From: Haloarcula pelagica
GTDB taxonomy: Archaea; Halobacteriota; Halobacteria; Halobacteriales; Haloarculaceae
Length of the DNA stretch: 64,000 nt
Assembly: GCF_030127105.1 (NCBI RefSeq)
Contig: NZ_CP126161.1
Coordinates: 1,178,001-1,242,000 of the forward strand
Reading direction: 5' to 3'
Part shown: piece after piece, positions 1 to 64,000 of the stretch
How positions within the stretch are numbered: the first letter of the stretch is position 1
Layout: each line of letters opens with the position of its first letter
Notes under the pieces: generated by a model
The model's input: only the letters and a program-made list of their open reading frames with translations
What the model was told of the DNA's origin: nothing
The model's database searches: none
Translations under genes and position numbers: made by a program

Positions 1-594
1 CCCAGCGTTTCTCCCCGCCGGTTGCCCCGAACGCTTCGATGCCGTTCTCAGAAGCGACCAGCACTGTCTCGGTGACGTCGTCTGCGACGAGTTGTTCGTA
101 GCCGTGTGTCGTTTCCGTCCAGATTCGCTCGCCGGTTCGGGAATCGAGCGCGACGAGTTCTGTGTCGTACGCTACGATGCATCGGTCGTCAACGATGATA
201 GTCCCGTCTCCCCGCTGGCGTCGAGAGTGGTTCGCCACTGTTCGGTGCCGTTCTGTGCATCAACTACAATCGCGCTGCCCTCGTTGCTGGGGTCGAAGTT
301 CGTTCTGTATACTGCTCCATGGGACACCGCGGGCTGCCAGCGGGTATAATCTTCCGACGTCCATGCTATATCCCCTCGCAACGGCGCGGAGACGTTCGGC
401 GCGAACGTATTTGACCCGTTGGCACCATACTGGGTCCACTCCCCCGTAGGAACGTCTGACAGGGCCGAATCCGAATTCGATGACCGGAGCATCGATTGAC
501 ACCCCGAGAATGCACTCGCGCTGACAACTGCCGTCGACAGGAACGCTCTTCGGTTTATATCTGGTACCGAAATGCGGCGAGACGAATCGCTCAT
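1..594 (-). pseudogene. PQQ-like beta-propeller lipoprotein, frameshifted, 3' end outside window
   Basis: The 5' part of a secreted beta-propeller (PQQ-repeat/BamB-like) lipoprotein. The product starts MSDSSRR, has a twin-arginine pair at about residues 15-16 and a lipobox ending SGC at Cys32, so it should be Tat-exported and membrane-anchored. Propeller-type text such as GTEQWRTTLDASG follows. Near positions 210-220 the frame breaks: one frame stops at 172, while the next continues as DGTIIVDDRCIVAYD, then ALDSRTGERIW, to the window edge. A one-base indel explains this. The gene lies 5 bases after the permease stop and is the third gene of an exporter operon. It is either a real pseudogene or a sequencing error in a G-rich run. 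The propeller assignment rests on repeat style. Confidence 0.75.
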
Positions 595-599
595 TGCTG

Positions 600-2225
600 C
601 TACCGGACCTCCCGACGACGTCGATAGATGGCAGAGGCCAATGCCATGATGCCGAATCCAGCAAACAGCAGTGGGATATTGCTGCTGACTGAAGTCGGAT
701 TCACACCGAGGAAATCTAGTGGTGGCACGCCATTCAATGGACCGATGTACCATAAAACGAGGTATACTATCTCGAAGAGTCTGGATGATTGACTCCAAAT
801 CCCCGCCGCTACTGCGAGAGACGGGATGAAAATCACGGCTCCAAGGAAGCCGAGGATGATATCGAAATGACCAGCAGAGACAAGACTAGCGGTGACACCC
901 AGTCCAACGATCGACGCTACGAGGACACCAGCCATCCATTCCGCTAGTACCTGGCCCAACGGCCGTCTAGACGACATAATGAGCGGAATAACCCGATTGC
1001 GTGCTGCGCGAACGCCGAGGTCAGACCAGACGAAAATCGGCCATACGAACGCCAGTGGAAGGAAAATCTCTCGAAGAATATGCGGAGAAATATTGACTAC
1101 ACCCAGGAGTAGAAAGCCGACCACTCCAACGTACCACCACCAGCGCTGGCCGCGTACCGCAAGCCGGAGTTCAGCACCGACGATTCGAACGAAACCGCCT
1201 GCATCTCGTTCAGTTACAGAAGTTAGTGACATCTCATCAGCTGTCGGTGGGTCCTCTACTGAGGCAGTGGTGCTTTCACCGACAAGCGGGAGGACACTAA
1301 TTATTCTCCACAGTTGGCTGGTCTCGCTGTCACCAGCGCTATTCTTGAATCGAGTGAACGAAACTGCGGCAACACGAACGAGTCCGAGACTGGCGAGGAC
1401 AAGCCCAAACCGTTGCATGTAAAGCCATACTGGCCAGCCGCCACCAGTCCAGCGATATGTTTCGGTGGTGCCACTATATATTTGTCCGAACGAGGCTGTC
1501 CCTCCGGTATATGCAGGTGCGACACTACGGAGTGCATCGCTCATCGCATCATACGTTGCTACTAAACCCGTTAGATCTAGCAGCTTTATAGAGAGCGGGA
1601 TGGCTTCCGGAAGTACGCCTTCTACTCTTGCTTGACTGATTATAACCATCGCAAGAACAAAATACAGAATATTCCCGAGTGTCCCGTCGAATCGCTCTGT
1701 TGTCTCAACCAGAAGTGAGAGCGCACCTATCAATCCCCCGAATGGAACGCCTAAAACGAACAGAGGAAAGAGCAAGTCAAACGGGTTTGTCGGGCCGATG
1801 CCATGGATTGCATGGTTGATGAGCGTGGCTCCCCCGAGTGCGCTGATAACCACAGTCGAAAGTGCGAGGTCGCTGACCCACTTGCCGGTCAGATACTCCC
1901 AGTCTGAGGTAGGCGTGCTAGCCACTAACTGATCAACGTTATATCGCCGGTCCCGAGAGAGCGAGTTCTTCAGAAGATAGAACCCACCAAATAACAGGAA
2001 AAAAGTCCCCGTGATGGCAGCTTTCGCACCAATAAACGCCGCTGTCGGTTCGCCATAGTAATTGTTGAATTGACCTGTGGGGACCTCATGTTGATACACC
2101 AATTCTATTTCGCCTACATTCACCAGATAGCCACAATATATCAGGACTGCGAGGAGAGCAAAGAGTCGTCGAGAGCTAACACGCTGGACGAAATCAGCTT
2201 TGGCGACGTGATATATATTCCTCAT
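600..2225 (-). CDS. ABC-2 type exporter permease, two-half membrane protein
   Basis: A 541-residue polytopic membrane protein. Two similar halves, each a block of about six hydrophobic segments, are joined by a hydrophilic linker at about residues 310-350, as in ABC-2 permeases that carry both halves in one chain. It should form the membrane channel for the ATPase encoded just upstream. I chose ATG at 2223-2225 because it leaves one base after the ATPase stop codon; a TTG at 2246 lies inside the ATPase gene and is less likely. The substrate cannot be read from sequence. The genomic company (a secreted propeller lipoprotein) suggests an envelope-related export or efflux role. Confidence 0.85.
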   Translation of the reverse strand: MRNIYHVAKADFVQRVSSRRLFALLAVLIYCGYLVNVGEIELVYQHEVPTGQFNNYYGEPTAAFIGAKAAITGTFFLLFGGFYLLKNSLSRDRRYNVDQLVASTPTSDWEYLTGKWVSDLALSTVVISALGGATLINHAIHGIGPTNPFDLLFPLFVLGVPFGGLIGALSLLVETTERFDGTLGNILYFVLAMVIISQARVEGVLPEAIPLSIKLLDLTGLVATYDAMSDALRSVAPAYTGGTASFGQIYSGTTETYRWTGGGWPVWLYMQRFGLVLASLGLVRVAAVSFTRFKNSAGDSETSQLWRIISVLPLVGESTTASVEDPPTADEMSLTSVTERDAGGFVRIVGAELRLAVRGQRWWWYVGVVGFLLLGVVNISPHILREIFLPLAFVWPIFVWSDLGVRAARNRVIPLIMSSRRPLGQVLAEWMAGVLVASIVGLGVTASLVSAGHFDIILGFLGAVIFIPSLAVAAGIWSQSSRLFEIVYLVLWYIGPLNGVPPLDFLGVNPTSVSSNIPLLFAGFGIMALASAIYRRRREVR

Positions 2226-2226
2226 T

Positions 2227-3099
2227 TTAGATGCCGTCCTTATCAATTGTATCGAGGTAAGCGTCCTCGAGTGTCGGTTCGACAGGCTTTGCGTCGTCTG
2301 CTGGTTGGCTGTTCCCTATTACTCTGACTTTTATTCCATCCGACCGCTGGACTGTACTACAAACTTGGTAGTCCTCGCTGAGTCGGCCAAGCGCGGAGCG
2401 GGATATGGTACACTCATAGACCTTGCCACTGACTCGTTGGACGAGGTCTTCCGGCCTGGTATGCGTGACAAGGTGCCCCCGGTCCAGTAACGCAACGCGA
2501 TTCGCAGTCGCCTCTACGTCCGGCACGATATGAGTCGAAAGGATAACAATTCGGTCGTTGGCTGTATTCGAGAGCACGTTCCGGAAGCGAACGCGCTCTT
2601 CTGGGTCGAGACCAACCGTCGGTTCGTCAACGACGAGCAGGTTAGGGTCATTTACCAGGGCCTGTGCGATACCGACGCGCTGTCGCATTCCACCGGAGAA
2701 CGATTTTAACTTATCATCGCGAGCCCATTGAAGGTTTGTCAGGGCGAGCATCTCTTCGATACGGGCGCTGGCCGCTTCCGAGTTGAGTCCGCGGAGTGCG
2801 GCAATGTACTCAAGGAACTCCTCCGCAGTCAGGTCCGGATAGACCCCAAAATCTTGCGGCAGATATCCCAATTCTGAACGCACCGCGGCGGGAGAATTTA
2901 TGATGTCCGTCCCGTTCCAGTGTACCTTCCCAGTGGACGGCTTCATAACTGTCGTGAGAATCTTCATCAAAGTCGATTTTCCAGCGCCATTCGGACCAAG
3001 GAGACCGTGAATTCCCTCTTCCATCTCAATCGTCACATCACGGATACCCCATGTGTTTTCACGGTACTGCTTCCCAAGGCTCTCCGCTGCCAACTTCAT
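2227..3099 (-). CDS. ABC transporter ATP-binding protein
   Basis: A 290-residue ATPase subunit of an ABC exporter. It shows Walker A GPNGAGKST (about residues 36-44), a Q-loop in GYLPQDFG, the signature FSGGMRQRVGIAQAL, Walker B LLVVDEPTVGLDP and the switch histidine in STHI. The C-terminal extension of about 70 residues after the core is typical of NatA/CcmA-like exporters. It is the first gene of an operon with the permease (one base apart) and the propeller lipoprotein. The start ATG at 3097-3099 lies 51 bases from the centre of a palindrome shared with five other promoters in this window, with a TATA-like GTTTTAATG between, so leaderless, regulated transcription is likely. Confidence 0.92.
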   Translation of the reverse strand: MKLAAESLGKQYRENTWGIRDVTIEMEEGIHGLLGPNGAGKSTLMKILTTVMKPSTGKVHWNGTDIINSPAAVRSELGYLPQDFGVYPDLTAEEFLEYIAALRGLNSEAASARIEEMLALTNLQWARDDKLKSFSGGMRQRVGIAQALVNDPNLLVVDEPTVGLDPEERVRFRNVLSNTANDRIVILSTHIVPDVEATANRVALLDRGHLVTHTRPEDLVQRVSGKVYECTISRSALGRLSEDYQVCSTVQRSDGIKVRVIGNSQPADDAKPVEPTLEDAYLDTIDKDGI

Positions 3100-3140
3100 T
3101 ACGGAAAACTACGACCCAGCATTAAAACGCCTACCAGCAC

Positions 3141-3159
3141 AGTTTCAGAGCCTGAAAAA
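3141..3159 (-). promoter_or_regulatory. Palindromic operator-like site E, upstream of ABC exporter operon
   Basis: Read on the minus strand: TTTTTCAGGCTCTGAAACT. It matches the shared consensus ATTTTCYGGNCCRGAAAAT in its inner arms TTTCAG/CTGAAA. Its centre (3150) is 51 bases from the ATG at 3099, the same spacing seen at 24863, 26960, 27756, 30612 and 31511. It lies just upstream of the TATA-like element. Operator function is inferred from recurrence and position. Confidence 0.55.
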
Positions 3160-3329
3160 TTCCCTCTATTTATATCAGAGGCAGTTGTCTCACAGAGACA
3201 ACGTAGTGAGACACGGCTCTGTCGAATACACAGTTCAAGTCGATCACGAGGTAATCGTTATGTGGAACCTGCTTTAGGAGACAGAGAGAGAACCATATGT
3301 GTCATATCATTACAGATTGAAGACGGTGT

Positions 3330-3485
3330 GTGCAACAGGAACGTGCCCAGAAGCTGCTCCCATTGATGATTGTATTCGGTCTCATACAGGTGGGACTCGG
3401 TGTTTTGAGTAATAATCTACTTTTTGCAGCCTTTGGACTGTGCCACGCTTTGATTGGTTCTCTGTGGTACTGGGCCTTGCAGTGA
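3330..3485 (+). CDS. Small membrane protein, 51 residues
   Basis: A short reading frame with a GTG start at 3330 (an in-frame stop lies at 3318-3320) and TGA at 3483-3485. The product begins VQQERAQKLLPLMIVFG, has two hydrophobic stretches (about residues 10-25 and 27-45) separated by SNN, and ends SLWYWALQ. A charged, polar start followed by two clean hydrophobic segments is more than expected by chance in GC-rich DNA. No family is recognised. It sits between the exporter operon and an IS5-type element. Confidence 0.4.
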   Translation: MQQERAQKLLPLMIVFGLIQVGLGVLSNNLLFAAFGLCHALIGSLWYWALQ

Positions 3486-3687
3486 CCCACTAATCAATAC
3501 ACAGTTTCAGGTTGTTGAACTCACTCCTTGTATCGGTCACGTCGGTACTGACAGGTATTGAGTCGTTCGGCTCTGTTGAAATCCTATTGATTCGACATTT
3601 TCCCCGCTGACACAACCGTTAGTTAGAACTGCGAGTGTCTCAGGTCGGTCGGAAAATCTACCTGTCCTGCCGACGGTGCATATTAGT

Positions 3688-3909
3688 ATGCTCTTCAGGA
3701 CAGTATCGAGAATCGTGGTACTGATAGCCGTGCCGATCATCCTTTGCTCTGCAATCTTCGTTCTATATGTCGGACTGGATGGTTCTCTTCCGGCGATTTT
3801 CGGGTTCGAAAGAGGGTATGTTGTCGTAGCCGGATTGCAGTTCTTGGCGGCGATTGTAATGCTGGTAAACGGGATAAAGCCCAATCTGTTGTCACAGGGC
3901 ACCGATTGA
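3688..3909 (+). CDS. Small membrane protein within the IS boundaries
   Basis: A 73-residue protein starting MLFRTVSRIVVLIAVPIIL, with two hydrophobic segments (about residues 8-28 and 46-64) joined by a loop containing LDGSLPAIFGFERG. A GTG at 3676 would add four residues, but the ATG at 3688 sits about 30 bases after a TATA-like GAAAATCTA and is preferred. It runs convergently with the transposase and ends 22 bases from it. No family is recognised. If the terminal repeats at 3569 and 4804 belong to one element, this is a passenger gene. Confidence 0.5.
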   Translation: MLFRTVSRIVVLIAVPIILCSAIFVLYVGLDGSLPAIFGFERGYVVVAGLQFLAAIVMLVNGIKPNLLSQGTD

Positions 3910-3930
3910 AAGACTACTTATATCTAACAT

Positions 3931-4752
3931 TCAGAGTGCCTTGTCGATGTTGTGAGTGAGACAGCCGACAACGAGTTCACGGAACTGTTTCCACCAGCGT
4001 CGTGAGCGGACGAATGCGCCATATTTCCGTTTAAGACGAGAGTTCACAGTCTCGTTCTGACTACGTTGGCCGTAGAGGTCGGCGTCCAACCGAGAGTTCC
4101 ACGCCTTGTGAAGCGACGAAAACTCGCGGTGCTTGATAAGCGGTCGAACACCAATTTCATTGGCTAACGCGCGAACCTTCTGGTCGTCGTATCCCTTGTC
4201 GCCAAGGAGAACTGCTACTTCACCGGTATTTCGCTTGATGAGCGACGGCGCAATTTGCGAGTCGTGTTTTCGGGTCGTCGTCACGTGTAAGTCGATGATT
4301 GCGTTCGACCTCGTGTCTACGAGGAGCGTGACTTTCAACTGCTGAATCGTCAACTTCGTTCGCTTCGTGTAGTGTTTCGAGGCGTGACTCCGGTCGAACC
4401 CGGAGGCATCAATCCCGACGACGCCGTTGGTCGGGAGAAGTGTGACCGAGAGGTTGAGCAGGACGCGCCAGACAGCCATATCAAGCCGATTGAATGCCTT
4501 ACACAACGTCGAAGGAGAAGGGAGTTCCTCAAGTTCGATGGCGCTCCGAATCCGAGGCATCTCAATAAGTTCGTCCAGAAGCATCCGGTACGTCGTATTC
4601 TTTCTAACCTTGAGACAGAGCAGGACGATGTGTTGATGAAGTGTGTACCGCCGTTTCGAGAATTTTGATGAGTAACGAGCGACAGCTCGCCGAGCCAAGT
4701 GCATCGCTTGCTCGACGAACCGGAGTAACCGTGACTTCGGGAGGGCTTCCAT
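3931..4752 (-). CDS. IS5-family transposase
   Basis: A 273-residue DDE transposase. The catalytic triad is visible as Asp in VVGIDASGFDRS (about residue 116), Asp in LLGDKGYDD (about 185) and Glu in NETVNSRLKRKYG (about 239). The N-terminal third is basic with an HTH-like region, and LPSPSTLCKAFNRLD is shared with the two other transposases here. The length is normal for haloarchaeal IS5 members and the frame is intact, so it may be active. It differs clearly from the transposases at 5552 and 23673. Confidence 0.9.
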   Translation of the reverse strand: MEALPKSRLLRFVEQAMHLARRAVARYSSKFSKRRYTLHQHIVLLCLKVRKNTTYRMLLDELIEMPRIRSAIELEELPSPSTLCKAFNRLDMAVWRVLLNLSVTLLPTNGVVGIDASGFDRSHASKHYTKRTKLTIQQLKVTLLVDTRSNAIIDLHVTTTRKHDSQIAPSLIKRNTGEVAVLLGDKGYDDQKVRALANEIGVRPLIKHREFSSLHKAWNSRLDADLYGQRSQNETVNSRLKRKYGAFVRSRRWWKQFRELVVGCLTHNIDKAL

Positions 4753-5075
4753 CCGGTTTGGTTACCGGGCGAACCTGTAACTCTCTGAGGTTTTCAACAG
4801 AGCCTCTGTCCCAAAGATTGGTATCGTCTTGTGCCACATTTGTGCCCTCTATTCAGCACAGCCTCAACGAGCTACCCGGTCCCTGTCAGTAGCGTCCAGA
4901 TCGATACAGAGGATACAGTCAGCACGGGAACCAATTCTCGCATCTTTTCGAAATCCCTGTAAGATAGACAAATTTCATCGGTCACTCAGTTGAGAAATTC
5001 AACGATTGGACGATGAGTGGCTAAAATCCGGGATCGTGTGGATAGAACTATACCTATCTGTGAAAATATATTTTC

Positions 5076-5473
5076 ATGCCGCGGAATCTGACCGATTATC
5101 TTGGAGTGTCTCGACGGGATGTCGGTGCGGGCATCCTGGCCGGTGGTGCGGCGCTACTTGGTCTTTTTTTGTTTAATAACTTGGTCTTAGGCGAGAGATT
5201 CAGCTCTCAGGGAGTGCTCTCCCGAAGTCTGTTCGTCTACGTTTCGGATTTCCCCGTCCCGCTCATCGCCGTCTGTGTCTCGACTGTCGTTTGGCGTGTG
5301 ATGCTACCTAATGAGCCGGCACCGGTCCGCGGCGCCCTGGCAGGCATCGTTTCGGCGTTCGGACACTCATTGTATTAGGGATTCTACAAGGGGTTGTGAA
5401 CGCTTTAGAGGCGCTCTTCGCCGGCGCACTCAGTGACGTAGTCTCTGAGTTCATCATCGCTTTTGCCGTAATC
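5076..5473 (+). pseudogene. Disrupted multi-pass membrane protein
   Basis: The gene starts MPRNLTDYLGVSRRDVG and encodes at least three hydrophobic segments. Its frame stops at 5376-5378, but a neighbouring frame continues as LIVLGILQGVVNALEA and then FAVIGL up to 5473, where the left end of an insertion sequence begins. So it carries both a one-base frameshift near 5365-5375 and an IS insertion. A possible tail follows the IS at about 6404 (IITKGSAG), but this is weak. The start codon overlaps a 16-base perfect palindrome (TGAAAATATATTTTCA, 5061-5076) that also contains a TATA-like core. The family is not recognised. Confidence 0.65.
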
Positions 5474-6403
5474 GGGCTGTGTTGAATCACTAGACGGCAT
5501 CGGGATAGGTCGCTAAATCAAAGGAGTTGAAGCGGGACGATTCGGTTGTCCATGACACAAATCTCCCGCTTCACTGGTGAGATTGTGCCGATTGCTCAAG
5601 TTGTTACCGGTGATGGAGACGAATCCGCCGCCCCGGAAGGTGGCGGCGGATTCGCCGACTATGCGCTCGTGTCCCTACATTGTCTGCGGATTTACCTCGA
5701 TGCGTCCTACCGGATGACGATCGACCTGCTCAAGGAGATGCCACAAATAACCGGGGAGATCGGCCTCAACGCGGCCGACCTCCCCTCTCCATCCACGTTG
5801 TGTAAGGCGTTCGACCGGATTAGCATGAGCGCCTGTCGAGTGTTGCTGCGCCAGTCGGCGCAGCTACACGACCCCTCGAAACACGCTGCAATCGACGCAG
5901 CGTTCTACGAACGCTCAGCAGCGAGTCGCCACTACTGCCAGCGAACAAGCTACCGCGTACAGAAGCTGAAAGTTACGAAACTCGTCGACACAGAGACGCA
6001 GGCAATCCTTGACGTACACTGCTCAACGACTCGGGAAGGAAGCGATGCAGACCTCGCTGAGCAGATCGCCCGCCGGAACGCGGGCGATCTGCGGTCTCTG
6101 GCGGCCGACAAAGGGTACGACAAGCAAGCGCTCCGTGAACTCAGCATCAGACCGCTCATCAAGCACCGCATCTTCGCTCCCTACGACCACGCTCACAACG
6201 CCAGAATCGACAAACAACGCTACAATCAGCGCTCTATGACCGAGACCGTCAATTCGGCTGTGAAGCGCTCGCTCGGCTTCGCCGTGCGAGTGCGTTCCTG
6301 GTTCCGTGAGTTCCGAGATATCGCTCTGATGTGTGTCGTTTATAACATCAAGCGTGCCGTCAAACAGTGAATTCCAGCGCCTTATGGCGATTCAACACAG
6401 CCC
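5474..6403. mobile_element. IS5-family insertion sequence (930 bp)
   Basis: The element is bounded by 15-base inverted repeats GGGCTGTGTTGAATC (5474-5488) and its complement (6389-6403), with one intact transposase gene between. It has landed in the membrane gene that starts at 5076. The 8 bases flanking each end do not form a clear target-site duplication. Confidence 0.85.
5552..6370 (+). CDS. IS5-family transposase
   Basis: A 272-residue transposase starting MTQISRFTGEIVP. The ATG at 5552 is chosen over a TTG two codons earlier. DDE residues appear as Asp in AAIDAAFYERS, Asp in LAADKGYDKQ and Glu in TETVNSAVKRS. The glycine-rich stretch GGGGFADYA near residue 32 is the point at which the related transposase at 23673 is frameshifted. 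Both share long identical stretches, so they are sister elements. The frame is complete, so the element may be mobile. Confidence 0.9.
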   Translation: MTQISRFTGEIVPIAQVVTGDGDESAAPEGGGGFADYALVSLHCLRIYLDASYRMTIDLLKEMPQITGEIGLNAADLPSPSTLCKAFDRISMSACRVLLRQSAQLHDPSKHAAIDAAFYERSAASRHYCQRTSYRVQKLKVTKLVDTETQAILDVHCSTTREGSDADLAEQIARRNAGDLRSLAADKGYDKQALRELSIRPLIKHRIFAPYDHAHNARIDKQRYNQRSMTETVNSAVKRSLGFAVRVRSWFREFRDIALMCVVYNIKRAVKQ

Positions 6404-6696
6404 TATCATCACAAAGGGCTCAGCGGGGGTAGCGGTTCGTCATGGCCACCAGCGCACTGTAACCTGTCGTCGGTGAAAAGCCCGTTCATCGAGGACTCGA
6501 GGTGCAGGGGCTCGGCCACTGTACTCGCTCGTTCGTGGCGACCGATTCGGCTATAGCAGCAGTGGTACACGGGGGAGTGAGATGCTATCCACCGAAAACT
6601 GACTCGTTACTCCTGGGCCCTGAATCACACGCCTGCACACTGTCAACATGCTCGGCAGTATACCGTGTGTTGGTCGGTCCACCCGGAAGCGCTCCG

Positions 6697-7833
6697 TCAC
6701 CATTCGGAAACAGAACCGTCGCTATGCCTCCAAACCGGTGTGTTCCAAGTGCTAGAAAAGCTCGACTTCTCCTCTACTTCCTCGATATCAACGTCTATTC
6801 CGAGACCACTATCGGAGGGTATCCCCAAATATCCGTTTTCTACATCCAAAACGTCAGAATTTGTTATATAAGTGTCGATGTTTCGGTGTCGGTTGGCGGG
6901 TTGGAGGAATGCAGCCCGTGTACTCGCACATATCTGTAGACACGCAGCGAGTGCGATCGGACCGACCGAACAGGTGAGTACCGTTCCCATGTCGTATGTC
7001 GCGGCCGTATCGGCGATCCGTTTGCACTCGGAGATTCCTCCAGCATGCGAGATATCGGGCTGGACGATGTCGACGCCGTCGGGCTGAAAATGCGGTTTGA
7101 AGTCCCAGCGTGAATAGAGTCGCTCGCCGACAGCTATCGGCACGGACGTCTCTCTGGCCAGTTTCGGATACAGATCCGCGTGTTTCGGCACGATGGGCTC
7201 TTCGACGAACATCGGGTCGTATTCCTCGAGTTCCTTGAGAAGAACCGTTGCCACGCCCCGTGACGTCCGGCCGTGGAAATCCACGCCGACATCAATATCG
7301 TCACCGACAGCCTCCCTGACGGTCTGGACTCGACCGACGGAGTTGGAGATGTCCTCCGGGGAGACGACCTGCTCCGAGCGCCCGACTCCGAATATCTTCA
7401 ACGCGGTGTACCCGTCGTCTACGGCTGTCTTCGCCTGTCGCCGCAGTGCGCCGACGTCGTCGGCGCCGATCCACTGATACGCGCGGATCTTCGACCGGAC
7501 AGACCCGCCGAGAAACTCGTAGACGGGGAGTTCGTACCGCTTGCCCTTGATGTCCCACAGTGCCTGGTCGATGCCAGCCAGTGCGCTCATCAGGATGGGG
7601 CCGCCCCGGTAATAGCCGCCCCTGTAGAGCGTCTCCCAGATGTCCTCGATGTCGTCCGAGTCTCGGCCGACGACGTACGTCTCCATCAGTTCACAGACGA
7701 CCGACTCGACTGTTGCTGTCCGGCCTTCCAATATCGGTTCTCCCCAGCCGACGATACCGTCCGCTGTCTCGATCCGTAAAAACAGCCACCGGGGGGGCAG
7801 AGAGTACAGGTCGAACCCTGTGACCGTCGTCAT
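6697..7833 (-). CDS. Enolase-superfamily (DgoD-like) protein lacking two catalytic residues
   Basis: A 378-residue paralogue of the D-galactonate dehydratase at 9003. Metal-ligand motifs are kept: Asp and His in VGVDFHGR, Glu in FVEEPIVP and Glu in AVGERLYSR. In the C-terminal half the catalytic His of APHCPLGPIALA is replaced (VLTCSVGPIALA here), and the Glu of IQEQS is replaced (LQPAN here). It may have another activity or be inactive. The ATG at 7833 aligns with the DgoD start and sits about 25-34 bases after a TATA-like GATTATTATAC (7857-7867). It lies downstream of the IclR gene, same strand, 88 bases away. Confidence 0.85.
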   Translation of the reverse strand: MTTVTGFDLYSLPPRWLFLRIETADGIVGWGEPILEGRTATVESVVCELMETYVVGRDSDDIEDIWETLYRGGYYRGGPILMSALAGIDQALWDIKGKRYELPVYEFLGGSVRSKIRAYQWIGADDVGALRRQAKTAVDDGYTALKIFGVGRSEQVVSPEDISNSVGRVQTVREAVGDDIDVGVDFHGRTSRGVATVLLKELEEYDPMFVEEPIVPKHADLYPKLARETSVPIAVGERLYSRWDFKPHFQPDGVDIVQPDISHAGGISECKRIADTAATYDMGTVLTCSVGPIALAACLQICASTRAAFLQPANRHRNIDTYITNSDVLDVENGYLGIPSDSGLGIDVDIEEVEEKSSFSSTWNTPVWRHSDGSVSEW

Positions 7834-7921
7834 CGCTAGTGACTGCATCCCGGAGTATAATAATCTCACGCCGCCCACTACTGTTCCTGCAGAACCGGGA
7901 AGTGCCAAGTGCAGAGCCGAT

Positions 7922-8668
7922 TCAGTCTTGCCTGGCGTGCAGTCGCTCCTCGATCGTATCTGCTGCTTTCGTGAGCTGTCCAGCCATGTTGATCTCGAGA
8001 TCGAATGCCGACGCCTCGTCGGCGGTGTAGGACGTCTCGATGGCAGCGATCGGCTCGTCCCCCGTGTCCTTGATGCTTGTCGCGACCGTGTGCCACCCAT
8101 CGTAGAGCTGGTCGCGATCGAACGAGACCACCCGGCCGTTCATGATGTTGATGTCCGGGGTGGCCATCTCTAGTTCGTGTTCCCCCTCGACTGCGGGCGC
8201 ATCTGGTCCCTCTGCTCGCTCGAAGGCCTCCAGTATCGCCAGTCCACCCACGGACTTCGCCAGTGTGCGGTACTCCCCCTCTCGAACGGGTGTCGTCTCG
8301 TCCTCGTCCCGGGCTGATTGGTGGAGGAAGACGACGTCCGTTCCCTCCCGGAACACGAGAGAGGTCACGCACTCGTTGGCACTCGTCAACCGATCGGCGA
8401 CGCTCGTCGCAACAGTGTACAGCGGCTCTCGACTCCGTCTGTCCAGACTCACTCCCAGGAACCGATGGGTCAAATCGTAGACGTTGTCCTGTTTGTGGAC
8501 GTAGCCGAGTAACCGGAGCGTCTTGAGGTGTTTGAACACGCCCGGCTTCGACAGGTCGCACCGGTCGGCGAGTTCCGTCAGGTCCATCGGTCCGCTCCGA
8601 TGGAGGCTCTCGAGTATCTCGAACGTCGTGGAGACAGCCTTTATCGGATACTCGTCACGACTCTGCAT
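7922..8668 (-). CDS. IclR-family transcriptional regulator
   Basis: A 248-residue regulator. The N-terminal winged helix (about residues 5-70) contains KAVSTTFEILESLHRSG and LSKPGVFKHLKTLRLLGYV. The rest is the IclR effector domain (YTVATSVADRL, REGTDVVFLHQ, GGLAILEAF). ATG at 8666-8668 gives the usual IclR start; a GTG six codons upstream is possible. Lying among two DgoD-like genes and sugar transport genes, it probably senses a sugar or sugar acid and controls this locus. No operator could be fixed. Confidence 0.9.
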   Translation of the reverse strand: MQSRDEYPIKAVSTTFEILESLHRSGPMDLTELADRCDLSKPGVFKHLKTLRLLGYVHKQDNVYDLTHRFLGVSLDRRSREPLYTVATSVADRLTSANECVTSLVFREGTDVVFLHQSARDEDETTPVREGEYRTLAKSVGGLAILEAFERAEGPDAPAVEGEHELEMATPDINIMNGRVVSFDRDQLYDGWHTVATSIKDTGDEPIAAIETSYTADEASAFDLEINMAGQLTKAADTIEERLHARQD

Positions 8669-9002
8669 AGTGCAGATTGCTGGCACCGATTGAAATGGCT
8701 ATCGCTCTCGAAACCGACACAGAGAGACACACAGACAAGAGCATTAAAAAAACCGGTAGACTACCCTCTCCTCCAAAAGAAAACTCAAATTGAGTAATAC
8801 TGTGGAGATTTTGCGAGAGTATCATTCAAATCGGCTTCGTATTCCCCTCTCTGAACTAAATATCTAACTCGGGTGGTAAAGACTCACAAATTCTCTTCTG
8901 AGCCGCTAATTATGTCTGTACATAGCGACAGAAGCTCTCATTACTCGACTATCCGTCAAAGCATGCTTCGCATTGGCCCAAAGCGAGATGTGACACAGGG
9001 AG
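8669..9002. other. Intergenic region between IclR gene and dgoD
   Basis: About 330 bases holding the IclR promoter (a TATA-like box is weak) and the 3' flank of dgoD. The middle (8740-8900) is AT-rich with an A-run at 8755-8761. I see no gene, RNA or strong hairpin. Confidence 0.5.
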
Positions 9003-10157
9003 TCACCACTCCGCGACACTCCCGTCCGAATATCGCCAGACCGGATTGTGCCAGTCGATATCGTCCTCGGTACGCTGTTCGATGGCCTGCTCGTCGATTT
9101 CGATCCCCAGCCCTGGGGCCGTCGGAATCGACATGAAGCCATCGGCTTGCTCGAAGACTGTCGGGTCTTCCACGTACGACAGAAGTCCACCTTCGGTATT
9201 GTACTGGATGTCCATCGACTGTTCCTGGATCAATACGTTCGAAACACAGCCGGCGATCTGCAGGGACGAGGCAAGCGCAATTGGCCCGAGCGGGCAGTGT
9301 GGCGCAAGGGCGACATCGTACGCTTCAGCCATCGCTGCTATCTTCTTGACCTCGGTTATCCCGCCAGCGTGTGAGAGGTCTGGCTGCAGTATATCGACGA
9401 ATCCCGCTTCGAGCAGACTCTTGAAATCCCACCGAGAGAACAGGCGTTCCCCTGTCGCGATGGGGATCGAAGTCGCGTGGGCGACTTCCGAGAGCGCGTC
9501 GCTGTGTTCCGGTAGCAGTGGCTCTTCGACGAACATTGGCTCTAGCTCTTCCAGCCGTGAGACGAGGCGTTTCGCAGTCGCCTTGGTCGCCCGTCCGTGG
9601 AGGTCGACCCCGATGTCGACGTCGCGCCCCACTGCGTCACGGACGGCGCCGACACGTTTGACGAACTCGTCGATGGCCCCGGGTGCAGTCACCGGTTCGA
9701 ACGACCCAGCGGGTGTGAGTTTGAGTGCTGTATGCCCCTGTTCTACTTTCTCTCTCGCGCTGTCGGCGATCTCTGCTGGACTTTCGCCACCGATCCACTG
9801 GTAGATTCGGACTCTGTCTCGAACGGGGCCGCCGAGCAGTTGATGGACCGGCTGCCCCGCCTGCTTGCCCTTGATGTCCCAGAGGGCCTGATCGATACCC
9901 GCGATTGCACTCATCAGGATCGGCCCGCCCCGGTAGAACCCACCTCGGTACAGTACCTGCCAGTGGTCCTCTGTCGGCAGCGGGTCCTCGTTGAGGACGT
10001 ACGTATCGACGAGTTCGCTGACGGCACTCTCGACCGTCTCGGCCCGGCCCTCGACGATCGGTTCCCCCCACCCGACGGTCCCATCGTCGCACTCGAGCTT
10101 CAGAAAGAGCCATCTCGGTGGCACCTGGTACAGCTGATAGTCGACAATCTTGGGCAT
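9003..10157 (-). CDS. dgoD: D-galactonate dehydratase (DgoD type)
   Basis: A 384-residue enolase-superfamily enzyme that matches the bacterial DgoD pattern along its whole length: VPPRWLFLKLE, VGWGEPIVEGRA, FYRGGPILMSAIAGIDQAL, the Asp-x-His pair in GVDLHGR, Glu in FVEEPLLP, Glu in TGERLFSR, ILQPDLSHAGGI, the catalytic His in LAPHCPLGPIAL and Glu in IQEQSMDI. It should remove water from D-galactonate, or a related aldonate, to give the 2-keto-3-deoxy acid in the cytoplasm. Substrate specificity within haloarchaea is not certain; a pentonate is possible given the Gfo6-type dehydrogenase nearby. It has its own TATA box (10181-10190) and probably a leaderless mRNA. Confidence 0.9.
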   Translation of the reverse strand: MPKIVDYQLYQVPPRWLFLKLECDDGTVGWGEPIVEGRAETVESAVSELVDTYVLNEDPLPTEDHWQVLYRGGFYRGGPILMSAIAGIDQALWDIKGKQAGQPVHQLLGGPVRDRVRIYQWIGGESPAEIADSAREKVEQGHTALKLTPAGSFEPVTAPGAIDEFVKRVGAVRDAVGRDVDIGVDLHGRATKATAKRLVSRLEELEPMFVEEPLLPEHSDALSEVAHATSIPIATGERLFSRWDFKSLLEAGFVDILQPDLSHAGGITEVKKIAAMAEAYDVALAPHCPLGPIALASSLQIAGCVSNVLIQEQSMDIQYNTEGGLLSYVEDPTVFEQADGFMSIPTAPGLGIEIDEQAIEQRTEDDIDWHNPVWRYSDGSVAEW

Positions 10158-10180
10158 TCTACTACTGTGTTACTCAAAAC

Positions 10181-10190
10181 GATATATAAC
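10181..10190 (-). promoter_or_regulatory. TATA box of dgoD
   Basis: Read on the minus strand, GTTATATATC lies 24-33 bases before the dgoD ATG. The distance suits a leaderless archaeal transcript and separates dgoD transcription from the permease gene upstream. Confidence 0.55.
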
Positions 10191-10254
10191 TATTTCTACC
10201 GTCCAGTCTCGATTCCATACTTGGTGGCCGTCCGTGGCCGGAACGGCGTGCTGC

Positions 10255-11862
10255 TCAGGCGAGTGAACCGAGATACCCAAGGAAGGCGAGCAGAGCGGCC
10301 GTCGAGGCTACTGCTGCGGTTGCGGCTGTCTTCGTATCCAACTTGTGCAAGTTTCTGACTGCCCGGGCCAACAGATACACCATCGCGAGGACGGGTGGAG
10401 CCGCGGTGATCAGTACGACCAGGGGGAGAAACCCGTACCCGAGCAACAGGAGCGGAACAACGCCTAGGACCACCGGCGCAAACGAGTAGGAGACGGCCTG
10501 AATCGACTTGTCGATGGTCGCTCGACTCCCAGCGAGGGTGGTCACTGCGTGGAGGAACACGACGAAGAGGAACGTCAGTCCGGCGACGGCGCCGAAGACG
10601 AACAGCGGAACGGTCGCCAGTGCACCGACACCGCCCGAGATAATGAACACCGAGAACTCGAACCCGATGGCGCCGACGATGGAGAGCAGCACGCCTGCCA
10701 GTGTGAACACCGTCATCGTCAGGCAGATGCACGAGAGGAACACGAGCGGCGCGGTGATTCCGCGCACGTCTTCGTCGACGCTCTCGAAGAAGCTGAACGG
10801 CTGTGTCGCGACGTTGCGCAGCGGATCAGTGAACAGCGTCTGGACCTTCTCGTACCGCGTTCGCTGGGCCAACTCGTCGAAGGCGACGGCCAGGATGACG
10901 AACACACCGGTAAAGACCGAGAACAGTTGTGCACCGAGACCCGCCAGCACCAGGACGTTCTGGATGAGCGCAAAGACGAGTGCGCCGAGCAATGTCCCGA
11001 CGATACTTCCTTCGCCACCGAAGATGTCGGTGCCACCGATGACGACAGCGGCGATCACGACCAGCGCGACGCCGTCCCCGGTTAGCGGCGAGACGCTGTT
11101 GGTGAACGCCAGCTGGCTGAGGCCAGCGAACGCTGCGAGCACGGAGACGATCGCGAATCCAGCGATCTTCACCTGGTCAGTGTTGATCCCGGTGTACCGC
11201 GCCGACTCCTCGTCGCCGCCCGTCACGAGCGCCCGGTACCCGAAGGGCGTGTGGAACAGGAGGTAGTGGAACAGCCCCAGCAATCCGAGTAACCACACGA
11301 TCTGGAGCGGGAACTGGCCGAGCGGCTGTGGCACGCTGATAGTCCCACCCATCGCGTTCAGGAGGGCAGGCATCTCGCTATCCGAGAGGCTCTGTGTCTG
11401 TCCGTCGGTGACGATCAGATGGACACCGCGGAGGAGCGTCAACGTCCCGATGGTCAGTATCAGCGACGGGATACCCATCTTCGTGACCAGAATTCCCTGG
11501 AGTAACCCGTAGATGACCGCGAACAGGAATATGAGGACGAACACCAGTTCGACTGGGAAGCCACCGATCAACATCGTCGCCGTGAGGCCAGCCGAGAGCG
11601 CCATCATCGATCCGACGGAGAGATCGAAATCACCGGCGCTCACGAGGATGGTCATCCCGTAGCCGATGATGCCGACCACGGCCGCGTTCCGGATGATCCC
11701 ACTGATGTTACTGACCGTCAGGAACACGTCCGCTCTCAGTAGAATTCCGACGACGGCGAGGCCGAGCACCGCGAGCGTGACGCCGAACTCCCGTCGCCCC
11801 AGAATCGAGTGGAGTGTGCTCTGTTTCCGTTCGACATCTTGTACTGTGGTTTCCGCTCCCAT
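10255..11862 (-). CDS. Sugar ABC transporter permease (RbsC type) with C-terminal Yip1-like domain
   Basis: A 535-residue membrane protein. Residues about 25-335 are a RbsC/BPD_transp_2 permease: GYGMTILVSAGDFDLSVGS, MGIPSLILTIGTL, VIAAVVIGGTDIFGGEGS and LGALVFALIQN are characteristic. The usual protein ends near residue 335. Here about 200 further residues follow (from DPLRNVATQPFSFFESVDED), with four or five more hydrophobic segments and the haloarchaeal Yip1-type pattern SIQAVSYSFAPVVLG. The fusion is unusual. The partner ATPase and binding protein lie at 12416 and 13383. ATG at 11862 follows a TATA-like CTTTAAATAT at 11889-11899. Confidence 0.88.
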   Translation of the reverse strand: MGAETTVQDVERKQSTLHSILGRREFGVTLAVLGLAVVGILLRADVFLTVSNISGIIRNAAVVGIIGYGMTILVSAGDFDLSVGSMMALSAGLTATMLIGGFPVELVFVLIFLFAVIYGLLQGILVTKMGIPSLILTIGTLTLLRGVHLIVTDGQTQSLSDSEMPALLNAMGGTISVPQPLGQFPLQIVWLLGLLGLFHYLLFHTPFGYRALVTGGDEESARYTGINTDQVKIAGFAIVSVLAAFAGLSQLAFTNSVSPLTGDGVALVVIAAVVIGGTDIFGGEGSIVGTLLGALVFALIQNVLVLAGLGAQLFSVFTGVFVILAVAFDELAQRTRYEKVQTLFTDPLRNVATQPFSFFESVDEDVRGITAPLVFLSCICLTMTVFTLAGVLLSIVGAIGFEFSVFIISGGVGALATVPLFVFGAVAGLTFLFVVFLHAVTTLAGSRATIDKSIQAVSYSFAPVVLGVVPLLLLGYGFLPLVVLITAAPPVLAMVYLLARAVRNLHKLDTKTAATAAVASTAALLAFLGYLGSLA

Positions 11863-12415
11863 GAATACCAGATGATTATTCTGAAGGGATATTTAAAGCC
11901 TTCGCCTCTGGCCTCGATCTACATCGCTACTACCCCCGTACGACACTGGGAAATTGTGGTTCATCACTGTCTCACAGCTCCCGCGATCGAACACCCATGT
12001 CGAAAACGCTCACTGGTCGGAGAACTCTGTTGATTAACTATTAGAAAATGGGGGCCCACTGTCGACCGTACTCCACATTCTCTCGGTCCCGACCCAGGAG
12101 ATTCCAATAACAGACGTACATGAGTTATGGCGTTCCGACGACGCGTCCCAGGACCGAGAATTCGACCGGAAGGGGACTCGAAAAAGCTTATTTACTATTG
12201 GTTAATAATTGCCAGAATCATGATGGTCGGTAACTATAGTAGCCATTGAAAATCAATCCACACTCGATCGCACGACAGCAGTGCGATCGGTGTGTGAATT
12301 GTTACTATAGCCAGTGTCCATCCCGTGAGAAGGTGCGACCGCTCTGAAAACTCGGCCTGGAGAGAATCGCGATCAGTACTCGTTTCGAGAAGCCGTCAGG
12401 GAGAGAACCGGTCGA
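11863..12415. other. Intergenic region between permease and ATPase genes, with MITE
   Basis: It holds the permease promoter (TATA-like element at 11889-11899) and a 77-base hairpin element at 12234-12310. The remainder (11905-12230) has no supported gene. It separates two genes that must act together and both run leftward. Confidence 0.6.
12234..12310 (+). repeat. Short hairpin mobile element (MITE-like), copy 1
   Basis: 77 bases with terminal inverted CTATAGTA and an internal perfect 9-base stem CGATCGCAC/GTGCGATCG around a 7-base loop. A second, diverged copy lies in inverted orientation at 18633-18714; both share CTATAGTAGCCATTGAAAAT at one end. No coding capacity. The hairpin plus small size resembles non-autonomous elements of haloarchaea; the parent transposase is not in this window. 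Confidence 0.7.
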
Positions 12416-13243
12416 TCACTCGGGATTGATCGCACCAGTCATCAAACCGACCAGTCGTTCGCGATCGATCGTCGCGTCGTTGTCCTCGATGGAGACCAGT
12501 TCACCGTTCCGGAGCACGGCGATACGGTCGGCGACTTCGAACACCTCCTCGAGGTTGTGTGTGATGAACAGTACCGTTCGGCCTCGATCTTTCAGTTCCG
12601 TGATAAGGTCGAGGATCTTCTTTCGGCCTTCGACCGAAACCTCCGCAGTGGGTTCGTCGAGCAGCACGATCCGAGGATCGGAGATCAGTGCACGAGCGAC
12701 CGCGACGGCCTGCTGTTGGCCGCCAGACAACTCACTCACGGGGGCATACGGGTCGATCTGGAACCCGAGTTCGTTCAGCGCTTCCAGTGCACCCTCGTTC
12801 ATCTGTTCCCGATCGATGTTTCGGAAGACTCGCCCGCGGACGCCCGCCTTTCTGGGTTCACGACCCATGTAGATGTTCGTCGCGACGTCGTGTTTCATCG
12901 AGAGGCCCAGATCCTGGAACACCGTCTCGATTCCCACGGAGCGTGCGTCTTTCGGGTCGTCCATCGAACGGATTCGCATCGAACCGTCCGTCCGTACGTA
13001 CAGGTCGCCAGCCGTCTGTGAGATGACGCCAGCCAGGATTTTGACCAATGTCGATTTGCCGGCACCGTTGTCACCGACGAGAGCCAGAATCTCGTTCTCG
13101 TCGATACTGAACGAGATATCCGATAACGCCTGCACGCCCTCGTATCGCTTGGAGATCCCGTCCAGTCTGATCAGCGACGGACTGCCCTTGCCGGCGCCGA
13201 CCGCTTCCTGTGGCTCGCTTTTCGAGCTAGTGTTTGTCACCAT
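12416..13243 (-). CDS. Sugar ABC transporter ATP-binding protein (RbsA/MglA-like, single domain)
   Basis: A 275-residue ATPase with Walker A LVGDNGAGKST, signature SELSGGQQQAVAVARAL, Walker B IVLLDEPTAEVSVEG and switch His in FITHNLEE. Bacterial RbsA-type proteins have two such domains; this is a single-domain form that should dimerise. ATG at 13243 is preferred over upstream alternatives: a TATA-like GCTTATCAG lies 26-34 bases before it. The first 30 residues are a polar lead. It is transcribed divergently from the binding-protein gene and should power the permease at 10255. Confidence 0.9.
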   Translation of the reverse strand: MVTNTSSKSEPQEAVGAGKGSPSLIRLDGISKRYEGVQALSDISFSIDENEILALVGDNGAGKSTLVKILAGVISQTAGDLYVRTDGSMRIRSMDDPKDARSVGIETVFQDLGLSMKHDVATNIYMGREPRKAGVRGRVFRNIDREQMNEGALEALNELGFQIDPYAPVSELSGGQQQAVAVARALISDPRIVLLDEPTAEVSVEGRKKILDLITELKDRGRTVLFITHNLEEVFEVADRIAVLRNGELVSIEDNDATIDRERLVGLMTGAINPE

Positions 13244-13382
13244 CGACCGAAGTGACTCGGCGAAGACTGATAAGCGCTTTGGGTGGTTCCCGCCCCAGTT
13301 GTAGAAGACCACGGCCGTGACTACCTTCAAAATTGGGCAAAAACAATAATTATATATACTATTATCTCTCTCCTAGAGACGT
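13244..13382. promoter_or_regulatory. Divergent promoter region, sugar ABC transporter
   Basis: 139 bases between the ATPase (minus) and the binding protein (plus). A strong TATA-like ATTATATATAC (13349-13359) sits about 25-34 bases before the binding-protein ATG, and a weaker GCTTATCAG serves the other side. A regulator such as the IclR protein could act here, but no operator is identified. Confidence 0.6.
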
Positions 13383-14636
13383 ATGCCAAAAGATAGCATT
13401 GGCGGAGATGACAGCGTCGTCTCGATCGAACTCGGTGTTTCGCGTCGGAAGTTGATGAAACAGATGGCGAGTGTCGGGATGGTCGGCGGTCTCACAGGCC
13501 TGGCAGGCTGTTCGTCGCTCCGAGAGAGTGATTCCGAGACGGAAGACGTCACGACCGACAGCAACTCCGTGACGGAGTCGGGAAACGCTTCGAGTCAGTC
13601 CAGCGGTTCGGGCGCCGCACTGCCGGACTTCCAGCGCGTCCCGCTGACACCACCACCGACTGCGGACGAGATCGACTTCGCGAACCCACCGGATCCCGAG
13701 CGCGAAGTAGCGTTCGTCACCCACAACGCGACGAACCAGGTGTTCCAGCCGGCGATCGCGATGATGAACGACGCGATGAACCGGTTCGGTTGGACAGGTG
13801 AGTTCGTCGGCCCCACTGGCAACAACCAATCCAGGCAGGTCGAGATCATGAACACCAAAGCCGACACGCTCAGCAAGGGCGACGTGATGGCCACGACTGT
13901 CCTTGATGCGAATTCGTACCTCGACCCGGTTAAGAAGGCTGTCGACAAGGGCGTTGCCGTCACACAGTGGAACACCACTGTGAGCGAGTGGGACTACAAA
14001 ACCATGGTGTCCGAATTCGGATATCCGCTCCCCTATATCGGCCAGGAACACTATCCTGCCGGGAACGCGACTGGTGTCACCGCGTACGAAAAGGCAGAGG
14101 AACTCCTCGACGACGACTCCTACGTCGTCCTCCCGACGACCGGTGTCCCGGGCCACCCTGCGCTCAAGGCGCGAAACGACGGTATCAGGAACGCTCTGAG
14201 TCAGCACGACAACGTCGAAGTCCTCGAACTACTCGACGTGAGCACTGACGTCTCCCAGGCGATCAACCGGGTCGACACGAAGTACCGGTCGAATCCGGAC
14301 ATCAACATCATCCTCGGCTCCGGGTTCTGGGGACCAACAGCGGGCGGACGACTGGTCGAGAACGAGAACCTGAGCAGCAGCGAGATGATCGTCGGCGGGT
14401 TCGACTACGTGAGCGACGTACTGAACGGCATTCAGAACGGTAGCATCACGTTCACCATCGGCCAGAACTTCCCTGCACAGGGATTCGTGCCGCTGAGTCT
14501 GGCCTACCGGTGGCTAGACCGCGGTGAGCCGATGCGTGATTTCATCACCGGGACCGAGATCGTCGACGAATCGAACGTCGGCTTCGCACGGAAGCGAGCC
14601 GAGGGGTACCCGAAACTGATCGACCACCTCAAATGA
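13383..14636 (+). CDS. Sugar ABC transporter substrate-binding lipoprotein
   Basis: A 417-residue extracytoplasmic binding protein of the Peripla_BP_4/RbsB type. A twin-arginine motif VSRRKLMKQMA (Arg21-Arg22) is followed by a lipobox LAGC with Cys43, so it should be Tat-exported and lipid-anchored on the outer face. A Ser/Thr/Glu-rich linker (about 45-85) precedes the two-lobed domain: VAFVTHNATNQVFQPAI, GVAVTQWNT, YVVLPTTGVPGHPAL, INIILGSGFWGP and SITFTIGQNFPAQG. It would deliver sugar to the RbsC-type permease. It has a strong TATA box just upstream and is transcribed divergently from the ATPase. Confidence 0.92.
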   Translation: MPKDSIGGDDSVVSIELGVSRRKLMKQMASVGMVGGLTGLAGCSSLRESDSETEDVTTDSNSVTESGNASSQSSGSGAALPDFQRVPLTPPPTADEIDFANPPDPEREVAFVTHNATNQVFQPAIAMMNDAMNRFGWTGEFVGPTGNNQSRQVEIMNTKADTLSKGDVMATTVLDANSYLDPVKKAVDKGVAVTQWNTTVSEWDYKTMVSEFGYPLPYIGQEHYPAGNATGVTAYEKAEELLDDDSYVVLPTTGVPGHPALKARNDGIRNALSQHDNVEVLELLDVSTDVSQAINRVDTKYRSNPDINIILGSGFWGPTAGGRLVENENLSSSEMIVGGFDYVSDVLNGIQNGSITFTIGQNFPAQGFVPLSLAYRWLDRGEPMRDFITGTEIVDESNVGFARKRAEGYPKLIDHLK

Positions 14637-14743
14637 CCGTCTTCGGCCCGCTCGAACCGCTCAACGCCAACATTTCGACGCGCTGAGAGGGCGATTTCCC
14701 GCCGACCCAAATTGCTTTGACCCACCACGACAAGAGTGATTTC

Positions 14744-15820
14744 ATGGGATCTGCTCGGCAGAACGTACGCCTCTCCGGCGACTACCAGTTCAAAGGTGTC
14801 GATGCGACGCTTCTCGAGAACGAGAACCTCCGTCTGTTTATCTTGGACGGCAAGGGTGGCGATATCATCGAGTTCCGCGACAAGCGAACAGACGTCGATG
14901 TCCTGTGGCGCTCGCCACACGACTGGCAGGTACCGGACAGTCCACGCCTGTCCGCGACCGACGATACACCGTGGGAGACCCAGTATCCCGGCGGGTGGCA
15001 GATCAACGCGCCACTCGCTGGCTGGGGCGGTTCGGTCAGTGGCACCCAGTATCCGCTCCACGGGGAGAGTGCACTCCTCGCCTGGGACACCGAAGTCCTC
15101 GCTCACACGGCGAACCGTGCTCGGCTCAGGCTCTCTACCGAGTTGGTACGGTACCCGTTCGAGATACATCGGGAGATCGAGTTACGTGCGGGCGAGTCGA
15201 CGGTCGAGTTCCGAGACAGGCTGGTGAACACCGCTGATGTGCCCCTCGAATACATCTGGCAACAACACATCGCTCTCGGTCCGCCGCTGGTGGGTCCACC
15301 GGCGAGCATTTCACTCCCCGACAGTAGCTGTTACGTCGACCCCTCCTACCCGTCGAACCCCACCTTCGAGCACCACCGACTCGAACCCGGCGCGAAGTTC
15401 ACGTGGCCAACGGCGCCCGGTACAGACGGAGGGACGGCCGATCTCAGCCGGTTCCCGCCACGTGATGCGACGATCCACGACCAGATCTACGCGACGGACC
15501 TCTCGGCGGGATGGTACGCCGTGACGAACCCCGAGATCGATCTCGGGTTCGGGGTTTCGTTTCCCACCGACCCGTTCGAGTGTCTCTGGTACTGGCAGGC
15601 CTTCGGCGGTGCCGAGGTCTCGCCGTACTTCGGGCGGAACTACAATATCGGGCTCGAACCGACGACTGCCCATCCAGCGGGATCCATCCCGGATGCACAA
15701 CGCGAGAACGGGAGCATGAAGATACTCGGACCAGGCGAGGAAGTTACCGCGACCGTCACAGCGGGCACGTTCGGCGCTGACGCAGTCGGTGACCGACCCG
15801 ACCCACTCCCGTGGCACTGA
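14744..15820 (+). CDS. Galactose-mutarotase-like (aldose 1-epimerase/DUF4432-like) protein
   Basis: A 358-residue, largely beta-strand protein that resembles the galactose-mutarotase-like superfamily: LRLFILDGKGGDIIEF near the start, the sugar-binding style stretch YPLHGESAL, VEFRDRLVN, EYIWQQHIALG and FECLWYWQAFGG. It may interconvert anomers of the imported sugar before oxidation at C1. ATG at 14744 is preferred over TTG at 14717. It follows the binding-protein gene by 107 bases on the same strand. The exact subfamily and substrate are inferred from fold style and neighbours only. Confidence 0.7.
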   Translation: MGSARQNVRLSGDYQFKGVDATLLENENLRLFILDGKGGDIIEFRDKRTDVDVLWRSPHDWQVPDSPRLSATDDTPWETQYPGGWQINAPLAGWGGSVSGTQYPLHGESALLAWDTEVLAHTANRARLRLSTELVRYPFEIHREIELRAGESTVEFRDRLVNTADVPLEYIWQQHIALGPPLVGPPASISLPDSSCYVDPSYPSNPTFEHHRLEPGAKFTWPTAPGTDGGTADLSRFPPRDATIHDQIYATDLSAGWYAVTNPEIDLGFGVSFPTDPFECLWYWQAFGGAEVSPYFGRNYNIGLEPTTAHPAGSIPDAQRENGSMKILGPGEEVTATVTAGTFGADAVGDRPDPLPWH

Positions 15821-15914
15821 GGAGCTCACGCCGTTCGCCATCGGTGTTGCGGGACAGTTCAGCACGAAAACGAGCCTCCCGTCATGGCAGTCGATAGAAC
15901 CTGACGGCCGTGTA

Positions 15915-17066
15915 CTATAGCGTCGTGCGTTCGACGGTCACGTCTGGCCGGTCGAGCAACTCGTCTTCGAACTCGGTGCCGAGCCCTGGCCCTTCCGGAA
16001 GCGGGAGCGTGCCGTCCCTGACCGGGAGGGGATCGCTCACCAGATTCTGGTGCCATCCGTCGTACCGATCTCGGATCGACTCCATCACGTACAGATTCGG
16101 AATCGTCGCCGAGAGGTGTGCGTTCGCGAAGTGGATCACTGGCCCACCCGAATTGTGCGGGGCGACGGGGAGGTGTGCGGCCTCCGCCATCTTCGCGATG
16201 GCGACACCGGCACTGAGTCCCCCGGTCCAGCACAGGTCGGGCATCACGACATCGATCGCCCCCGTATCGATGGCCTGTGCGAACTCGTACTGACCGACGA
16301 GTCGCTCGCTGACACAGAGGGGGACGTCCGTCTCACGCCCCAGGCGCCGATACGCGTCGATATTCCCCTTCCGGATGACGTCCTCGACCCAGATCGGATC
16401 GTACTCGGCGACGGCGTCGACCATCCGCTTCGCCGGTGTCAGCGACCATAGTCCGTGGAACTCGACTGCGATGTCGATAGCGTCACCGACTGCCGCCCGA
16501 ATCTGACGGAGGGGTTCGAGGCCCGCATCGAGGTCCCCACTGTCGATCCGCTGACCGCGCGTCTCGTCCGCGAACTCGTCGAACGGCCAGATCTTCATCG
16601 ACGTGATCCCCTGATCGAGCAGCGATTCCGCGAGGGCCGCGGGTTCGTCCATGAAGTCGTATTCGAGGTCGTAGCAGGTATTGTAGGCCGGGATCTCCTC
16701 ACGTGAGGCGCCACCGAGTAGCTGATAGATCGGCTCGCCGGCTAGCTTTCCCTTGATGTCCCACAGCGCGATATCGAGACCACTCATCGCCCGGAACTCC
16801 GCTCCTGCGTGTCCGTAGTAATTGAAGTACGTCAGGAGATCGTCGCGGATGGCTTCGATGTTTCGCGGGTCACGGCCGAGGATCTGGTCCGCTATGGGGC
16901 CGTGGAGCGCTGCCGTCTCCATCTCAGCGATGGGGAATGTCTCACCGAGTCCCACGACTCCCTCGTCCGTATGCAGACGGATGGTCGTGATATCGATGTC
17001 CCGTTCGGTGTTCGTCAGCGCAGACTCGTCGTCGTAGTTAATACTCTCTATACCGGTGATTCGCAT
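15915..17066 (-). CDS. Mandelate racemase/muconate lactonizing-family dehydratase
   Basis: A 383-residue enolase-superfamily enzyme unlike DgoD. Motifs: FPIAEMETAALHGPI, SGLDIALWDIKGKLAGEPIYQLLGG, VEFHGLWSL (metal ligand Glu with the following His), WVEDVIRKGN, CVSERLVG, VVMPDLCWTGGLS and the catalytic-type His in APHNSGGP. It probably dehydrates a sugar acid; the specific substrate is not readable. The ATG at 17066 follows a TATA-like GTTTATACTG (17087-17097). It is convergent with the mutarotase-like gene and shares direction with the Gfo6-type gene upstream. Confidence 0.88.
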   Translation of the reverse strand: MRITGIESINYDDESALTNTERDIDITTIRLHTDEGVVGLGETFPIAEMETAALHGPIADQILGRDPRNIEAIRDDLLTYFNYYGHAGAEFRAMSGLDIALWDIKGKLAGEPIYQLLGGASREEIPAYNTCYDLEYDFMDEPAALAESLLDQGITSMKIWPFDEFADETRGQRIDSGDLDAGLEPLRQIRAAVGDAIDIAVEFHGLWSLTPAKRMVDAVAEYDPIWVEDVIRKGNIDAYRRLGRETDVPLCVSERLVGQYEFAQAIDTGAIDVVMPDLCWTGGLSAGVAIAKMAEAAHLPVAPHNSGGPVIHFANAHLSATIPNLYVMESIRDRYDGWHQNLVSDPLPVRDGTLPLPEGPGLGTEFEDELLDRPDVTVERTTL

Positions 17067-17155
17067 GGGTACCGATCAACGTCACACAGTATAAACGTAC
17101 CGAGACTCGTCGGTACGGAAAACGGACTCCGATGACTGACCGTATCCCGTGACCC

Positions 17156-18232
17156 CTACAGTTCGAGTCGTCTTCCGACGTCTCCCGACTCGTATATCGC
17201 TTCGGCGACCGCCATGTCGACGAGTGCGTGTTCGCCGTCCGGCAGGATCGCTCCGCCCGAGAGGACTCGGTCGGCGAAGTAGTCGAACTCCTCTGTCATC
17301 TGGTCGACCTGCTCGAACGCGTAGCTCGCCGTGCTCTCGCTGTTCGAAACGCGGAGTTCGCGCTGTGCCCAGGGAGCGAACGCGGGGTCGAGCCTGATCG
17401 ACCCGTCGGTACCGATCACCTCCAGATGGCTGGCACTGGCTGCACCGTTACTCACCGTGCAGACAGCCGTGACACCTGTTGGGAATTCGAGCGTGAACGA
17501 CGCGTGTTGGTCCCCGACCGCTTCGAATAGTTCGTCGTCGGCGCGGACCGTCGCCGAGACCGCAGTGGGGTCGTCGTCGAGTACGAACCGAGTGGTATTC
17601 AGCGGATACATGCCGATGTCGATGGCTGTCGCCCCACCGGAGAGCTCGGGATCTAACCGCCACTGGTCGGGGTTCGGGATGAGGTCGAGCAGCTGCTGGG
17701 ACATGTGTCCGTGGACCTGCACGGGATCCCCGATACGCTCGGCCTGTACGAGCTCACGCATCCGACGCACCGCCGGTTCTGTCTGCATCCGATATGCGAC
17801 CATCAGCGGCACGTCGGCGTCGTCACAGGCTGCCACCAGCCGCTCGGCTCGGTCGAGTGTCGACTCTATGGGTTTCTCACAGAGGACTGCCTTGCCCAGC
17901 TCTGCAGCCGTCTCCACGAACGGGAGATGGAGCGCGTTCGGGGTGACCACGTACACCGCGTCGTACGCGTCGGCGGCGACTCCGTCGTGGAACTCGTCGT
18001 AGGAGATCCCACGCGCTATCGTCTCGGAGCGCGACGCGCACGACGAGGCTTTCTCCGCGCTGCTACTGACGAGTACGGTCGTTTCACAGAGGTCGGACGC
18101 TTCCACGGCTGGAATGGCCTGTTGTTTCGTCCACCAGCCGAGACCGATCATCGCGATTCGGACCGGACCGCCTTCCGAGACTGTCTGCCAGTCACGCTCT
18201 GCCGACGTCGATAGACGCGATACTGAATCCAT
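17156..18232 (-). CDS. gfo6: Gfo/Idh/MocA oxidoreductase, D-xylose 1-dehydrogenase-like
   Basis: A 358-residue NAD(P)-dependent sugar dehydrogenase closely resembling the haloarchaeal D-xylose 1-dehydrogenase (Gfo6/XDH). Seen: Rossmann motif IAMIGLGWW near residue 25, [30 protein letters not shown], the catalytic-lysine region [20 protein letters not shown] and [12 protein letters not shown]. It would oxidise an aldose at C1 to the lactone. ATG at 18232 gives MDSVSRLS, the family's usual N-terminus; an upstream start is possible. With DgoD-type dehydratases next door it supports an oxidative, non-phosphorylating route. Confidence 0.85.
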
Positions 18233-18460
18233 GGCTCGTCGTAACACTACACACCTACACGGATAAAACACTCCTCTTTTGTATCCGAGTTACCCGCACA
18301 CGCTCGATGTGCTTCGACATCATCTTCAAGCCGAGGTCGACCGGACCTCTTAGTCCGACCATCCGGAACTCGCTAATTTTGGTAGTCAGACCGACGATAT
18401 AGGTGAGTAAGAGTAAATCATCGGTCTATTTTCGAACAAGAATCTAATATCTGTCCTGTC

Positions 18461-18598
18461 TTAGTACACGTTGATACCCAAATTTCCAAAACAATTTGAA
18501 AAAGCCAAATATAGAAGGAAAAGTGATGATATGATATTATAAATTAGAAATATCGTCAAATATCGGCGGAAATGAAATTGAAAATGTGTTTTTGGCAT
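18461..18598 (-). CDS. Possible small membrane protein in an AT-rich island
   Basis: A 45-residue frame starting MPKTHFQFHFRRYL, with one long hydrophobic stretch (IFLIYNIISSLFLLYLAF). A TATA-like ATTTAAATATA lies about 20-30 bases before the ATG, as in leaderless haloarchaeal genes. Against it: the product is basic and the DNA very AT-rich, unlike neighbours. It may be foreign or not a gene. Confidence 0.25.
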   Translation of the reverse strand: MPKTHFQFHFRRYLTIFLIYNIISSLFLLYLAFSNCFGNLGINVY

Positions 18599-18632
18599 CG
18601 ATACTGCTTCGAGTATATTTAAATGTGGAGAG

Positions 18633-18714
18633 TATAGTAACAATTGGAACGATATACACACCAATCGCACTACGGCCGTGCGAACGGGGCATTGATTTTC
18701 AATGGCTACTATAG
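18633..18714 (-). repeat. Short hairpin mobile element (MITE-like), copy 2, inverted
   Basis: 82 bases; read on the minus strand it begins CTATAGTAGCCATTGAAAAT and ends CAATTGTTACTATA, like the copy at 12234, with a weaker internal GCAC/GTGC stem. It is inverted relative to copy 1, so the two bracket the ATPase, binding protein, mutarotase, MR-family and Gfo6 genes. Confidence 0.7.
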
Positions 18715-18856
18715 GCTGTATGGGAGAGAATCCAGACGGCCAGTCGTAGTTGATTTGCTGGTGGTCCAACACATCTATTACTAGAAACTGGGTCTCAGCG
18801 TGGAAGGCCCAGTATCTATTGATAGATTCTTACAGCGTTTCGAAGCTGACTCACGG

Positions 18857-19321
18857 TTAGTTATCTCCACGAAGGGCTGGGGATATCTCCTCGATGGCCC
18901 TGACAAACTCTTCCGGGCGTTGAGAGCCAATCATCATCGTACGTCCATCCGTCCGCTCGATCCAGACGCCACGATTACCGCTGACGTTGTATGCGGTCTT
19001 CCCGGGGACCCACCGAATGCCCCAGCCCCCGAACTCACCGATTGGGCTGTACTCCGTAGACTCATACGACTCGATTTCTGCCCACGAAATACGACGGAAC
19101 GACCGGTGTAGCGGCCACATCTCGATATAGATGCCGTCGGCTCTCACTTCGGTCTGGAGACGGAGACTGTAGATCAGGCCAGCGGCCAGGATGAGGATTA
19201 CGAGGCCGGCCCAGGAAATTGGGCCTAATACGAGCAGCAACAAAGCCGCGCCCCCGAGCAACGCCCAGAGCCACGGCTGGCGAAATCGCTGTACCTCCTG
19301 AAAGACTGGCTCTTGCTCCAT
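18857..19321 (-). CDS. Small membrane-anchored protein, DUF6141-like
   Basis: A 154-residue protein starting MEQEPVFQEVQRFRQPW. Two hydrophobic segments (about residues 20-60) are followed by a PH-like soluble part: TEVRADGIYIEMWPLHR, RRISWAEIESYES, GWGIRWVPGKTAYN and TMMIGSQRPEEFVRAI. The layout matches the widespread DUF6141-type proteins of unknown function. ATG at 19321 is preferred over a longer start, since it places the membrane segments near the N-terminus. No operon partner is evident. Confidence 0.65.
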   Translation of the reverse strand: MEQEPVFQEVQRFRQPWLWALLGGAALLLLVLGPISWAGLVILILAAGLIYSLRLQTEVRADGIYIEMWPLHRSFRRISWAEIESYESTEYSPIGEFGGWGIRWVPGKTAYNVSGNRGVWIERTDGRTMMIGSQRPEEFVRAIEEISPALRGDN

Positions 19322-19562
19322 ACGTACGTTGTACTGACGGTGCGCTACTGAGTAATTGTTTCTCCGGACAGGGTGGTTCGGTTGAGCCAACTACACGCTG
19401 CGCATACCCTGTCCTGTCATCATATAGCACACCGCCGATACTCTGAATGCAAGTGCTGTGCGATATACTCCTGGAACCAACTACGTCGTTCCGCAAACGG
19501 TTCTGGTACCCCGCATTTGTGGTGCCACCGGTTCCCTGGCTCTCCAAGTGGAGGTAACACAG

Positions 19563-19964
19563 ATGGGACTCTTCGATACGGTCATACTGCACGACGATGT
19601 CCACCTCCCCGAGTACCCGGATGGAGTCGCGCCTGCCGAGACGATCGACTGGCAGACGAAGGGGATTGTTCGACCCAGCATGACGACCTTCCGGATCACC
19701 GCTGATGGGCGACTGCTCGAAGAGGAGTGGCACGCCGAGTCAGTCCCCCCAGACGATCGCCCCTTTGCCAGTCGAGATGATATCGAACCCGGCGATTTCC
19801 GCTATCTCGTCGGCGCCAGAAAGCGAGTCCACGAGGGGTGGACAGAACGCGATGACTTCCATGGGCGGTTCGTGATCACGCATTCGTCCGACGAGATGGA
19901 GTCACTGCTGAAATATCGAGTGACGTTCACGCATGGCCGGCTTGAGGGCTTCGAGCGCGTGTAA
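19563..19964 (+). CDS. Hypothetical protein, 133 residues
   Basis: An acidic soluble protein starting MGLFDTVILHDDVHLPEYPDG. It has no signal or membrane segment. The conserved-looking stretch is DWQTKGIVRPSMTTFRITAD, and the C-terminus is a mixed alpha/beta tail (FVITHSSDEMESLLKYRVTF). No family is recognised. ATG at 19563 is chosen because the upstream extension is low-quality sequence and an AGGT motif lies just before. It is convergent with the gene at 20005. Confidence 0.6.
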   Translation: MGLFDTVILHDDVHLPEYPDGVAPAETIDWQTKGIVRPSMTTFRITADGRLLEEEWHAESVPPDDRPFASRDDIEPGDFRYLVGARKRVHEGWTERDDFHGRFVITHSSDEMESLLKYRVTFTHGRLEGFERV

Positions 19965-20004
19965 TTGGGGTCTAGTTACGCATCGCTGGGCGATATCTGG
20001 CTAT

Positions 20005-20457
20005 CTAGACCGGCCAGGTGGGAATCGAGGGCGTGCCAGTCTCCCAGCGAATCGCCTCTAGCGCCGCCGGAAGTTGCTGCAGACGGGTATCGAGGACGGA
20101 GAGTGGGTGCGCGTCGAGAAACGTCGCCTCATGCCGGTTGACGGGCGTGTCTTCGTAATTGAGTCGGATATGACAGGCCCCGAGCTCCGGATGGTCAGCG
20201 TCCTGGTGGAAACCGAGCATCAGGCTTCGGTCCGGCTCCACCCAATTGATGCAGTAGTATTCGTGGTCGACGCCGGCGGGATACCAGAAGCGAATCTCCA
20301 GTCGTGCGATCGCCACGTCGTAGGAGTCACTCAGGAACGTTGTCGGATCGACATCCGCGATGACGTACCGGGGTCTGCGTCGAGACGGACGATAGCGTAC
20401 GTCCTCACACCCAGCCTGTGTCCTACCAGCTGCGCCTACAACAAGTGGAGGCCGCAT
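20005..20457 (-). CDS. Hypothetical protein, 150 residues
   Basis: A soluble protein whose core reads FLSDSYDVAIARLEIRFWYP, HEYYCINWVEPDRSLMLGFHQDADHPELG and CHIRLNYED. The pattern of a W-x-E-P-D motif and a His/Asp-rich HQDADHPELG recurs in haloarchaeal proteins of unknown function. The first 35 residues are Arg-rich and the true start could be later. It begins 5 bases before the stop of the Mrr-like gene, so co-transcription is likely, with the nuclease gene upstream. Confidence 0.6.
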   Translation of the reverse strand: MRPPLVVGAAGRTQAGCEDVRYRPSRRRPRYVIADVDPTTFLSDSYDVAIARLEIRFWYPAGVDHEYYCINWVEPDRSLMLGFHQDADHPELGACHIRLNYEDTPVNRHEATFLDAHPLSVLDTRLQQLPAALEAIRWETGTPSIPTWPV

Positions 20458-20461
20458 CAGG

Positions 20462-21823
20462 TTAGATGATGCCGCCAATCACGAGGAGACCGATGAGGAG
20501 CAGCGTCGCGACCACGCTACCGCTGGCTAGCCACTTGTTCTCCATGGCCTTCTCGTGAATCGGCATGGCGGCGTACTCCTTGCGGAACGCCTCGAGGTTC
20601 TGTTCGTCGTAGAAGTACTTCGTCTTCAGCGCGAACCGTTCGGTCACCGCACAGCCCGTACAGATCGGCTCCCCTTCGAGCCGTTCGGTCTTGCTGTGGC
20701 TGTCGCAGGCGATCGCCCCGCAGTTCGGACAGTACGTGTACGTCTCGTCGACGCCCCTCGTGTCACAGTGGACGCACCGATGGATGCCGTCCTCTTCAGT
20801 CACTCTGGACGGGCCCGCGGCGTAGTACTCATAGGAATAGGTGTACTCTTCGAGGTCGGTTGTCTGTCGAACCTCGGGGAGGTACACCGGTTCGATCGAC
20901 TGGACGGAGATGTCCGAGCGATTCGGTTCGCAGGTCTTCTCGTACGTGACGTTGTTATCGCCGGTGTAGGTCACCGTCGTCGTGTGATAGTCCTGGAGCC
21001 GGTCGACGGCCCACTCCTTGTACTCCGTCTGGGTCTGGCCGAAGCGGCGTTCCTCGACGTCGTCGAATGTCGCCCCGAACTGGTCGACATCAAGATCAAC
21101 CGTCGCATGGAGGTTCTCGGTGACCAGCGTCGCGACCGTTTCGTCGGCGACCTGTGGGTGCCCACGTTCGGCGTGGACGACGAACCCTGTACGGTCGTTG
21201 ATTCGGTGGATGACGCCGACGGAGGTTTCGAAGACGGCGTCGGTGTCGGCGGTGATCACAACTACTGGGCGGAACGTCACCTGCGCGTGGGGCCTCGGGA
21301 TGTCCGCAGCCTCGATGTTCTCGATGTCGCGAAACGCCTCCTGAACCGGTGCGTCGACATCTGTGGCCGGGTCGTGCGGCCGCAGTGTCTCGTCACAGAG
21401 GATCTCGATGCGGCCGTTGTAGAGGTCGAGCCCGATCTCGTCGGCGATCTCCCGAAGGTCCTCGCCGTCGATCAGTTCGATGGGATATGGATCGTCGTTC
21501 CGCTGGAGTCGGTCTGCGTACTCTTCGGCAGGGCTCGTGAACCGGCCGGTCGTCACCACCATCCCTCGCTTCGGACCATCGAAGTCGAACGTCGCGATCG
21601 CCGAGTGGAGCTTCTGGACGACCGGCCGACCGACCGTACCCGTGTGTTTGCACTCGACGACGATCGCCCGCCGTGTTCCGTCGACGACCTCTTCCATCAG
21701 GACATCCCGCCCCTCGTCGGCTGTCCGCTCGGCCTGCCGGACGTTCTCGTAACCGAGGTTGCGGAACACATCTTCCATCAAGTCCTCGAACTCGAATCCA
21801 GAGAGGTCGTCCAGTACGGCCAT
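20462..21823 (-). CDS. Mrr-like restriction endonuclease domain protein with zinc ribbon and membrane anchor
   Basis: A 453-residue protein. The N-terminal domain (about 1-130) is a Mrr-type PD-(D/E)xK nuclease: FEFEDLMEDVFRNLGYENV, then Asp in DEGRDV and the catalytic ECK in IVVECKHTG, followed by GMVVTTGRFTSPAEEYA. The middle (about 150-340) is unassigned. Near residue 355 there is a zinc ribbon (CVHC, CPNC, CTGC), and a hydrophobic helix ends the chain (VVATLLLIGLLVIGG). The membrane anchor is unusual for a restriction enzyme. ATG at 21823 starts MAVLDDLSG. Role: probably defence or DNA turnover; inferred. Confidence 0.8.
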   Translation of the reverse strand: MAVLDDLSGFEFEDLMEDVFRNLGYENVRQAERTADEGRDVLMEEVVDGTRRAIVVECKHTGTVGRPVVQKLHSAIATFDFDGPKRGMVVTTGRFTSPAEEYADRLQRNDDPYPIELIDGEDLREIADEIGLDLYNGRIEILCDETLRPHDPATDVDAPVQEAFRDIENIEAADIPRPHAQVTFRPVVVITADTDAVFETSVGVIHRINDRTGFVVHAERGHPQVADETVATLVTENLHATVDLDVDQFGATFDDVEERRFGQTQTEYKEWAVDRLQDYHTTTVTYTGDNNVTYEKTCEPNRSDISVQSIEPVYLPEVRQTTDLEEYTYSYEYYAAGPSRVTEEDGIHRCVHCDTRGVDETYTYCPNCGAIACDSHSKTERLEGEPICTGCAVTERFALKTKYFYDEQNLEAFRKEYAAMPIHEKAMENKWLASGSVVATLLLIGLLVIGGII

Positions 21824-21939
21824 TCGAATGTAATTGGACTGTATTTTGCAACACTCAAATACGTTGCCGACGTCGGCGACAACCCAGCTGCAACTAACGG
21901 CGATTTTCTGCACCCCTGGACGGTGAGGGGTTTCCCGAT

Positions 21940-22074
21940 ATGAGCACTGAGCACCAAGCCGTCGACGAACAGCCGCCAGAACACACCACCGACGACGTCG
22001 ACATCGACGCCGAACACCAGGAGGCACAGGCAACCGGCGAGGTCTTCGAGGGCCAGCAGCGAGGAGGTCGGTAA
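21940..22074 (+). CDS. Small acidic protein, 44 residues
   Basis: A very acidic peptide, MSTEHQAVDEQPPEHTTDDV and so on, ending QQRGGR. It ends one base before the ATG of the zinc-ribbon gene at 22076, so the two are translationally coupled. Composition and coupling support a real gene. Function unknown. Confidence 0.5.
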   Translation: MSTEHQAVDEQPPEHTTDDVDIDAEHQEAQATGEVFEGQQRGGR

Positions 22075-22075
22075 G

Positions 22076-22522
22076 ATGGTCTGTCCGGACTGCGAGCGTC
22101 CGTACCCGTCGACGGCCTGCATCGGCAAGCGCTACCAGATTGACGGAGCGAGCTACGATCCGATCCCATGGGGCGAGGAAGCACAGTTCCTAACCTACGA
22201 GCAGCAGGTCACCACACTCGAAACGGAGGTCCTCTCCGGCGGTCGAGGCCGTCTCTCGAAAGCCGACGTCCGCCAGGAACTCGAGCGCTTCGTCGCGACG
22301 ACTGACCCCGAGGCGTGGAACAGCCGCTCCTGTCCCGCCTGTGGCGTCGAGCAAGGCGAGTACCATCATCACCTCTGTGACTACGAAGAATGCCCCGCCT
22401 GTGGCGGACAGCCCCTGATCTGTCCCTGTGAGATCGACATCGAGATCACAGACCACGAGCAGGTCCAGGCCGACGCCAGCAGCCAGGGACACCTGGCCAA
22501 GCTCTTGGGCCAGCTCAGATAG
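22076..22522 (+). CDS. Zinc-ribbon protein, 148 residues
   Basis: Starts MVCPDCERPYPSTACIGKRYQ. Three cysteine clusters are visible: CPDC at the N-terminus, CPACG near residue 86 and CPACGGQP near residue 103 with CPC shortly after. These suggest two or three zinc-binding knuckles. The middle is helical (TYEQQVTTLETEVLSG). No catalytic motif. It is coupled to the 44-residue gene before it and divergent from the Mrr-like gene, so it may be functionally tied to either. Family not recognised. Confidence 0.65.
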   Translation: MVCPDCERPYPSTACIGKRYQIDGASYDPIPWGEEAQFLTYEQQVTTLETEVLSGGRGRLSKADVRQELERFVATTDPEAWNSRSCPACGVEQGEYHHHLCDYEECPACGGQPLICPCEIDIEITDHEQVQADASSQGHLAKLLGQLR

Positions 22523-22610
22523 CTACACCTTGGTCCCCGACGATTACCGGTCGGTAGGACAAGAGTCCAGCGGCCAAACACTCAATACTCGTGTCATCAA
22601 ACAGGTACAC

Positions 22611-22856
22611 ATGGCTACAATCGAAATTGACGAGGAGGTGTACGAGGCATTACGACTACCTGAACATGAGCGGTCACAAGCTATGAAAGAAGAATTAGCC
22701 GTCTCGCTGTATGCTCGCGATGTTCTTTCGTTCGGGAAGGCTCGCGCTCTCGCAGAGCTCTCTACCCGAGAGTTCCAAGCACTGCTTGGTGAGCGCGAAA
22801 TTCCGCGTCACTACACCGAAACCGAACTCGCTGAAGACCTCGACTATGCCGAATAG
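22611..22856 (+). CDS. UPF0175-type antitoxin
   Basis: An 81-residue protein of the UPF0175 family: MATIEIDEEVYEALRLPE, then ELAVSLYARDVLSFGKARALAELS and FQALLGEREIPRHY. UPF0175 proteins are small HTH-like antitoxins paired with DUF3368 PIN-like toxins, as here, where the toxin start codon lies inside the 3' end of this gene (11-base overlap). It should neutralise the toxin and repress the operon. Confidence 0.85.
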   Translation: MATIEIDEEVYEALRLPEHERSQAMKEELAVSLYARDVLSFGKARALAELSTREFQALLGEREIPRHYTETELAEDLDYAE

Positions 22857-23334
22857 CGAGGTTGTCGTCTCGGACACCTCACCGCTTCTCAATCTTGCAC
22901 TCATTGATCGACTTGACTTGCTCACATCACAGTTTTCCAGTCTCACAATCCCGACTCAGGTCTGGGACGAACTCACCAACGGAGACGCAGGGCTAGACGC
23001 GCTCCGAGACCTCCACGATACAGAGTTCCTCACGGTGGTCGACGTGGAGCGATCTGACCTGTTCACTGAGATTTTCCGTGACCTGGACCTCGGTGAAACA
23101 GCGGCGATCTGCTATGCCATTGAGCAGGATGCTGACCTCCTCCTTCTTGATGAGAAGGATGGCCGTCAAGTCGCCCGTAGACACGACTTGAGCGTGACTG
23201 GTGTCATCGGTATCCTCCTTCGGGCGGCCAACGAAGATGATCTGGACCTACAGCAGGAACTGGATGCCCTTCGTGAGGCTGGATTTTGGATTTCTGATGA
23301 GCTTTATTCGAAGATTCTCTCCGAAGTAGAATAG
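22846..23334 (+). CDS. DUF3368 (PIN-like) toxin
   Basis: A 162-residue PIN-like nuclease. The acidic residues fit the fold: Asp in VVVSDTSPLLNLA, Glu in LDLGETAAICYA and Asp in LLLDEKDGRQVAR. The C-terminal GVIGILLRAANE is typical of DUF3368. ATG at 22846 overlaps the antitoxin gene. It would act as an RNase toxin. The frame is intact, so the module may be functional. It lies just before an IS insertion. Confidence 0.85.
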   Translation: MPNSEVVVSDTSPLLNLALIDRLDLLTSQFSSLTIPTQVWDELTNGDAGLDALRDLHDTEFLTVVDVERSDLFTEIFRDLDLGETAAICYAIEQDADLLLLDEKDGRQVARRHDLSVTGVIGILLRAANEDDLDLQQELDALREAGFWISDELYSKILSEVE

Positions 23335-23402
23335 CGCTATTGCCCTTTTATTGTCCACCAGTCCACTCGCTTCCTCCAATACTGCCCGTTTGCAGATACC
23401 GG

Positions 23403-23593
23403 TCAGGTGCGGGTATCGTCGGTATCCTGATCCGGATCGGCCAGGTATCGCACCCGCTTCAGCGACACGTCGTCGACGTATGCTGTACCCGGCCCCGAGC
23501 CGTAATAGACCCACACCTCTGCGGACTTAACCGGTTGATCGTCGTCGAAATCCGAGATAACACATCGATCACGGTATTCTGTCCAGTCCACTT
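23403..23593 (-). pseudogene. C-terminal remnant of a carbohydrate-binding-module-like protein
   Basis: The last 60 or so residues of a longer protein: DWTEYRDRC, FDDDQPVKSAEVWVYYG and GTAYVDDVSLKRV. The last motif is the typical C-terminal strand of CBM4/9-like jelly-roll modules. Its 5' part is missing because an insertion sequence starts at 23594. The lost part is not found beyond the other end of the IS. Confidence 0.6.
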
Positions 23594-24530
23594 GGCTCTG
23601 GTGAATCGCTGGACGACGGCGACTTCGACCGTTAGAACTAGGAAGTTGAAGCGGGAAACCGCCGATGCTCTATGTCGAAGATCTCCCGCTTCACGAGCAA
23701 AGTCGTTCAGTTAGCTAAAAATGCTGTTGGTGAGCGAGGCGAAGTCGCCGCCCCCGAAGGGGTGGCGGCTTCGCCGAGTATGCGGTGGTGTCGCTGCACT
23801 GTCTGCGGGTTTACCTGGAAAAATCCTACCGAGAAGCACTTGATTTGCTGAGCGAGATGCCACAAATACTCGGGGAGATCGGACTCGACACGGCCGATCT
23901 CCCCGACCACTCGACGCTAATCAAGTGGTTTGACAGAATCAAGACAGCACTCTGGCGAGTGCTGCTGCGCCTGTCGGCGCAACTGCACGAGCCGAGCGGT
24001 CACGCCGCGATAGACGCGACATTCTTCGACCGCGAAAACGCTAGCAAGCACTACTGTCGCCGGACGAATTACCGGGTTCAGACACTCAAAGCAACTGCTC
24101 TCGTCGACACAGAAAGCCAAGCCATTCTGGACGTTCATTGTACGACCGAGAAACGCCACGACACACAGCTTGGCTGGCAGGTCGCCCTCCGCAACGCGGG
24201 CGACCTCGCCAGCCTCGCTGCTGACAAAGGCTACGACTGGATGGATTTACGCGATAAACTCCGTGAAGAAGGCGTGAGACCGCTGATCAAACATCGTGAG
24301 TTCCGGCCCATCGATCACGCGCACAACGCGCGGATCGATGGGCCTCGATACCGCCAGAGAGCGATGTGTGAGACCGTCTTCTCCACGATCAAGCGCACGC
24401 TCGGTGACGCCGTGCGTGCACGAACCTGGTACGGTGAATTTCGTGAACTCGTCCTGATGTGTGCGGTTCACAACATCAAGCAATCTCTAAAACAGTGAAA
24501 TCAAGCTACGTCTGGTGATTCACCACCGCC
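23594..24530. mobile_element. IS5-family insertion sequence (937 bp), transposase frameshifted
   Basis: Imperfect inverted repeats GGCTCTGGTGAATC (23594) and GGCGGTGGTGAATC (reversed, ending 24530) enclose a transposase related to that at 5552. It interrupts the carbohydrate-binding-module-like gene on its left. No clear target duplication. Confidence 0.75.
23673..24498 (+). pseudogene. IS5-family transposase, frameshifted near residue 30
   Basis: The original start is ATG at 23673 (MSKISRFTSKVVQLA). One base is missing relative to the sister gene at 5552 in the glycine-codon run near 23757-23775, so the N-terminal frame runs out of register. The rest (23785 on) is intact, with Asp in AAIDATFFDRE, Asp in LAADKGYDW and Glu in CETVFSTIKRT. 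Unless the shift is bypassed by slippage in the G run or by internal initiation at the GTG at 23785, the transposase is not made in full. Confidence 0.75.
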
Positions 24531-24536
24531 GTCTAA

Positions 24537-24743
24537 TCAGAAGGCATTGGAGATACGAAAGAGTACATAGCCAGAAATGGCAACTGCTGGAAGAAAGAAT
24601 GTCGGAGCCACGGAATCATTGGCCGGCGTACACACAGTATAGTGTGCGAGACACACAGCCCCCCCAGTATGATACGCTGTCAGTCCAATAACACAGCCAA
24701 CGATAGCAACGGAAACCGCAATTCGGCGAGGTGGCTGAACCAT
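24537..24743 (-). CDS. Small membrane protein, 68 residues
   Basis: Starts MVQPPRRIAVSVAIVGCVIG, with two hydrophobic segments (about residues 8-25 and 48-63) and a loop with two cysteines (CLAHYTVC). It ends 7 bases from the IS right end, so its last codons might derive from the insertion. No family recognised. Confidence 0.45.
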   Translation of the reverse strand: MVQPPRRIAVSVAIVGCVIGLTAYHTGGAVCLAHYTVCTPANDSVAPTFFLPAVAISGYVLFRISNAF

Positions 24744-24853
24744 TGGAACGTTGTGGAAAAGTCGCTCACAAACAGTAAATATCTATGGTATCAGGATATC
24801 CCTATCCTAATTTGATTATGAATTTAGTTCCAATATTTACCTCTAAAACACAT

Positions 24854-24872
24854 ATTTTCTGACCCAGAAAAT
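24854..24872 (+). promoter_or_regulatory. Palindromic operator-like site A, upstream of CPBP protease
   Basis: ATTTTCTGACCCAGAAAAT: perfect 8-base arms around ACC. Its centre is 51 bases before the ATG at 24914, the shared spacing. Positioned just upstream of the expected BRE/TATA region. Confidence 0.65.
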
Positions 24873-24913
24873 CTCCCCTCCCTGATAAGCGGTTCTCAAA
24901 GGAACGTTGAAAC

Positions 24914-25891
24914 ATGGGACTTGTATCTGTACATGTCCGCCGTTTACTGTACGGTTCCGACGATACTCGAGTTCGCGCCACGTGGCGGGCGTTTGTACCG
25001 TTCGCTCTCGCCGTTCTCGTCATCCTTGTCTCGATAGTCGCATTACGGGCCTTGGTTACGCAGTCTCAGGTTCCATATTCCGCCTGGATGGATCAGTTTG
25101 CAGTCGGTGTCATCATGTTGCTCGCCGCCGGCACCGTCTTGGCTGTTGCAACGCGGCTTGATCATCGTCCGCTCTCGGCGTATGGCATCGCTCGTAGTCG
25201 ACGGTGGGCGACCGACCTGGGAGTCGGACTGGCCGGTGGGGTCCTCATGTCGGGCGTTCCGATAGCCGTCGGCGTCGCCTTGGGATACGGGGCCGTTACG
25301 ACGGTGTTTGCCGGCGTCGCAGGTGGGTCAACGGGATTGGCCGTCGTCGCTATTGTCTTTGGCCAAGTCTCGAACGTCCTCTACGAGGAAGTACTCTTCC
25401 GGAGCGTCATGATTCAGAATTTCGCCGACGGACTGAGCGCACGGCTTGACGCACGGCAGTTAGAGCTCGCCGGTGCGATCGGTATGAGTTCAGTGGTGTT
25501 CGGGTTCAGCCACGTCATCTTTGCCGGCGGTGGTGGAACCGAAGGGCGAAGCATCCAATTGATATTCTCGGCGACGCTTTTCGGTCTTGCGTGGGCGACT
25601 GCATACGTCCTCACGGGCCACATCGCCTTTCCTGTCGGTATCCATCTCGCATACAACCTCTCGAACGGCTTCTTGTTTCAGGTCAGCTCACAACTCTCAG
25701 CGGGGACTTCTTTCCCAGCACTGCTTCGAATTGGTGTGACATCCGGAGGGTTCTGGAATTCGACCCTGCTTACCGCTCTCCGCTTTGGCGTTGCGCTTTC
25801 GTTCACCGTCGGGTGGGTGTATTTTCGAGACGGTAATCTTCGAGTGGCAATCGAAAGACGGACTCTGGACAGCATCGGCTCAGAGAGGTAA
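24914..25891 (+). CDS. CPBP-family intramembrane metalloprotease
   Basis: A 325-residue multi-pass membrane protein of the CPBP (CAAX prenyl protease 2/Abi) family. The three conserved motifs are present: EEVLFR (about residues 158-163), FGFSHVIF (about 196) and HLAYNLSNGF (about 243). The two Glu and the His residues would bind the metal and cut substrates within the membrane. In bacteria such proteins often give immunity to peptide antibiotics; here that is only a possibility, supported by the nearby ABC exporter sharing the same promoter palindrome. The gene stands alone on the plus strand. Confidence 0.9.
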   Translation: MGLVSVHVRRLLYGSDDTRVRATWRAFVPFALAVLVILVSIVALRALVTQSQVPYSAWMDQFAVGVIMLLAAGTVLAVATRLDHRPLSAYGIARSRRWATDLGVGLAGGVLMSGVPIAVGVALGYGAVTTVFAGVAGGSTGLAVVAIVFGQVSNVLYEEVLFRSVMIQNFADGLSARLDARQLELAGAIGMSSVVFGFSHVIFAGGGGTEGRSIQLIFSATLFGLAWATAYVLTGHIAFPVGIHLAYNLSNGFLFQVSSQLSAGTSFPALLRIGVTSGGFWNSTLLTALRFGVALSFTVGWVYFRDGNLRVAIERRTLDSIGSER

Positions 25892-25963
25892 CCGGAGCCC
25901 TCGGGTGGTTGACGAGTGGCCGGATTCTGCCCACGGGCTGAGCGGGAGGCCACTCCGGAAAAC

Positions 25964-26833
25964 TCACTCCGAAAGCGGGCCGGTCCGAAACGAAGCCCCG
26001 GTGGCGTGGATTCGTTGCTTGTATGCTCGGGCCATGATCGCTATGAGTAAGAAGGAGATGGCAGTACTTTCGATCGTCGTGAGTACGTTGGCTGGCAGTC
26101 GCGGGAGTGCTGTGAAGAGCGCAAACGAGAGCGGGATCTGAACGACGACAGGGACAGCTGCAAGCAGAAACAGCCGCCCACGGGCACCTGCCGTGAGCGC
26201 CCAACTACCCCGGATGGCATCGAGAACTCCTTTGTCCCTGACGGCGATCTCCTGCCCGGTGAACACGAGGCCGACGCCGACGACGGCGCTTGGCAACAGC
26301 GACAGTACAGCCACACCGGCAATGATAGCACCGTCGGTCAGAGACGGGGTTGCAGTAAACAGATGCGTGCCAACGACGAGAGAGAGACAGACAAAACCGA
26401 CAGCTAACCCTATGAGTGCAATGACTACGATGGCCAGTGCGACGACCCAGTTGGCGACCACGCTGAGGACCGTCGCCATACCGAGCCGATGGAAAATATA
26501 CTCCTCGGGGATACGGGTGGTCTCCTCGCTTACCAGTGTTCGGTGTGTGACGACCCGAACCGGGACCGTCAGGAGTCCTCCGGTCAAGCCAGCCAGGAGT
26601 CCCGCGGGGAGTGCGAGCAGCGGCGACATCTGGCCGCCCGACGGAACGGCGGTCGGGGAATTAGTGGGAGCAGTAGGTGTCAGGGGTAGATACGTCGTCG
26701 CGACTAACTGTGTGAAGCCTGTCTGTAGAACAGTCCCGACCAACAGCGCAGACAGTAAAAGGGCGCCGTTTCGTGATGCGATTCGTGGAATACTGTCTGA
26801 GATGACAGTTCGGAGTTGGAGGGACACAGTCAT
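25964..26833 (-). CDS. Multi-pass membrane protein, DUF7847/glycerophosphodiesterase-membrane-domain-like
   Basis: A 289-residue protein with about six hydrophobic segments. The stretch GLVFTGQEIAVRDKGVLDAIRGSWALT is the typical central signature of haloarchaeal membrane proteins resembling the membrane domain of glycerophosphoryl diester phosphodiesterases. Two broken membrane genes at 32268 and 34826 show the related style. ATG at 26833 starts MTVSLQLRTV; one six codons earlier is possible. Function unknown. It is convergent with the CPBP gene. Confidence 0.7.
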   Translation of the reverse strand: MTVSLQLRTVISDSIPRIASRNGALLLSALLVGTVLQTGFTQLVATTYLPLTPTAPTNSPTAVPSGGQMSPLLALPAGLLAGLTGGLLTVPVRVVTHRTLVSEETTRIPEEYIFHRLGMATVLSVVANWVVALAIVVIALIGLAVGFVCLSLVVGTHLFTATPSLTDGAIIAGVAVLSLLPSAVVGVGLVFTGQEIAVRDKGVLDAIRGSWALTAGARGRLFLLAAVPVVVQIPLSFALFTALPRLPANVLTTIESTAISFLLIAIMARAYKQRIHATGASFRTGPLSE

Positions 26834-26950
26834 ACAGCCGGTTGGCCCCATGATAATTCAAACGATGTGTCGGCTTCGGAAAAGGTGTTGACACCTATAC
26901 ATCGCGGAGACGGACGTGTTTCAGACAGGATAGCAGAAACCAGGAGGTTG

Positions 26951-26969
26951 ATTTTCCGGGCCTGAAAAG
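26951..26969 (+). promoter_or_regulatory. Palindromic operator-like site B, upstream of winged-helix regulator
   Basis: ATTTTCCGGGCCTGAAAAG, centre 50 bases before the GTG at 27010. A TATA-like CTTTTATTC follows at 26979-26987. If the regulator binds this site it is autoregulated. Confidence 0.65.
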
Positions 26970-27009
26970 AAGCGGACGCTTTTATTCCATTGCTTGTGTA
27001 GCGAGAGAC

Positions 27010-27357
27010 GTGAGTGAGGACTGTCCGACAGTCGAGGTGTTGGCACTCCTCGACGACCCGTACGCCCGGGATATCCTCACTGCCACGAGTGAACAACCGA
27101 TGTCCGCGAAAACACTGAGCGAGAGATGTGACGCGTCGTTGCCGACAGTCTATCGACGTGCGGAACGACTCGTCGAGAGCGGACTGCTGGAAGAACGAAC
27201 TGAAATAGCCGAAGACGGACACCACTATAGTGTCTACGAAGCGCGGCTCCGCCGGCTCGCGGTCGAACTGGAAGACGGCACCCTCAGCGTCGAACTCGAA
27301 GAGAAACAGGAGATCGACGTGGCCGATCGCTTCACCGAAATGTGGGATGGTATCTAA
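27010..27357 (+). CDS. Winged-helix (ArsR-like) transcriptional regulator
   Basis: A 115-residue protein of the haloarchaeal winged-helix type: VEVLALLDDPYARDILTATS, then the recognition region LSERCDASLPTVYRRAERL and a wing LEERTEIAEDGHHYSVYEA. No metal-binding cysteine pair is seen. The GTG start follows a TATA-like box by about 25-30 bases. Its stop codon overlaps the ATG of the next gene (TAATG). It is the only DNA-binding protein inside the cluster of genes that share the palindrome, and it carries the palindrome itself, so it is the best candidate regulator (inference). Confidence 0.85.
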   Translation: MSEDCPTVEVLALLDDPYARDILTATSEQPMSAKTLSERCDASLPTVYRRAERLVESGLLEERTEIAEDGHHYSVYEARLRRLAVELEDGTLSVELEEKQEIDVADRFTEMWDGI

Positions 27358-27695
27358 TGTGGGGTGTACTCTTGCAGTCGGGCGTCCAACGAGGGGCGGT
27401 CGAGTATCTCATCTTGCTCGCCCTGACACTCATCGCGATTACGACGAGCGCGTTCATCGTCTTTCAAGCGTATCGAGGCGCCCGTCGGAACGAGAGCCGG
27501 CGGATGCTCTATCTCGCCGTCGGCCTCGCACTGCTCACGTTTGTCCCGTTCACCCTCTCGCTCGTGCTGACCGCCCTCAGTCAGCCACTCCAGCTGGGAC
27601 CGCGGCTGTATTCGTTTTATCTCCCGGTGACGACTCGACTGGTCGAACTGTGTGGCCTCGGGAGCCTACTCTATTCGCTATATATCGACAGGTGA
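27357..27695 (+). CDS. Small three-helix membrane protein, DUF7521-like, partner of regulator
   Basis: A 112-residue protein with three hydrophobic segments (about residues 16-38, 50-73 and 86-107) and a conserved-looking loop YRGARRNESRRMLYLAVG. Start ATG at 27357 shares a base with the regulator's stop, so the two are co-translated. Pairs of a winged-helix gene and such a small membrane gene are common in haloarchaea; the membrane protein may sense the signal or hold the regulator. Function not known. Confidence 0.7.
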   Translation: MWGVLLQSGVQRGAVEYLILLALTLIAITTSAFIVFQAYRGARRNESRRMLYLAVGLALLTFVPFTLSLVLTALSQPLQLGPRLYSFYLPVTTRLVELCGLGSLLYSLYIDR

Positions 27696-27746
27696 GCGGC
27701 GTACGGGAACGGTGGGGTCGCCAGGTGACATATCTGTCGAGGTACG

Positions 27747-27765
27747 ATTCTCTGGGCCGGAAAAT
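27747..27765 (+). promoter_or_regulatory. Palindromic operator-like site C, upstream of ABC exporter
   Basis: ATTCTCTGGGCCGGAAAAT, centre 51 bases before the ATG at 27807, followed by a TATA-like GCATTATGG. One mismatch in the left arm. Confidence 0.65.
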
Positions 27766-27806
27766 CTGTGTCACGCATTATGGATATCTCGCTGTTTTGA
27801 TCGACT

Positions 27807-28721
27807 ATGGTTGCGATAGATGCGACCGAGGTGTCGAAGCGATATCGAACTGAAGTAGCCATCGACCGGGTCGACCTCACCGTCGAAGAGGGGGAGGCCT
27901 TCGGCTTTCTCGGACCGAACGGTGCTGGGAAGTCGACGTTCATCAACACGTTGCTCGACTTCGTGACGCCGTCGGAGGGCGATGTGAGTATCTTCGGGCA
28001 CAATTGTCAGCGTGAGGGGGTCGCGGCCCGCGAGCGTGTCGGTGTCCTCCCTGAAGGCTACTCCGTCTTCGAACGACTCACCGGGCGCCAGCACATCGAT
28101 TACGCGATGCGTTCGAAGGATGTCGACGGGGACACTATCGAGATTCTCGACCGCGTCGGTATCCGTGATGACGCCGACCGCCTAGCTTCAGACTACTCGA
28201 AGGGGATGGCTCAACGACTCGTGTTGGGGATGGCGCTCGTCGGCGAGCCCGACTTGCTGATACTCGACGAACCGAGTACCGGACTCGACCCGAACGGCGC
28301 CGCGAAGATGCGCGAGATACTCCGCGAGGAGAACGATCGGGGCGCGACAATATTCTTCTCGAGTCATATCCTCGAACAGGTCGAGGCGGTCTGTGACCGC
28401 GTCGGTATCTTACAGGACGGTGAACTCGTCGCTGTCGACACCATCGACGGGCTCCGCGAGTCTCTCGGTGGCGGGACCAAACTCGTCATCACCGTCGACG
28501 AACTCACGGACGGAACACTGGACGCTATCAGGGCCATCCCAGGTGTCGAGACGGCTATCACGACTGACAGCCAGACCATCGAGGCCACCTGTGTAAACGA
28601 CGCGAAGATGGACATCCTCGTCGAACTCCGGGACGCAGGCGTCGATGTGGTGAACTTCCGGACCGACGAGGCCTCGCTTGAGGACATGTTCATCGAGTAC
28701 ACCGGGGCCAAACAGCGATGA
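27807..28721 (+). CDS. ABC exporter ATP-binding protein
   Basis: A 304-residue NatA-like ATPase. Walker A is FLGPNGAGKST (about residues 34-44), signature YSKGMAQRLVLGMAL, Walker B LLILDEPSTGLDPNG and switch His in SSHILEQ. The C-terminal 90 residues are the usual extra domain (VELRDAGVDVVNFRTDEASLE). Its stop overlaps the permease start by four bases. It would energise export by the two permeases that follow. Confidence 0.93.
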   Translation: MVAIDATEVSKRYRTEVAIDRVDLTVEEGEAFGFLGPNGAGKSTFINTLLDFVTPSEGDVSIFGHNCQREGVAARERVGVLPEGYSVFERLTGRQHIDYAMRSKDVDGDTIEILDRVGIRDDADRLASDYSKGMAQRLVLGMALVGEPDLLILDEPSTGLDPNGAAKMREILREENDRGATIFFSSHILEQVEAVCDRVGILQDGELVAVDTIDGLRESLGGGTKLVITVDELTDGTLDAIRAIPGVETAITTDSQTIEATCVNDAKMDILVELRDAGVDVVNFRTDEASLEDMFIEYTGAKQR

Positions 28722-29527
28722 CCTGGCGGACAATCGCTCGACAGGACGGGGTGCTGACGGCCGGGACGCGGTCGAGCAAAGTCCTTCTTGGATTACCGAT
28801 ACTGGCCATACTCCTGGCGGCATATATCTATCCAATCGCGGGTACTGACCCGATAACGACAGCCCGATTCGGTGGGTTCGTCGCCGGGACACTCACGACA
28901 CTTCTCCCGTTTGTCGGCGTATTGCTCGGCTACGGGGCCGTCGTCACCGAGCGCGAATCCGGGGCGTTGCGTCTCTCCCTCTCGCTGCCAAACAGCCGAC
29001 GGGATGTCGTCCTCGGGAAGTTCCTCGGCCGCGCTGGCTTGTTGGTCGGGGCGCTGCTTGTGGCGTTAGCTGGCGCCGGTGCCCTCGTCGTCTATCCGTT
29101 CGGTGAACTCGTCGCGGAGCGATTCCTCATCTTCGTCCTACTGACGGTCGTTTTTACCTCGATCTGGTGCGGGCTCGGCCTCGCAACCTCGCTCGTCGTC
29201 AGCACCAGGCGGCGGGCACTGGTGCTCGCGTTCACGCTGGTATTTCTGTTCGCCATTGTCTGGGACGCAGTCGAGACGGCACTCAGACTCGGACTACAGA
29301 GCGCCGGCATCATCGACGGGCCGCTCCCTGCCGTGGTGCAGTTCGCCATCGGACTCGAGCCGGGCCACGCGTTTCAGCGGGCTGTCTCGGGTTTCGTAGT
29401 TCCGACGGGCGCTAGCGGCGGACCCTGGTACCTCAGCGAGTGGCTGGCGCTGATTATCCTCCTGCTGTGGAGCGTCGGACCGCTGGGGCTGGCCTATGCC
29501 AGCTTCGCCCGGAGGGATATCGCATGA
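28718..29527 (+). CDS. ABC-2 type exporter permease 1
   Basis: A 269-residue membrane protein with about six hydrophobic segments and the NosY/ABC-2 pattern GVLLGYGAVVTERESGALRLSLSLPNSRRDVVLGKFLGRAG. It overlaps the ATPase by four bases and the next permease by four bases (ATGA), a tight operon. It pairs with the following permease as a heterodimer. Confidence 0.9.
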   Translation: MTWRTIARQDGVLTAGTRSSKVLLGLPILAILLAAYIYPIAGTDPITTARFGGFVAGTLTTLLPFVGVLLGYGAVVTERESGALRLSLSLPNSRRDVVLGKFLGRAGLLVGALLVALAGAGALVVYPFGELVAERFLIFVLLTVVFTSIWCGLGLATSLVVSTRRRALVLAFTLVFLFAIVWDAVETALRLGLQSAGIIDGPLPAVVQFAIGLEPGHAFQRAVSGFVVPTGASGGPWYLSEWLALIILLLWSVGPLGLAYASFARRDIA

Positions 29528-30336
29528 GCTGGCGGAACATCGCCAGAAAGGACATCTACGAGGCGAAGCGGTCGACCGGCATCTGGCTGTTCAGTGCCCT
29601 CTCGATCGTGCTGTTCGTCGGCTACGCCCTCGTTCACACGTATCTCGGTGAGTCGACTTTCGCGGCCTTCACAGTTGGACTGGCGAGAGTGACTGCGGTG
29701 TGTCTTCCGTTGCTCGGCCTCCTCCTGGGGTACAAGTCGATCATCCACGAGCGGACGAACGGGAGTCTCTTTCTGGTGCTGTCGGCACCACAGTCCCGCA
29801 AAGACCTCGTTGTCGGAACGATGGTCGGTCGTGTGCTCGTACTGCTCGTGCCGACGCTCGTCTCGATAGCGCTTGCGGGAGCGGTCGGCGCCATCCGCTA
29901 TGGGACCGAGGGGGCACTGTACTACCCGTGGTTCCTGCTGGTGACCGCGCTCTACGGTGTCGCGTTCGTCGGATTGGCCGTCGGCCTGTCCCTCTCGACG
30001 ACCGTTGACCGCTGGATTACGCTCGGTGCGTTCGGCGGGTACGTCCTCTTGGTGCCGTTCTGGAACAGTTTCCACTCGCTCACCATGCTCGTCCTCCATC
30101 GCTTCGATGTGGGCGTATTTGCCGATATGCCCGACTGGGCGCTTCTGTTTCGACTTTCGACGCCGACAGAAGCGTACTACCGACTCCTGAACGTCGGTTT
30201 CGATATCAACAAGGCCGCTAGATACCTCGGTGGTCCCGTCTACGTCGACTGGTGGATGGGACTGGTGGTCCTACTCGCGTGGTGTGTTCTCCCGATGGTA
30301 CTTGGCTATCAGCGGTTCGAGACGGCGGACCTCTAA
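29524..30336 (+). CDS. ABC-2 type exporter permease 2
   Basis: A 270-residue paralogue of the preceding permease: MSWRNIARKDIYEAKRST, then GLLLGYKSIIHERTNGSLFLVLSAPQSRKDLVVGTMVGR. About six hydrophobic segments. The ATG at 29524 overlaps the stop of permease 1. Last gene of the exporter operon. Substrate unknown. Confidence 0.9.
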   Translation: MSWRNIARKDIYEAKRSTGIWLFSALSIVLFVGYALVHTYLGESTFAAFTVGLARVTAVCLPLLGLLLGYKSIIHERTNGSLFLVLSAPQSRKDLVVGTMVGRVLVLLVPTLVSIALAGAVGAIRYGTEGALYYPWFLLVTALYGVAFVGLAVGLSLSTTVDRWITLGAFGGYVLLVPFWNSFHSLTMLVLHRFDVGVFADMPDWALLFRLSTPTEAYYRLLNVGFDINKAARYLGGPVYVDWWMGLVVLLAWCVLPMVLGYQRFETADL

Positions 30337-30897
30337 CTTCCCTCGTTGGTCGGCCGACCAGTCTGTGGCGCGGGTCACCGTCCATCCGAACCTGCAGTGT
30401 TCGTCGCTGACAACGGTAGTGCGACAGTAATGCTGTTTGGTACGCAGGTGAACCGGGAGTCGGGCTCACGTTGCTGATACGGTCTCGTAATATAGCGGGC
30501 CGTGTGAGGCCAAAACTGAGCCGAGTAAACGGAAACTCCAGTTCCTCGATATTGTGGGCCGGTCGACCTGCCAGCGGAGGTCTAGCGACCAGTACAGGTC
30601 CGATTTTCTGGTCCGGAAAATCGGCTCCACTTTATATGTCCACCCGGGTCGACAGTCCAGATGCGGTAGCGGTGACGGCGCCCCCGACCCTCCGTCACCG
30701 TTTCCCAACTCGATTGCCCCCGGTTGTTACGGTGGAGTCGCTCCCTCCAAAGGCTCCACACCCTTCGTGTCGCCCTGAATCCGTCGCCGGCCCCGCTGGC
30801 GCAGTGTTGCGCCGAGCCGGCATTTCACTTTCACATAGATATTGACGGGCTCACCGCCCGTAGCGCCGGCTATCCCGAGAAGCTCCGAGCAAGTCGG
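30337..30897. other. Intergenic region holding a promoter whose gene is lost
   Basis: About 560 bases without a credible gene. It includes palindrome site D, a TATA-like ACTTTATATG and then ATG at 30661 at the expected distance, but the frame reads MR and stops at once. Frames across 30661-30897 are low-complexity and Pro/Arg-rich, not protein-like. This looks like a deleted or decayed gene. Confidence 0.55.
30603..30621 (+). promoter_or_regulatory. Palindromic operator-like site D, orphan
   Basis: ATTTTCTGGTCCGGAAAAT, centre 49 bases before an ATG at 30661 that is followed almost at once by a stop. A TATA-like ACTTTATATG lies between. One of the best matches to the consensus. Confidence 0.65.
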
Positions 30898-31459
30898 TCA
30901 GCGGCTGACTGGCGAGTGCGACGACAGCCACCGACGATTTACCCAAGCCCGCGTGGGCGAGACGCTCCATAGAGATGCCCACCGAACGTCAATGTCAAAT
31001 CGGTCGTCAGAGAGGGACTCGTTCAGACTCACGTTCCGGTAGTCCTGTGTGGCCTCAAAGCTGTAGTTCTCGGAGTGGACGGCCGTGTGAACTTTTTCGG
31101 GGAAGTAGGTGTCTGTGTCGACCCAGACGGTTCGCTCAGCGGAGTATGTCTGATTTCCGTCCATCGTACTGTTCGTCTCGACAGTCATCACGAACGTGTC
31201 GAATCTATCAGTCCGGTTCTGGAACCGTAACAAGAGGTCGGTAGCGGTGATGTCCTCGCTGTCACTCTCATCGGTAGTGACATCCGCTTCCGTCGTCGTG
31301 AGCGGTGACTGGTGGTTCGGTGACTGTATTCGTAGGGGGCTGTCCATCTGCCGGTGCCGCCTGGTCGGAAACCACTGTCGCAGTGGTCACACCAAATAGG
31401 AGCAATAGCGACCCCAGCACCACAGCGGCCAATGGGGCCCCGAGTCCGTCAGGGCTCAT
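30898..31459 (-). pseudogene. LolA-like outer-membrane-lipoprotein-sorting-type protein, collapsed
   Basis: The gene starts MSPDGLGAPLAAVVLGS with an N-terminal hydrophobic helix, then shifts frame near 31270-31300 and continues DESDSEDITATDLLLRFQN, DRFDTFVMTVET and WVDTDTYFPEKVH, NYSFEATQDYRN, DDRFDID. The last motifs are the usual C-terminal strands of haloarchaeal LolA-fold/DUF2092-like secreted proteins, but they follow the N-terminal part with about 150-200 residues missing. After DDRFDID the frame again runs into nonsense. So there is a frameshift, an internal deletion and a lost end. Confidence 0.6.
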
Positions 31460-31500
31460 GCACTCCGCACTTGCGAGGCTAATCAGAATAATGACAGAAA

Positions 31501-31519
31501 AACCATCTGAGCCGGAACC
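31501..31519 (-). promoter_or_regulatory. Degenerate palindromic site F, upstream of LolA-like pseudogene
   Basis: On the minus strand the core TTCCGGCTCAGA matches the consensus core TTCYGGNCCRGA with one mismatch; outer arms are lost. Its centre (31511) is 52 bases from the ATG at 31459. Spacing supports a decayed sixth site. The rest of 31460-31765 shows no gene. Confidence 0.4.
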
Positions 31520-31765
31520 CCTCCCCCAAGAATTATATACCCGATTTCAATTCGAATTATCAGTCAAGTCACGGTAGTAGCGACATATGACCTGCAGAGT
31601 CGTCTGATGAACGCATCTCGTACCGAATAGCATCTGTCTCGTGAGGGGCTTTAGAGTGATTTTTCGGGAGAGCATAGCTTTGTAGATAGTGAAATGATGC
31701 GCCAGCAGTAGCCCTCTTCTCAGTAAAGCGATGGTTTAATATCATCAACATCGAATCATTAACTG

Positions 31766-32197
31766 ATGTCCCTCCAACTCGACATCTCGAAGACGTGGAA
31801 GTACGCCCTGCTCGGTGGGTTGCTCGCCCTCCCGTTTACCGCGTTCGAGGCTTGGCAGTCCCCGGAAAACATGACGCTCGAAATGTTCTTGATCGGGAGC
31901 GCGCTTGCGGGCTACCTCGTCAAGCGCCGTGGCGGGAACAGTACCGCCACCGGAGTTCGAGCAGCACTCATCGGCGGTTTGCCGTCGCTCTTGGTGGTAG
32001 GCGAGCTGCTCCTGACAATCCCGACGATCTCGAATCCACTGTGGTTCGGTGTCGTCAGTATCGCCATGGTGCTCGCACTCGGTGTCGTTATCATGGCAGC
32101 TGTGGCGGTGTTCGGTGGCCTTGCCGGATGGTTCGGTGGGTGGCTAGCTGAACGACGCGGTCACGGTGGTTCGGCCAACACCCTCAGTAGCGTCTGA
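31766..32197 (+). CDS. Small membrane protein, DUF5518-like
   Basis: A 143-residue protein, MSLQLDISKTWKYALLGGLLA, with four hydrophobic segments and the glycine-rich GSALAGYLVKRRGGNSTATGVRAALIGG, as in haloarchaeal DUF5518-type proteins. Intact, function unknown. A TATA-like GGTTTAATATC lies about 25-35 bases before the ATG, so the transcript is probably leaderless. Confidence 0.65.
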   Translation: MSLQLDISKTWKYALLGGLLALPFTAFEAWQSPENMTLEMFLIGSALAGYLVKRRGGNSTATGVRAALIGGLPSLLVVGELLLTIPTISNPLWFGVVSIAMVLALGVVIMAAVAVFGGLAGWFGGWLAERRGHGGSANTLSSV

Positions 32198-32267
32198 GCA
32201 ACCGCGACTATACGAGACGCTCCGCGGAAATTACACAATTTTAGAGCTGCGGAGCCCTACTTACGGC

Positions 32268-33071
32268 TCAGACGGCGGTATCGCTACCACGCAACTGAAC
32301 GAACGCCTCTGCTGTTACTCCGAGGACGAACAGGGAGAACGGCACCGTAATCACGCCAGATACGAGCGTGCTTATCGCCGGTCCTGCAAGCGCATTAACG
32401 ATAAACGAGGCCAGCACCGACAAAATCGTCGAAACGAGGCCTAACCCGACGATGATGATCAGCAGAAGTCCGAACAAGGGGTGCCAGTTCCCACGCGTCA
32501 GCGTCCAGCTATCACCGAGAGAAGCGATGAAATTCTCGTCTTCAACGGCAATATATACCAGCGTGAATAGGAACGCCACGTACGCGATGATACCAGGGAT
32601 AATGAGGAGTAGTGACCCGAGGAACACGAGAAGCCCATAGACGCAACTCCCGACCACCGAATTGGCCAGTACGATAGCGATATTGCGGGGGTAGTATTCT
32701 GACGGGATTGAACGGGGATGCCCACCCACGAACGTTCGGAGCGAAAAGATAGCCGCTACTTGTAGCCCCAGCAGTGCGACGACCGCAACGATTGCAGACG
32801 CCGCCAGCGGGACATTGACCGCTGGAAGCGCTACATCTGTCGCGGAGACAGGTGTTCCTTACAGCCACGTGACGAACGCACTGTAAAAGGCCACCTGCCA
32901 GGTAACTCCGAGTAGCACGTACACGAGGGCGAGAACTGCTCCGTTTCTATTCACGACACGACGAACTCCACCAGTTATGGAGGAACCAATGTTCAGGGAC
33001 ACGATGACAACTTGATACGTCAACGGCTTAGGTAAGACGGAAATTGTCTGACGGAGAAATTCGTCCACCAA
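32268..33071 (-). pseudogene. Multi-pass membrane protein with one in-frame stop
   Basis: One 267-codon frame starting MVDEFLRQTISVLPKPLT, interrupted only by TAA at 32859-32861 between FVTWL and GTPVSATDVALP. Both sides are clearly hydrophobic and in the same frame: NRNGAVLALVYVLLGVTW before, LASFIVNALAGPAISTLV and VTVPF-like strands after. The part DSWTLTRGNWHPLFGLLL matches the signature of the membrane protein at 25964. So it is a nonsense mutation or a base-call error in an otherwise complete gene of that family. Confidence 0.7.
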
Positions 33072-33109
33072 GGTGGTATATAGTAAATCGTCCGCTCGTA
33101 GTTGTTGAT

Positions 33110-33248
33110 GGCTCTATTGAGGGTCTACACCTCTGGCAGTGTATCGATGCTGTGCTGAATACAGAGCACATACTTTCCTCCTCTTGGCAATGACAGTGGT
33201 TCATCGGGAACGCAGCCCATGAATCATCCAGGGATTTCCAACAGAGCT
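33110..33248. repeat. Possible MITE related to IS5 ends
   Basis: 139 bases. The right end, reversed, reads AGCTCTGTTGGAAATCC, close to the IS end GGCTCTGTTGAAATCC at 3569. The left end GGCTCTATTGAGGG is a weaker match. No coding capacity. Could be chance. Confidence 0.3.
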
Positions 33249-33276
33249 ATCACATCAGCGGATTGTGGTCTCTACG

Positions 33277-33924
33277 ATGCCCTCCACCACTATCGAACAG
33301 CCAGAAGACGCTCTTCGCGTTGCCAAACGATACCTCAGACGCGAACGGCTTCTCTTCGGACTCGTAATCGTCATCGTGGTGTCGCTGTCCCTCTTGACAT
33401 ATGTGACGACGTCACTGCTCCCCGCAGTCGTCGTCGCCGCAGTATTGGTCGTCATCGCACGTGCACCGATACTACAGTCCAAGGGGACAGTCCGCCTACA
33501 GACCGATACGGAGCTTGAAGCTGTCGTCAACGCATTTTCCGGGCCGACGCCTCCAGTACTTGCACTTCAGTGGGGAGTCGCTGACGAGGTTACCATCGAA
33601 GCCGGGATACCAATATACCCGACATCATATCTCTTGGGCTTGCGCTCTGCCGAACCATCGGTCCATACTCGAACAGTTACGACTCCAAACGGAGGCCAGC
33701 AAGTCGAACTGGAAATACTGGTGAACGACAAACCCTGGGCGACCTACACCGCGAGAATCAGTGACGCCGATGAACACACGACCATTGATGTCGAATATGC
33801 GTCTAATCGGCGTTTCGGCCTCCGACGCCTGCCACAGCAATTACTTGCAAAACGATACCGCGATGCTGCGATTATGGCTCAGGGATACACCGTCGTGGAG
33901 CGCGACGCGCACTTTGGTCTCTGA
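33277..33924 (+). CDS. Membrane-anchored protein, 215 residues, unknown
   Basis: Starts MPSTTIEQPEDALRVAKRYLR. Two adjacent hydrophobic helices (about residues 27-70) anchor a soluble domain (about 75-215) with PPVLALQWGVADEV, VELEILVNDKPWATYTARI and ASNRRFGLRRLPQQLLAKRYRD. Similar layouts occur in haloarchaeal hypothetical proteins. The frame is intact, unlike both flanking membrane genes. Function unknown. Confidence 0.6.
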   Translation: MPSTTIEQPEDALRVAKRYLRRERLLFGLVIVIVVSLSLLTYVTTSLLPAVVVAAVLVVIARAPILQSKGTVRLQTDTELEAVVNAFSGPTPPVLALQWGVADEVTIEAGIPIYPTSYLLGLRSAEPSVHTRTVTTPNGGQQVELEILVNDKPWATYTARISDADEHTTIDVEYASNRRFGLRRLPQQLLAKRYRDAAIMAQGYTVVERDAHFGL

Positions 33925-34059
33925 ACGGAGAAGTCACCCCGCTCACTGACTGGTAACAGCCTATTTTTCGAGGGAAGACGGTATGATGGGAGAGTCACCA
34001 CTGACTGGGAAACCCATTGTAGTAGCCCGTAAGGTGGCCTGGACAAATATCTATCTGAT

Positions 34060-34434
34060 GTGCCGTTCTATGGTCAGTTGTCCGTGCACCTGAGCAGGTC
34101 CGATCTCTTGGGTCCCACAGTGTTCATGCTCCTCATCGCGGTCGGAGTGTTAGTTGTCGATCAATTTCCAACATTCTCGGTCGGTGGGAGGACTATTCAG
34201 ACACCCCTGTTAGGTGGTCTAGTCAGCGGGGTTCTCCTTGTACCGTCTATCGTTTCTCACTGCCGGTCCGGAGAGAAACGGGCAACGATACGCTGGGCAC
34301 TCTTCGCAGTCGGTATCCCGCTCTCGCTTTCACACCATTCTCCGTTTGACTGGGTTAGCGTATTGGCAGTGGTGTTGAGCCTCGCAGTAGCGTGGGAAAC
34401 TGATCAGCGCCTCCTCCAGCTCACGTCTCAATAA
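34060..34434 (+). CDS. Small membrane protein, 124 residues
   Basis: GTG start at 34060 (product MPFYGQLSVHLSRSDLLG). Three to four hydrophobic segments (for example TVFMLLIAVGVLVV, LLGGLVSGVLLVPSIV, VLAVVLSLAVAW). No family recognised. TATA-like CAAATATCTA lies about 20 bases upstream. Confidence 0.55.
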   Translation: MPFYGQLSVHLSRSDLLGPTVFMLLIAVGVLVVDQFPTFSVGGRTIQTPLLGGLVSGVLLVPSIVSHCRSGEKRATIRWALFAVGIPLSLSHHSPFDWVSVLAVVLSLAVAWETDQRLLQLTSQ

Positions 34435-34825
34435 GTCTGGACATTTTTGCCTGAGTCAGCATCTGCTGCCGAGGTGTTAACCAACGCCCGGGCGCTATCA
34501 CCCAGATTGTTGGTTAAACGCGGGATGCGGGGCAGGTATCGAACTTCCTATTGGCAAAAGCGCATTCCGATTATCGATCTCCGCTGGCGGTGTCAACATT
34601 CTATTGGTGGCCAGCGTCAGGGGCTTAGATGATGACTCGAAACGTCGACTCGGGAATGTGGCTCACAGCGTTGAGATGCTTGATGAGGAACTCGATACTG
34701 ACTGTCTGAGCGCCAGTCTCACCGGCCGTGTAGACACGCGAGGACACAATCGTGGATGTCGATACGACTGCAGTTTCCAGGACTGTTTTGGTGGGGACGG
34801 GATCAGAATAGTTCCGCTAAATCCG

Positions 34826-35656
34826 TCACGAGGTCTCAGGGAATATTTCGCACGGATCGCGCCGTTCGAACGGACCCACACGGTGGTCTTTAGTCGCGTA
34901 TTCATAGAGGGCAACGCGAGCAACCATCCCGAGCACCTGGCTCGCGACGATTCCGGTGACGACAGCGAGCAGGCCGATACTACCTAGGAGCCACGCAGTC
35001 GGGCCGGTGAGGGTAATATAAGCACTGGCGAGACAGGTGACACCGACGAGTACGACCGGCAGCGTGACCAGAGAGACACTGAGAGAAGCGGTGACACTCT
35101 CGCCCCACGTCTGTTTGAACGTGGCACCGCTCTGTTGAAGGATCAACCGGATGTCCGTCGTGTCCTCGACGATGATTACGGGCACGACAAAGAAGGTCAA
35201 CAGCAACCACGCGAGGTCAAAGACGAGGCGGGCTACGCTTCCAAGGAAGCCGAATTTCTCGTCGAGGATGTACAGAACGGTACCTAGCGTCGCGGAGGTG
35301 AGCGCCTAGACAGCGATAGCACGGCGCGCCTCCCAGGCCGCTCGCAGTCTCTCCTCGACCGTCGGGACGCCACCGTCGAAGTACCGGAAGGCACAGTGAG
35401 CCACGGCAGCGTTGACGAACGTCCCGAGGCTCGAGGTGAGCGCGATACTGACGAACAGGGCGGTGTACTGCAGAAAGTCGTTTGTGAGCAGCGATGCAGC
35501 CAGACCGCAGTGGAGGGCAATCCCAGCGGCGACCGCGAATCCACTCCCGACGAGCAGGAGGCTGCACAGTGGGAGGGCCGCAAGACGGGGATTCGCCCGG
35601 AACATGTCGAGGCTCCCGTCAGCAACGGCGAGTCCACGACTGAACTTCCTGGACAT
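34826..35656 (-). pseudogene. DUF6159-like membrane protein with one in-frame stop
   Basis: A 277-codon frame starting MSRKFSRGLAVADGSLDMFRA, interrupted only by TAG at 35306-35308 in AIAV-stop-ALTSATLGTVL. Haloarchaeal DUF6159-like proteins commonly have Trp here, so TGG to TAG is the likely change. Both sides are in the same frame and protein-like: FRYFDGGVPTVEERLRAAWE before, LLLTFFVVPVIIVEDT and KQTWGESVTASLSVSL after. The second such single-stop membrane gene within 2.5 kb. Confidence 0.72.
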
Positions 35657-36113
35657 ATTTGATTTAGCGTATTTCCCTCCGATAATACTTGCTCTGACCG
35701 CGCTGGCCCCGTGGTCTTGCGCTGTTCTGGAGCCCACTGAAAGTGCGGCGCTCAGCTATCATCAGGATTGTCTTTCGGCGAATCAAACCAGCCGCGGCCG
35801 TTCCTCTCTGATACTATTGCTAACCTATTGTTCCAGTCGTCGCCAGTCGCATGCTGTGACGAATGTCTCTCGGATCATTCTTGTTGGTCTGCTCGGTCGG
35901 GCATGTGGGGATAATCAGGAACATCTTTCACCTCCCTATGCCACGCGCGCAGGGTGAAGCAAGAGTCTATACAATCACACAGCTAAGATTGAATGAGCTA
36001 TGAGTATTGATGAGGCGGTTGATGAGGCGCTTGCGACATATGGGATGTCGCGTAGCGAGGAGGCCGAGGAAACGGGCCGATTAGTCGCTACCGTTCAAGA
36101 CTAACGCAGTCTA
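35657..36113. other. Intergenic region with a possible 34-codon fragment
   Basis: No full gene. A short frame at 36000-36104 (MSIDEAVDEALATYGMSRSE) resembles the start of a small regulator or antitoxin and may be a fragment. The rest shows nothing recognisable. Confidence 0.35.
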
Positions 36114-36305
36114 CTAGTCCAGTTGCCGGATTTTCTCTGCGAACTCCGCTTTAGATATCCCCATAGTATCGACCAATTCTGGGAAGCCAGCTCGTTCGAC
36201 CGCTTGCTCGACAAATTCTATCCAGAGGTCTTCGTGTTTTTCGGCGTAGAATACCTTCGATTCATGCGGATACATATCAAGCTCATACTCTGACAAATCG
36301 ATCAT
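36114..36305 (-). CDS. Hypothetical protein next to Fic/Doc remnant
   Basis: A 63-residue acidic protein, MIDLSEYELDMYPHESKVFYA, then EDLWIEFVEQAVERAGFPEL. The frame extends 19 codons upstream to a stop without a normal start, so the ATG at 36305 is chosen, but a longer ancestral gene is possible. It lies downstream of the Doc-like fragment on the same strand and may be part of the same decayed system. Confidence 0.4.
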   Translation of the reverse strand: MIDLSEYELDMYPHESKVFYAEKHEDLWIEFVEQAVERAGFPELVDTMGISKAEFAEKIRQLD

Positions 36306-36382
36306 GATCCCGTGTTTCCGCTCAACTGTTGTGGCTCCGAACCCACGCAAATGTTTGAATAAGACGTTCTTCCGACGAACAG

Positions 36383-36670
36383 TCAGATACGCTTAGATTC
36401 GGTAATATACTCGTTGACCCACTCTCGCCAGTCGTAAGTCTGGGGCTCGATCTCGGTTTTTGTTTCAGGCATCGAGAAATCGGCGTTGATGCGGCGCAGG
36501 TAAAACTGTATCAGTGCCACAGCTGTCCGATGGTTGGCGTTGGGAAGAGCGTGCTTGAGAATCAGATTCGACGCGAAGCGACGGGACCAAAGCACAGTTC
36601 TTACTGATTTCAGAACGGTCGGGACGAACCAGCGGTTCAGTGGGTCTGCGAAGTGAGCGGAGAGATAGTT
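36383..36670 (-). pseudogene. Fic/Doc-type (death-on-curing) protein remnant
   Basis: The readable part is YLSAHFADPLNRWFVPTV, then the Fic-like HALPNANHRTAVALIQFYL, then a C-terminal tail ending TESKRI. H-x-L-x-N-A-N-x-R corresponds to the Fic core motif HxFx(D/E)GNxR. There is no proper start: an in-frame stop precedes YLSAHF, and a plausible earlier part (SPYEVHETI) lies in another frame. So the gene is frameshifted and truncated. Confidence 0.6.
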
Positions 36671-36706
36671 TCATGAACCTCATACGGGCTGTACTGTGGA
36701 GCCACT

Positions 36707-36913
36707 CTAATATCGGTTATCGAACCAAAAAACGAGACCTAGTAGACCCAGCATCGCTGCTAACAGAAGATACCGAGAGGCAAGGGCTTGGATCGGTACC
36801 TGGCCAACTTCGGTAGCCAAGCTGAGTCCGGTGAAGACGATGACACATACCGCAACGACATACCGTGCTTTCTGAAACCAATGCACTAGTAGAATATTAC
36901 GTAGAGACAACAT
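36707..36913 (-). CDS. Small membrane protein, 68 residues
   Basis: MLSLRNILLVHWFQKARYVV; two hydrophobic segments (about residues 17-33 and 47-64), ending WFDNRY. Intact short frame with ATG start. No family recognised. Confidence 0.5.
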   Translation of the reverse strand: MLSLRNILLVHWFQKARYVVAVCVIVFTGLSLATEVGQVPIQALASRYLLLAAMLGLLGLVFWFDNRY

Positions 36914-37099
36914 GAGCTTTCGGCCTCTACTGCCACGGTTTCAACTGAGCGGGTTTCATACCTATCTGAACGACCTGTGCCAGCTGGCGACTGTTTCTGC
37001 TTTGATATCAGTCTTTCATATACCCGTTCGCAACCTCTGGTACAGTCAGTCTGCTCTATCAATACGATACAATATACTGACCGATTCAACAGTAACGAG

Positions 37100-37282
37100 T
37101 CAGTGCTCTTGCATCACCCGCCCTCCCCGTCGAGAGACATAGCCACGGTCCTCGAGATCATTAGCAGCCTCCCTGAGGAGCGAAACAAGAACGAGCTCCG
37201 GGAGACCCCGCGTAGCCTGTCTCGCGAGCCATCGCTCAAGCGATCTCTCTACCTCACCCACCTCGCCATCTGAGTCCATCAC
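37100..37282 (-). CDS. Small hypothetical protein coupled to DUF6735-like gene
   Basis: A 60-residue protein, MMDSDGEVGEVERSLERWLA, with ELVLVSLLREAANDLEDRGYV. Its ATG overlaps the stop of the preceding gene (ATGA), so the two are co-translated. Helical, no known motif. Confidence 0.55.
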   Translation of the reverse strand: MMDSDGEVGEVERSLERWLARQATRGLPELVLVSLLREAANDLEDRGYVSRRGGRVMQEH

Positions 37283-37911
37283 TCATCCTCCGGCGTTTTG
37301 ATGATAAGCTCCGAGCGGTCATCGGCCCACCGAGAAAGCATCTCGGAAAGATACTCCCGTGCTTCCCTTGGCGAGAACAGCTCTCGATCACAGAGATCCC
37401 CTGCAACCCGTTTCAACGCTCGAAATTCTCCCTGGGCGTACCCATCACCGACTGGCTCGCCGTTGTACCACCGCACGGTCCTGAGTGCGCCATTGCCCAC
37501 AGTCGGCTCCCCGGAGATTCGCTGGCAGTCGTATTGTAACCAAAACCAGTGTGTCCGATAGGCCGTCACCTCGAAATCACTGTCAACGATGTAGAACGCC
37601 TCATGATGTAGATAATCCAGATACTCCGTAAGCACTGCTTCAAGTGAGATGGCAAGCGTCAGTGGGTCGTGATCGATATCTGTTGGAGCTACCCCGGAAT
37701 TCTCAACTAATCGACTCACCGTTTCATCGTCGTACGATTCAATGAGTGCCGCAAAGAGTCGTTGGGCGTTCTTACTTGCTTCCTCGCCACCGAAAGGCGT
37801 CTCTTTGGTGATCTGGACTTTTACTCGGAGATGCAATCCACCCCAGTGGGTGTAGTGGATGTTATACAGGCTGTCAGGTCGTTCGTATGCAATGAGTGCT
37901 CTGTGTCCCAT
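37279..37911 (-). CDS. DUF6735-like haloarchaeal protein
   Basis: A 210-residue protein starting MGHRALIAYERPDSLYNIHY, then THWGGLHLRVKVQIT, AFYIVDSDFEVTAYRTHWF, GNGALRTVRWYNGEPVGDGY and REAREYLSEMLSRWADD. The opening MGHRALxAYERPD...THWGG is characteristic of the DUF6735 family, whose function is unknown. ATG at 37911 is chosen for that reason; the frame is open further upstream. It is coupled with the 60-residue gene downstream. Confidence 0.75.
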   Translation of the reverse strand: MGHRALIAYERPDSLYNIHYTHWGGLHLRVKVQITKETPFGGEEASKNAQRLFAALIESYDDETVSRLVENSGVAPTDIDHDPLTLAISLEAVLTEYLDYLHHEAFYIVDSDFEVTAYRTHWFWLQYDCQRISGEPTVGNGALRTVRWYNGEPVGDGYAQGEFRALKRVAGDLCDRELFSPREAREYLSEMLSRWADDRSELIIKTPEDE

Positions 37912-38027
37912 ATCGAATCTGCGAGACGTGGATGACGCCCCGCACCCCTCGGGGGGGCGAAAATATACGCGAGATGAATCACCCAGACACCGCCACATTC
38001 GATTCACACTCCACCTTCGGATGAGTC

Positions 38028-38095
38028 GGCTCTGTTGAAACCCTCTTGACTCGACTTTTCTTCCGTTGAAACAGCCGTTGAGTAGGTATGCGTAG
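38028..38095 (+). mobile_element. Solo IS5-type terminal end (remnant)
   Basis: GGCTCTGTTGAAACCC followed by about 50 bases alignable with the region after the IS end at 3569 (TCGAC-TTTTC, then CAGCCGTTGAG versus CAACCGTTAGT). No transposase or partner end nearby. A leftover of a deleted or recombined element. Confidence 0.55.
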
Positions 38096-38258
38096 TGTTC
38101 AGTTTCATAGAACATTCACAGAGTACACGTACTCAGGGAGTTCACGTAGCAATGAGTCAACGCTCGTAGCGTCGAGAACGCGCGAGGGGCGTCTGAACGG
38201 AGTGAGGACGACGGCTGGGGAGGGGCTGGCGTGCAATAAAAAGACCGCCTGTCTGCCT

Positions 38259-39104
38259 CTACAACCGCTCTTCGCGCTCTGGGAACTCCACCCTGCTCCA
38301 GCCCGTCAGTGCAACCGAGACGCGTCCCTCGTACCAGCTCTTGGCTACAGCCCGGAACCTGACGCGCTCGCCTTCTTTGACTACGGGTTGGTCGCTCGCT
38401 CGCCAGACAGTGAACTTCGTGATCGACGTCCCATCCTCTATCAGACCCACCTGAGAGATAGCCGGACTGCTCGACTCCCAGAGCACCGTCACTCGACCAG
38501 CAATGTCCACCTCACTTCGATTTGCGTTCCCGATTATCTCGATTGGCACGACCGTCCCTGGCGCGAGCCACTCTGCTTCGGTCACCGAGACCGACGCATC
38601 CACGATATCTGCCCCCTCTGCCATCCGTCGTGCGAGCCTCTTCGAGAGTGCGGCCGTCGTCGTTCCCGTTTGGACCCGTTCTTGGATCCGCCTCGCCTGC
38701 TTGTTCACGCTCGCCAGTTCCTTCCGAGTCATTCCGGTCCGTGGGTCCACCCGATCTGGCTCCGCCCATGGGTCCACGCTCGCCGCTCGCTTCGAGAATC
38801 GCCGTCGACGTGCCTCGTTTCTGCGCTCGGCGACATCTCTCGTCCGGGCCTCCCGGTCTGAATCCTGTCTGTGGTCCCACCGGCTTCTGGTTCGTCCGAT
38901 CTCCGCCTCGCGTGCTGCCATTCGCTCTTCGGCCTCTAGAGTCAGTCCTCGTCCAGCCACCTCGAAGTGATTCGTATCGACCTTCGCCTGTATCTCCTGG
39001 GCAACCGACCGCTGCAGTTCCGGGACCTCCTCGGTAACCGCCTCATCTGCGACCGTCTGTTCATCGTGCGAAACTTCATATCGAATCGAATTCTCTATAC
39101 TCAT
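38259..39104 (-). CDS. OB-fold (RPA-like) DNA-binding protein, putative
   Basis: A 281-residue protein. The N-terminal half is highly charged and coiled (RDVAERRNEARRRRFSKRA, RKELASVNKQARRIQERV). The C-terminal half (about 165-281) looks like an OB fold of the RPA type: GRVTVLWESSSPAISQVGLI, ITKFTVWRASDQPVVKEGE, VRFRAVAKSWYEGRVSVALT. Such genes are common on haloarchaeal plasmids and integrated elements. A strongly hairpin-rich non-coding stretch lies just upstream. Single-strand DNA binding is inferred. Confidence 0.65.
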   Translation of the reverse strand: MSIENSIRYEVSHDEQTVADEAVTEEVPELQRSVAQEIQAKVDTNHFEVAGRGLTLEAEERMAAREAEIGRTRSRWDHRQDSDREARTRDVAERRNEARRRRFSKRAASVDPWAEPDRVDPRTGMTRKELASVNKQARRIQERVQTGTTTAALSKRLARRMAEGADIVDASVSVTEAEWLAPGTVVPIEIIGNANRSEVDIAGRVTVLWESSSPAISQVGLIEDGTSITKFTVWRASDQPVVKEGERVRFRAVAKSWYEGRVSVALTGWSRVEFPEREERL

Positions 39105-39695
39105 TGTAGTTCCTTGAAGGCGCCCATCCAGCGTCTTCCACTTTCACGACTTCCCAGTCGTGACTATCATCACACTCCGACAACCTCCTCGCGCGCTGTC
39201 CGCGCCTTCACGCGCCCGACAGGGCGCGGACAGCGCGCCCCTTCGAGTAGAGACAACCAGTGACGCGCGACCGGCCAGCCCGCCCGAGTGTCCAGCTTCA
39301 AGTCGGTTTCTGGTCTGAGGGACGAAGACCGAAACTGCGCTTGATGCTGGCGTCCCGAAAGGGCGAGCGAGGAACGACCAGCGAACGCGTTCGCTGGTCG
39401 TGGTGCGGGTGTCTGGCCGGGCGGGCGGGACGGGCCATGCATAGGACCAACCGCCCACCTGGTGGACTGAACGGGCGAGGCCGTTCGACGAACCCCGGCG
39501 ACGCAAGTACCTCCTGGAGCGGCGAGTCGCGGGAGTCGAACGAGCGCGGGCTTTCAAGTTGTGTGGATCTAAGTACCACTCTGCTCTCTCAAGGGCAGCG
39601 GGTTATACGACCTCGAAACAACCTGCCAACCACGCCTAACGTACACGCTCTCTGCAGTACAGAGGTATTTCTACTCCGTCGACCGAGAGTCTCGT
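39105..39695. other. Hairpin-rich GC-rich non-coding region
   Basis: About 590 bases with no protein-like frame. Three perfect inverted repeats stand out: 8-base arms TCACGACT/AGTCGTGA around a 4-base loop (39144-39163); 16-base arms starting GCGCGCTGTCCGCGCC (39191-39206 with 39223-39238); and a 28-base uninterrupted palindrome centred on GAACGCGTTC (39374-39401). It could be a structured RNA, a recombination or replication site, or paired terminators. Confidence 0.6.
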
Positions 39696-40235
39696 ATGAG
39701 CGCTGGGAAGATCACCCTCTACATCGCAGCGAGCGTGGACGGCTATATCGCCGACGAGGATGGGGGTGTTGCGTGGCTTTCGGAGTTCGAAGAGGCAGCG
39801 AGTGAGGACGATATCGAAGAGTTCACTGCGTTCTTCGAGAGTGTCGACTGTCTCGTGATGGGCGCAACGACGTATGAACAAGTACTGACCTTCGGTGAGT
39901 GGCCGTACGATGACAAACCAACGTACGTGTTCACGCATCGGGACCTCTCACCTGCGACTGACGCTGTCGAGTTCGTTGACCAGCCCGTCGCAGATGTCTC
40001 GACACACCTCAAAGAACAGTATGGGCATATCTGGCTCGTCGGAGGCGCACAACTTGCAGAAGCGTTCTTCCACGAACAGGAGATTGATGCACTTCGGCTA
40101 TCGCTCGTGCCAGTTCTCTTAGGAGGGGGGGTTCCACTCTTCGCGGGAGAGTACGACCAACAATCGCTCCGATTGCTCGATACCACGCGTCGCGAGGGCG
40201 GAATCGTTGAACATCAGTATGTGGTCTGTGGCTGA
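39696..40235 (+). CDS. RibD C-terminal/dihydrofolate-reductase-family protein
   Basis: A 179-residue protein of the DHFR/RibD_C fold: ITLYIAASVDGYIADEDGGVAWL, CLVMGATTYEQVL, YVFTHRDL, IWLVGGAQLAEAFF and LSLVPVLLGGGVPLF. These mark the YyaP/YwjB-like group that uses NAD(P)H for unknown reductions. Intact with ATG at 39696. It stands alone. Confidence 0.88.
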   Translation: MSAGKITLYIAASVDGYIADEDGGVAWLSEFEEAASEDDIEEFTAFFESVDCLVMGATTYEQVLTFGEWPYDDKPTYVFTHRDLSPATDAVEFVDQPVADVSTHLKEQYGHIWLVGGAQLAEAFFHEQEIDALRLSLVPVLLGGGVPLFAGEYDQQSLRLLDTTRREGGIVEHQYVVCG

Positions 40236-40346
40236 GAGCGGCGTCGGTTGAGATGATATATTCCCAGTTTGCAGTAGCGCCCTTCCGAACTATGCAGTGT
40301 CTATCAGTACCAGCGTACGAGATACAGAGAGTACGTCTCCCGGTTA

Positions 40347-40880
40347 TTAGGAGATAGATAATCGAACTTTTCCGATCAGGAGCTTCGGGAGTTGACCGAG
40401 TAGTTGTGGGAACGTCAGTCCGAGCTGTGGCGCCACTTCGTTCATATTTGTGTGGAACCTGTGTTCGCGGATGATTCCCGCGTCGAGATGAAGTATCGAC
40501 ACACCGCGAATCTGAACCTCTCGGCCAGTCGGGGGCAGACCACCGAGTGGTCCGTCGTGGGTCATCGTCAGTCGAACCTCGTACATAACGATGTCCTCGC
40601 CACTAACCATATCGAGAACGGTAATTTCGAAGTCCGGGAACGCCGTGGATATCACCTCCATGAACTGTCGGAGCCCGTCCCGTCCGTGGACCTCTCCTTT
40701 CGGCCCGGCAACCCCTTTCGCTGGTGCTGCAGGGTCGTACATCACGAACGTGTCTGCGACCAGCTGTGGAATCGCTGCGTACTCTCTGTCGTTCCACATA
40801 TCCACGTACGCCCTGGCAGTCGCTTCCGGGTCGACGGCGGACAGCACGCGGTCGCCACGAGGCGTCGATCGTGTCGCCAT
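40347..40880 (-). CDS. SnoaL-like ester cyclase family protein
   Basis: A 177-residue SnoaL/NTF2-like protein: ATARAYVDMWNDREYAAIP, VMYDPAAPAKG, GRDGLRQFMEVISTAFPDFE, VRLTMTHDGPLGGLPPTG and SILHLDAGIIREHRFHTNM. Members bind or modify small aromatic or quinone-like molecules. ATG at 40880 lies two bases after the stop of the cupin gene, so they are co-transcribed. Confidence 0.85.
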   Translation of the reverse strand: MATRSTPRGDRVLSAVDPEATARAYVDMWNDREYAAIPQLVADTFVMYDPAAPAKGVAGPKGEVHGRDGLRQFMEVISTAFPDFEITVLDMVSGEDIVMYEVRLTMTHDGPLGGLPPTGREVQIRGVSILHLDAGIIREHRFHTNMNEVAPQLGLTFPQLLGQLPKLLIGKVRLSIS

Positions 40881-40882
40881 GG

Positions 40883-41326
40883 TCACGTCCTCAGGACCGC
40901 GACGCCGAGCGGGTCAACTGGTTCCTCGAACTCTGTGACGGTTGTGCGGTCGGAGAAGAAGCCCACGAACCGGGCTGTCTCCGCGCCCCCGTTTTGGAAG
41001 CCGTGTGGGGCCATCGGCGGAACCACTATCAGATCGCCCGCCTCGATCATTCCCGTCGTCTCGTCGACCCACACGTCGACTTCGGCACCGTGGAGACAGA
41101 CGACGATCTCCTCGGGGCTATCGACGTGCGTCTCCAGTTTCTGCCCGGGGTCGAGTTCGAAGTAGACGACGTTGTGTCCACCCTCGAGTTCGAGCCCACT
41201 CGCGGCAGGGAACGACGGGGAGAACGGGAAGTTCACCCGCACGTCCATCTCCGATCCGGATTGGTTCGCTCTGACGAGTTCGAGGTCATCGAGACTGACT
41301 TTTTTCAGCTCTGTTTGATTCGGCAT
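40883..41326 (-). CDS. Cupin-domain protein
   Basis: A 147-residue single-cupin protein: VYFELDPGQKLETHVDSPEEIVVCLHG (first cupin motif with His and Glu), GDLIVVPPMAPHGFQNGG (second motif with His). It may bind a metal and act as a dioxygenase, isomerase or sensor. Start ATG at 41326 lies about 20 bases after a TATA-like CTAATATGCC; an upstream ATG at 41347 overlaps that box and is less likely. First gene of a pair with the cyclase. Confidence 0.82.
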   Translation of the reverse strand: MPNQTELKKVSLDDLELVRANQSGSEMDVRVNFPFSPSFPAASGLELEGGHNVVYFELDPGQKLETHVDSPEEIVVCLHGAEVDVWVDETTGMIEAGDLIVVPPMAPHGFQNGGAETARFVGFFSDRTTVTEFEEPVDPLGVAVLRT

Positions 41327-41453
41327 GTTCAGCCCTACAGACGGCATATTAGTGCTTGAGTGTTCGGAGAATGATATTTCACTCAGAGAGATAGCATATA
41401 CTACGTCTCGTGGGGTTCCGCACTGGTCCTGTCGCTGTCAGGGTGGCGTGGAG

Positions 41454-42422
41454 CTACTGAGAGATATCGACGACAGAAAGGTGTTCGTCGAGTGTAATCG
41501 TGAGTGAGTCGTCCCCGCTCCCGATAGTCGTGGCTACCTCGAGCGGAGACTCGGTGGCGGCGATGGTCACCTGCGTCTGGACGAGGTCGAAAAGGCCTTC
41601 GAGTGAGGGGCTGAACACGTTGAGTCCTCGCTCGTACAGGTAACCGATCACGGGCGCTAGACTGGTGACACACAGTTCGACCGGGAGCCGTTTGGCGAAT
41701 CGACAGGTATCACAGCGTAGTTCGCCCCAGGCGGCGAACGGAGTTCTACAGCTTCGGCAGGGCTGGTCGTCAGTCACCTCGTGATCGGCACACACTGACA
41801 GCGTTCCTCTGACGGGACTTGCACACTCGGGACACACACCTTGCATCATGTGCGCCAGATCCGACATGCAGAGGTAGAGTTCCGTCCTGAGCGCCTGGTC
41901 GGGCGTCCGACCGGCCAGTCCCGGTGCCGGAAACGGCGCGTTCAGGAGTGTTCCTCGCGGAGCAGCGTCGCCGAACAGTCCGGCGCATTCAGTGCAGGAG
42001 AATCGAAGCCATTGGTCCTCGTATGTCGCCCGTATTGCTCCGCCACAGACCGGACAGTTCGAATTTACCTCCCCGGAGATCTCGGCGTCGTGTTCCCCTG
42101 CAACCGTTACGACGGTTCGCGCGAGTTTCTTTCCACCACCACTCAGTCGGTAGCCCTCGCCTGTCTTCCGCACGAAGTGCGGGACGAGCTTCGAGAGGTG
42201 GTAATTGAACCGACCGTTGTCGCCAACGTTGACGCGTCGTCGCAACTCGGAGAACGACATCGTTGACGCGCTGTCGTCGATGTCGTCGTATTCGTGGAGC
42301 GCCCCTGCCTGCCACAAGACCCGGAGGATATTCAGCCGCGTCTCGTCTCCCAGGATCGCGAACGCTTCTTCCGGAGACACGCCGTCGAACTCAGTTTCGG
42401 GAGCCGATTGAATATCATCCAT
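41454..42422 (-). CDS. ArsR-like winged-helix regulator with zinc-ribbon domain
   Basis: A 322-residue protein. Residues about 15-110 form a winged helix (AFAILGDETRLNILRVLWQAG, SFSELRRRVNVGDNGRFNYHLSKL, GYRLSGGGKKLARTV). A zinc ribbon follows (CPVCGGAI ... CTECAG), then a C-terminal effector part with more CxxC pairs (CPECASPV, CRSCRTPF, CDTCRFAK). This layout is common among haloarchaeal regulators. It lies upstream of the cupin-cyclase pair on the same strand and may control it. Confidence 0.82.
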   Translation of the reverse strand: MDDIQSAPETEFDGVSPEEAFAILGDETRLNILRVLWQAGALHEYDDIDDSASTMSFSELRRRVNVGDNGRFNYHLSKLVPHFVRKTGEGYRLSGGGKKLARTVVTVAGEHDAEISGEVNSNCPVCGGAIRATYEDQWLRFSCTECAGLFGDAAPRGTLLNAPFPAPGLAGRTPDQALRTELYLCMSDLAHMMQGVCPECASPVRGTLSVCADHEVTDDQPCRSCRTPFAAWGELRCDTCRFAKRLPVELCVTSLAPVIGYLYERGLNVFSPSLEGLFDLVQTQVTIAATESPLEVATTIGSGDDSLTITLDEHLSVVDISQ

Positions 42423-43251
42423 ACCACTCTCTACCACGCCTCGAACGATAAATCAGATGTCAGAGACGAGTCTTCGGGATCGCGTCTTCTGCCGTTGCTC
42501 TATGGGGTCGAACTCTATTTGGCGGCCGACAATTCGGTGATTCCAGCGTGCTGACTATGCGTATGTGCTCAGCACAACTGCAAGAGCCTGTCAGAATGTG
42601 AGTCTCTCAGCTGAACCAGACACGCCCCACTGTTTCTTCTGAACAAGCAATTGCATATCCCCACCTACGCTGAACGACTCACACCCCTTCCAACACGTCC
42701 AGAACATATCAGCGCTTTAGCGGAAACGGTGGGGTGTCTCTGTACGCTTCGGTTGCGTGGGTCCCAGGAATCACAAAAGATCAACCGTACTGCAACTACT
42801 CTAATTCTTCAACAGCCAGCTCCTTCCGATCACGCACGGCAGTAATCCACTTTGGGAGGGAGTCGAGTTCCTTTGATGGGCTCTTCATCAGGGACACAGT
42901 CTACGCCCCAACGATGTCCGAGAAGTCTTCGTCCGCTCATGGAGAACATCCGCCAGTTCGTTGTCCTCAACAAGCCGCGCGTGACGCCAGCGAAGCGAGG
43001 AGATGGCGTCCAGCGACCGCGAGCGATCCGAGGGCTTTCGAGGTTGTCCTAAGTGCAAAACTTAACGGAAGATACCAATAACCGACGATCTCCAATAATA
43101 GCGCTACCCGCCAAATGTTGGCAGTAGAAGCTCTCACACTAACCTTGGAAACAGACACAGAAGTGCTGTGAATGGATAGCAACTGCTAGGTGAGAACTGC
43201 GTTCGAGAAGCGTTATAGTTCCGTTCAGCAACTGGAGCGTATTCAGTACTA
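42423..43251. other. Intergenic region without recognisable genes
   Basis: About 830 bases. No frame is convincing on either strand; a few short protein-like pieces on the minus strand near 42800-42860 may be fragments. It contains the promoters of the regulator to the left and the large ATPase to the right. I see no RNA gene or repeat. Confidence 0.45.
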
Positions 43252-46200
43252 ATGACGCAGACTCCACCACCTTCAGAGACACTGCCTGTTCCTGCAGACT
43301 CGACAGATACCTATATTCGAATCCAGCCAGCAACGACCCCACTTGATCCGGACAACGTCGAGACGCATGTGCGTCGCCTCCATCGTCTCGACAGTCCGAC
43401 GGACTCGACTGGTTTCCTCGGTGGTCTCTTCCAATCCGACGAGCCACCGACGCTCGAATGGCTACTGGTTGGGAATCAGGACGAACTCTCATACTACGTC
43501 CGATCCGTCCCGTCTGACACGCTTGAGGCACTCGAAGGCGCTCTCAGAGGACTCTTTCCGACTGCCTATGCGTTCGAACGGGTCCAACTATCCAGGGCAC
43601 ACCTGCTCTCGGGGGAGAGTGCAAGCCAATCGGCCGAGACAGCCCCCAGCGAAGCACCTGCTGCCATCGAATACGAACGCCACACGTCACATCGTCGTGA
43701 CTGGCAAACCTGTCTCACGCCTGTTGCTCACTTCTACGAAAGCGAGCAGACACACCTCCCACTGACGAGTGTCACAGAAACGATTGCGAACAGTCCCTAC
43801 CCCGTGGTCTTTCAGACGCTCATCCGAGCAAAACCGGACTGGTCACCCGAACTTGAGACACGCCGGCTCGCTCTCGAAGAGGGGACGGATACACTCGGTG
43901 GGACGCTCACAAATGCAATATTTGGCCCGCCTGAGGAGGGTGTCGACCATCTCACGGCCTCGGACGAACAGCGCCTCAGGGAACTCACAGAGCGGGATCC
44001 GCGACATTCCTTCGAGATCAACTGTCGAGCAGTCGTGGGAACCGAAGCTCCAGGCGAAACCACGAGCGCATCACCGACTGCCGTTACTCGTGATCTCGCA
44101 ACAGCATTCACCCACCTGAACCGGACGACCTACGAGTTGGCTGGACGGGTTCTGACTGGGGAGGCCGCACTCGACATTCACAAGGATATCGAAGCCGCGG
44201 ATTTCCGTGAGAACACCCGAAACGGGGGGCTCTTGAGAACGTTGCCGTGGTCGAATCCATCCTCGCCGCTGCTCGTCGCCGATGCGAGTGAGGTGGGAAG
44301 TTTCTGTCTGGTAGATGGCGCTGCCCTCACGGCGTCAGGACGGCGTTCACTCACTGCCACGCCGGGCGAGCGCCAGCCCATGGGCCACCCACCAGAGAAC
44401 CAACTCACACACTATCGAACGCAGGGGCTGCCAATCGGCCATCCACTCACGCAGGACAATACACCCGAGCCAGAGCACATTTCACTTCCACCGGATCTTC
44501 AGTCACTGCACCTCGCGTGGTTCGGAAAGACCGGCTCCGGGAAGTCAACGAGTCTCAACACTGCAGTGCTGGATAACCACGAGGCCACAGACGGCGCTGA
44601 CATCCTGATCGACTCGAAAGGCGATGGAATGCCCCAAGAGTATATGCAAGCGCACTACGAGCGCTACGGGAGCCTAGAGAACGTGCTGTACTTCGATTGT
44701 GCCGATATCCTGCCAGCGTTTTCGTTTTTCGATATCCGTGATGAACTCGATTCGGGCATTACGCGGACAGCGGCGGTCGAGGACCGCGTCGAGCACTATA
44801 TCGAGATACTCGTGGCACTGATGGGTCGAGAAGGCTTCGAGCAGGCCGTTCGCTCGCCCGATATCATCCGCTACATGCTCAAAGCGATGTTCGATCCAGT
44901 CAGTGGCGAGGAGGCCTTTAGCCACCGTGACTTTCACAGCGCGGTTCAGGAGATGCACGACCGCAACAGCGCACCGCCAGTCTCGGATGAGGACTTAGAG
45001 CGGATGCTGGCCGGCGTCGTGGCCAATCGAGCCCGGACCTTCGACGAGATTATGCAGGGGGTCGCAAACCGAATCGAGAAGATTCCGGTCAATCCCCGTC
45101 TGGCTCGTATCTTCAATCACGTTCCCGAACGGGGCGAAGACAGCGAGGAGCCACAGTTCGACCTCTTCGACTATTTGGATGAGGATGTCGTGATCATCTT
45201 CGATACGGGTGGGTTACGAAGTGAGTCCCAGCAAGCGCTCACGCTGTTGATTATCTCGAACCTCTGGTCGGCACTGAAACGCCGAGCGAAAGAACAAGCT
45301 GAGAGTGAAGCCGATCGAGAGAACGCAGACCTCCCACTGGTTAATTGCTACCTCGAAGAGGCTGCGAGCATTGCAGATTCCTCACTACTCTCGGAACTCC
45401 TCTCTCAGTCACGGAGTTTCGAATGTTCGGTCACGCTCGCCATGCAGTTTCCCTCCCAGCTCCGTGAGCAAAGCGAGCGAGCCTATCAGGAGGTGTTGAA
45501 CAACGTCTCGACGATCGTGACGGGCAACGTCGCTGTCGACGAACGGCTGGCGAAGCGCCTGGCCACTGACGAGATGACCGCGCGCGATGTCGGGAATCGG
45601 CTCCGTGCACTCCGCCGTGGGGAGTGGTTGGTCTCGCTACCTGCGGCGTTCGATGAAGACGAACCCCAGCCGTTTCTGGCCCGCTCTCTCACGCCACCGA
45701 GCGGCCATCCCGCAGCAAGAACGGCACCACGCCGTTCGGGTTTCGAGGAAGCCACCACAGCGCTCACAGAGCGCATCGAAACCACTGTCGGACTGGGGCT
45801 GGCCGAACCGAACACAGTCGAGCGTTCGGACGACGAATCGGCCGGCCCAGAACGCGTCGATAGCGCGCTGCCCTATACGAATCGACTACCGGAGACGGTT
45901 CGATACGACGGTGACGTGCATGCGCTCTTTTGTACGGAGTGTGAGAGTCGCTATGACCCGGATAGGTCGGGAATGCATCGGGCCATCGAGTGCTGTGCCG
46001 TCCTCGAAGAACTCGATACGGATGATGTCCCGATCTGTGAGGTGAACCTGAAGCTGACACCGGACGAACGGGAGGTAACCGAGTTCACCGAGAGACAACT
46101 CATGTTCGTCCAGGCAGTGTACAACGCCCAGCAACTCCGATATGACCCGCTGGAGTATGACCTGCTGTACGACAGCATGATTCGCCTCCAAGAGTACCTC

Positions 46201-46911
46201 GATATCGGGAGTGAGGCTGTGACGGATCTAATCGATGCGGAGCTACTCAAACACGATACAGATCGACCACATCGTTTGTATTCGGTGACGCCATCGGGTC
46301 GAACCCTGATTGGTGAGCACTATCGCAAGGGTGTCGATTACGGTCACGGAAAGGGCGACTTAGATGAGACGAGCCAGCACGTCCTTGCCGTGGAAGTGGG
46401 CAGGCAATATCTCCTGATGCACTATCAGGAAAACGAGGAATCACCGGTCGTCGAGGTCGTCCCGTATTTCGAACTCGACGAGCGAGAGAGTACGGTCGTG
46501 TCTGCGTCGAGTGCAATGGGCGGCAATAGTGAGGACTTAGAAGAAGAGGCGAGTGCGTACGATCGACATCGAATCGATGTCGTCGGGTTGGACGAGGAGG
46601 GGCGGATTCGGATTACACTCGAAGCAGAGCGGGTCAATCACGACCTCCGACGAGCGGTCCCCGAGGACTTCGATAAGATGGCTGCCTGTGATCCGGATGA
46701 GGCACTCTGGATCACGATGTCTCACGCAGAGGCCCACAGAGTGTTAGGTGCGTTGAACGATCCTTTGGATGGGAATCCCCGCGTCGAGAAGACGTATGCT
46801 GAGAGCACGCCGGCGGATCAGTTCCGAATCGAGACAGACGGGTGTACGGGGATGTTCACTGTCGAGCAGGTGCGGGATATGGTCGCGGAGGCAAAAACCG
46901 AGTCGGACTGA
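43252..46911 (+). CDS. Large HerA/TraG-like ATPase (type IV secretion-type DNA translocase)
   Basis: A 1219-residue protein. The N-terminal 400 residues are unassigned. Walker A WFGKTGSGKST lies near residue 425, with DILIDSKGDG after it, Walker B VNCYLEEAASIAD near 700, and a sensor-like LLSQSRSFECSVTLAMQFPSQLRE. This is the HerA/VirB4/TraG arrangement of DNA-pumping ATPases. A cysteine cluster (CTECESRYDPD ... CC) near residue 893 and a winged-helix-like region (about 970-1030) follow. Haloarchaeal plasmids and integrated elements often carry such a gene. It is probably for conjugation-like DNA transfer; no other transfer genes are seen here. Confidence 0.8.
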   Translation: MTQTPPPSETLPVPADSTDTYIRIQPATTPLDPDNVETHVRRLHRLDSPTDSTGFLGGLFQSDEPPTLEWLLVGNQDELSYYVRSVPSDTLEALEGALRGLFPTAYAFERVQLSRAHLLSGESASQSAETAPSEAPAAIEYERHTSHRRDWQTCLTPVAHFYESEQTHLPLTSVTETIANSPYPVVFQTLIRAKPDWSPELETRRLALEEGTDTLGGTLTNAIFGPPEEGVDHLTASDEQRLRELTERDPRHSFEINCRAVVGTEAPGETTSASPTAVTRDLATAFTHLNRTTYELAGRVLTGEAALDIHKDIEAADFRENTRNGGLLRTLPWSNPSSPLLVADASEVGSFCLVDGAALTASGRRSLTATPGERQPMGHPPENQLTHYRTQGLPIGHPLTQDNTPEPEHISLPPDLQSLHLAWFGKTGSGKSTSLNTAVLDNHEATDGADILIDSKGDGMPQEYMQAHYERYGSLENVLYFDCADILPAFSFFDIRDELDSGITRTAAVEDRVEHYIEILVALMGREGFEQAVRSPDIIRYMLKAMFDPVSGEEAFSHRDFHSAVQEMHDRNSAPPVSDEDLERMLAGVVANRARTFDEIMQGVANRIEKIPVNPRLARIFNHVPERGEDSEEPQFDLFDYLDEDVVIIFDTGGLRSESQQALTLLIISNLWSALKRRAKEQAESEADRENADLPLVNCYLEEAASIADSSLLSELLSQSRSFECSVTLAMQFPSQLREQSERAYQEVLNNVSTIVTGNVAVDERLAKRLATDEMTARDVGNRLRALRRGEWLVSLPAAFDEDEPQPFLARSLTPPSGHPAARTAPRRSGFEEATTALTERIETTVGLGLAEPNTVERSDDESAGPERVDSALPYTNRLPETVRYDGDVHALFCTECESRYDPDRSGMHRAIECCAVLEELDTDDVPICEVNLKLTPDEREVTEFTERQLMFVQAVYNAQQLRYDPLEYDLLYDSMIRLQEYLDIGSEAVTDLIDAELLKHDTDRPHRLYSVTPSGRTLIGEHYRKGVDYGHGKGDLDETSQHVLAVEVGRQYLLMHYQENEESPVVEVVPYFELDERESTVVSASSAMGGNSEDLEEEASAYDRHRIDVVGLDEEGRIRITLEAERVNHDLRRAVPEDFDKMAACDPDEALWITMSHAEAHRVLGALNDPLDGNPRVEKTYAESTPADQFRIETDGCTGMFTVEQVRDMVAEAKTESD

Positions 46912-47888
46912 GTGACCGAAAAGGGTCAGATTCGGCGTCACAATACGCGCCGGTAGTGTTCATGATCCAGAGTGTCTCATCCCCGCAAGCAGGGCAAGCC
47001 ACCACGAGGGCAAGCCCCGAGGCACTCGGCTGGCTCCGTCTAGAGAACTGGGTCAGTCGATGCAACACGTCACTTGGCGACATGGATTTTTCCGGGGTGG
47101 GTACTCAAATACTCGCTAATCACGACCGAGAATGGGAATACCTGTTGGGAAAAGAGATAGTTAGAAGTCAAAACGGGTGGATGAATTGCTCGGAGTGATC
47201 GCTGAGACCAACCTTGGAAAACCGCCCCGCTTGGAGGGATGCAGAGACAGGAGAGAGTGACTAGAACAGGCCTGTCCCACGGGGAAGTGCGCGTGGCGCC
47301 ACCGAGGTGAACAAGCGTGAACTACCCAGAGCGGGCCAACAACGGTGCTAACGGACGAGATTCGAAGTACACCCTGAATATCACAGCGTCTGAAAACAAA
47401 CCAGAAACCATACCAGTTGCAGAACGAGAGCGTCCAAGGATGGTTCCGTCTATGGGTTTTCGTATCCTTGTGAGTGATCAGGTTTCAGTGAGGTTCGCAT
47501 GTGAGCGTCATGGGTGTTCGGCCGAAATCGCCTGAGGAACCCACAGACGGCGTCTTCGCCGCGGCACGTAGCGTCCGCGTACGTGACGCCTGCGTCGACC
47601 CCTATCTATGTGCTCAGTTTCTCAGATCATCCTCTTCTAGCGGTGCGTTTCTCCAAGGTTGGATATGTGGGGATGGAACCACCTGTATTTATATATCTGA
47701 ACGATCCCGGACATCCGATCAGCGTACTATTTCTTTGTCGCAACGACGCTGTTGTGGACCCTCGACGGCGCCCCAGGTCTGTGGGCCATCAGCCGGTGGT
47801 GCAGGCAGCAGACCAGCGGTGCGACGCGAGCCTTGTCGAATCGGTGAAGGCGACAAGAGTTTTACTGGGGGCCGAACCATATAAATGT
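46912..47888. other. Intergenic region before the glycan locus
   Basis: About 980 bases. No solid gene. A minus-strand frame at 46856-47083 contains CPACGDETLWIMN but only one cysteine pair, so I do not call it. A strong TATA-like TTTATATATC at 47688-47697 has no clear gene after it. The aglF TATA-like GTTTTACTG (47859-47867) lies 22-30 bases before its ATG. Confidence 0.45.
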
Positions 47889-48644
47889 ATGAAGGCTGTC
47901 GTACTCGCCGCTGGCGAAGGCACCCGACTGCGCCCACTCACAGAAGACAAACCCAAGGGGATGGTCGAGGTCGCCGGCAAACCGATCCTCGCACACTGTT
48001 TCGAGAAGCTCATCGACCTCGGCGCCGACGAGTTGCTCGTCGTCGTCGGCTACAAGAAACAGGTCATCATCAACCATTTCGAGGACGAGTACGAGGGCGT
48101 CCCGATCACCTACACCCACCAGCGCGAGCAGAAGGGGCTGGCCCACGCCCTCCTCACTGTGGAGGACGAGATCGACGAAGACTTCATGCTGATGCTGGGG
48201 GACAACATCTTCGAGGCGAACCTCCACGATGTCGTCAACCGACAGCAAGAAGAACGCGCCGACGCGGCCTTCCTCGTCGAGGAAGTCCCCTGGGAGGAAG
48301 CCTCTCGCTACGGCGTCTGTGACACCAACAAGTACGGCGAGATCACCGAGGTCGTCGAGAAACCCGAGGACCCGCCGTCGAACCTCGTCATGACCGGCTT
48401 CTACACGTTCACGCCGGCCATCTTCCACGCCTGCCATCTCGTCCAGCCCTCCAATCGCGGCGAGTACGAGATCAGCGACGCCGTCGACCTCCTGTTGCAC
48501 TCGGGCCGGACCATCGACGCCATCCGCATGGACGGCTGGCGCAACGACATCGGCTACCCCGAGGACCGCGACCAGGCCGAGGAACGACTCCAGGGCGAGG
48601 TCGATCCGGAACTCGCCGCCGAGAACATCGCAGTCAGCGAGTAG
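47889..48644 (+). CDS. aglF: Glucose-1-phosphate nucleotidyltransferase AglF
   Basis: A 251-residue sugar-1-phosphate nucleotidyltransferase nearly identical in pattern to haloarchaeal AglF: MKAVVLAAGEGTRLRPLTED, KPKGMVEVAGKPILAHCFE, HQREQKGLAHALLTVED, MLMLGDNIFEANL, EASRYGVC, NLVMTGFYTFTPAIFHA and GWRNDIGYPEDRDQAEE. It should couple UTP with glucose-1-phosphate to UDP-glucose for N-glycan synthesis. The ATG at 47889 gives the family start and a leaderless transcript. First gene of the surface-glycan locus, 47 bases before the epimerase. Confidence 0.92.
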   Translation: MKAVVLAAGEGTRLRPLTEDKPKGMVEVAGKPILAHCFEKLIDLGADELLVVVGYKKQVIINHFEDEYEGVPITYTHQREQKGLAHALLTVEDEIDEDFMLMLGDNIFEANLHDVVNRQQEERADAAFLVEEVPWEEASRYGVCDTNKYGEITEVVEKPEDPPSNLVMTGFYTFTPAIFHACHLVQPSNRGEYEISDAVDLLLHSGRTIDAIRMDGWRNDIGYPEDRDQAEERLQGEVDPELAAENIAVSE

Positions 48645-48691
48645 GGACGGACCCGACGGATTTTTGTCGTCTCCCCGAGCCGTTTCTGATA

Positions 48692-49678
48692 ATGAGAATC
48701 CTCGTGACTGGCGGTGCGGGTTTCATCGGCGGCCACCTCGCCGAGCGCTTCGCGGGCGACGGCCACGATGTCGTCGTCCTCGACAACAAGGACCCGTTCT
48801 ACGATCTGGACATCAAGTCTCACAACATCCAGGCAGGCCGGGAAGCGGCCGACGCCAGCGACGGCAGCTACGAGTTCGTCGAGGGCGACGTTCGCGACGC
48901 CGACCTCGTGACCGACCTCGTCGCCGACGCCGATTACGTCTATCACCAGGCGGCCCAGGCCGGCGTCCGCCCGAGCGTCGAGAACCCCCGGAAGTACGAC
49001 GAGGTCAACGTCGACGGCACGCTGAACCTGCTCGACGCTTGTCGTGACGAGGGCATCGAGCGGTTCGTCATGGCCTCCTCCTCGTCGGTGTACGGCGTCC
49101 CGCAGTACCTCCCCTACGACGAGGAACACCCGACGACGCCGGTCTCGCCCTACGGTGCCTCGAAACTCGCCGCCGAGCGCTACGCCTGTTCCTACAGCGA
49201 GGTGTACGGCTTCCCCGCGGTCGCACTGCGCTATTTCACCGTCTACGGCCCTCGGATGCGCCCGAACATGGCCATCTCGAACTTCGTCTCCCGGTGTATG
49301 AACGACGAGCCGCCGATCATCTACGGCGACGGGACACAGACCCGGGACTTCACCTTCATCGAGGACGTGCTGGAGGCGAACGTCACCCTGCTGCAGGAGG
49401 ATGCCGCCGACGGCCAGGCGATCAACATCGGCTCGACGGACAACATCGAGATCAAGACGCTGGCCGAAGAGATCCGCGACCAGCTGGCGCCCGAGCTGGA
49501 GCTGGTCTACGAGGAGCGCCACGACGCCGACGCCGAGCACACCCACGCGAGCACGGAGCGTGCGAGCGAACTGCTGGGCTACGAAGCCTCCCACACGATC
49601 CGGGAGGGCGTCTCGAAGTTCATCGACTGGTACCAGGAGAACCGCGAGTGGTACGAGCCGCTGGTTCGGAACTCCTGA
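48692..49678 (+). CDS. NAD-dependent UDP-sugar epimerase (GalE/UDP-glucuronate epimerase-like)
   Basis: A 328-residue extended short-chain dehydrogenase. Rossmann motif VTGGAGFIGGHLAERF at the N-terminus, DNKDPFYD, YVYHQAAQAGVRPS, SSSSVYG and the catalytic YGASK, then RYFTVYGPRMRPNMA and DGTQTRDFTFIEDV. Best fits UDP-glucose or UDP-glucuronate 4-epimerases. It follows aglF closely and would act on its product or a derivative. Confidence 0.88.
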   Translation: MRILVTGGAGFIGGHLAERFAGDGHDVVVLDNKDPFYDLDIKSHNIQAGREAADASDGSYEFVEGDVRDADLVTDLVADADYVYHQAAQAGVRPSVENPRKYDEVNVDGTLNLLDACRDEGIERFVMASSSSVYGVPQYLPYDEEHPTTPVSPYGASKLAAERYACSYSEVYGFPAVALRYFTVYGPRMRPNMAISNFVSRCMNDEPPIIYGDGTQTRDFTFIEDVLEANVTLLQEDAADGQAINIGSTDNIEIKTLAEEIRDQLAPELELVYEERHDADAEHTHASTERASELLGYEASHTIREGVSKFIDWYQENREWYEPLVRNS

Positions 49679-49849
49679 GGACAGTCACCTGCCGTACTGG
49701 ACGCCGTTGACGAGGCACCCACGAGATTCGGAGCCCCGTTTCCTGTGGACCCCGACATCCGATCACCCCATCGCTCATCTGGATTACAGATTCCCGCCTC
49801 TCTCTATTGGCCGTTACCCTGGCAAACAGCACGTGTGTGAGGAATTGCA

Positions 49850-50905
49850 CTACTCGTTGACGACAGATACCATCTCGTCCCGTATCGTCGAGACGGTCCG
49901 GTCCCAAGTATGTGCCGCGGCCCACGACTGAGCCCCCGAAGAGAGCCGAGAATGAAGTCGATTGTTTGTCAGTATCTTCTGGAGGGCTGCGCCGACGGAA
50001 GATGGAGAATCCTCAACGAGTAACCCAGATTGGTCGTGTGCGACGGCTTCGGCCGCGGCAGTACCGGTCAGGCCCACCGAGGGAACACCATACTGATTAG
50101 CTTCCAGATAGACGATACCGAACCCCTCGAAACTGTGGTCGACATATTGTGGGAGCATGACGAACGCGTCAGCCGTCTCGAACCACTTGGCTAGCTCCAT
50201 CTCGGATACTCGCCCCTCGAAGTAGACACGGTCAGCCACGTCAAGATTACGGGAGATTCCTTCGACCTGTCGTTGGTACTGACCGTCAATACCGCCGCCA
50301 ACCACGTGGTACTCGACATCCGGAACCGTTCTGACGACGCGTTCGAGCGATTCGATGACCCGATGGTGTCCCTTACGTGGTTTTATACTCCCGACAGTCA
50401 ACAGCACCTGGGCATCGATATCGAATGGGGCGGCCCGGTTCGGTGATTGGTCGACACCGTTCGGGACAACAGTGATCGTTTCCAACTGTCCCAGGGTCTC
50501 GCAGATCTGGGCCGCTGTGAACTCGGAAACCGGGAACAATCGGTCGGCGCACCAGAGCGCTCGAGTTGCGAGAACGCGGTGTTTTGTGTGCAATGGCCGC
50601 ACAGCGTATGTCCCATGACAAGAGACCACGTACGGGGTCTCTATCCACCGGGTCGCCAAATAAGCGACCAGTGAGTAGGGGTACGCGATGAATGAGTAGA
50701 CGATGTCTGCATCCTTCGCAAGCGCCCGAACCCGTTGAGTAGCCTTGAGCACTGCCGTTGGGGACGACTGCATGGCGAGCGGGCTGGGTAAATCGTCCAC
50801 GAGCGTGACGTGGTCAGTCGTTTGAAGTCGCTCCAGAACCGCCTTTGAGAACGTTTTCCACCCCGAGGTGGTTCCGAGGCCCGGTGTGAGGGCTACGATG
50901 TCCAT
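49850..50905 (-). CDS. Glycosyltransferase family 4 protein
   Basis: A 351-residue GT-B glycosyltransferase: MDIVALTPGLGTTSGWKTFS, VSCHGTYAVRP, ITVVPNGVDQSPN, LLTVGSIKPRKGHHRVIESL, YFEGRVSEMELAKWF and the GT4 donor-site E-x7-E in FEGFGIVYLEA. It would add a sugar from a nucleotide donor to the growing lipid-linked glycan. ATG at 50905 is chosen as the natural GT4 start. Divergent from the methyltransferase gene. Confidence 0.88.
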   Translation of the reverse strand: MDIVALTPGLGTTSGWKTFSKAVLERLQTTDHVTLVDDLPSPLAMQSSPTAVLKATQRVRALAKDADIVYSFIAYPYSLVAYLATRWIETPYVVSCHGTYAVRPLHTKHRVLATRALWCADRLFPVSEFTAAQICETLGQLETITVVPNGVDQSPNRAAPFDIDAQVLLTVGSIKPRKGHHRVIESLERVVRTVPDVEYHVVGGGIDGQYQRQVEGISRNLDVADRVYFEGRVSEMELAKWFETADAFVMLPQYVDHSFEGFGIVYLEANQYGVPSVGLTGTAAAEAVAHDQSGLLVEDSPSSVGAALQKILTNNRLHSRLSSGAQSWAAAHTWDRTVSTIRDEMVSVVNE

Positions 50906-51004
50906 GGGGAAGTTCGCGAACTCGATATGGTGTCCGCGTTCATGTCCGTTTCGGTTATATATACTTCCGATAGATGCTTTGTCTCCGGTATATTGACTAT
51001 TCGT

Positions 51005-51862
51005 ATGTCTGACTCGCTCGTCTCTCGTGCGCTCGCCATCCTCCGAGAAGACGGCCCAAAGACCCTCGCGGTTCGTATAGCTGGTCTGGGGCGGAGCTTC
51101 CTGTTCGGTCATGTTCTCCCGTTCAGGAAAGCGGACTTCGACAGGGACGAGATCGGCTTGATGGGCAAAGTACTGGTCGGATATCTACTCGGCATCGTCT
51201 TGGGCGAGCGCCTCTCGACCCGCCTCTCTGTCTGGCTACTCCACCGTCGGCGACGACGAGAGAAGGCCCCTCTCGATTCCATCCAGACTGCGTTCGACTT
51301 CGTGGGGGTCGGGAAGCAACACAGTATCAGACCGATGCAGAGTCGCAGGGAACTCGCTGCGGTGGTCGAGCTGGTCAGGGCGAACAATCCTGAGCGTATA
51401 CTGGAAGTCGGGACCGCACGTGGCGGGACGCTGTACACCTGGTGCCGGGAGTTCGATACGCTCTCAACCGCTGTCTCGGTCAGTCTTCCGGCTGACGCCG
51501 ACCCCGGCCCATCGGTCAATCCGACGTTTCTCACCTCGTTCGTTGACGAGCGGATGGTTTGTATTAGAGGAGACGCCCACGCTCAGGCGACACGGACAGC
51601 CGTCACGGATCACGTCGAAAGTGTCGACTTTGTATTTATTGACGCGGACAAGTCGTACACAGGAGTAAGACGTCACTTCGAGATGTACGAGCCCTTGGTT
51701 TCGGACGGAGGGGTACTGGCTATCCATGACACGCAGTACAACGAGGGCGTATCACGCTTCTGGGAAGAGGTGAGCAGAGAATACGAAACCACAGAGATCG
51801 TTCACGGGGCACCACGCCTCGGAGGGGAATACGTATTTGGGACCGGTGTCGTATGGCTCTGA
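51005..51862 (+). CDS. Class I SAM-dependent methyltransferase
   Basis: A 285-residue protein. The first 100 residues are a lead with a hydrophobic stretch (LVGYLLGIVLGE) and an Arg-rich patch. The methyltransferase (about 120-285) has ILEVGTARGGTLYTW (SAM-binding glycine loop), FVFIDADKSYTGVRRHFEMY and LAIHDTQYN, as in cephalosporin-hydroxylase-like (Methyltransf_24) enzymes that methylate sugars. ATG at 51005. It likely modifies a glycan. Confidence 0.82.
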   Translation: MSDSLVSRALAILREDGPKTLAVRIAGLGRSFLFGHVLPFRKADFDRDEIGLMGKVLVGYLLGIVLGERLSTRLSVWLLHRRRRREKAPLDSIQTAFDFVGVGKQHSIRPMQSRRELAAVVELVRANNPERILEVGTARGGTLYTWCREFDTLSTAVSVSLPADADPGPSVNPTFLTSFVDERMVCIRGDAHAQATRTAVTDHVESVDFVFIDADKSYTGVRRHFEMYEPLVSDGGVLAIHDTQYNEGVSRFWEEVSREYETTEIVHGAPRLGGEYVFGTGVVWL

Positions 51863-51870
51863 CTCCGTTG

Positions 51871-53109
51871 TCAGCCCGTCAACACCCGCATCCTGCGGAG
51901 GTACTCGTCAACCACGTCTGCGAGCGAAAACCGGTCAACAGCACACTCTCTCGCTCGTGCTCCGAACGCCGGGAGTCGATTCGTCTCGGCCAACAACATC
52001 TGAAGATCCGCGTCGAATCGGTTCTGATCGAGCGGATTCGTGACGACTCCCGTCACGCCATCGACGACGGCCTCACGGCCGCCGCTGAAGCAAGAGGTGA
52101 GAACTGAAGTTCCGGCAGCCATAGCCTCGATGTTTACAGTGGGGAACGGGTCGAGATACATCGATGGGGTCGCGACCACATCAGCCATATGAAACGCATC
52201 TATCAATGTCTCGCGGGTGAGCCATCCGGTTTCGTGTATCAGTTCTCCGTCCACACCGTTTGCTCGTCTAATCCAGTCGACCTCCGTCCCACCAGTTACG
52301 ACCAGCGCCGTGCTACCGACGTTCGATGCTACCTCCGAAACCGCTCTAGCCAGCGCTACGCTTCCCTTCATTCTCCCCACACGTCCGGCGTGCAGAACAA
52401 TCCGTGTGCCACTCAACCCGAGTTTCTCACGGAGGGCCTCTCCATCACCTCCAGCGAACGTATCCACGTCGACACCGTTGTGGATTACCTCCCCGCCCTC
52501 AATGCCGTTGGCTCTTAGCGCTCGATTGAGTGTCCCGCTGACGGCGACTCTGGCATCGGTGTATCTATTGATGTATCGACGGTTGAGTGGCGTCCGAAGC
52601 GGGAAGTATCCGAGCTTTGCCTGCCGAATTCGGTCGGTGACCCCGAGTCGGTAATCCGACTCGGGAACCATTTCACCTGGGTCGTGGTCGGCCGTTGCGA
52701 ACCCCGACATCTTCCCGTACGCGACACTCATAGTATCGTGGAATGTTAGCACCACTGGAACCCCACGCTCTTTCGAAATTTTCAGTGTGTGATATGAGAG
52801 GAACTCGTGGACGTTGTGTGCGTGCACGACATCCGGATCTATAGAGTCCAGTAATTTTCCGACCTGGCCGACAGTATACGGGTTGTATAATCCGTAGTAA
52901 GCACGCAGCCGGGTGTGCTCCGGGGCTGTGACTGTGTGGACGGTGGCTGGCTCGTCGGAGCCCGGCGAGTCGGTGTCTTGGGATGAAGCGATTACGTGTA
53001 CATCATGCCCCCGGGCGGCGTATTCGTTCGCCAATTGCCTGGCGATGACAGCAGCACCTCCCCGAGAATTGTGCGTGGGGTACCGATCAGTGAGTACGCA
53101 AATGTCCAT
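51871..53109 (-). CDS. Glycosyltransferase family 4 protein
   Basis: A 412-residue GT4: MDICVLTDRYPTHNSRGGAAV, VVHAHNVHEFLSYHTL, EVIHNGVDVDTFAG, IVLHAGRVGRMKGSVALAR, LIHETGWLTRETLIDAF and PFPTVNIEAMAAGTSVL with the E-x-x-A donor-site motif. Complete N- and C-terminal GT-B domains. Convergent with the methyltransferase gene, nine bases apart. Confidence 0.9.
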   Translation of the reverse strand: MDICVLTDRYPTHNSRGGAAVIARQLANEYAARGHDVHVIASSQDTDSPGSDEPATVHTVTAPEHTRLRAYYGLYNPYTVGQVGKLLDSIDPDVVHAHNVHEFLSYHTLKISKERGVPVVLTFHDTMSVAYGKMSGFATADHDPGEMVPESDYRLGVTDRIRQAKLGYFPLRTPLNRRYINRYTDARVAVSGTLNRALRANGIEGGEVIHNGVDVDTFAGGDGEALREKLGLSGTRIVLHAGRVGRMKGSVALARAVSEVASNVGSTALVVTGGTEVDWIRRANGVDGELIHETGWLTRETLIDAFHMADVVATPSMYLDPFPTVNIEAMAAGTSVLTSCFSGGREAVVDGVTGVVTNPLDQNRFDADLQMLLAETNRLPAFGARARECAVDRFSLADVVDEYLRRMRVLTG

Positions 53110-53216
53110 CGATTATGTGATTTCAGTTTATTGTACGTGCTGGTACGGGTCCTCCGACGAGCAAGCCATGTGTATGCCACCGTGTTCCTGGTGTGTGTGT
53201 CGCCGTCTTCATGCTC

Positions 53217-54623
53217 TCAGCGGTAGCCCAGATACTCAAGACGGTTCTCGGTCGCGCTGCCGACTGTGGACCGTTCTCCGAGGTCGTATCCCTCAACCGG
53301 ACCGAGCCGGTCTTCGAGTCGTTTTCGAGCCCTGGCAGTTACATCCGGTACTGACTCCGGCGTGTACGTCGAGTCCGTGTCACCCCATCGATATACCACA
53401 TCCGCCGTCTTTCCGTTTCTCACATAGATGTACTTCCCGACTATCGTCGCCTGTCTGGCTTGATCGTACCGAGCCAATTCGGACTCCGGGACGTTGTACG
53501 TCTCGGCCAGGTGATCGATATCGTTTTGCAACCCTGTGTACTCGGCCACAGGTGGAACCTGCGAATCGAGTCCTCGTTCGAGGGCGCTTCGTCCGTCGCC
53601 CGCGGCAATCGCCTCACAGATATCGTACAACAACCGCAGGCTGACAGGTGTCTCGACTGACCTCGACTGCCACCACCCATCAGGGGGTGCGATGATAAGT
53701 GGTACATGGAGAGTCTGTTGGGTTACGTGCCCGATATGATTGAAGTACCCATGTTCGCCAAAAGACTCGCCATGGTCACCGAGAATAATCAGGAATGTGT
53801 TTTTCCACTCTTCGTCAGTGTAGACCTCGGAGCGCAAGCGGGTCACGATACTATCGAGATAGGCGATAGCGCCGCGGTACAGCGACCGAAGTATCTGGCA
53901 CTTCCCGTCCGTCGGTTGCTCGTCCCCGAGTAGATACGCCCAGTGAAACTGCTCGACATCCCGCGCAGCACTGTCGGTAATGTCGCCTGCGAGGTGCTTC
54001 CTACGATACGGTTGTGGCGGCCAATACTCCGCGTGTGCCTCCATCAAATTGACGAACAGAAACTCCGGGTTCGATTCGCCTGCGGAGCGCGTTGCCCGCT
54101 CAACTGACAGGTCGGCGCCGTTATCGGCTGGCTGCTGCAGATGGTATCCGACGTTAGCAATTGATTTCTTCGGGTTATCATGCGTCAGTACTCGGCGAGC
54201 TGTATCGGCGTACTTCAGGGCTCTACCTTCCGCGATAGTACCCAAATCCAGCCCGTCATCGTACAGGAATCGAGGATTGTCGTGGAAATCGTCGAACCCC
54301 ACATCGAAGCCGAACTCGCGACTGATGTAGGGGTTGTTCGAAACTCCGATGGTGTGGTACCCGGCGTTCTGAAAAAGCGCTGGAAGCGGCTCGACTGGAG
54401 GGTCAAAGCGCTGGTTCACACAGTTTACACCGTGTTCAGCGGTTGTGAGCCCAGTAAACATCGCCGCGTGGGAGGGCGCAGTCCAGGGGGAAGGGGCCAC
54501 GGCGCGCTCAAACCGAACAGCTCGATCAAGGATACCGTCGATCGTCGGGGTAAAAGCGGAGGTTAGGCTCTGTGCACGGACGGTGTCCAGAACGATACAG
54601 ACGACGGTCGGTCGGTCGCTCAT
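53217..54623 (-). CDS. Sulfatase-fold (alkaline phosphatase superfamily) enzyme
   Basis: A 468-residue protein. Metal-binding Asp in VCIVLDTVRAQSL near the start; the nucleophile loop reads SPWTAPSHAAMFTGL, with Thr where true sulfatases have Cys or Ser in C/S-x-P-x-R. C-terminal metal motif LIILGDHGESFGEHG. No signal peptide, so it is cytoplasmic or an unusual export case. A Thr nucleophile suggests a transferase or phosphodiesterase rather than a formylglycine sulfatase. It lies among glycosyltransferases, so it may transfer or trim sulfate or phosphate groups on the glycan. Confidence 0.85.
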   Translation of the reverse strand: MSDRPTVVCIVLDTVRAQSLTSAFTPTIDGILDRAVRFERAVAPSPWTAPSHAAMFTGLTTAEHGVNCVNQRFDPPVEPLPALFQNAGYHTIGVSNNPYISREFGFDVGFDDFHDNPRFLYDDGLDLGTIAEGRALKYADTARRVLTHDNPKKSIANVGYHLQQPADNGADLSVERATRSAGESNPEFLFVNLMEAHAEYWPPQPYRRKHLAGDITDSAARDVEQFHWAYLLGDEQPTDGKCQILRSLYRGAIAYLDSIVTRLRSEVYTDEEWKNTFLIILGDHGESFGEHGYFNHIGHVTQQTLHVPLIIAPPDGWWQSRSVETPVSLRLLYDICEAIAAGDGRSALERGLDSQVPPVAEYTGLQNDIDHLAETYNVPESELARYDQARQATIVGKYIYVRNGKTADVVYRWGDTDSTYTPESVPDVTARARKRLEDRLGPVEGYDLGERSTVGSATENRLEYLGYR

Positions 54624-54663
54624 TTCAGGTTTCCTCGAAGGTGTGCCGCTATTGCGGGCACAT

Positions 54664-56112
54664 TTACACTCTAAGGAACTGCCGCAGAAGGTTTATATCT
54701 TGTTCGGTCAGAGCCCCGCTCCCGTACAGTGCACCAGCGTAAATTAGAACGCCGAGACCGACGGCTGTGAAAAGCGAGACGGGTCCCGTTACGTACTGAC
54801 CCATCGAAAATACCGAGGCACCCATCACCACGTTAGCGGCGAGGACCAGGCCGGCCGCTGTCAGGTTCGGCCGTCGCAGATCAGTCGTCCGTATCTGATA
54901 CCAGAGGGACACGCACAACCCGATAACCATTCGCAGGAGATAGCCCAGCGCGATGACTGCGAGCGAGCCGAACACGAACGCACCGATGAGAACGAACACC
55001 AGTTGGATTACTGCTTTTCCCGACTCGACGTACGTGGTGTATCGTGCCTGGTCAGAGCCAACAAATATTGGGCTGGATAACGAGTCAATCACCTGTAGAC
55101 CAAACGTCGCGACGAGAATCGCCACCACACTGCTTCTATAGAGGTAGTCAGGGCCGAATACCTCTCTGATGATAGCCGGTCCGAGGACAGTCGCACCGAC
55201 GACAGCTGGCACTACAATGAACGAGGTCACCCGGTAGTACTGTGTCAACAGTTCGCCGACCGGCGCGTCTTCGGCGTACCGCTGGCTTATTTTGGGCCAG
55301 AGGACCTGTGTCAGCGGTTTACTGATCAGCGAGAACAGCGAATTGAACGTGAAAGCGACTGCCCACGCCGCAAACACCGACGGCCCGAAAGCAGCCAAAA
55401 CCACTGCGTCGGGGACTTGTGACGTGGCTCTTTTTATTACCACATTTGGTGCAAGCGGGAGGGACGTGTGTCTGAGACACTCGAAAACAACGTCGAAGTC
55501 GGGCCTGACAAATACGTATCTACGAAGAGACCAGTACAGAACCACGACAGCCACGGCCGTGGTCACGAAGTATGCAACAAGGGCCGTTCCAAGAGTTATC
55601 GTTTCCGTCAGTACCAGGACGACGATCGAGAGAGTGAAAGAGGCCTCTCGCAGTAACTTACCCGCCGAATACAACTGGAACTCGTCACAAGCCCGGGTGA
55701 TCTTCAAGCCGTGGTTGTACGCAGGAACGAGGGCGAATACAGCCCCGATAATCGGGAGGTTTGTGAGGAAAAACCCTTCCAGCCCTGCGAAATAGCGGCC
55801 AAAAAGTATCGTCATGGCGGTTCCGAGCAAAAGAGAAAACCCGAGCGTAACGGCCACTGCCACTAGTACAGTCGTCCCTGCGATGAGAGTCCGTCTCCCC
55901 TCTTCATCCATTTCAGGGACATGTTTGATAAGCAAGGGGCCACCGTTGACGAACCCTTTCACTATGAGGAACACCGCGACGGCGAGAAATATCGATTTGT
56001 ACGTTCCAAATGTCGCGGGAGCAAGCGAACGCGTCAACAGCGGAATCACGACGAATGAGGAGAGCCGGCTGACCGTCTCCGCGACGGTGACGTACCGTAT
56101 CTCCTCTAGCAT
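54664..56112 (-). CDS. Oligosaccharide flippase (polysaccharide biosynthesis/MOP family)
   Basis: A 482-residue protein with about twelve to fourteen hydrophobic segments and the opening MLEEIRYVTVAETVSRLSSF. The MOP/Wzx-like pattern is clear in VVIPLLTRSLAPATFGTYKS, SQVPDAVVLAAFGPSVFAAW and KPLTQVLWPKISQRYAED. It would flip a lipid-linked glycan to the outer face. A second ATG lies two codons upstream. Divergent from the next gene with a very short gap. Confidence 0.88.
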   Translation of the reverse strand: MLEEIRYVTVAETVSRLSSFVVIPLLTRSLAPATFGTYKSIFLAVAVFLIVKGFVNGGPLLIKHVPEMDEEGRRTLIAGTTVLVAVAVTLGFSLLLGTAMTILFGRYFAGLEGFFLTNLPIIGAVFALVPAYNHGLKITRACDEFQLYSAGKLLREASFTLSIVVLVLTETITLGTALVAYFVTTAVAVVVLYWSLRRYVFVRPDFDVVFECLRHTSLPLAPNVVIKRATSQVPDAVVLAAFGPSVFAAWAVAFTFNSLFSLISKPLTQVLWPKISQRYAEDAPVGELLTQYYRVTSFIVVPAVVGATVLGPAIIREVFGPDYLYRSSVVAILVATFGLQVIDSLSSPIFVGSDQARYTTYVESGKAVIQLVFVLIGAFVFGSLAVIALGYLLRMVIGLCVSLWYQIRTTDLRRPNLTAAGLVLAANVVMGASVFSMGQYVTGPVSLFTAVGLGVLIYAGALYGSGALTEQDINLLRQFLRV

Positions 56113-56126
56113 GGGCATATACTCGT

Positions 56127-57290
56127 GTGGAGGCGAAAAAAACTGTTTTGACTCGTTCTGTGACGATTGAGCCGACCGATACGGTTATTGAGTTCGCACC
56201 TGTATCGACCCGCGTGTTCTCCCACTGTTCGTTGCGGGACCGTCTCTACAACAGTGTCTTCCGGACGGCGCAGCGTCTTCCCGTGGATGTCCGATATGAC
56301 ATGTATCTCCCACTCCTGAACACGGTTACCTCCCGGTATCCGCTAGGGACGAACGTCTACGAACGCGACTGGGATGTCTTGATCGTTCTCGACTCGTGCC
56401 GTGTCGATGCCCTGCGAACAGTGGCTCCGGAGTATGATTTTATCGGAGAGGTAGAATCGACTACATCTGTTGGCAGTTTTACCGGTGAATGGTTGCTCAA
56501 GACGTTCACCGAGCGATACCGTCAGGAGATAGCCGAGACTGCCTACATCTCCCCTTCAGCCTGGACCTATCGGATTTTCACCGAGCGAATTCAGACGTAC
56601 GATACAGTCGACACCGCTCGTCAGCACACAGATATCGATATCGACGGTGCGGACTTCGAGTTAGTCAAGGAAAGTTATCGGCACCTGTACCGCGGTTGGC
56701 CTGAATGGCGGACGGTTCCGGAGTCGGCATTCGGTCGCATCGAGAACGTCTGGCTCTACCCTGTTCGAGAGCCCGAGACCAGATATCACCCAGAGACGAC
56801 CCAGGTACCACACATCGTCACTGACCGGGCGATCGCTGTTGGCCGCGAACACGATTTCGATCGTCTCGTGGTCCATTACACTGTCCCACACTACCCCTTC
56901 ATCGGTGGCGTCGACCCGGAGACGGAGTTGGGGCCGCACCAGGCACATACGTTCCCGACGGCACTCCGTGATGGCGAAACGACAATCGACGCGGTGTGGG
57001 AAGCGTATCTCGACAATCTCAGACTCGGATTGGACCACGTTCGTACGCTCATCCGAAACATCGACGCTGACAACGTCGCTCTGACTGCCGATCACGGGGA
57101 GGCGCTGGGCGAATTCGGCATTTACAAGCATCCATACGGAGTTCCCCACCCGAGAGTCAAACGTGTTCCATGGACTGAAACCACCGCAGAGGATACAGGG
57201 ACCCATAGCCCAGAGTTCGAAGCCTTCGACGAATCGACCATCGACGGGAACGACATCACAGAGAATCTAGACGCGTTAGGTTACCTATGA
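56127..57290 (+). CDS. Alkaline phosphatase/sulfatase-superfamily protein 1
   Basis: A 387-residue haloarchaeal member of the alkaline-phosphatase fold: DWDVLIVLDSCRVDALR (metal Asp), SVGSFTGEWLL in place of the usual nucleophile loop, VVHYTVPHYPFIG and VALTADHGEALGEFGIYKHP (metal Asp and His). It lacks the C-x-P-x-R motif. The start is uncertain: GTG at 56127 is taken, but a GTG at 56160 fits the TATA-like GCATATACTC (56115-56124) better. Paralogous to the next gene, 28 bases on. Confidence 0.78.
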   Translation: MEAKKTVLTRSVTIEPTDTVIEFAPVSTRVFSHCSLRDRLYNSVFRTAQRLPVDVRYDMYLPLLNTVTSRYPLGTNVYERDWDVLIVLDSCRVDALRTVAPEYDFIGEVESTTSVGSFTGEWLLKTFTERYRQEIAETAYISPSAWTYRIFTERIQTYDTVDTARQHTDIDIDGADFELVKESYRHLYRGWPEWRTVPESAFGRIENVWLYPVREPETRYHPETTQVPHIVTDRAIAVGREHDFDRLVVHYTVPHYPFIGGVDPETELGPHQAHTFPTALRDGETTIDAVWEAYLDNLRLGLDHVRTLIRNIDADNVALTADHGEALGEFGIYKHPYGVPHPRVKRVPWTETTAEDTGTHSPEFEAFDESTIDGNDITENLDALGYL

Positions 57291-57318
57291 CCCGGAAACA
57301 CGAATCTCGTCTGAGACG

Positions 57319-58218
57319 ATGATTCGAGCGGGGTCGGCTAGGAAGTGGGCCCGAAAGTGGATCGAAAGAGCGAATCGGGCGTACCACACGCGGCTTTACC
57401 GTCGGTCGATGAACCCGGCTGGGGTCGACGTTTTCGAGGAGGGGTGGGATACGTTGGTCATCCTTGATGCGTGTCGGCACGAGGCGCTTGAGAGGTACGA
57501 CCTCCCTGGGAGACTGGAGGCAAGGGAGTCTAGGGGATCCATGACTGTCGAGTTCCTGCGAGGGAACTTCCTCGATCGGGATTTGACTGACGTAGTGTAT
57601 GTCACCGCTACGCCACAACTTCATCGTGTCGCCAACCCTTCCGAGTTCAGTCTGCACGCGGTCGTAAACCTTTGGCAGGACGACGATAACTACTGGTGGG
57701 CGTCCGACGGCCGTCACTGTGTCCCGCCGGAGAGAACCACAGAGTACGCTATACAGACGGCACGTCGGTTCCCGAAGAAGCGACTCATCGTCCACTACAC
57801 ACAGCCACACATCCCGTTCATGAACCCGGCAGACGAGACACTCGAGACCGACGCCAACCCGTATCGAGCCTACACTGACGGTCGGTTAGATGTCGATCCG
57901 GACGCGCTTCGGGAGTCGTACTATCGAAACGTGGAAGTGGCGCTTCCGGCGGTGGAAAAACTCCTGAAGACAGTCGATGGGAAGACGGTGGTAACGGCTG
58001 ACCACGGTCATCTTCTTGGCGAGCGGGTGTGGCCGATTCCGGTCCGTATGTGGGGCCACCCACACGGTATCTACGTCGACGAATTGGTCACGGTACCGTG
58101 GTTGGTTTATACTAACGGTGAACGACGCGAGATAGTTGCCGACCCACCGGTCAATACTGTGTCGGTCGACGAAAGGACGGTCACGGACCGACTCGACGCA
58201 CTTGGATACCGGACGTAG
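57319..58218 (+). CDS. Alkaline phosphatase/sulfatase-superfamily protein 2
   Basis: A 299-residue, shorter paralogue: WDTLVILDACRHEALERYD, ESRGSMTVEFLRGNF, LIVHYTQPHIPFM and VVTADHGHLLGERVWP, ending RLDALGYRT. The shared ending DALGY occurs also in the protein before it. ATG at 57319. Probably acts on the same class of substrate. The nucleophile is again not the canonical sulfatase residue. Convergent with the epimerase gene. Confidence 0.8.
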   Translation: MIRAGSARKWARKWIERANRAYHTRLYRRSMNPAGVDVFEEGWDTLVILDACRHEALERYDLPGRLEARESRGSMTVEFLRGNFLDRDLTDVVYVTATPQLHRVANPSEFSLHAVVNLWQDDDNYWWASDGRHCVPPERTTEYAIQTARRFPKKRLIVHYTQPHIPFMNPADETLETDANPYRAYTDGRLDVDPDALRESYYRNVEVALPAVEKLLKTVDGKTVVTADHGHLLGERVWPIPVRMWGHPHGIYVDELVTVPWLVYTNGERREIVADPPVNTVSVDERTVTDRLDALGYRT

Positions 58219-58225
58219 CGGCTGT

Positions 58226-59176
58226 TCATTCCGCGAACAGGTCCCCGCGAAAGCTCTCGATGGTCAATTCAAGCCCCGACTGGAGCGTGGTGTCTGCCTG
58301 CCAGGAGAGCAGGTCGGCGGCTTTCCGTGTATCCGGGCGTCGCTGTAAGGGGTCGTCTTCCGGAAGTTTCTCGTAGACCACCGTACTGTTTGCATCACAC
58401 ATATCTATGACCATGTCCGCGAGTGAGTGGATGGTCCGTTCGTTTTCACGGCCCAAGTTGATGACCTCGCCGGCCAACCCGTCAGTCTCCATCAGGCTCC
58501 GCAACCCGTTGACCAGGTCCGTGACATAGCAGAAACTTCGTGTCTGTGAACCATCACCGTAGACAGTCAAATCCTCGTCGTGGAGTGCCTGCGAGACGAA
58601 CGTTGGGATGACCCGTCCGTCATCGGGTCGCATCCGTGGCCCGTAGGTATTGAAGATACGGGCGGTTCGAATGTCTACATCGTACTCGTCTCGGTACGCA
58701 ACTGTCAGCGTTTCGCCGAACCGCTTCGATTCGTCGTAGCAGCCACGCGGGCCGCGGATATTGACATTGCCATTGTACGTCTCAGGTTGTGGTGAGACTT
58801 CCGGGTCACCGTAGACCTCGCTCGTACTCGCATAAACCATACGTGCGTCCGTCGCGACAGCGTAGTCCAGAAGATTCCGCGTCCCTCGTGTGTTAGTGAG
58901 AGCGATATCGACCGGGAAGTCAGTAAAATCGGCAGGTGACGCTCGTGAGGCTAGGTGGTAGACCTCCTCTGCTGGGGGTAATGTAACCGCGTCGCGGATG
59001 TCGGCTTCGATACTCTGGAATCGGTGGTCGTCCACTAAGTGCGAGATGTTCGTCCGTCTCCCACTCCCGAAGTTGTCGACACACACGACCTCATTGCCGG
59101 CATCTAATAGCGACTCACACAGGTGACTCCCGAGAAAACCCGCCCCGCCGGCGACGAGGGAGACAGTAGTTGCCAT
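58226..59176 (-). CDS. NAD-dependent epimerase/dehydratase (UDP-glucuronate decarboxylase-like)
   Basis: A 316-residue extended [63 protein letters not shown], catalytic [30 protein letters not shown] and [18 protein letters not shown]. These are typical of UDP-xylose synthases. It likely makes a pentose or epimerised nucleotide sugar for the glycan. Confidence 0.87.
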
Positions 59177-59209
59177 CGTTTAGTAATGGCTGTTGGCGCA
59201 TTTATCGTT

Positions 59210-59845
59210 TTATACGTCGCTCTCGTCGTCACGAACCGCGATCAGGCAGGTGTAAGAACCCCCACGAACGATCGGGAACCGAGTCAACACGCTCCAGTCC
59301 GGCAGCGTCGGGAGTTTCGGTACCGAGACGTTACGGAATGTAGTTTCGGTAGTGCGGTAACCTAGCGCCCGCAGCAGCGATTGGAGCGAGAAAGGGTCGA
59401 TGAACTGGACGTGATCATCGGCTCCAAGGAAGCGATCAGCATCGAGCGACGCATCGAACAGGTACCATCGGAGGTATCGGTACAATCCCATTGGATTCGG
59501 GGTTGTGAGTACTAACCGTCCGCCTGGGACGAGGATACGGCGAAGCTCCCGAAGTACGGGAACAGGATCGACGAGATGTTCGACCACCTCAGCGAAGACG
59601 ACTGTATCGAACGATCGATTAGTAAACGGTAGACGCTCGGCGTCTCCCCTGACCGACTTCGTGCTGTCAGTCCGCTCGTGCAAATCTTCTTTTATATCTA
59701 CTCCAACGACGGACGCCGACGGATTGTTCCGTTGAATATTCCGATGAACGAGACTCTCCTCGTATTCACCGACGAATCCCACGTCTAGAATCCTATCCCC
59801 GTCCACGTGACGCGTCACCCAGTTCACCCGCGGACTCGCTTTCAT
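59210..59845 (-). CDS. Class I SAM-dependent methyltransferase
   Basis: A 211-residue Methyltransf_11-like protein: RILDVGFVGEYEESLVHRNI, VVGVDIKEDLH, GDAERLPFTNRSFDTVVFAEVVEHL and LRRILVPGGRLVLTTPNP. ATG at 59845. Start context is crowded by the divergent glycosyltransferase at 59963. Probably methylates a sugar or lipid carrier of the glycan. Confidence 0.85.
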   Translation of the reverse strand: MKASPRVNWVTRHVDGDRILDVGFVGEYEESLVHRNIQRNNPSASVVGVDIKEDLHERTDSTKSVRGDAERLPFTNRSFDTVVFAEVVEHLVDPVPVLRELRRILVPGGRLVLTTPNPMGLYRYLRWYLFDASLDADRFLGADDHVQFIDPFSLQSLLRALGYRTTETTFRNVSVPKLPTLPDWSVLTRFPIVRGGSYTCLIAVRDDESDV

Positions 59846-59962
59846 GATTGTTCGTTCGATAGTCTCCTGGTTGCGGTTTTGGTGTTTCGGACGGTCTCGG
59901 TACGTAGCTGCGAGGAGAGCGCCGACGACACCCTTAGTTATGCTGGTCCCGACGGTGCTATT

Positions 59963-61093
59963 ATGCGAGTACTGTCGCTGAGTCTCGATAATTCGATTCT
60001 CACCGACGACGGCGAACCCAGACAGCGACAGCAGGCGTACGCCGAGCGTTTGGAAGAGTACACAGTTGTCGTCAAGACCGACAGAAGGGTAGAAACAGAG
60101 ATTCACGATGGCGCGTTGTCCGTCGTTCCGACCCGATCCCGATCGCGTTACCACTATCTCTACGATGCCTACCGTCTCGCTGCCCGTGAACTCTCAACGA
60201 GGGAGTACGATGTCGTGACGACACAGACACCATTCGCAACGGGGTTGATCGGATGGCTGCTGAAACGTAGGTTCGGTGTGAGATTACACACACAGGTCCA
60301 CATCGACTTCCTCAACAACGCCGAGTGGATAGAACGAACGCCGGAACATCGGGTATTCGATCGAATTGCACGCTTTTGCTTGCCGCGGTCGGATGCGATT
60401 CGCGTCGGAACCTTCCACGAACGTACCAAAATCCGGCGGCTCGTGGACGAGGAGATCCCGGTCGTCGTCGCGCCGGTCAGTATCGACACCGAGTCGTTGG
60501 TGGGTGAGACGACCGCGGAACGCCGGGCCGAAGTCAGCGAAGAGTTCGACTTCGGCGACAGACCGGTCGTGCTGTTCGCTGGACGGTTCGTCGAACAGAA
60601 GGACTTTGCAACGTGGATGGCTGTCGCCGAGCGAGTCTATACCTCCATGGACAGCTCTCCTGTGTTCGTCCTGACCGGTGACGGTCCGCTCCACAGCGAC
60701 GTCCGCCGACGATTTGAGCAACAGGGTATGAGAGACGTTATTCGTATGCCAGGATGGGTTGATCGAGAGACCCTGTCAGCACTGTACGACCTCGCTGATG
60801 TGTTCCTCATCACTTCGCACTACGAAGGAACTAGTCGCGTGATCGTCGAGGCAGGCCTCAACGAACTCCCGACCGTCGCGACGCCGTTCGCTGGTGCGAA
60901 AGATAATATCAGCCACGGCGAGAGTGGGTTTATCGCCGAGGACGTCGACCAACTTGCTGCTTACGTCCAGACAGTACTGACCGATGCGGGCGCTACGACA
61001 GCGTTCGGACAGGCAGCCCAACGCCAGCTCGCCGACCGCTTCGAGCGTGAGGATCTGGTGGAGTCGTACGTCGACTTCCTCAGTATACAGTGA
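59963..61093 (+). CDS. Glycosyltransferase family 4 protein
   Basis: A 376-residue GT4: MRVLSLSLDNSILTDDGEPR, VTTQTPFATGLIGWLL, IRVGTFHERTKI, VVVAPVSIDTESL, VVLFAGRFVEQKDFATW, VIRMPGWVDRETLSALY and HYEGTSRVIVEAGLN (donor-site E-x7-E). ATG at 59963. Its stop abuts that of the next glycosyltransferase, with no gap. Confidence 0.88.
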   Translation: MRVLSLSLDNSILTDDGEPRQRQQAYAERLEEYTVVVKTDRRVETEIHDGALSVVPTRSRSRYHYLYDAYRLAARELSTREYDVVTTQTPFATGLIGWLLKRRFGVRLHTQVHIDFLNNAEWIERTPEHRVFDRIARFCLPRSDAIRVGTFHERTKIRRLVDEEIPVVVAPVSIDTESLVGETTAERRAEVSEEFDFGDRPVVLFAGRFVEQKDFATWMAVAERVYTSMDSSPVFVLTGDGPLHSDVRRRFEQQGMRDVIRMPGWVDRETLSALYDLADVFLITSHYEGTSRVIVEAGLNELPTVATPFAGAKDNISHGESGFIAEDVDQLAAYVQTVLTDAGATTAFGQAAQRQLADRFEREDLVESYVDFLSIQ

Positions 61094-62158
61094 TCACACG
61101 CAAACAGATCCACGAAGATGGCCGGCAACAGTCTCCATCAGCGCGTCGACACTGTGGTTAGTCGCGACCACTTCCCGACAATTGGTCGCGATCCCGTGGT
61201 ATTCTCTCTCGGCTAAATCGAGCACCCCCTCAACTCTATCGGCGAGCGTTGCTACGTCGCCGGGCGGGAACGTCAGCTGGTCGCTCTCCAGTGACGACTC
61301 CGTGACGAGTTCGAGGAAGGCGTCGTTACAACATATCGGTGGTGTTCCGCAGGCCATGGATTCGACCTCCACTTTGTCCAGACTCCCGGTCTGGCTCGCA
61401 CTGATAAACAGGCCGGAACGACGATACTCGTCGACTATCTGGTCGTGTGGCACTGACTCGACCAGTTCGATGCGGTCGCCGAGACCCAGGTCGTCGATGG
61501 TTGTTCGGACCTCTGTGAGATACGCTCTGTCAGCACGAGAGAGCCCTCCGACGAGACGTAGTTCGACCGGCCGGCCCCGGTCCCGGAGAATACCGACCGC
61601 TTCAACGAGCCGGTGCGTGTTCTTTACCGGAGCTATACGACCGACGTTAAGAAGGCGCCCACGGACCGAGTCGACCGTCCCTGGAGTAAACCGCTCCATA
61701 TCAATCCCGTGGCCGACAGTGAACACCTTCTCCGACGGGAGTCTGAAGCTCTGTGGGGTCGCGGTTACCACAACGTCTATGAGCCTGTGTGCTATGCGTG
61801 TATCCCATCCGATCGTACCATGTGCGTACCACATCACGTACCGACAGGACCTCCCCAGCACCGGCCAGGAGGCAAGGACGTACTGTGGAATCATGTGCGC
61901 GAAGACGGAATCGATTCCCTCACGCCGGAGCGCCAAGCAATGACGCTGGAACTCCATTACACGACGGGGTTTAGCGAACCCACGTTCTTTCCCGTAGCTT
62001 CGAACCGAGACGTTCTCGGGAAGGTCGTGTGACCCTTCGTACGCGGTCAACACAGTGAGGCGCTCTACGTGCTCGGCAAGTGCCGTTATCCAGTCGACAG
62101 TGAACCCGAGAACGTCGTGTTCCGGATCCACTCGTTGGGTCATCATCAGAACGTGCAC
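61094..62158 (-). CDS. Glycosyltransferase family 4 protein
   Basis: A 354-residue GT4: MHVLMMTQRVDPEHDVLGFTV, VMWYAHGTIGWDTR, FTVGHGIDMERFTPG, LLNVGRIAPVKNTHRLVEAV and GSLDKVEVESMACGTPPICC. Complete. Convergent with the preceding gene. Confidence 0.87.
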   Translation of the reverse strand: MHVLMMTQRVDPEHDVLGFTVDWITALAEHVERLTVLTAYEGSHDLPENVSVRSYGKERGFAKPRRVMEFQRHCLALRREGIDSVFAHMIPQYVLASWPVLGRSCRYVMWYAHGTIGWDTRIAHRLIDVVVTATPQSFRLPSEKVFTVGHGIDMERFTPGTVDSVRGRLLNVGRIAPVKNTHRLVEAVGILRDRGRPVELRLVGGLSRADRAYLTEVRTTIDDLGLGDRIELVESVPHDQIVDEYRRSGLFISASQTGSLDKVEVESMACGTPPICCNDAFLELVTESSLESDQLTFPPGDVATLADRVEGVLDLAEREYHGIATNCREVVATNHSVDALMETVAGHLRGSVCV

Positions 62159-62298
62159 AGTCGCCCTCCGGCAGGAGACAGCATCATTATCGGTCTCCCA
62201 CTACTAAATCGTGCACTGATCTGTTCATCCGGTTCATGTATCCGATCCGTGAATATAATTTTGGCCCTGCACGTACAGTCGTGATTCGCTGTTGAGAC

Positions 62299-62308
62299 AA
62301 TTATATAC
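62299..62308 (+). promoter_or_regulatory. TATA box of sulfatase-fold gene
   Basis: AATTATATAC lies 25-34 bases before the ATG at 62333, the spacing of a leaderless haloarchaeal transcript. Confidence 0.5.
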
Positions 62309-62332
62309 CAGTTGTCACCCTATCCACGAACC

Positions 62333-63724
62333 ATGTCGCGTCGCCCCCACGTCATCTGGATTACTCTCGACAGTGTGCGGGCCGACCACACGTCAATGGA
62401 AGATTACCGACGGGACACGACACCCGCTGTCCGTTCGATCGCCGAAGAAGGACGCTACTTCCAGTCTTGTTTCGCACACGGTAAGTACACGCTCACCTCC
62501 ACTGCGTCTATTCTGACCGGAACGTACCCCACCTGGCACCGGCTCGGATACGAACGCTCACGACTCCCTGAAGGCACCAAAACGATCCCACAGCGGTTTC
62601 GAGACGTGGGCTATGCTACCGGAGGCTTCTCCTCGAACCGGTACGTAAGCGCGGAAACAGGTCTCGACCAGGGTTTCGACCAGTTCTCCTGGATTCACCC
62701 GTCGACGCTACTGGGGACGGTTAGCCCGAGACATCTCGTCGGCTACGCCCTCTCGATACGTCGACATTCCGCCGGGTTGCAACGTGACCCCTACAAACAC
62801 GCGACGCCATACTTACTGAACCATGCCGCGAGGGATTGGCTATCGGAAACTCTCGAGAGCAGCCCCGTCTTCGCGTACCTCCATTACAATGAACCACACC
62901 GACCGTACTATCCTCCACTCTCCTACATCGACGCTTACACCGATTCCCTGGCGGAATCACCACGGTCAGCGGGAGAGATATCGATGAATGTCCACAGGAA
63001 CGTTGAGCGGTTGATTGCAACGGGGACAGAACTCGATGACGGCGAGTTGGCGGCGATTCGGTCGATGTACGACGCGGAGATACGGTACACAGACCAACAA
63101 GTGGGTAGTTTGCTCAACGACGTTCGCTCGATGTCCGACAGACCGGTTGTTGTTGTCGTGACGGCCGACCACGGCGAACTGTTCGGCGAGTACGGGCTCA
63201 TGGGACATAAATTCGTCCTCCGAGACGAGTTGACCCGGGTCCCGCTGGCCGTCTCCGGCCTCAAACTCCCCACAGACCGATCGTCGAGCGTTGTCCAACA
63301 CGCCGATGTACTCCGGACAATCTTAGCGACCATCGGGGCAGATACCGAGGGTGTCCAAGGCATCAATCTGGAGACAGATAAGAGAACGTTCGCAGTCAGT
63401 CAACATCACCGCACCGACCTCGAACCGTATCAAACGTATAACCCGGAGTACGAGATGCGACCGTTCCACGAGGGCGAGTGTAGTTCGATCCGGACCGACG
63501 AATTTCGTCTTGTCCGCGAAGAGGGGGGCGACGAGCGACTGTACGCGCTCCCAGACGAAAAGAGTGACCTGACTGCTGACCGACCCGAAACAGCCGCTGC
63601 ATTGCGCAACACCCTCCAGACGTGGATGGAGGACCATACCGATGATACAGCCACAGAATCAGACAGAACGTACTCGCCGGCGATGCGTGAGCAACTCGCC
63701 GATCTCGGGTACATCGACAGTTGA
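62333..63724 (+). CDS. Sulfatase-fold (alkaline phosphatase superfamily) enzyme
   Basis: A 463-residue protein: VIWITLDSVRADHTSMEDYR (metal Asp), nucleophile loop GKYTLTSTASILTGTYPTW with Thr in place of Cys/Ser, FAYLHYNEPHRPYYPP, VVVTADHGELFGEYGLMGHK (metal Asp-His) and a C-terminal DLGYIDS. No signal peptide. With the protein at 53217 it is the second sulfatase-like enzyme having a Thr nucleophile. ATG at 62333 follows a TATA box. Confidence 0.87.
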   Translation: MSRRPHVIWITLDSVRADHTSMEDYRRDTTPAVRSIAEEGRYFQSCFAHGKYTLTSTASILTGTYPTWHRLGYERSRLPEGTKTIPQRFRDVGYATGGFSSNRYVSAETGLDQGFDQFSWIHPSTLLGTVSPRHLVGYALSIRRHSAGLQRDPYKHATPYLLNHAARDWLSETLESSPVFAYLHYNEPHRPYYPPLSYIDAYTDSLAESPRSAGEISMNVHRNVERLIATGTELDDGELAAIRSMYDAEIRYTDQQVGSLLNDVRSMSDRPVVVVVTADHGELFGEYGLMGHKFVLRDELTRVPLAVSGLKLPTDRSSSVVQHADVLRTILATIGADTEGVQGINLETDKRTFAVSQHHRTDLEPYQTYNPEYEMRPFHEGECSSIRTDEFRLVREEGGDERLYALPDEKSDLTADRPETAAALRNTLQTWMEDHTDDTATESDRTYSPAMREQLADLGYIDS

Positions 63725-63728
63725 GAAA

Positions 63729-64000
63729 CTACGAATCGAGTACGGCCATGATCGTCTCCGCGCGTCGTGTCCAGGTGTGCAGTTCGATGACGCGCTCGCG
63801 CGCCTGACGAGCGCGATCTGGGGCGTCCGGCGCCGAGAGGACAGTCTCTACTGTCCGAGCGAGCGCCGCCGGATCGTCTGGCGCAGCAAAATACACTTCT
63901 CGCTCACCGACAATCTCCCTGATTGCAGGGATGTCAGACGCGACGATCGGGCGCTCGGCAGCCATGTACTCGAACAGTTTTAATGGTGAAGTGTAACGGG
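63729..64000 (-). CDS. Glycosyltransferase, C-terminal part (continues past window)
   Basis: The last 90 residues of a GT-B glycosyltransferase: RYTSPLKLFEYMAAERPIVA, then SDIPAIREIV and LARTVETVLSAPD. SPLKLFEYMAxxxPIVASD is the usual donor-site region of GT4 enzymes, so the frame extends beyond position 64000 with the 5' part missing. Ends four bases after the sulfatase-fold gene, convergent. Confidence 0.82.
   Translation of the reverse strand, partial: RYTSPLKLFEYMAAERPIVASDIPAIREIVGEREVYFAAPDDPAALARTVETVLSAPDAPDRARQARERVIELHTWTRRAETIMAVLDS

Follow-up and report, generated by a model that had tools for sequence, protein, structure and literature searches.

The phage T4 protein gp32 is autoregulated, and structured mRNA leaders and translational operators are one of the described systems closest to the element analysed here. 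A second is the Frpo/ssi element, a promoter of single-stranded DNA in bacterial conjugative plasmids; Frpo is reported to lie immediately upstream of ssb and to be stimulated by SSB (Nature 2024, PMC11541004), in a study that searched regulatory regions of 50-350 bp and whose main text does not contain the word archaea. The third are the rfa5 and rfa6 genes of the Halobacterium minichromosomes: deletion of either is reported to sensitise Halobacterium to mitomycin C, transcript levels among the Halobacterium RPA genes are reported to be lowest for rfa5/6 and rfa2, and Hfx. volcanii is reported to have related OB genes (PMC5924565). Its passages on these genes concern the rfa proteins, their deletions and their transcript levels, and do not mention an upstream cassette. 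Many haloarchaeal mRNAs are also reported to be leaderless (PMC4574771).

Here we describe, starting from the window (the whole analysed stretch of 64,000 nucleotides of Haloarcula pelagica DNA, from a contig of 3.53 Mb), a portable 5′ cassette, found on haloarchaeal plasmids and in chromosomal copies, which carries covarying hairpins and stands before genes for OB-fold proteins (OB genes) or, less often, before TFIIB-family (TFB) genes. It resembles Frpo/ssi in being a non-coding element that folds, directly precedes a plasmid ssb and would act on the template strand, and differs in its length (450-850 nt), its GC-rich and archaeal character, its occurrence also before TFB genes, its single-strand activity, which is here a prediction, and its stems, in which no core promoter boxes are recognised (a test for recurrent runs of six A/T returned none). 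Since such boxes are missing from the stems we do not claim membership of Frpo; what recalls the bacterial Frpo upstream of ssb is the gene (SSB) together with its plasmid backbone (ATPase, primase, SSB). With structured mRNA leaders and translational operators the cassette shares covarying hairpins that reach the start codon and a Shine-Dalgarno-like loop, and unlike them it has no wobble preference on the mRNA strand. The OB gene behind it falls, by place and size, in the family of rfa5/rfa6, and by the same marks the family member on pNRC100 (299 aa) is Rfa6.

Inverted repeats of the window and the cassette around them

The three perfect inverted repeats of the preliminary description (P3, P2 and the 28-base palindrome, Table 1) are present where it had placed them, and, with loops of up to 20 allowed, no other perfect arms in the 64-kb window exceed those of 16 and 14 bases. 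Among 20000 dinucleotide shuffles of 39144-39401 an arm of at least 14 arose once and an arm of 16 never, which bears out the claim that chance is an unlikely origin and rules out chance hairpins as an explanation. Compared with 100 shuffles, folding gave z-scores of -5.5 (plus strand) and -4.1 (minus strand) with RNA energies over 39140-39440, and of -7.5 (plus) and -5.9 (minus) with DNA energies over 39105-39440. The repeats are flanked by the OB gene and, at 39696, by a RibD-like gene, and we take the hairpin stretch as presumably non-coding because the equivalent stretch is free of genes in four of six annotated relatives (L113, L114, L115 and L267); the other two (L266 and L268) have one small hypothetical ORF there.

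The feature is larger than had been reported, as these hairpins are the window's copy of a cassette of roughly 450-850 nt that ends at the start codon of the OB gene. In the window it starts at about 39555 and reaches the start codon at 39104, with conservation continuing to about 39057. Of this anatomy we are highly confident.

Table 1. Features of the cassette and of its surroundings in the window
Feature	Position	Strand	Basis
Whole cassette, read toward the OB gene	39057..39555	-	Sharp left end in relatives, constant landmark order, several codons conserved at nucleotide level
Left end of cassette, GAAAGCCC	39548-39555	-	Sharp boundary in relatives
Long-range stem closing the upstream domain (landmarks I and F)	about 39257-39286 with about 39411-39437 (39257..39437)	.	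Window fold; consensus of 43 relatives, in which some pairs show compensatory changes
28-base perfect palindrome (14-base arms)	39374-39401	.	Hairpin at the equivalent place in L005-L010
Stem P1 (CCAGC...GCTGG), inner hairpins variable in relatives	39292..39350	.	Fold and relatives
Hairpin P2, 16-base arms, 16-base loop	39191-39206/39223-39238	.	Arms of 10-19 bases in relatives
Hairpin P3, 8-base arms	39144-39151/39156-39163	.	Seen in the sequence; paired in predicted folds of the window
Hairpin P4, alternative form, GAAGGCGC...GCGTCTTC	39116..39138	.	DNA fold of the plus strand
Single-OB-fold gene of SSB/RPA type, 281 aa	38259..39104	-	Profile matches, predicted structure
DUF6735 gene	37279..38016	-	Near the OB gene in some relatives; homologues in 15/80 OB loci
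VirD4/TraG-like ATPase, 1219 aa	43252..46911	+	Weak family matches; homologues in 27/80 OB loci of other haloarchaea

In relatives the left end is followed by the landmarks, by P2 (often at about -150), P3 (about -70) and P4, and in many copies by P5, a hairpin flush to the start codon that is absent from the window copy; the order of the landmarks is constant, yet not every landmark is found in every copy. P4 takes another form in relatives, with a GTGA loop in many copies, and the alternative P3/P4 form of the window copy is common to other lineages. As the window copy has this alternative P3/P4 and is without P5, modules seem to have been exchanged. Among 206 copies, redundant ones included, 172 carry both P2 (at least 12 paired bases) and P4, 14 P2 only, 16 P4 only and 4 neither. 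The doubled P2 in L066, L081 and L109, copies that contain N, are probably assembly artefacts.

Immediately to the left of the cassette 31 copies have a few pyrimidines, with no conserved sequence and no TATA signature, and a promoter directly before the left end was rejected on this ground. Runs of six A/T recur in the cassette only as TAAAAT, which could serve as a promoter box on either strand. In L042, L062, L111 and others it stands in the loop of a GGGC...GCCC hairpin, about 290-450 nt ahead of the OB start.

Copies in Halobacteria and their gene neighbours

DNA matches to the region with 70-88% identity are found in the loci of eight relatives (L005-L012), in seven of which the OB gene adjoins the region, no OB match being found in L011. 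The cassette was defined with 80 named loci, the best 80 of 386 candidates, and its core covariance model was searched in 145 Halobacteria genomes at E up to 1e-7. This returned 144 match rows in 78 of the genomes (two of the rows are second matches in doubled copies, and one place is counted for each strand); the other 67 have no core match at that threshold. In 128 of the 144 rows an OB gene of the same strand starts 13-202 nt (median 93) after the end of the match, which substantiates the tie of the hairpins to an OB-fold gene that had been drawn from the window and for which a search for further copies beside such genes had been proposed. Frpo is marked by a place immediately upstream of ssb or of an early plasmid gene, and these same 128 matches have that place with respect to the SSB-type OB gene. 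The remaining 16, read by stretch, comprise 10 upstream of TFB genes, one before an OB gene after an insertion (L283), and others that are weak or truncated or lie at a contig end (two rows for one place). The L283 insertion puts about 1.5 kb of other DNA between cassette and OB gene. As 138 of the 144 core matches thus lie directly before one of two gene families, their placement points to a putative 5′ control cassette, where the preliminary description had put forward a plasmid-type origin or resolution site or an element end among the possible roles; 24 of 150 OB matches are without a core match.

The source genome holds a second cassette at C1:1550502, one replicon can have up to four, and pNRC100 of Hbt. 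salinarum has a copy as well. Among 148 genomes drawn from the phylum, with the share from outside the order listed in part, 13 had a match and all 13 belong to the window's order. The preliminary description had named a lack of conservation outside this genome as grounds for dropping its reading, and the conserved copies across the class show the opposite. A known RNA family was rejected, as Rfam gave no match at the gathering score in the window and none at E up to 1 in three relatives. Our literature search, mostly at the level of listings and the beginnings of abstracts, found no paper describing the cassette.

The OB-fold call itself holds. The protein matches NCBIfam replication factor A at 2.8e-16, below the curated cut-off, and the predicted model (mean pLDDT 69.6, medium confidence) consists of a helical N-terminal part and one OB barrel, with the archaeal OB domain 2ken as best PDB match (E 7.5e-8); a relative of the protein matches PF01336 at 1.2e-4, below the cut-off. 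Relatives of the gene are found on 185 plasmid records, in agreement with the plasmid-type DNA that had been suggested. A phage or viral home of the gene was rejected, since none of 50697 phage records has a relative and none was confirmed in viral contigs.

The TFIIB repeat is found above the Pfam cut-off in all ten TFB genes behind core matches, and in the record of Halobacterium sp. DL1 the cassette-linked gene is named transcription factor TFIIB. Eight of the ten TFB proteins have an N-terminal MSS, as most OB proteins do, and a MSSNNAS or SVEQ-like stretch is common to several TFB and OB proteins; OB queries against the TFB loci L269, L270 and L272-L274 found no further similarity. The TFB gene at L272:789-1868 has relatives of 95-98% identity on eight plasmids from several genera, much closer than the kinship of the hosts would suggest.

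The window appears to hold a piece of an integrated transfer-type plasmid, as is suggested by its VirD4/TraG-like ATPase, which in the window points away from the OB gene and whose homologues (49-75% identical among the six matches listed) adjoin other OB genes. PLSDB gives all 185 OB plasmids as non-mobilizable, MOB-suite makes an MPF_T call on four of seven plasmids opened, and transfer-type genes lie nearby on some plasmids. In L266-L268 the plasmid backbone reads, all in the same direction, transferase (known from the record annotation), ATP-binding protein, primase, primase-associated protein, small genes, cassette and OB gene, and the L267 proteins place the ATP-binding protein by weak HerA matches, the primase as PriS-like and the primase-associated protein in NF038197. 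On pNRC100 a primase-associated gene lies upstream of the cassette in the same direction, and in L113 the primase-associated gene is the part of the shared backbone in view.

The start-codon end and the folding strand

Covariation analysis across relatives, which had been proposed as a check, found that the stems covary, long-range ones included. The consensus fold rests on sequence-based alignments of 43 copies, chosen out of 94 mostly for carrying landmarks, and contains nested long-range stems with compensatory changes in some pairs; taking the predicted pairs of both strands, we counted on the tree of these copies 105 double changes from one Watson-Crick pair to another. Nested long-range stems that covary imply that the cassette folds as a single strand.

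Several marks at the end next to the gene would also fit an mRNA leader. In 54 of 63 copies a Shine-Dalgarno-like 4-mer occurs at 5-20 nt from the start (mean of shuffles 21.4, at most 33), a signal, at the sequence level, of a leadered translation start, which makes it probable that transcription takes in at least the last 20-30 nt of the cassette. At the leaderless position an A/T-rich box is absent (A+T 0.28 at -30..-24). By a strict count (at least 4 perfect pairs, beginning with GG, ending 0-2 nt before the ATG) P5 is found in 45 of the 63 copies with 20 different 5′ arms and is missing in 18, among them the window copy; a looser search takes 3-pair stems and includes chance ones. Conservation at the nucleotide level runs about 16 codons into the OB gene, and across the 63 copies one synonym is fixed or nearly so at codon 11 (GTT for 54 of 54 valines), codon 12 (TCG, 48 of 49 serines), codon 14 (GAT, 43 of 44 aspartates) and codon 15 (GAA, 51 of 52 glutamates), some of which are rare in GC-rich haloarchaea. 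A shared N-terminal signal of the proteins is a possibility for the codon conservation at 39057-39104. A fixed upstream site as pairing partner of the conserved coding stretch was rejected: a 7-base match to landmark G occurs in 11 of 63 copies, with nothing longer or general.

These marks are what a structured mRNA leader offers, that is, a long 5′ UTR whose folding would govern how the SSB-type and TFB genes are translated, perhaps in an autoregulatory way. It is the strongest rival to the reading we prefer, and it can call on the hairpin flush to the ATG, the Shine-Dalgarno-like 4-mers, the nucleotide conservation into codon 15 together with the conserved start codon, and the GTGA loop of P4 in many copies. 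If the mRNA strand were the one that folds, its stems should be expected to tolerate G-U pairs, as is clear for the SRP RNA of the same class, and we therefore counted one-step losses of pairing, read as mRNA, to G-U (G-T) versus to A-C. For the cassette 120 upstream regions were fetched and 112 used (8 had no assigned start codon), and the strand test took 143 of the 206 copies (landmarks present or window clade), 73 after removal of near-duplicates. In the SRP control (30 sequences) G-U exceeds A-C by 57:18 in the pairs that the predictions for the two strands have in common (two-strand pairs) and by 75:29 in all predicted pairs. The ratios of G-T to A-C for the cassette are 55:89 and 173:162, respectively, with 73 copies, and 51:67 and 188:226 with the 43 copies; under stricter thresholds the A-C excess is kept in two-strand pairs, and in all pairs the two counts are equal until the strictest. 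The difference between SRP and cassette (57:18 versus 55:89) has a Fisher p of 1e-7. Set against the substitution background of unpaired columns (342:395) the antisense lean has a p of 0.08, so that only the absence of a sense signal is firm.

The folding energies are divided. Of 72 copies (a further one, with N, was dropped), 64 have the more stable fold on the antisense strand after correction by shuffles when RNA energies are used, and 52 when DNA energies are used, and 27 of 30 SRP sequences have it on the sense strand; raw energies favour the sense strand of the cassette (62/72 with RNA and 48/72 with DNA energies), in support of a leader, and of SRP (30/30). A skew in the G+T composition of the sense strand, which may lie behind the raw energies, could also yield the strand difference in z-scores from perfect stems that are strand-neutral. 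By distinct stems the A-C versus G-T counts are 10 versus 3 for P2, 4 versus 7 for P3, 5 versus 2 for P4 and 2 versus 0 for P5, and taken one by one the hairpins decide nothing. A structured RNA, one of the roles considered in the preliminary description, is thus not supported for the mRNA strand, there being neither a wobble preference nor an Rfam match. The missing G-U preference speaks against a simple mRNA leader and is in keeping with folded DNA, perhaps of the template strand; with the sense strand also less remarkable than the antisense strand when judged by shuffles, we regard the leader as somewhat unlikely.

Other readings and the meaning of the cassette

A control region of double-stranded DNA or a plasmid origin, with protein-bound or cruciform inverted repeats and the OB gene as a linked replication gene, is in keeping with stems that are mostly perfect Watson-Crick, with neither strand being favoured beyond background, and with the plasmid setting. 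We find it doubtful, as nested long-range stems and covarying hairpins of 4-7 bp need a single strand, and up to four cassettes on one replicon and the copies before TFB genes are ill-suited to an origin. An antisense non-coding RNA, transcribed from the opposite strand and divergent from the OB gene, would draw on the wobble changes in two-strand pairs and on the z-scores, both of which lean antisense; this lean is weaker than that of SRP RNA and not significant relative to background, and with nothing in Rfam we think such an RNA decidedly improbable. Least probable of all is a single-strand initiation site for a plasmid primase, serving complementary-strand synthesis with the gene linkage as a secondary matter, for although a PriS-like primase and a primase-associated gene stand in the backbone of the three plasmids opened and a primase-associated gene is on pNRC100, strict linkage to the start codons of two gene families is not something it needs.

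Our leading reading, tentatively held and built on analogy with Frpo/ssi, is that the cassette is a promoter or initiator of single-stranded DNA. Once plasmid DNA is single-stranded, as when it enters a new cell or is repaired, its template strand would fold and transcription (or priming) would start on it, so that the plasmid's own SSB and TFB would be made early; as double-stranded DNA the cassette would be mostly quiet, and its last 20-30 nt would act in the mRNA as a Shine-Dalgarno-bearing leader. The lean to the template strand, the low expression of rfa5/6 and the second target, TFB, fit such a role. On a slightly more guarded note, a cassette of this kind on the template strand might let an incoming single strand express the SSB and the TFIIB of the plasmid itself ahead of second-strand synthesis, as an archaeal form of zygotic induction.

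The cassette is a folding element of 450-850 nt that is common to two unrelated gene families across an archaeal class and has no matching Rfam entry. Given the copy on pNRC100 and the related OB genes in Hfx. volcanii, either reading, leader or single-strand promoter, is testable in model strains. As an mRNA leader it would be unusually long for organisms with many leaderless mRNAs. Read as a single-strand promoter, it would point to early genes being expressed in order when DNA enters an archaeal cell, of which we know no other sign, and it would suggest that these megaplasmids move as single strands.
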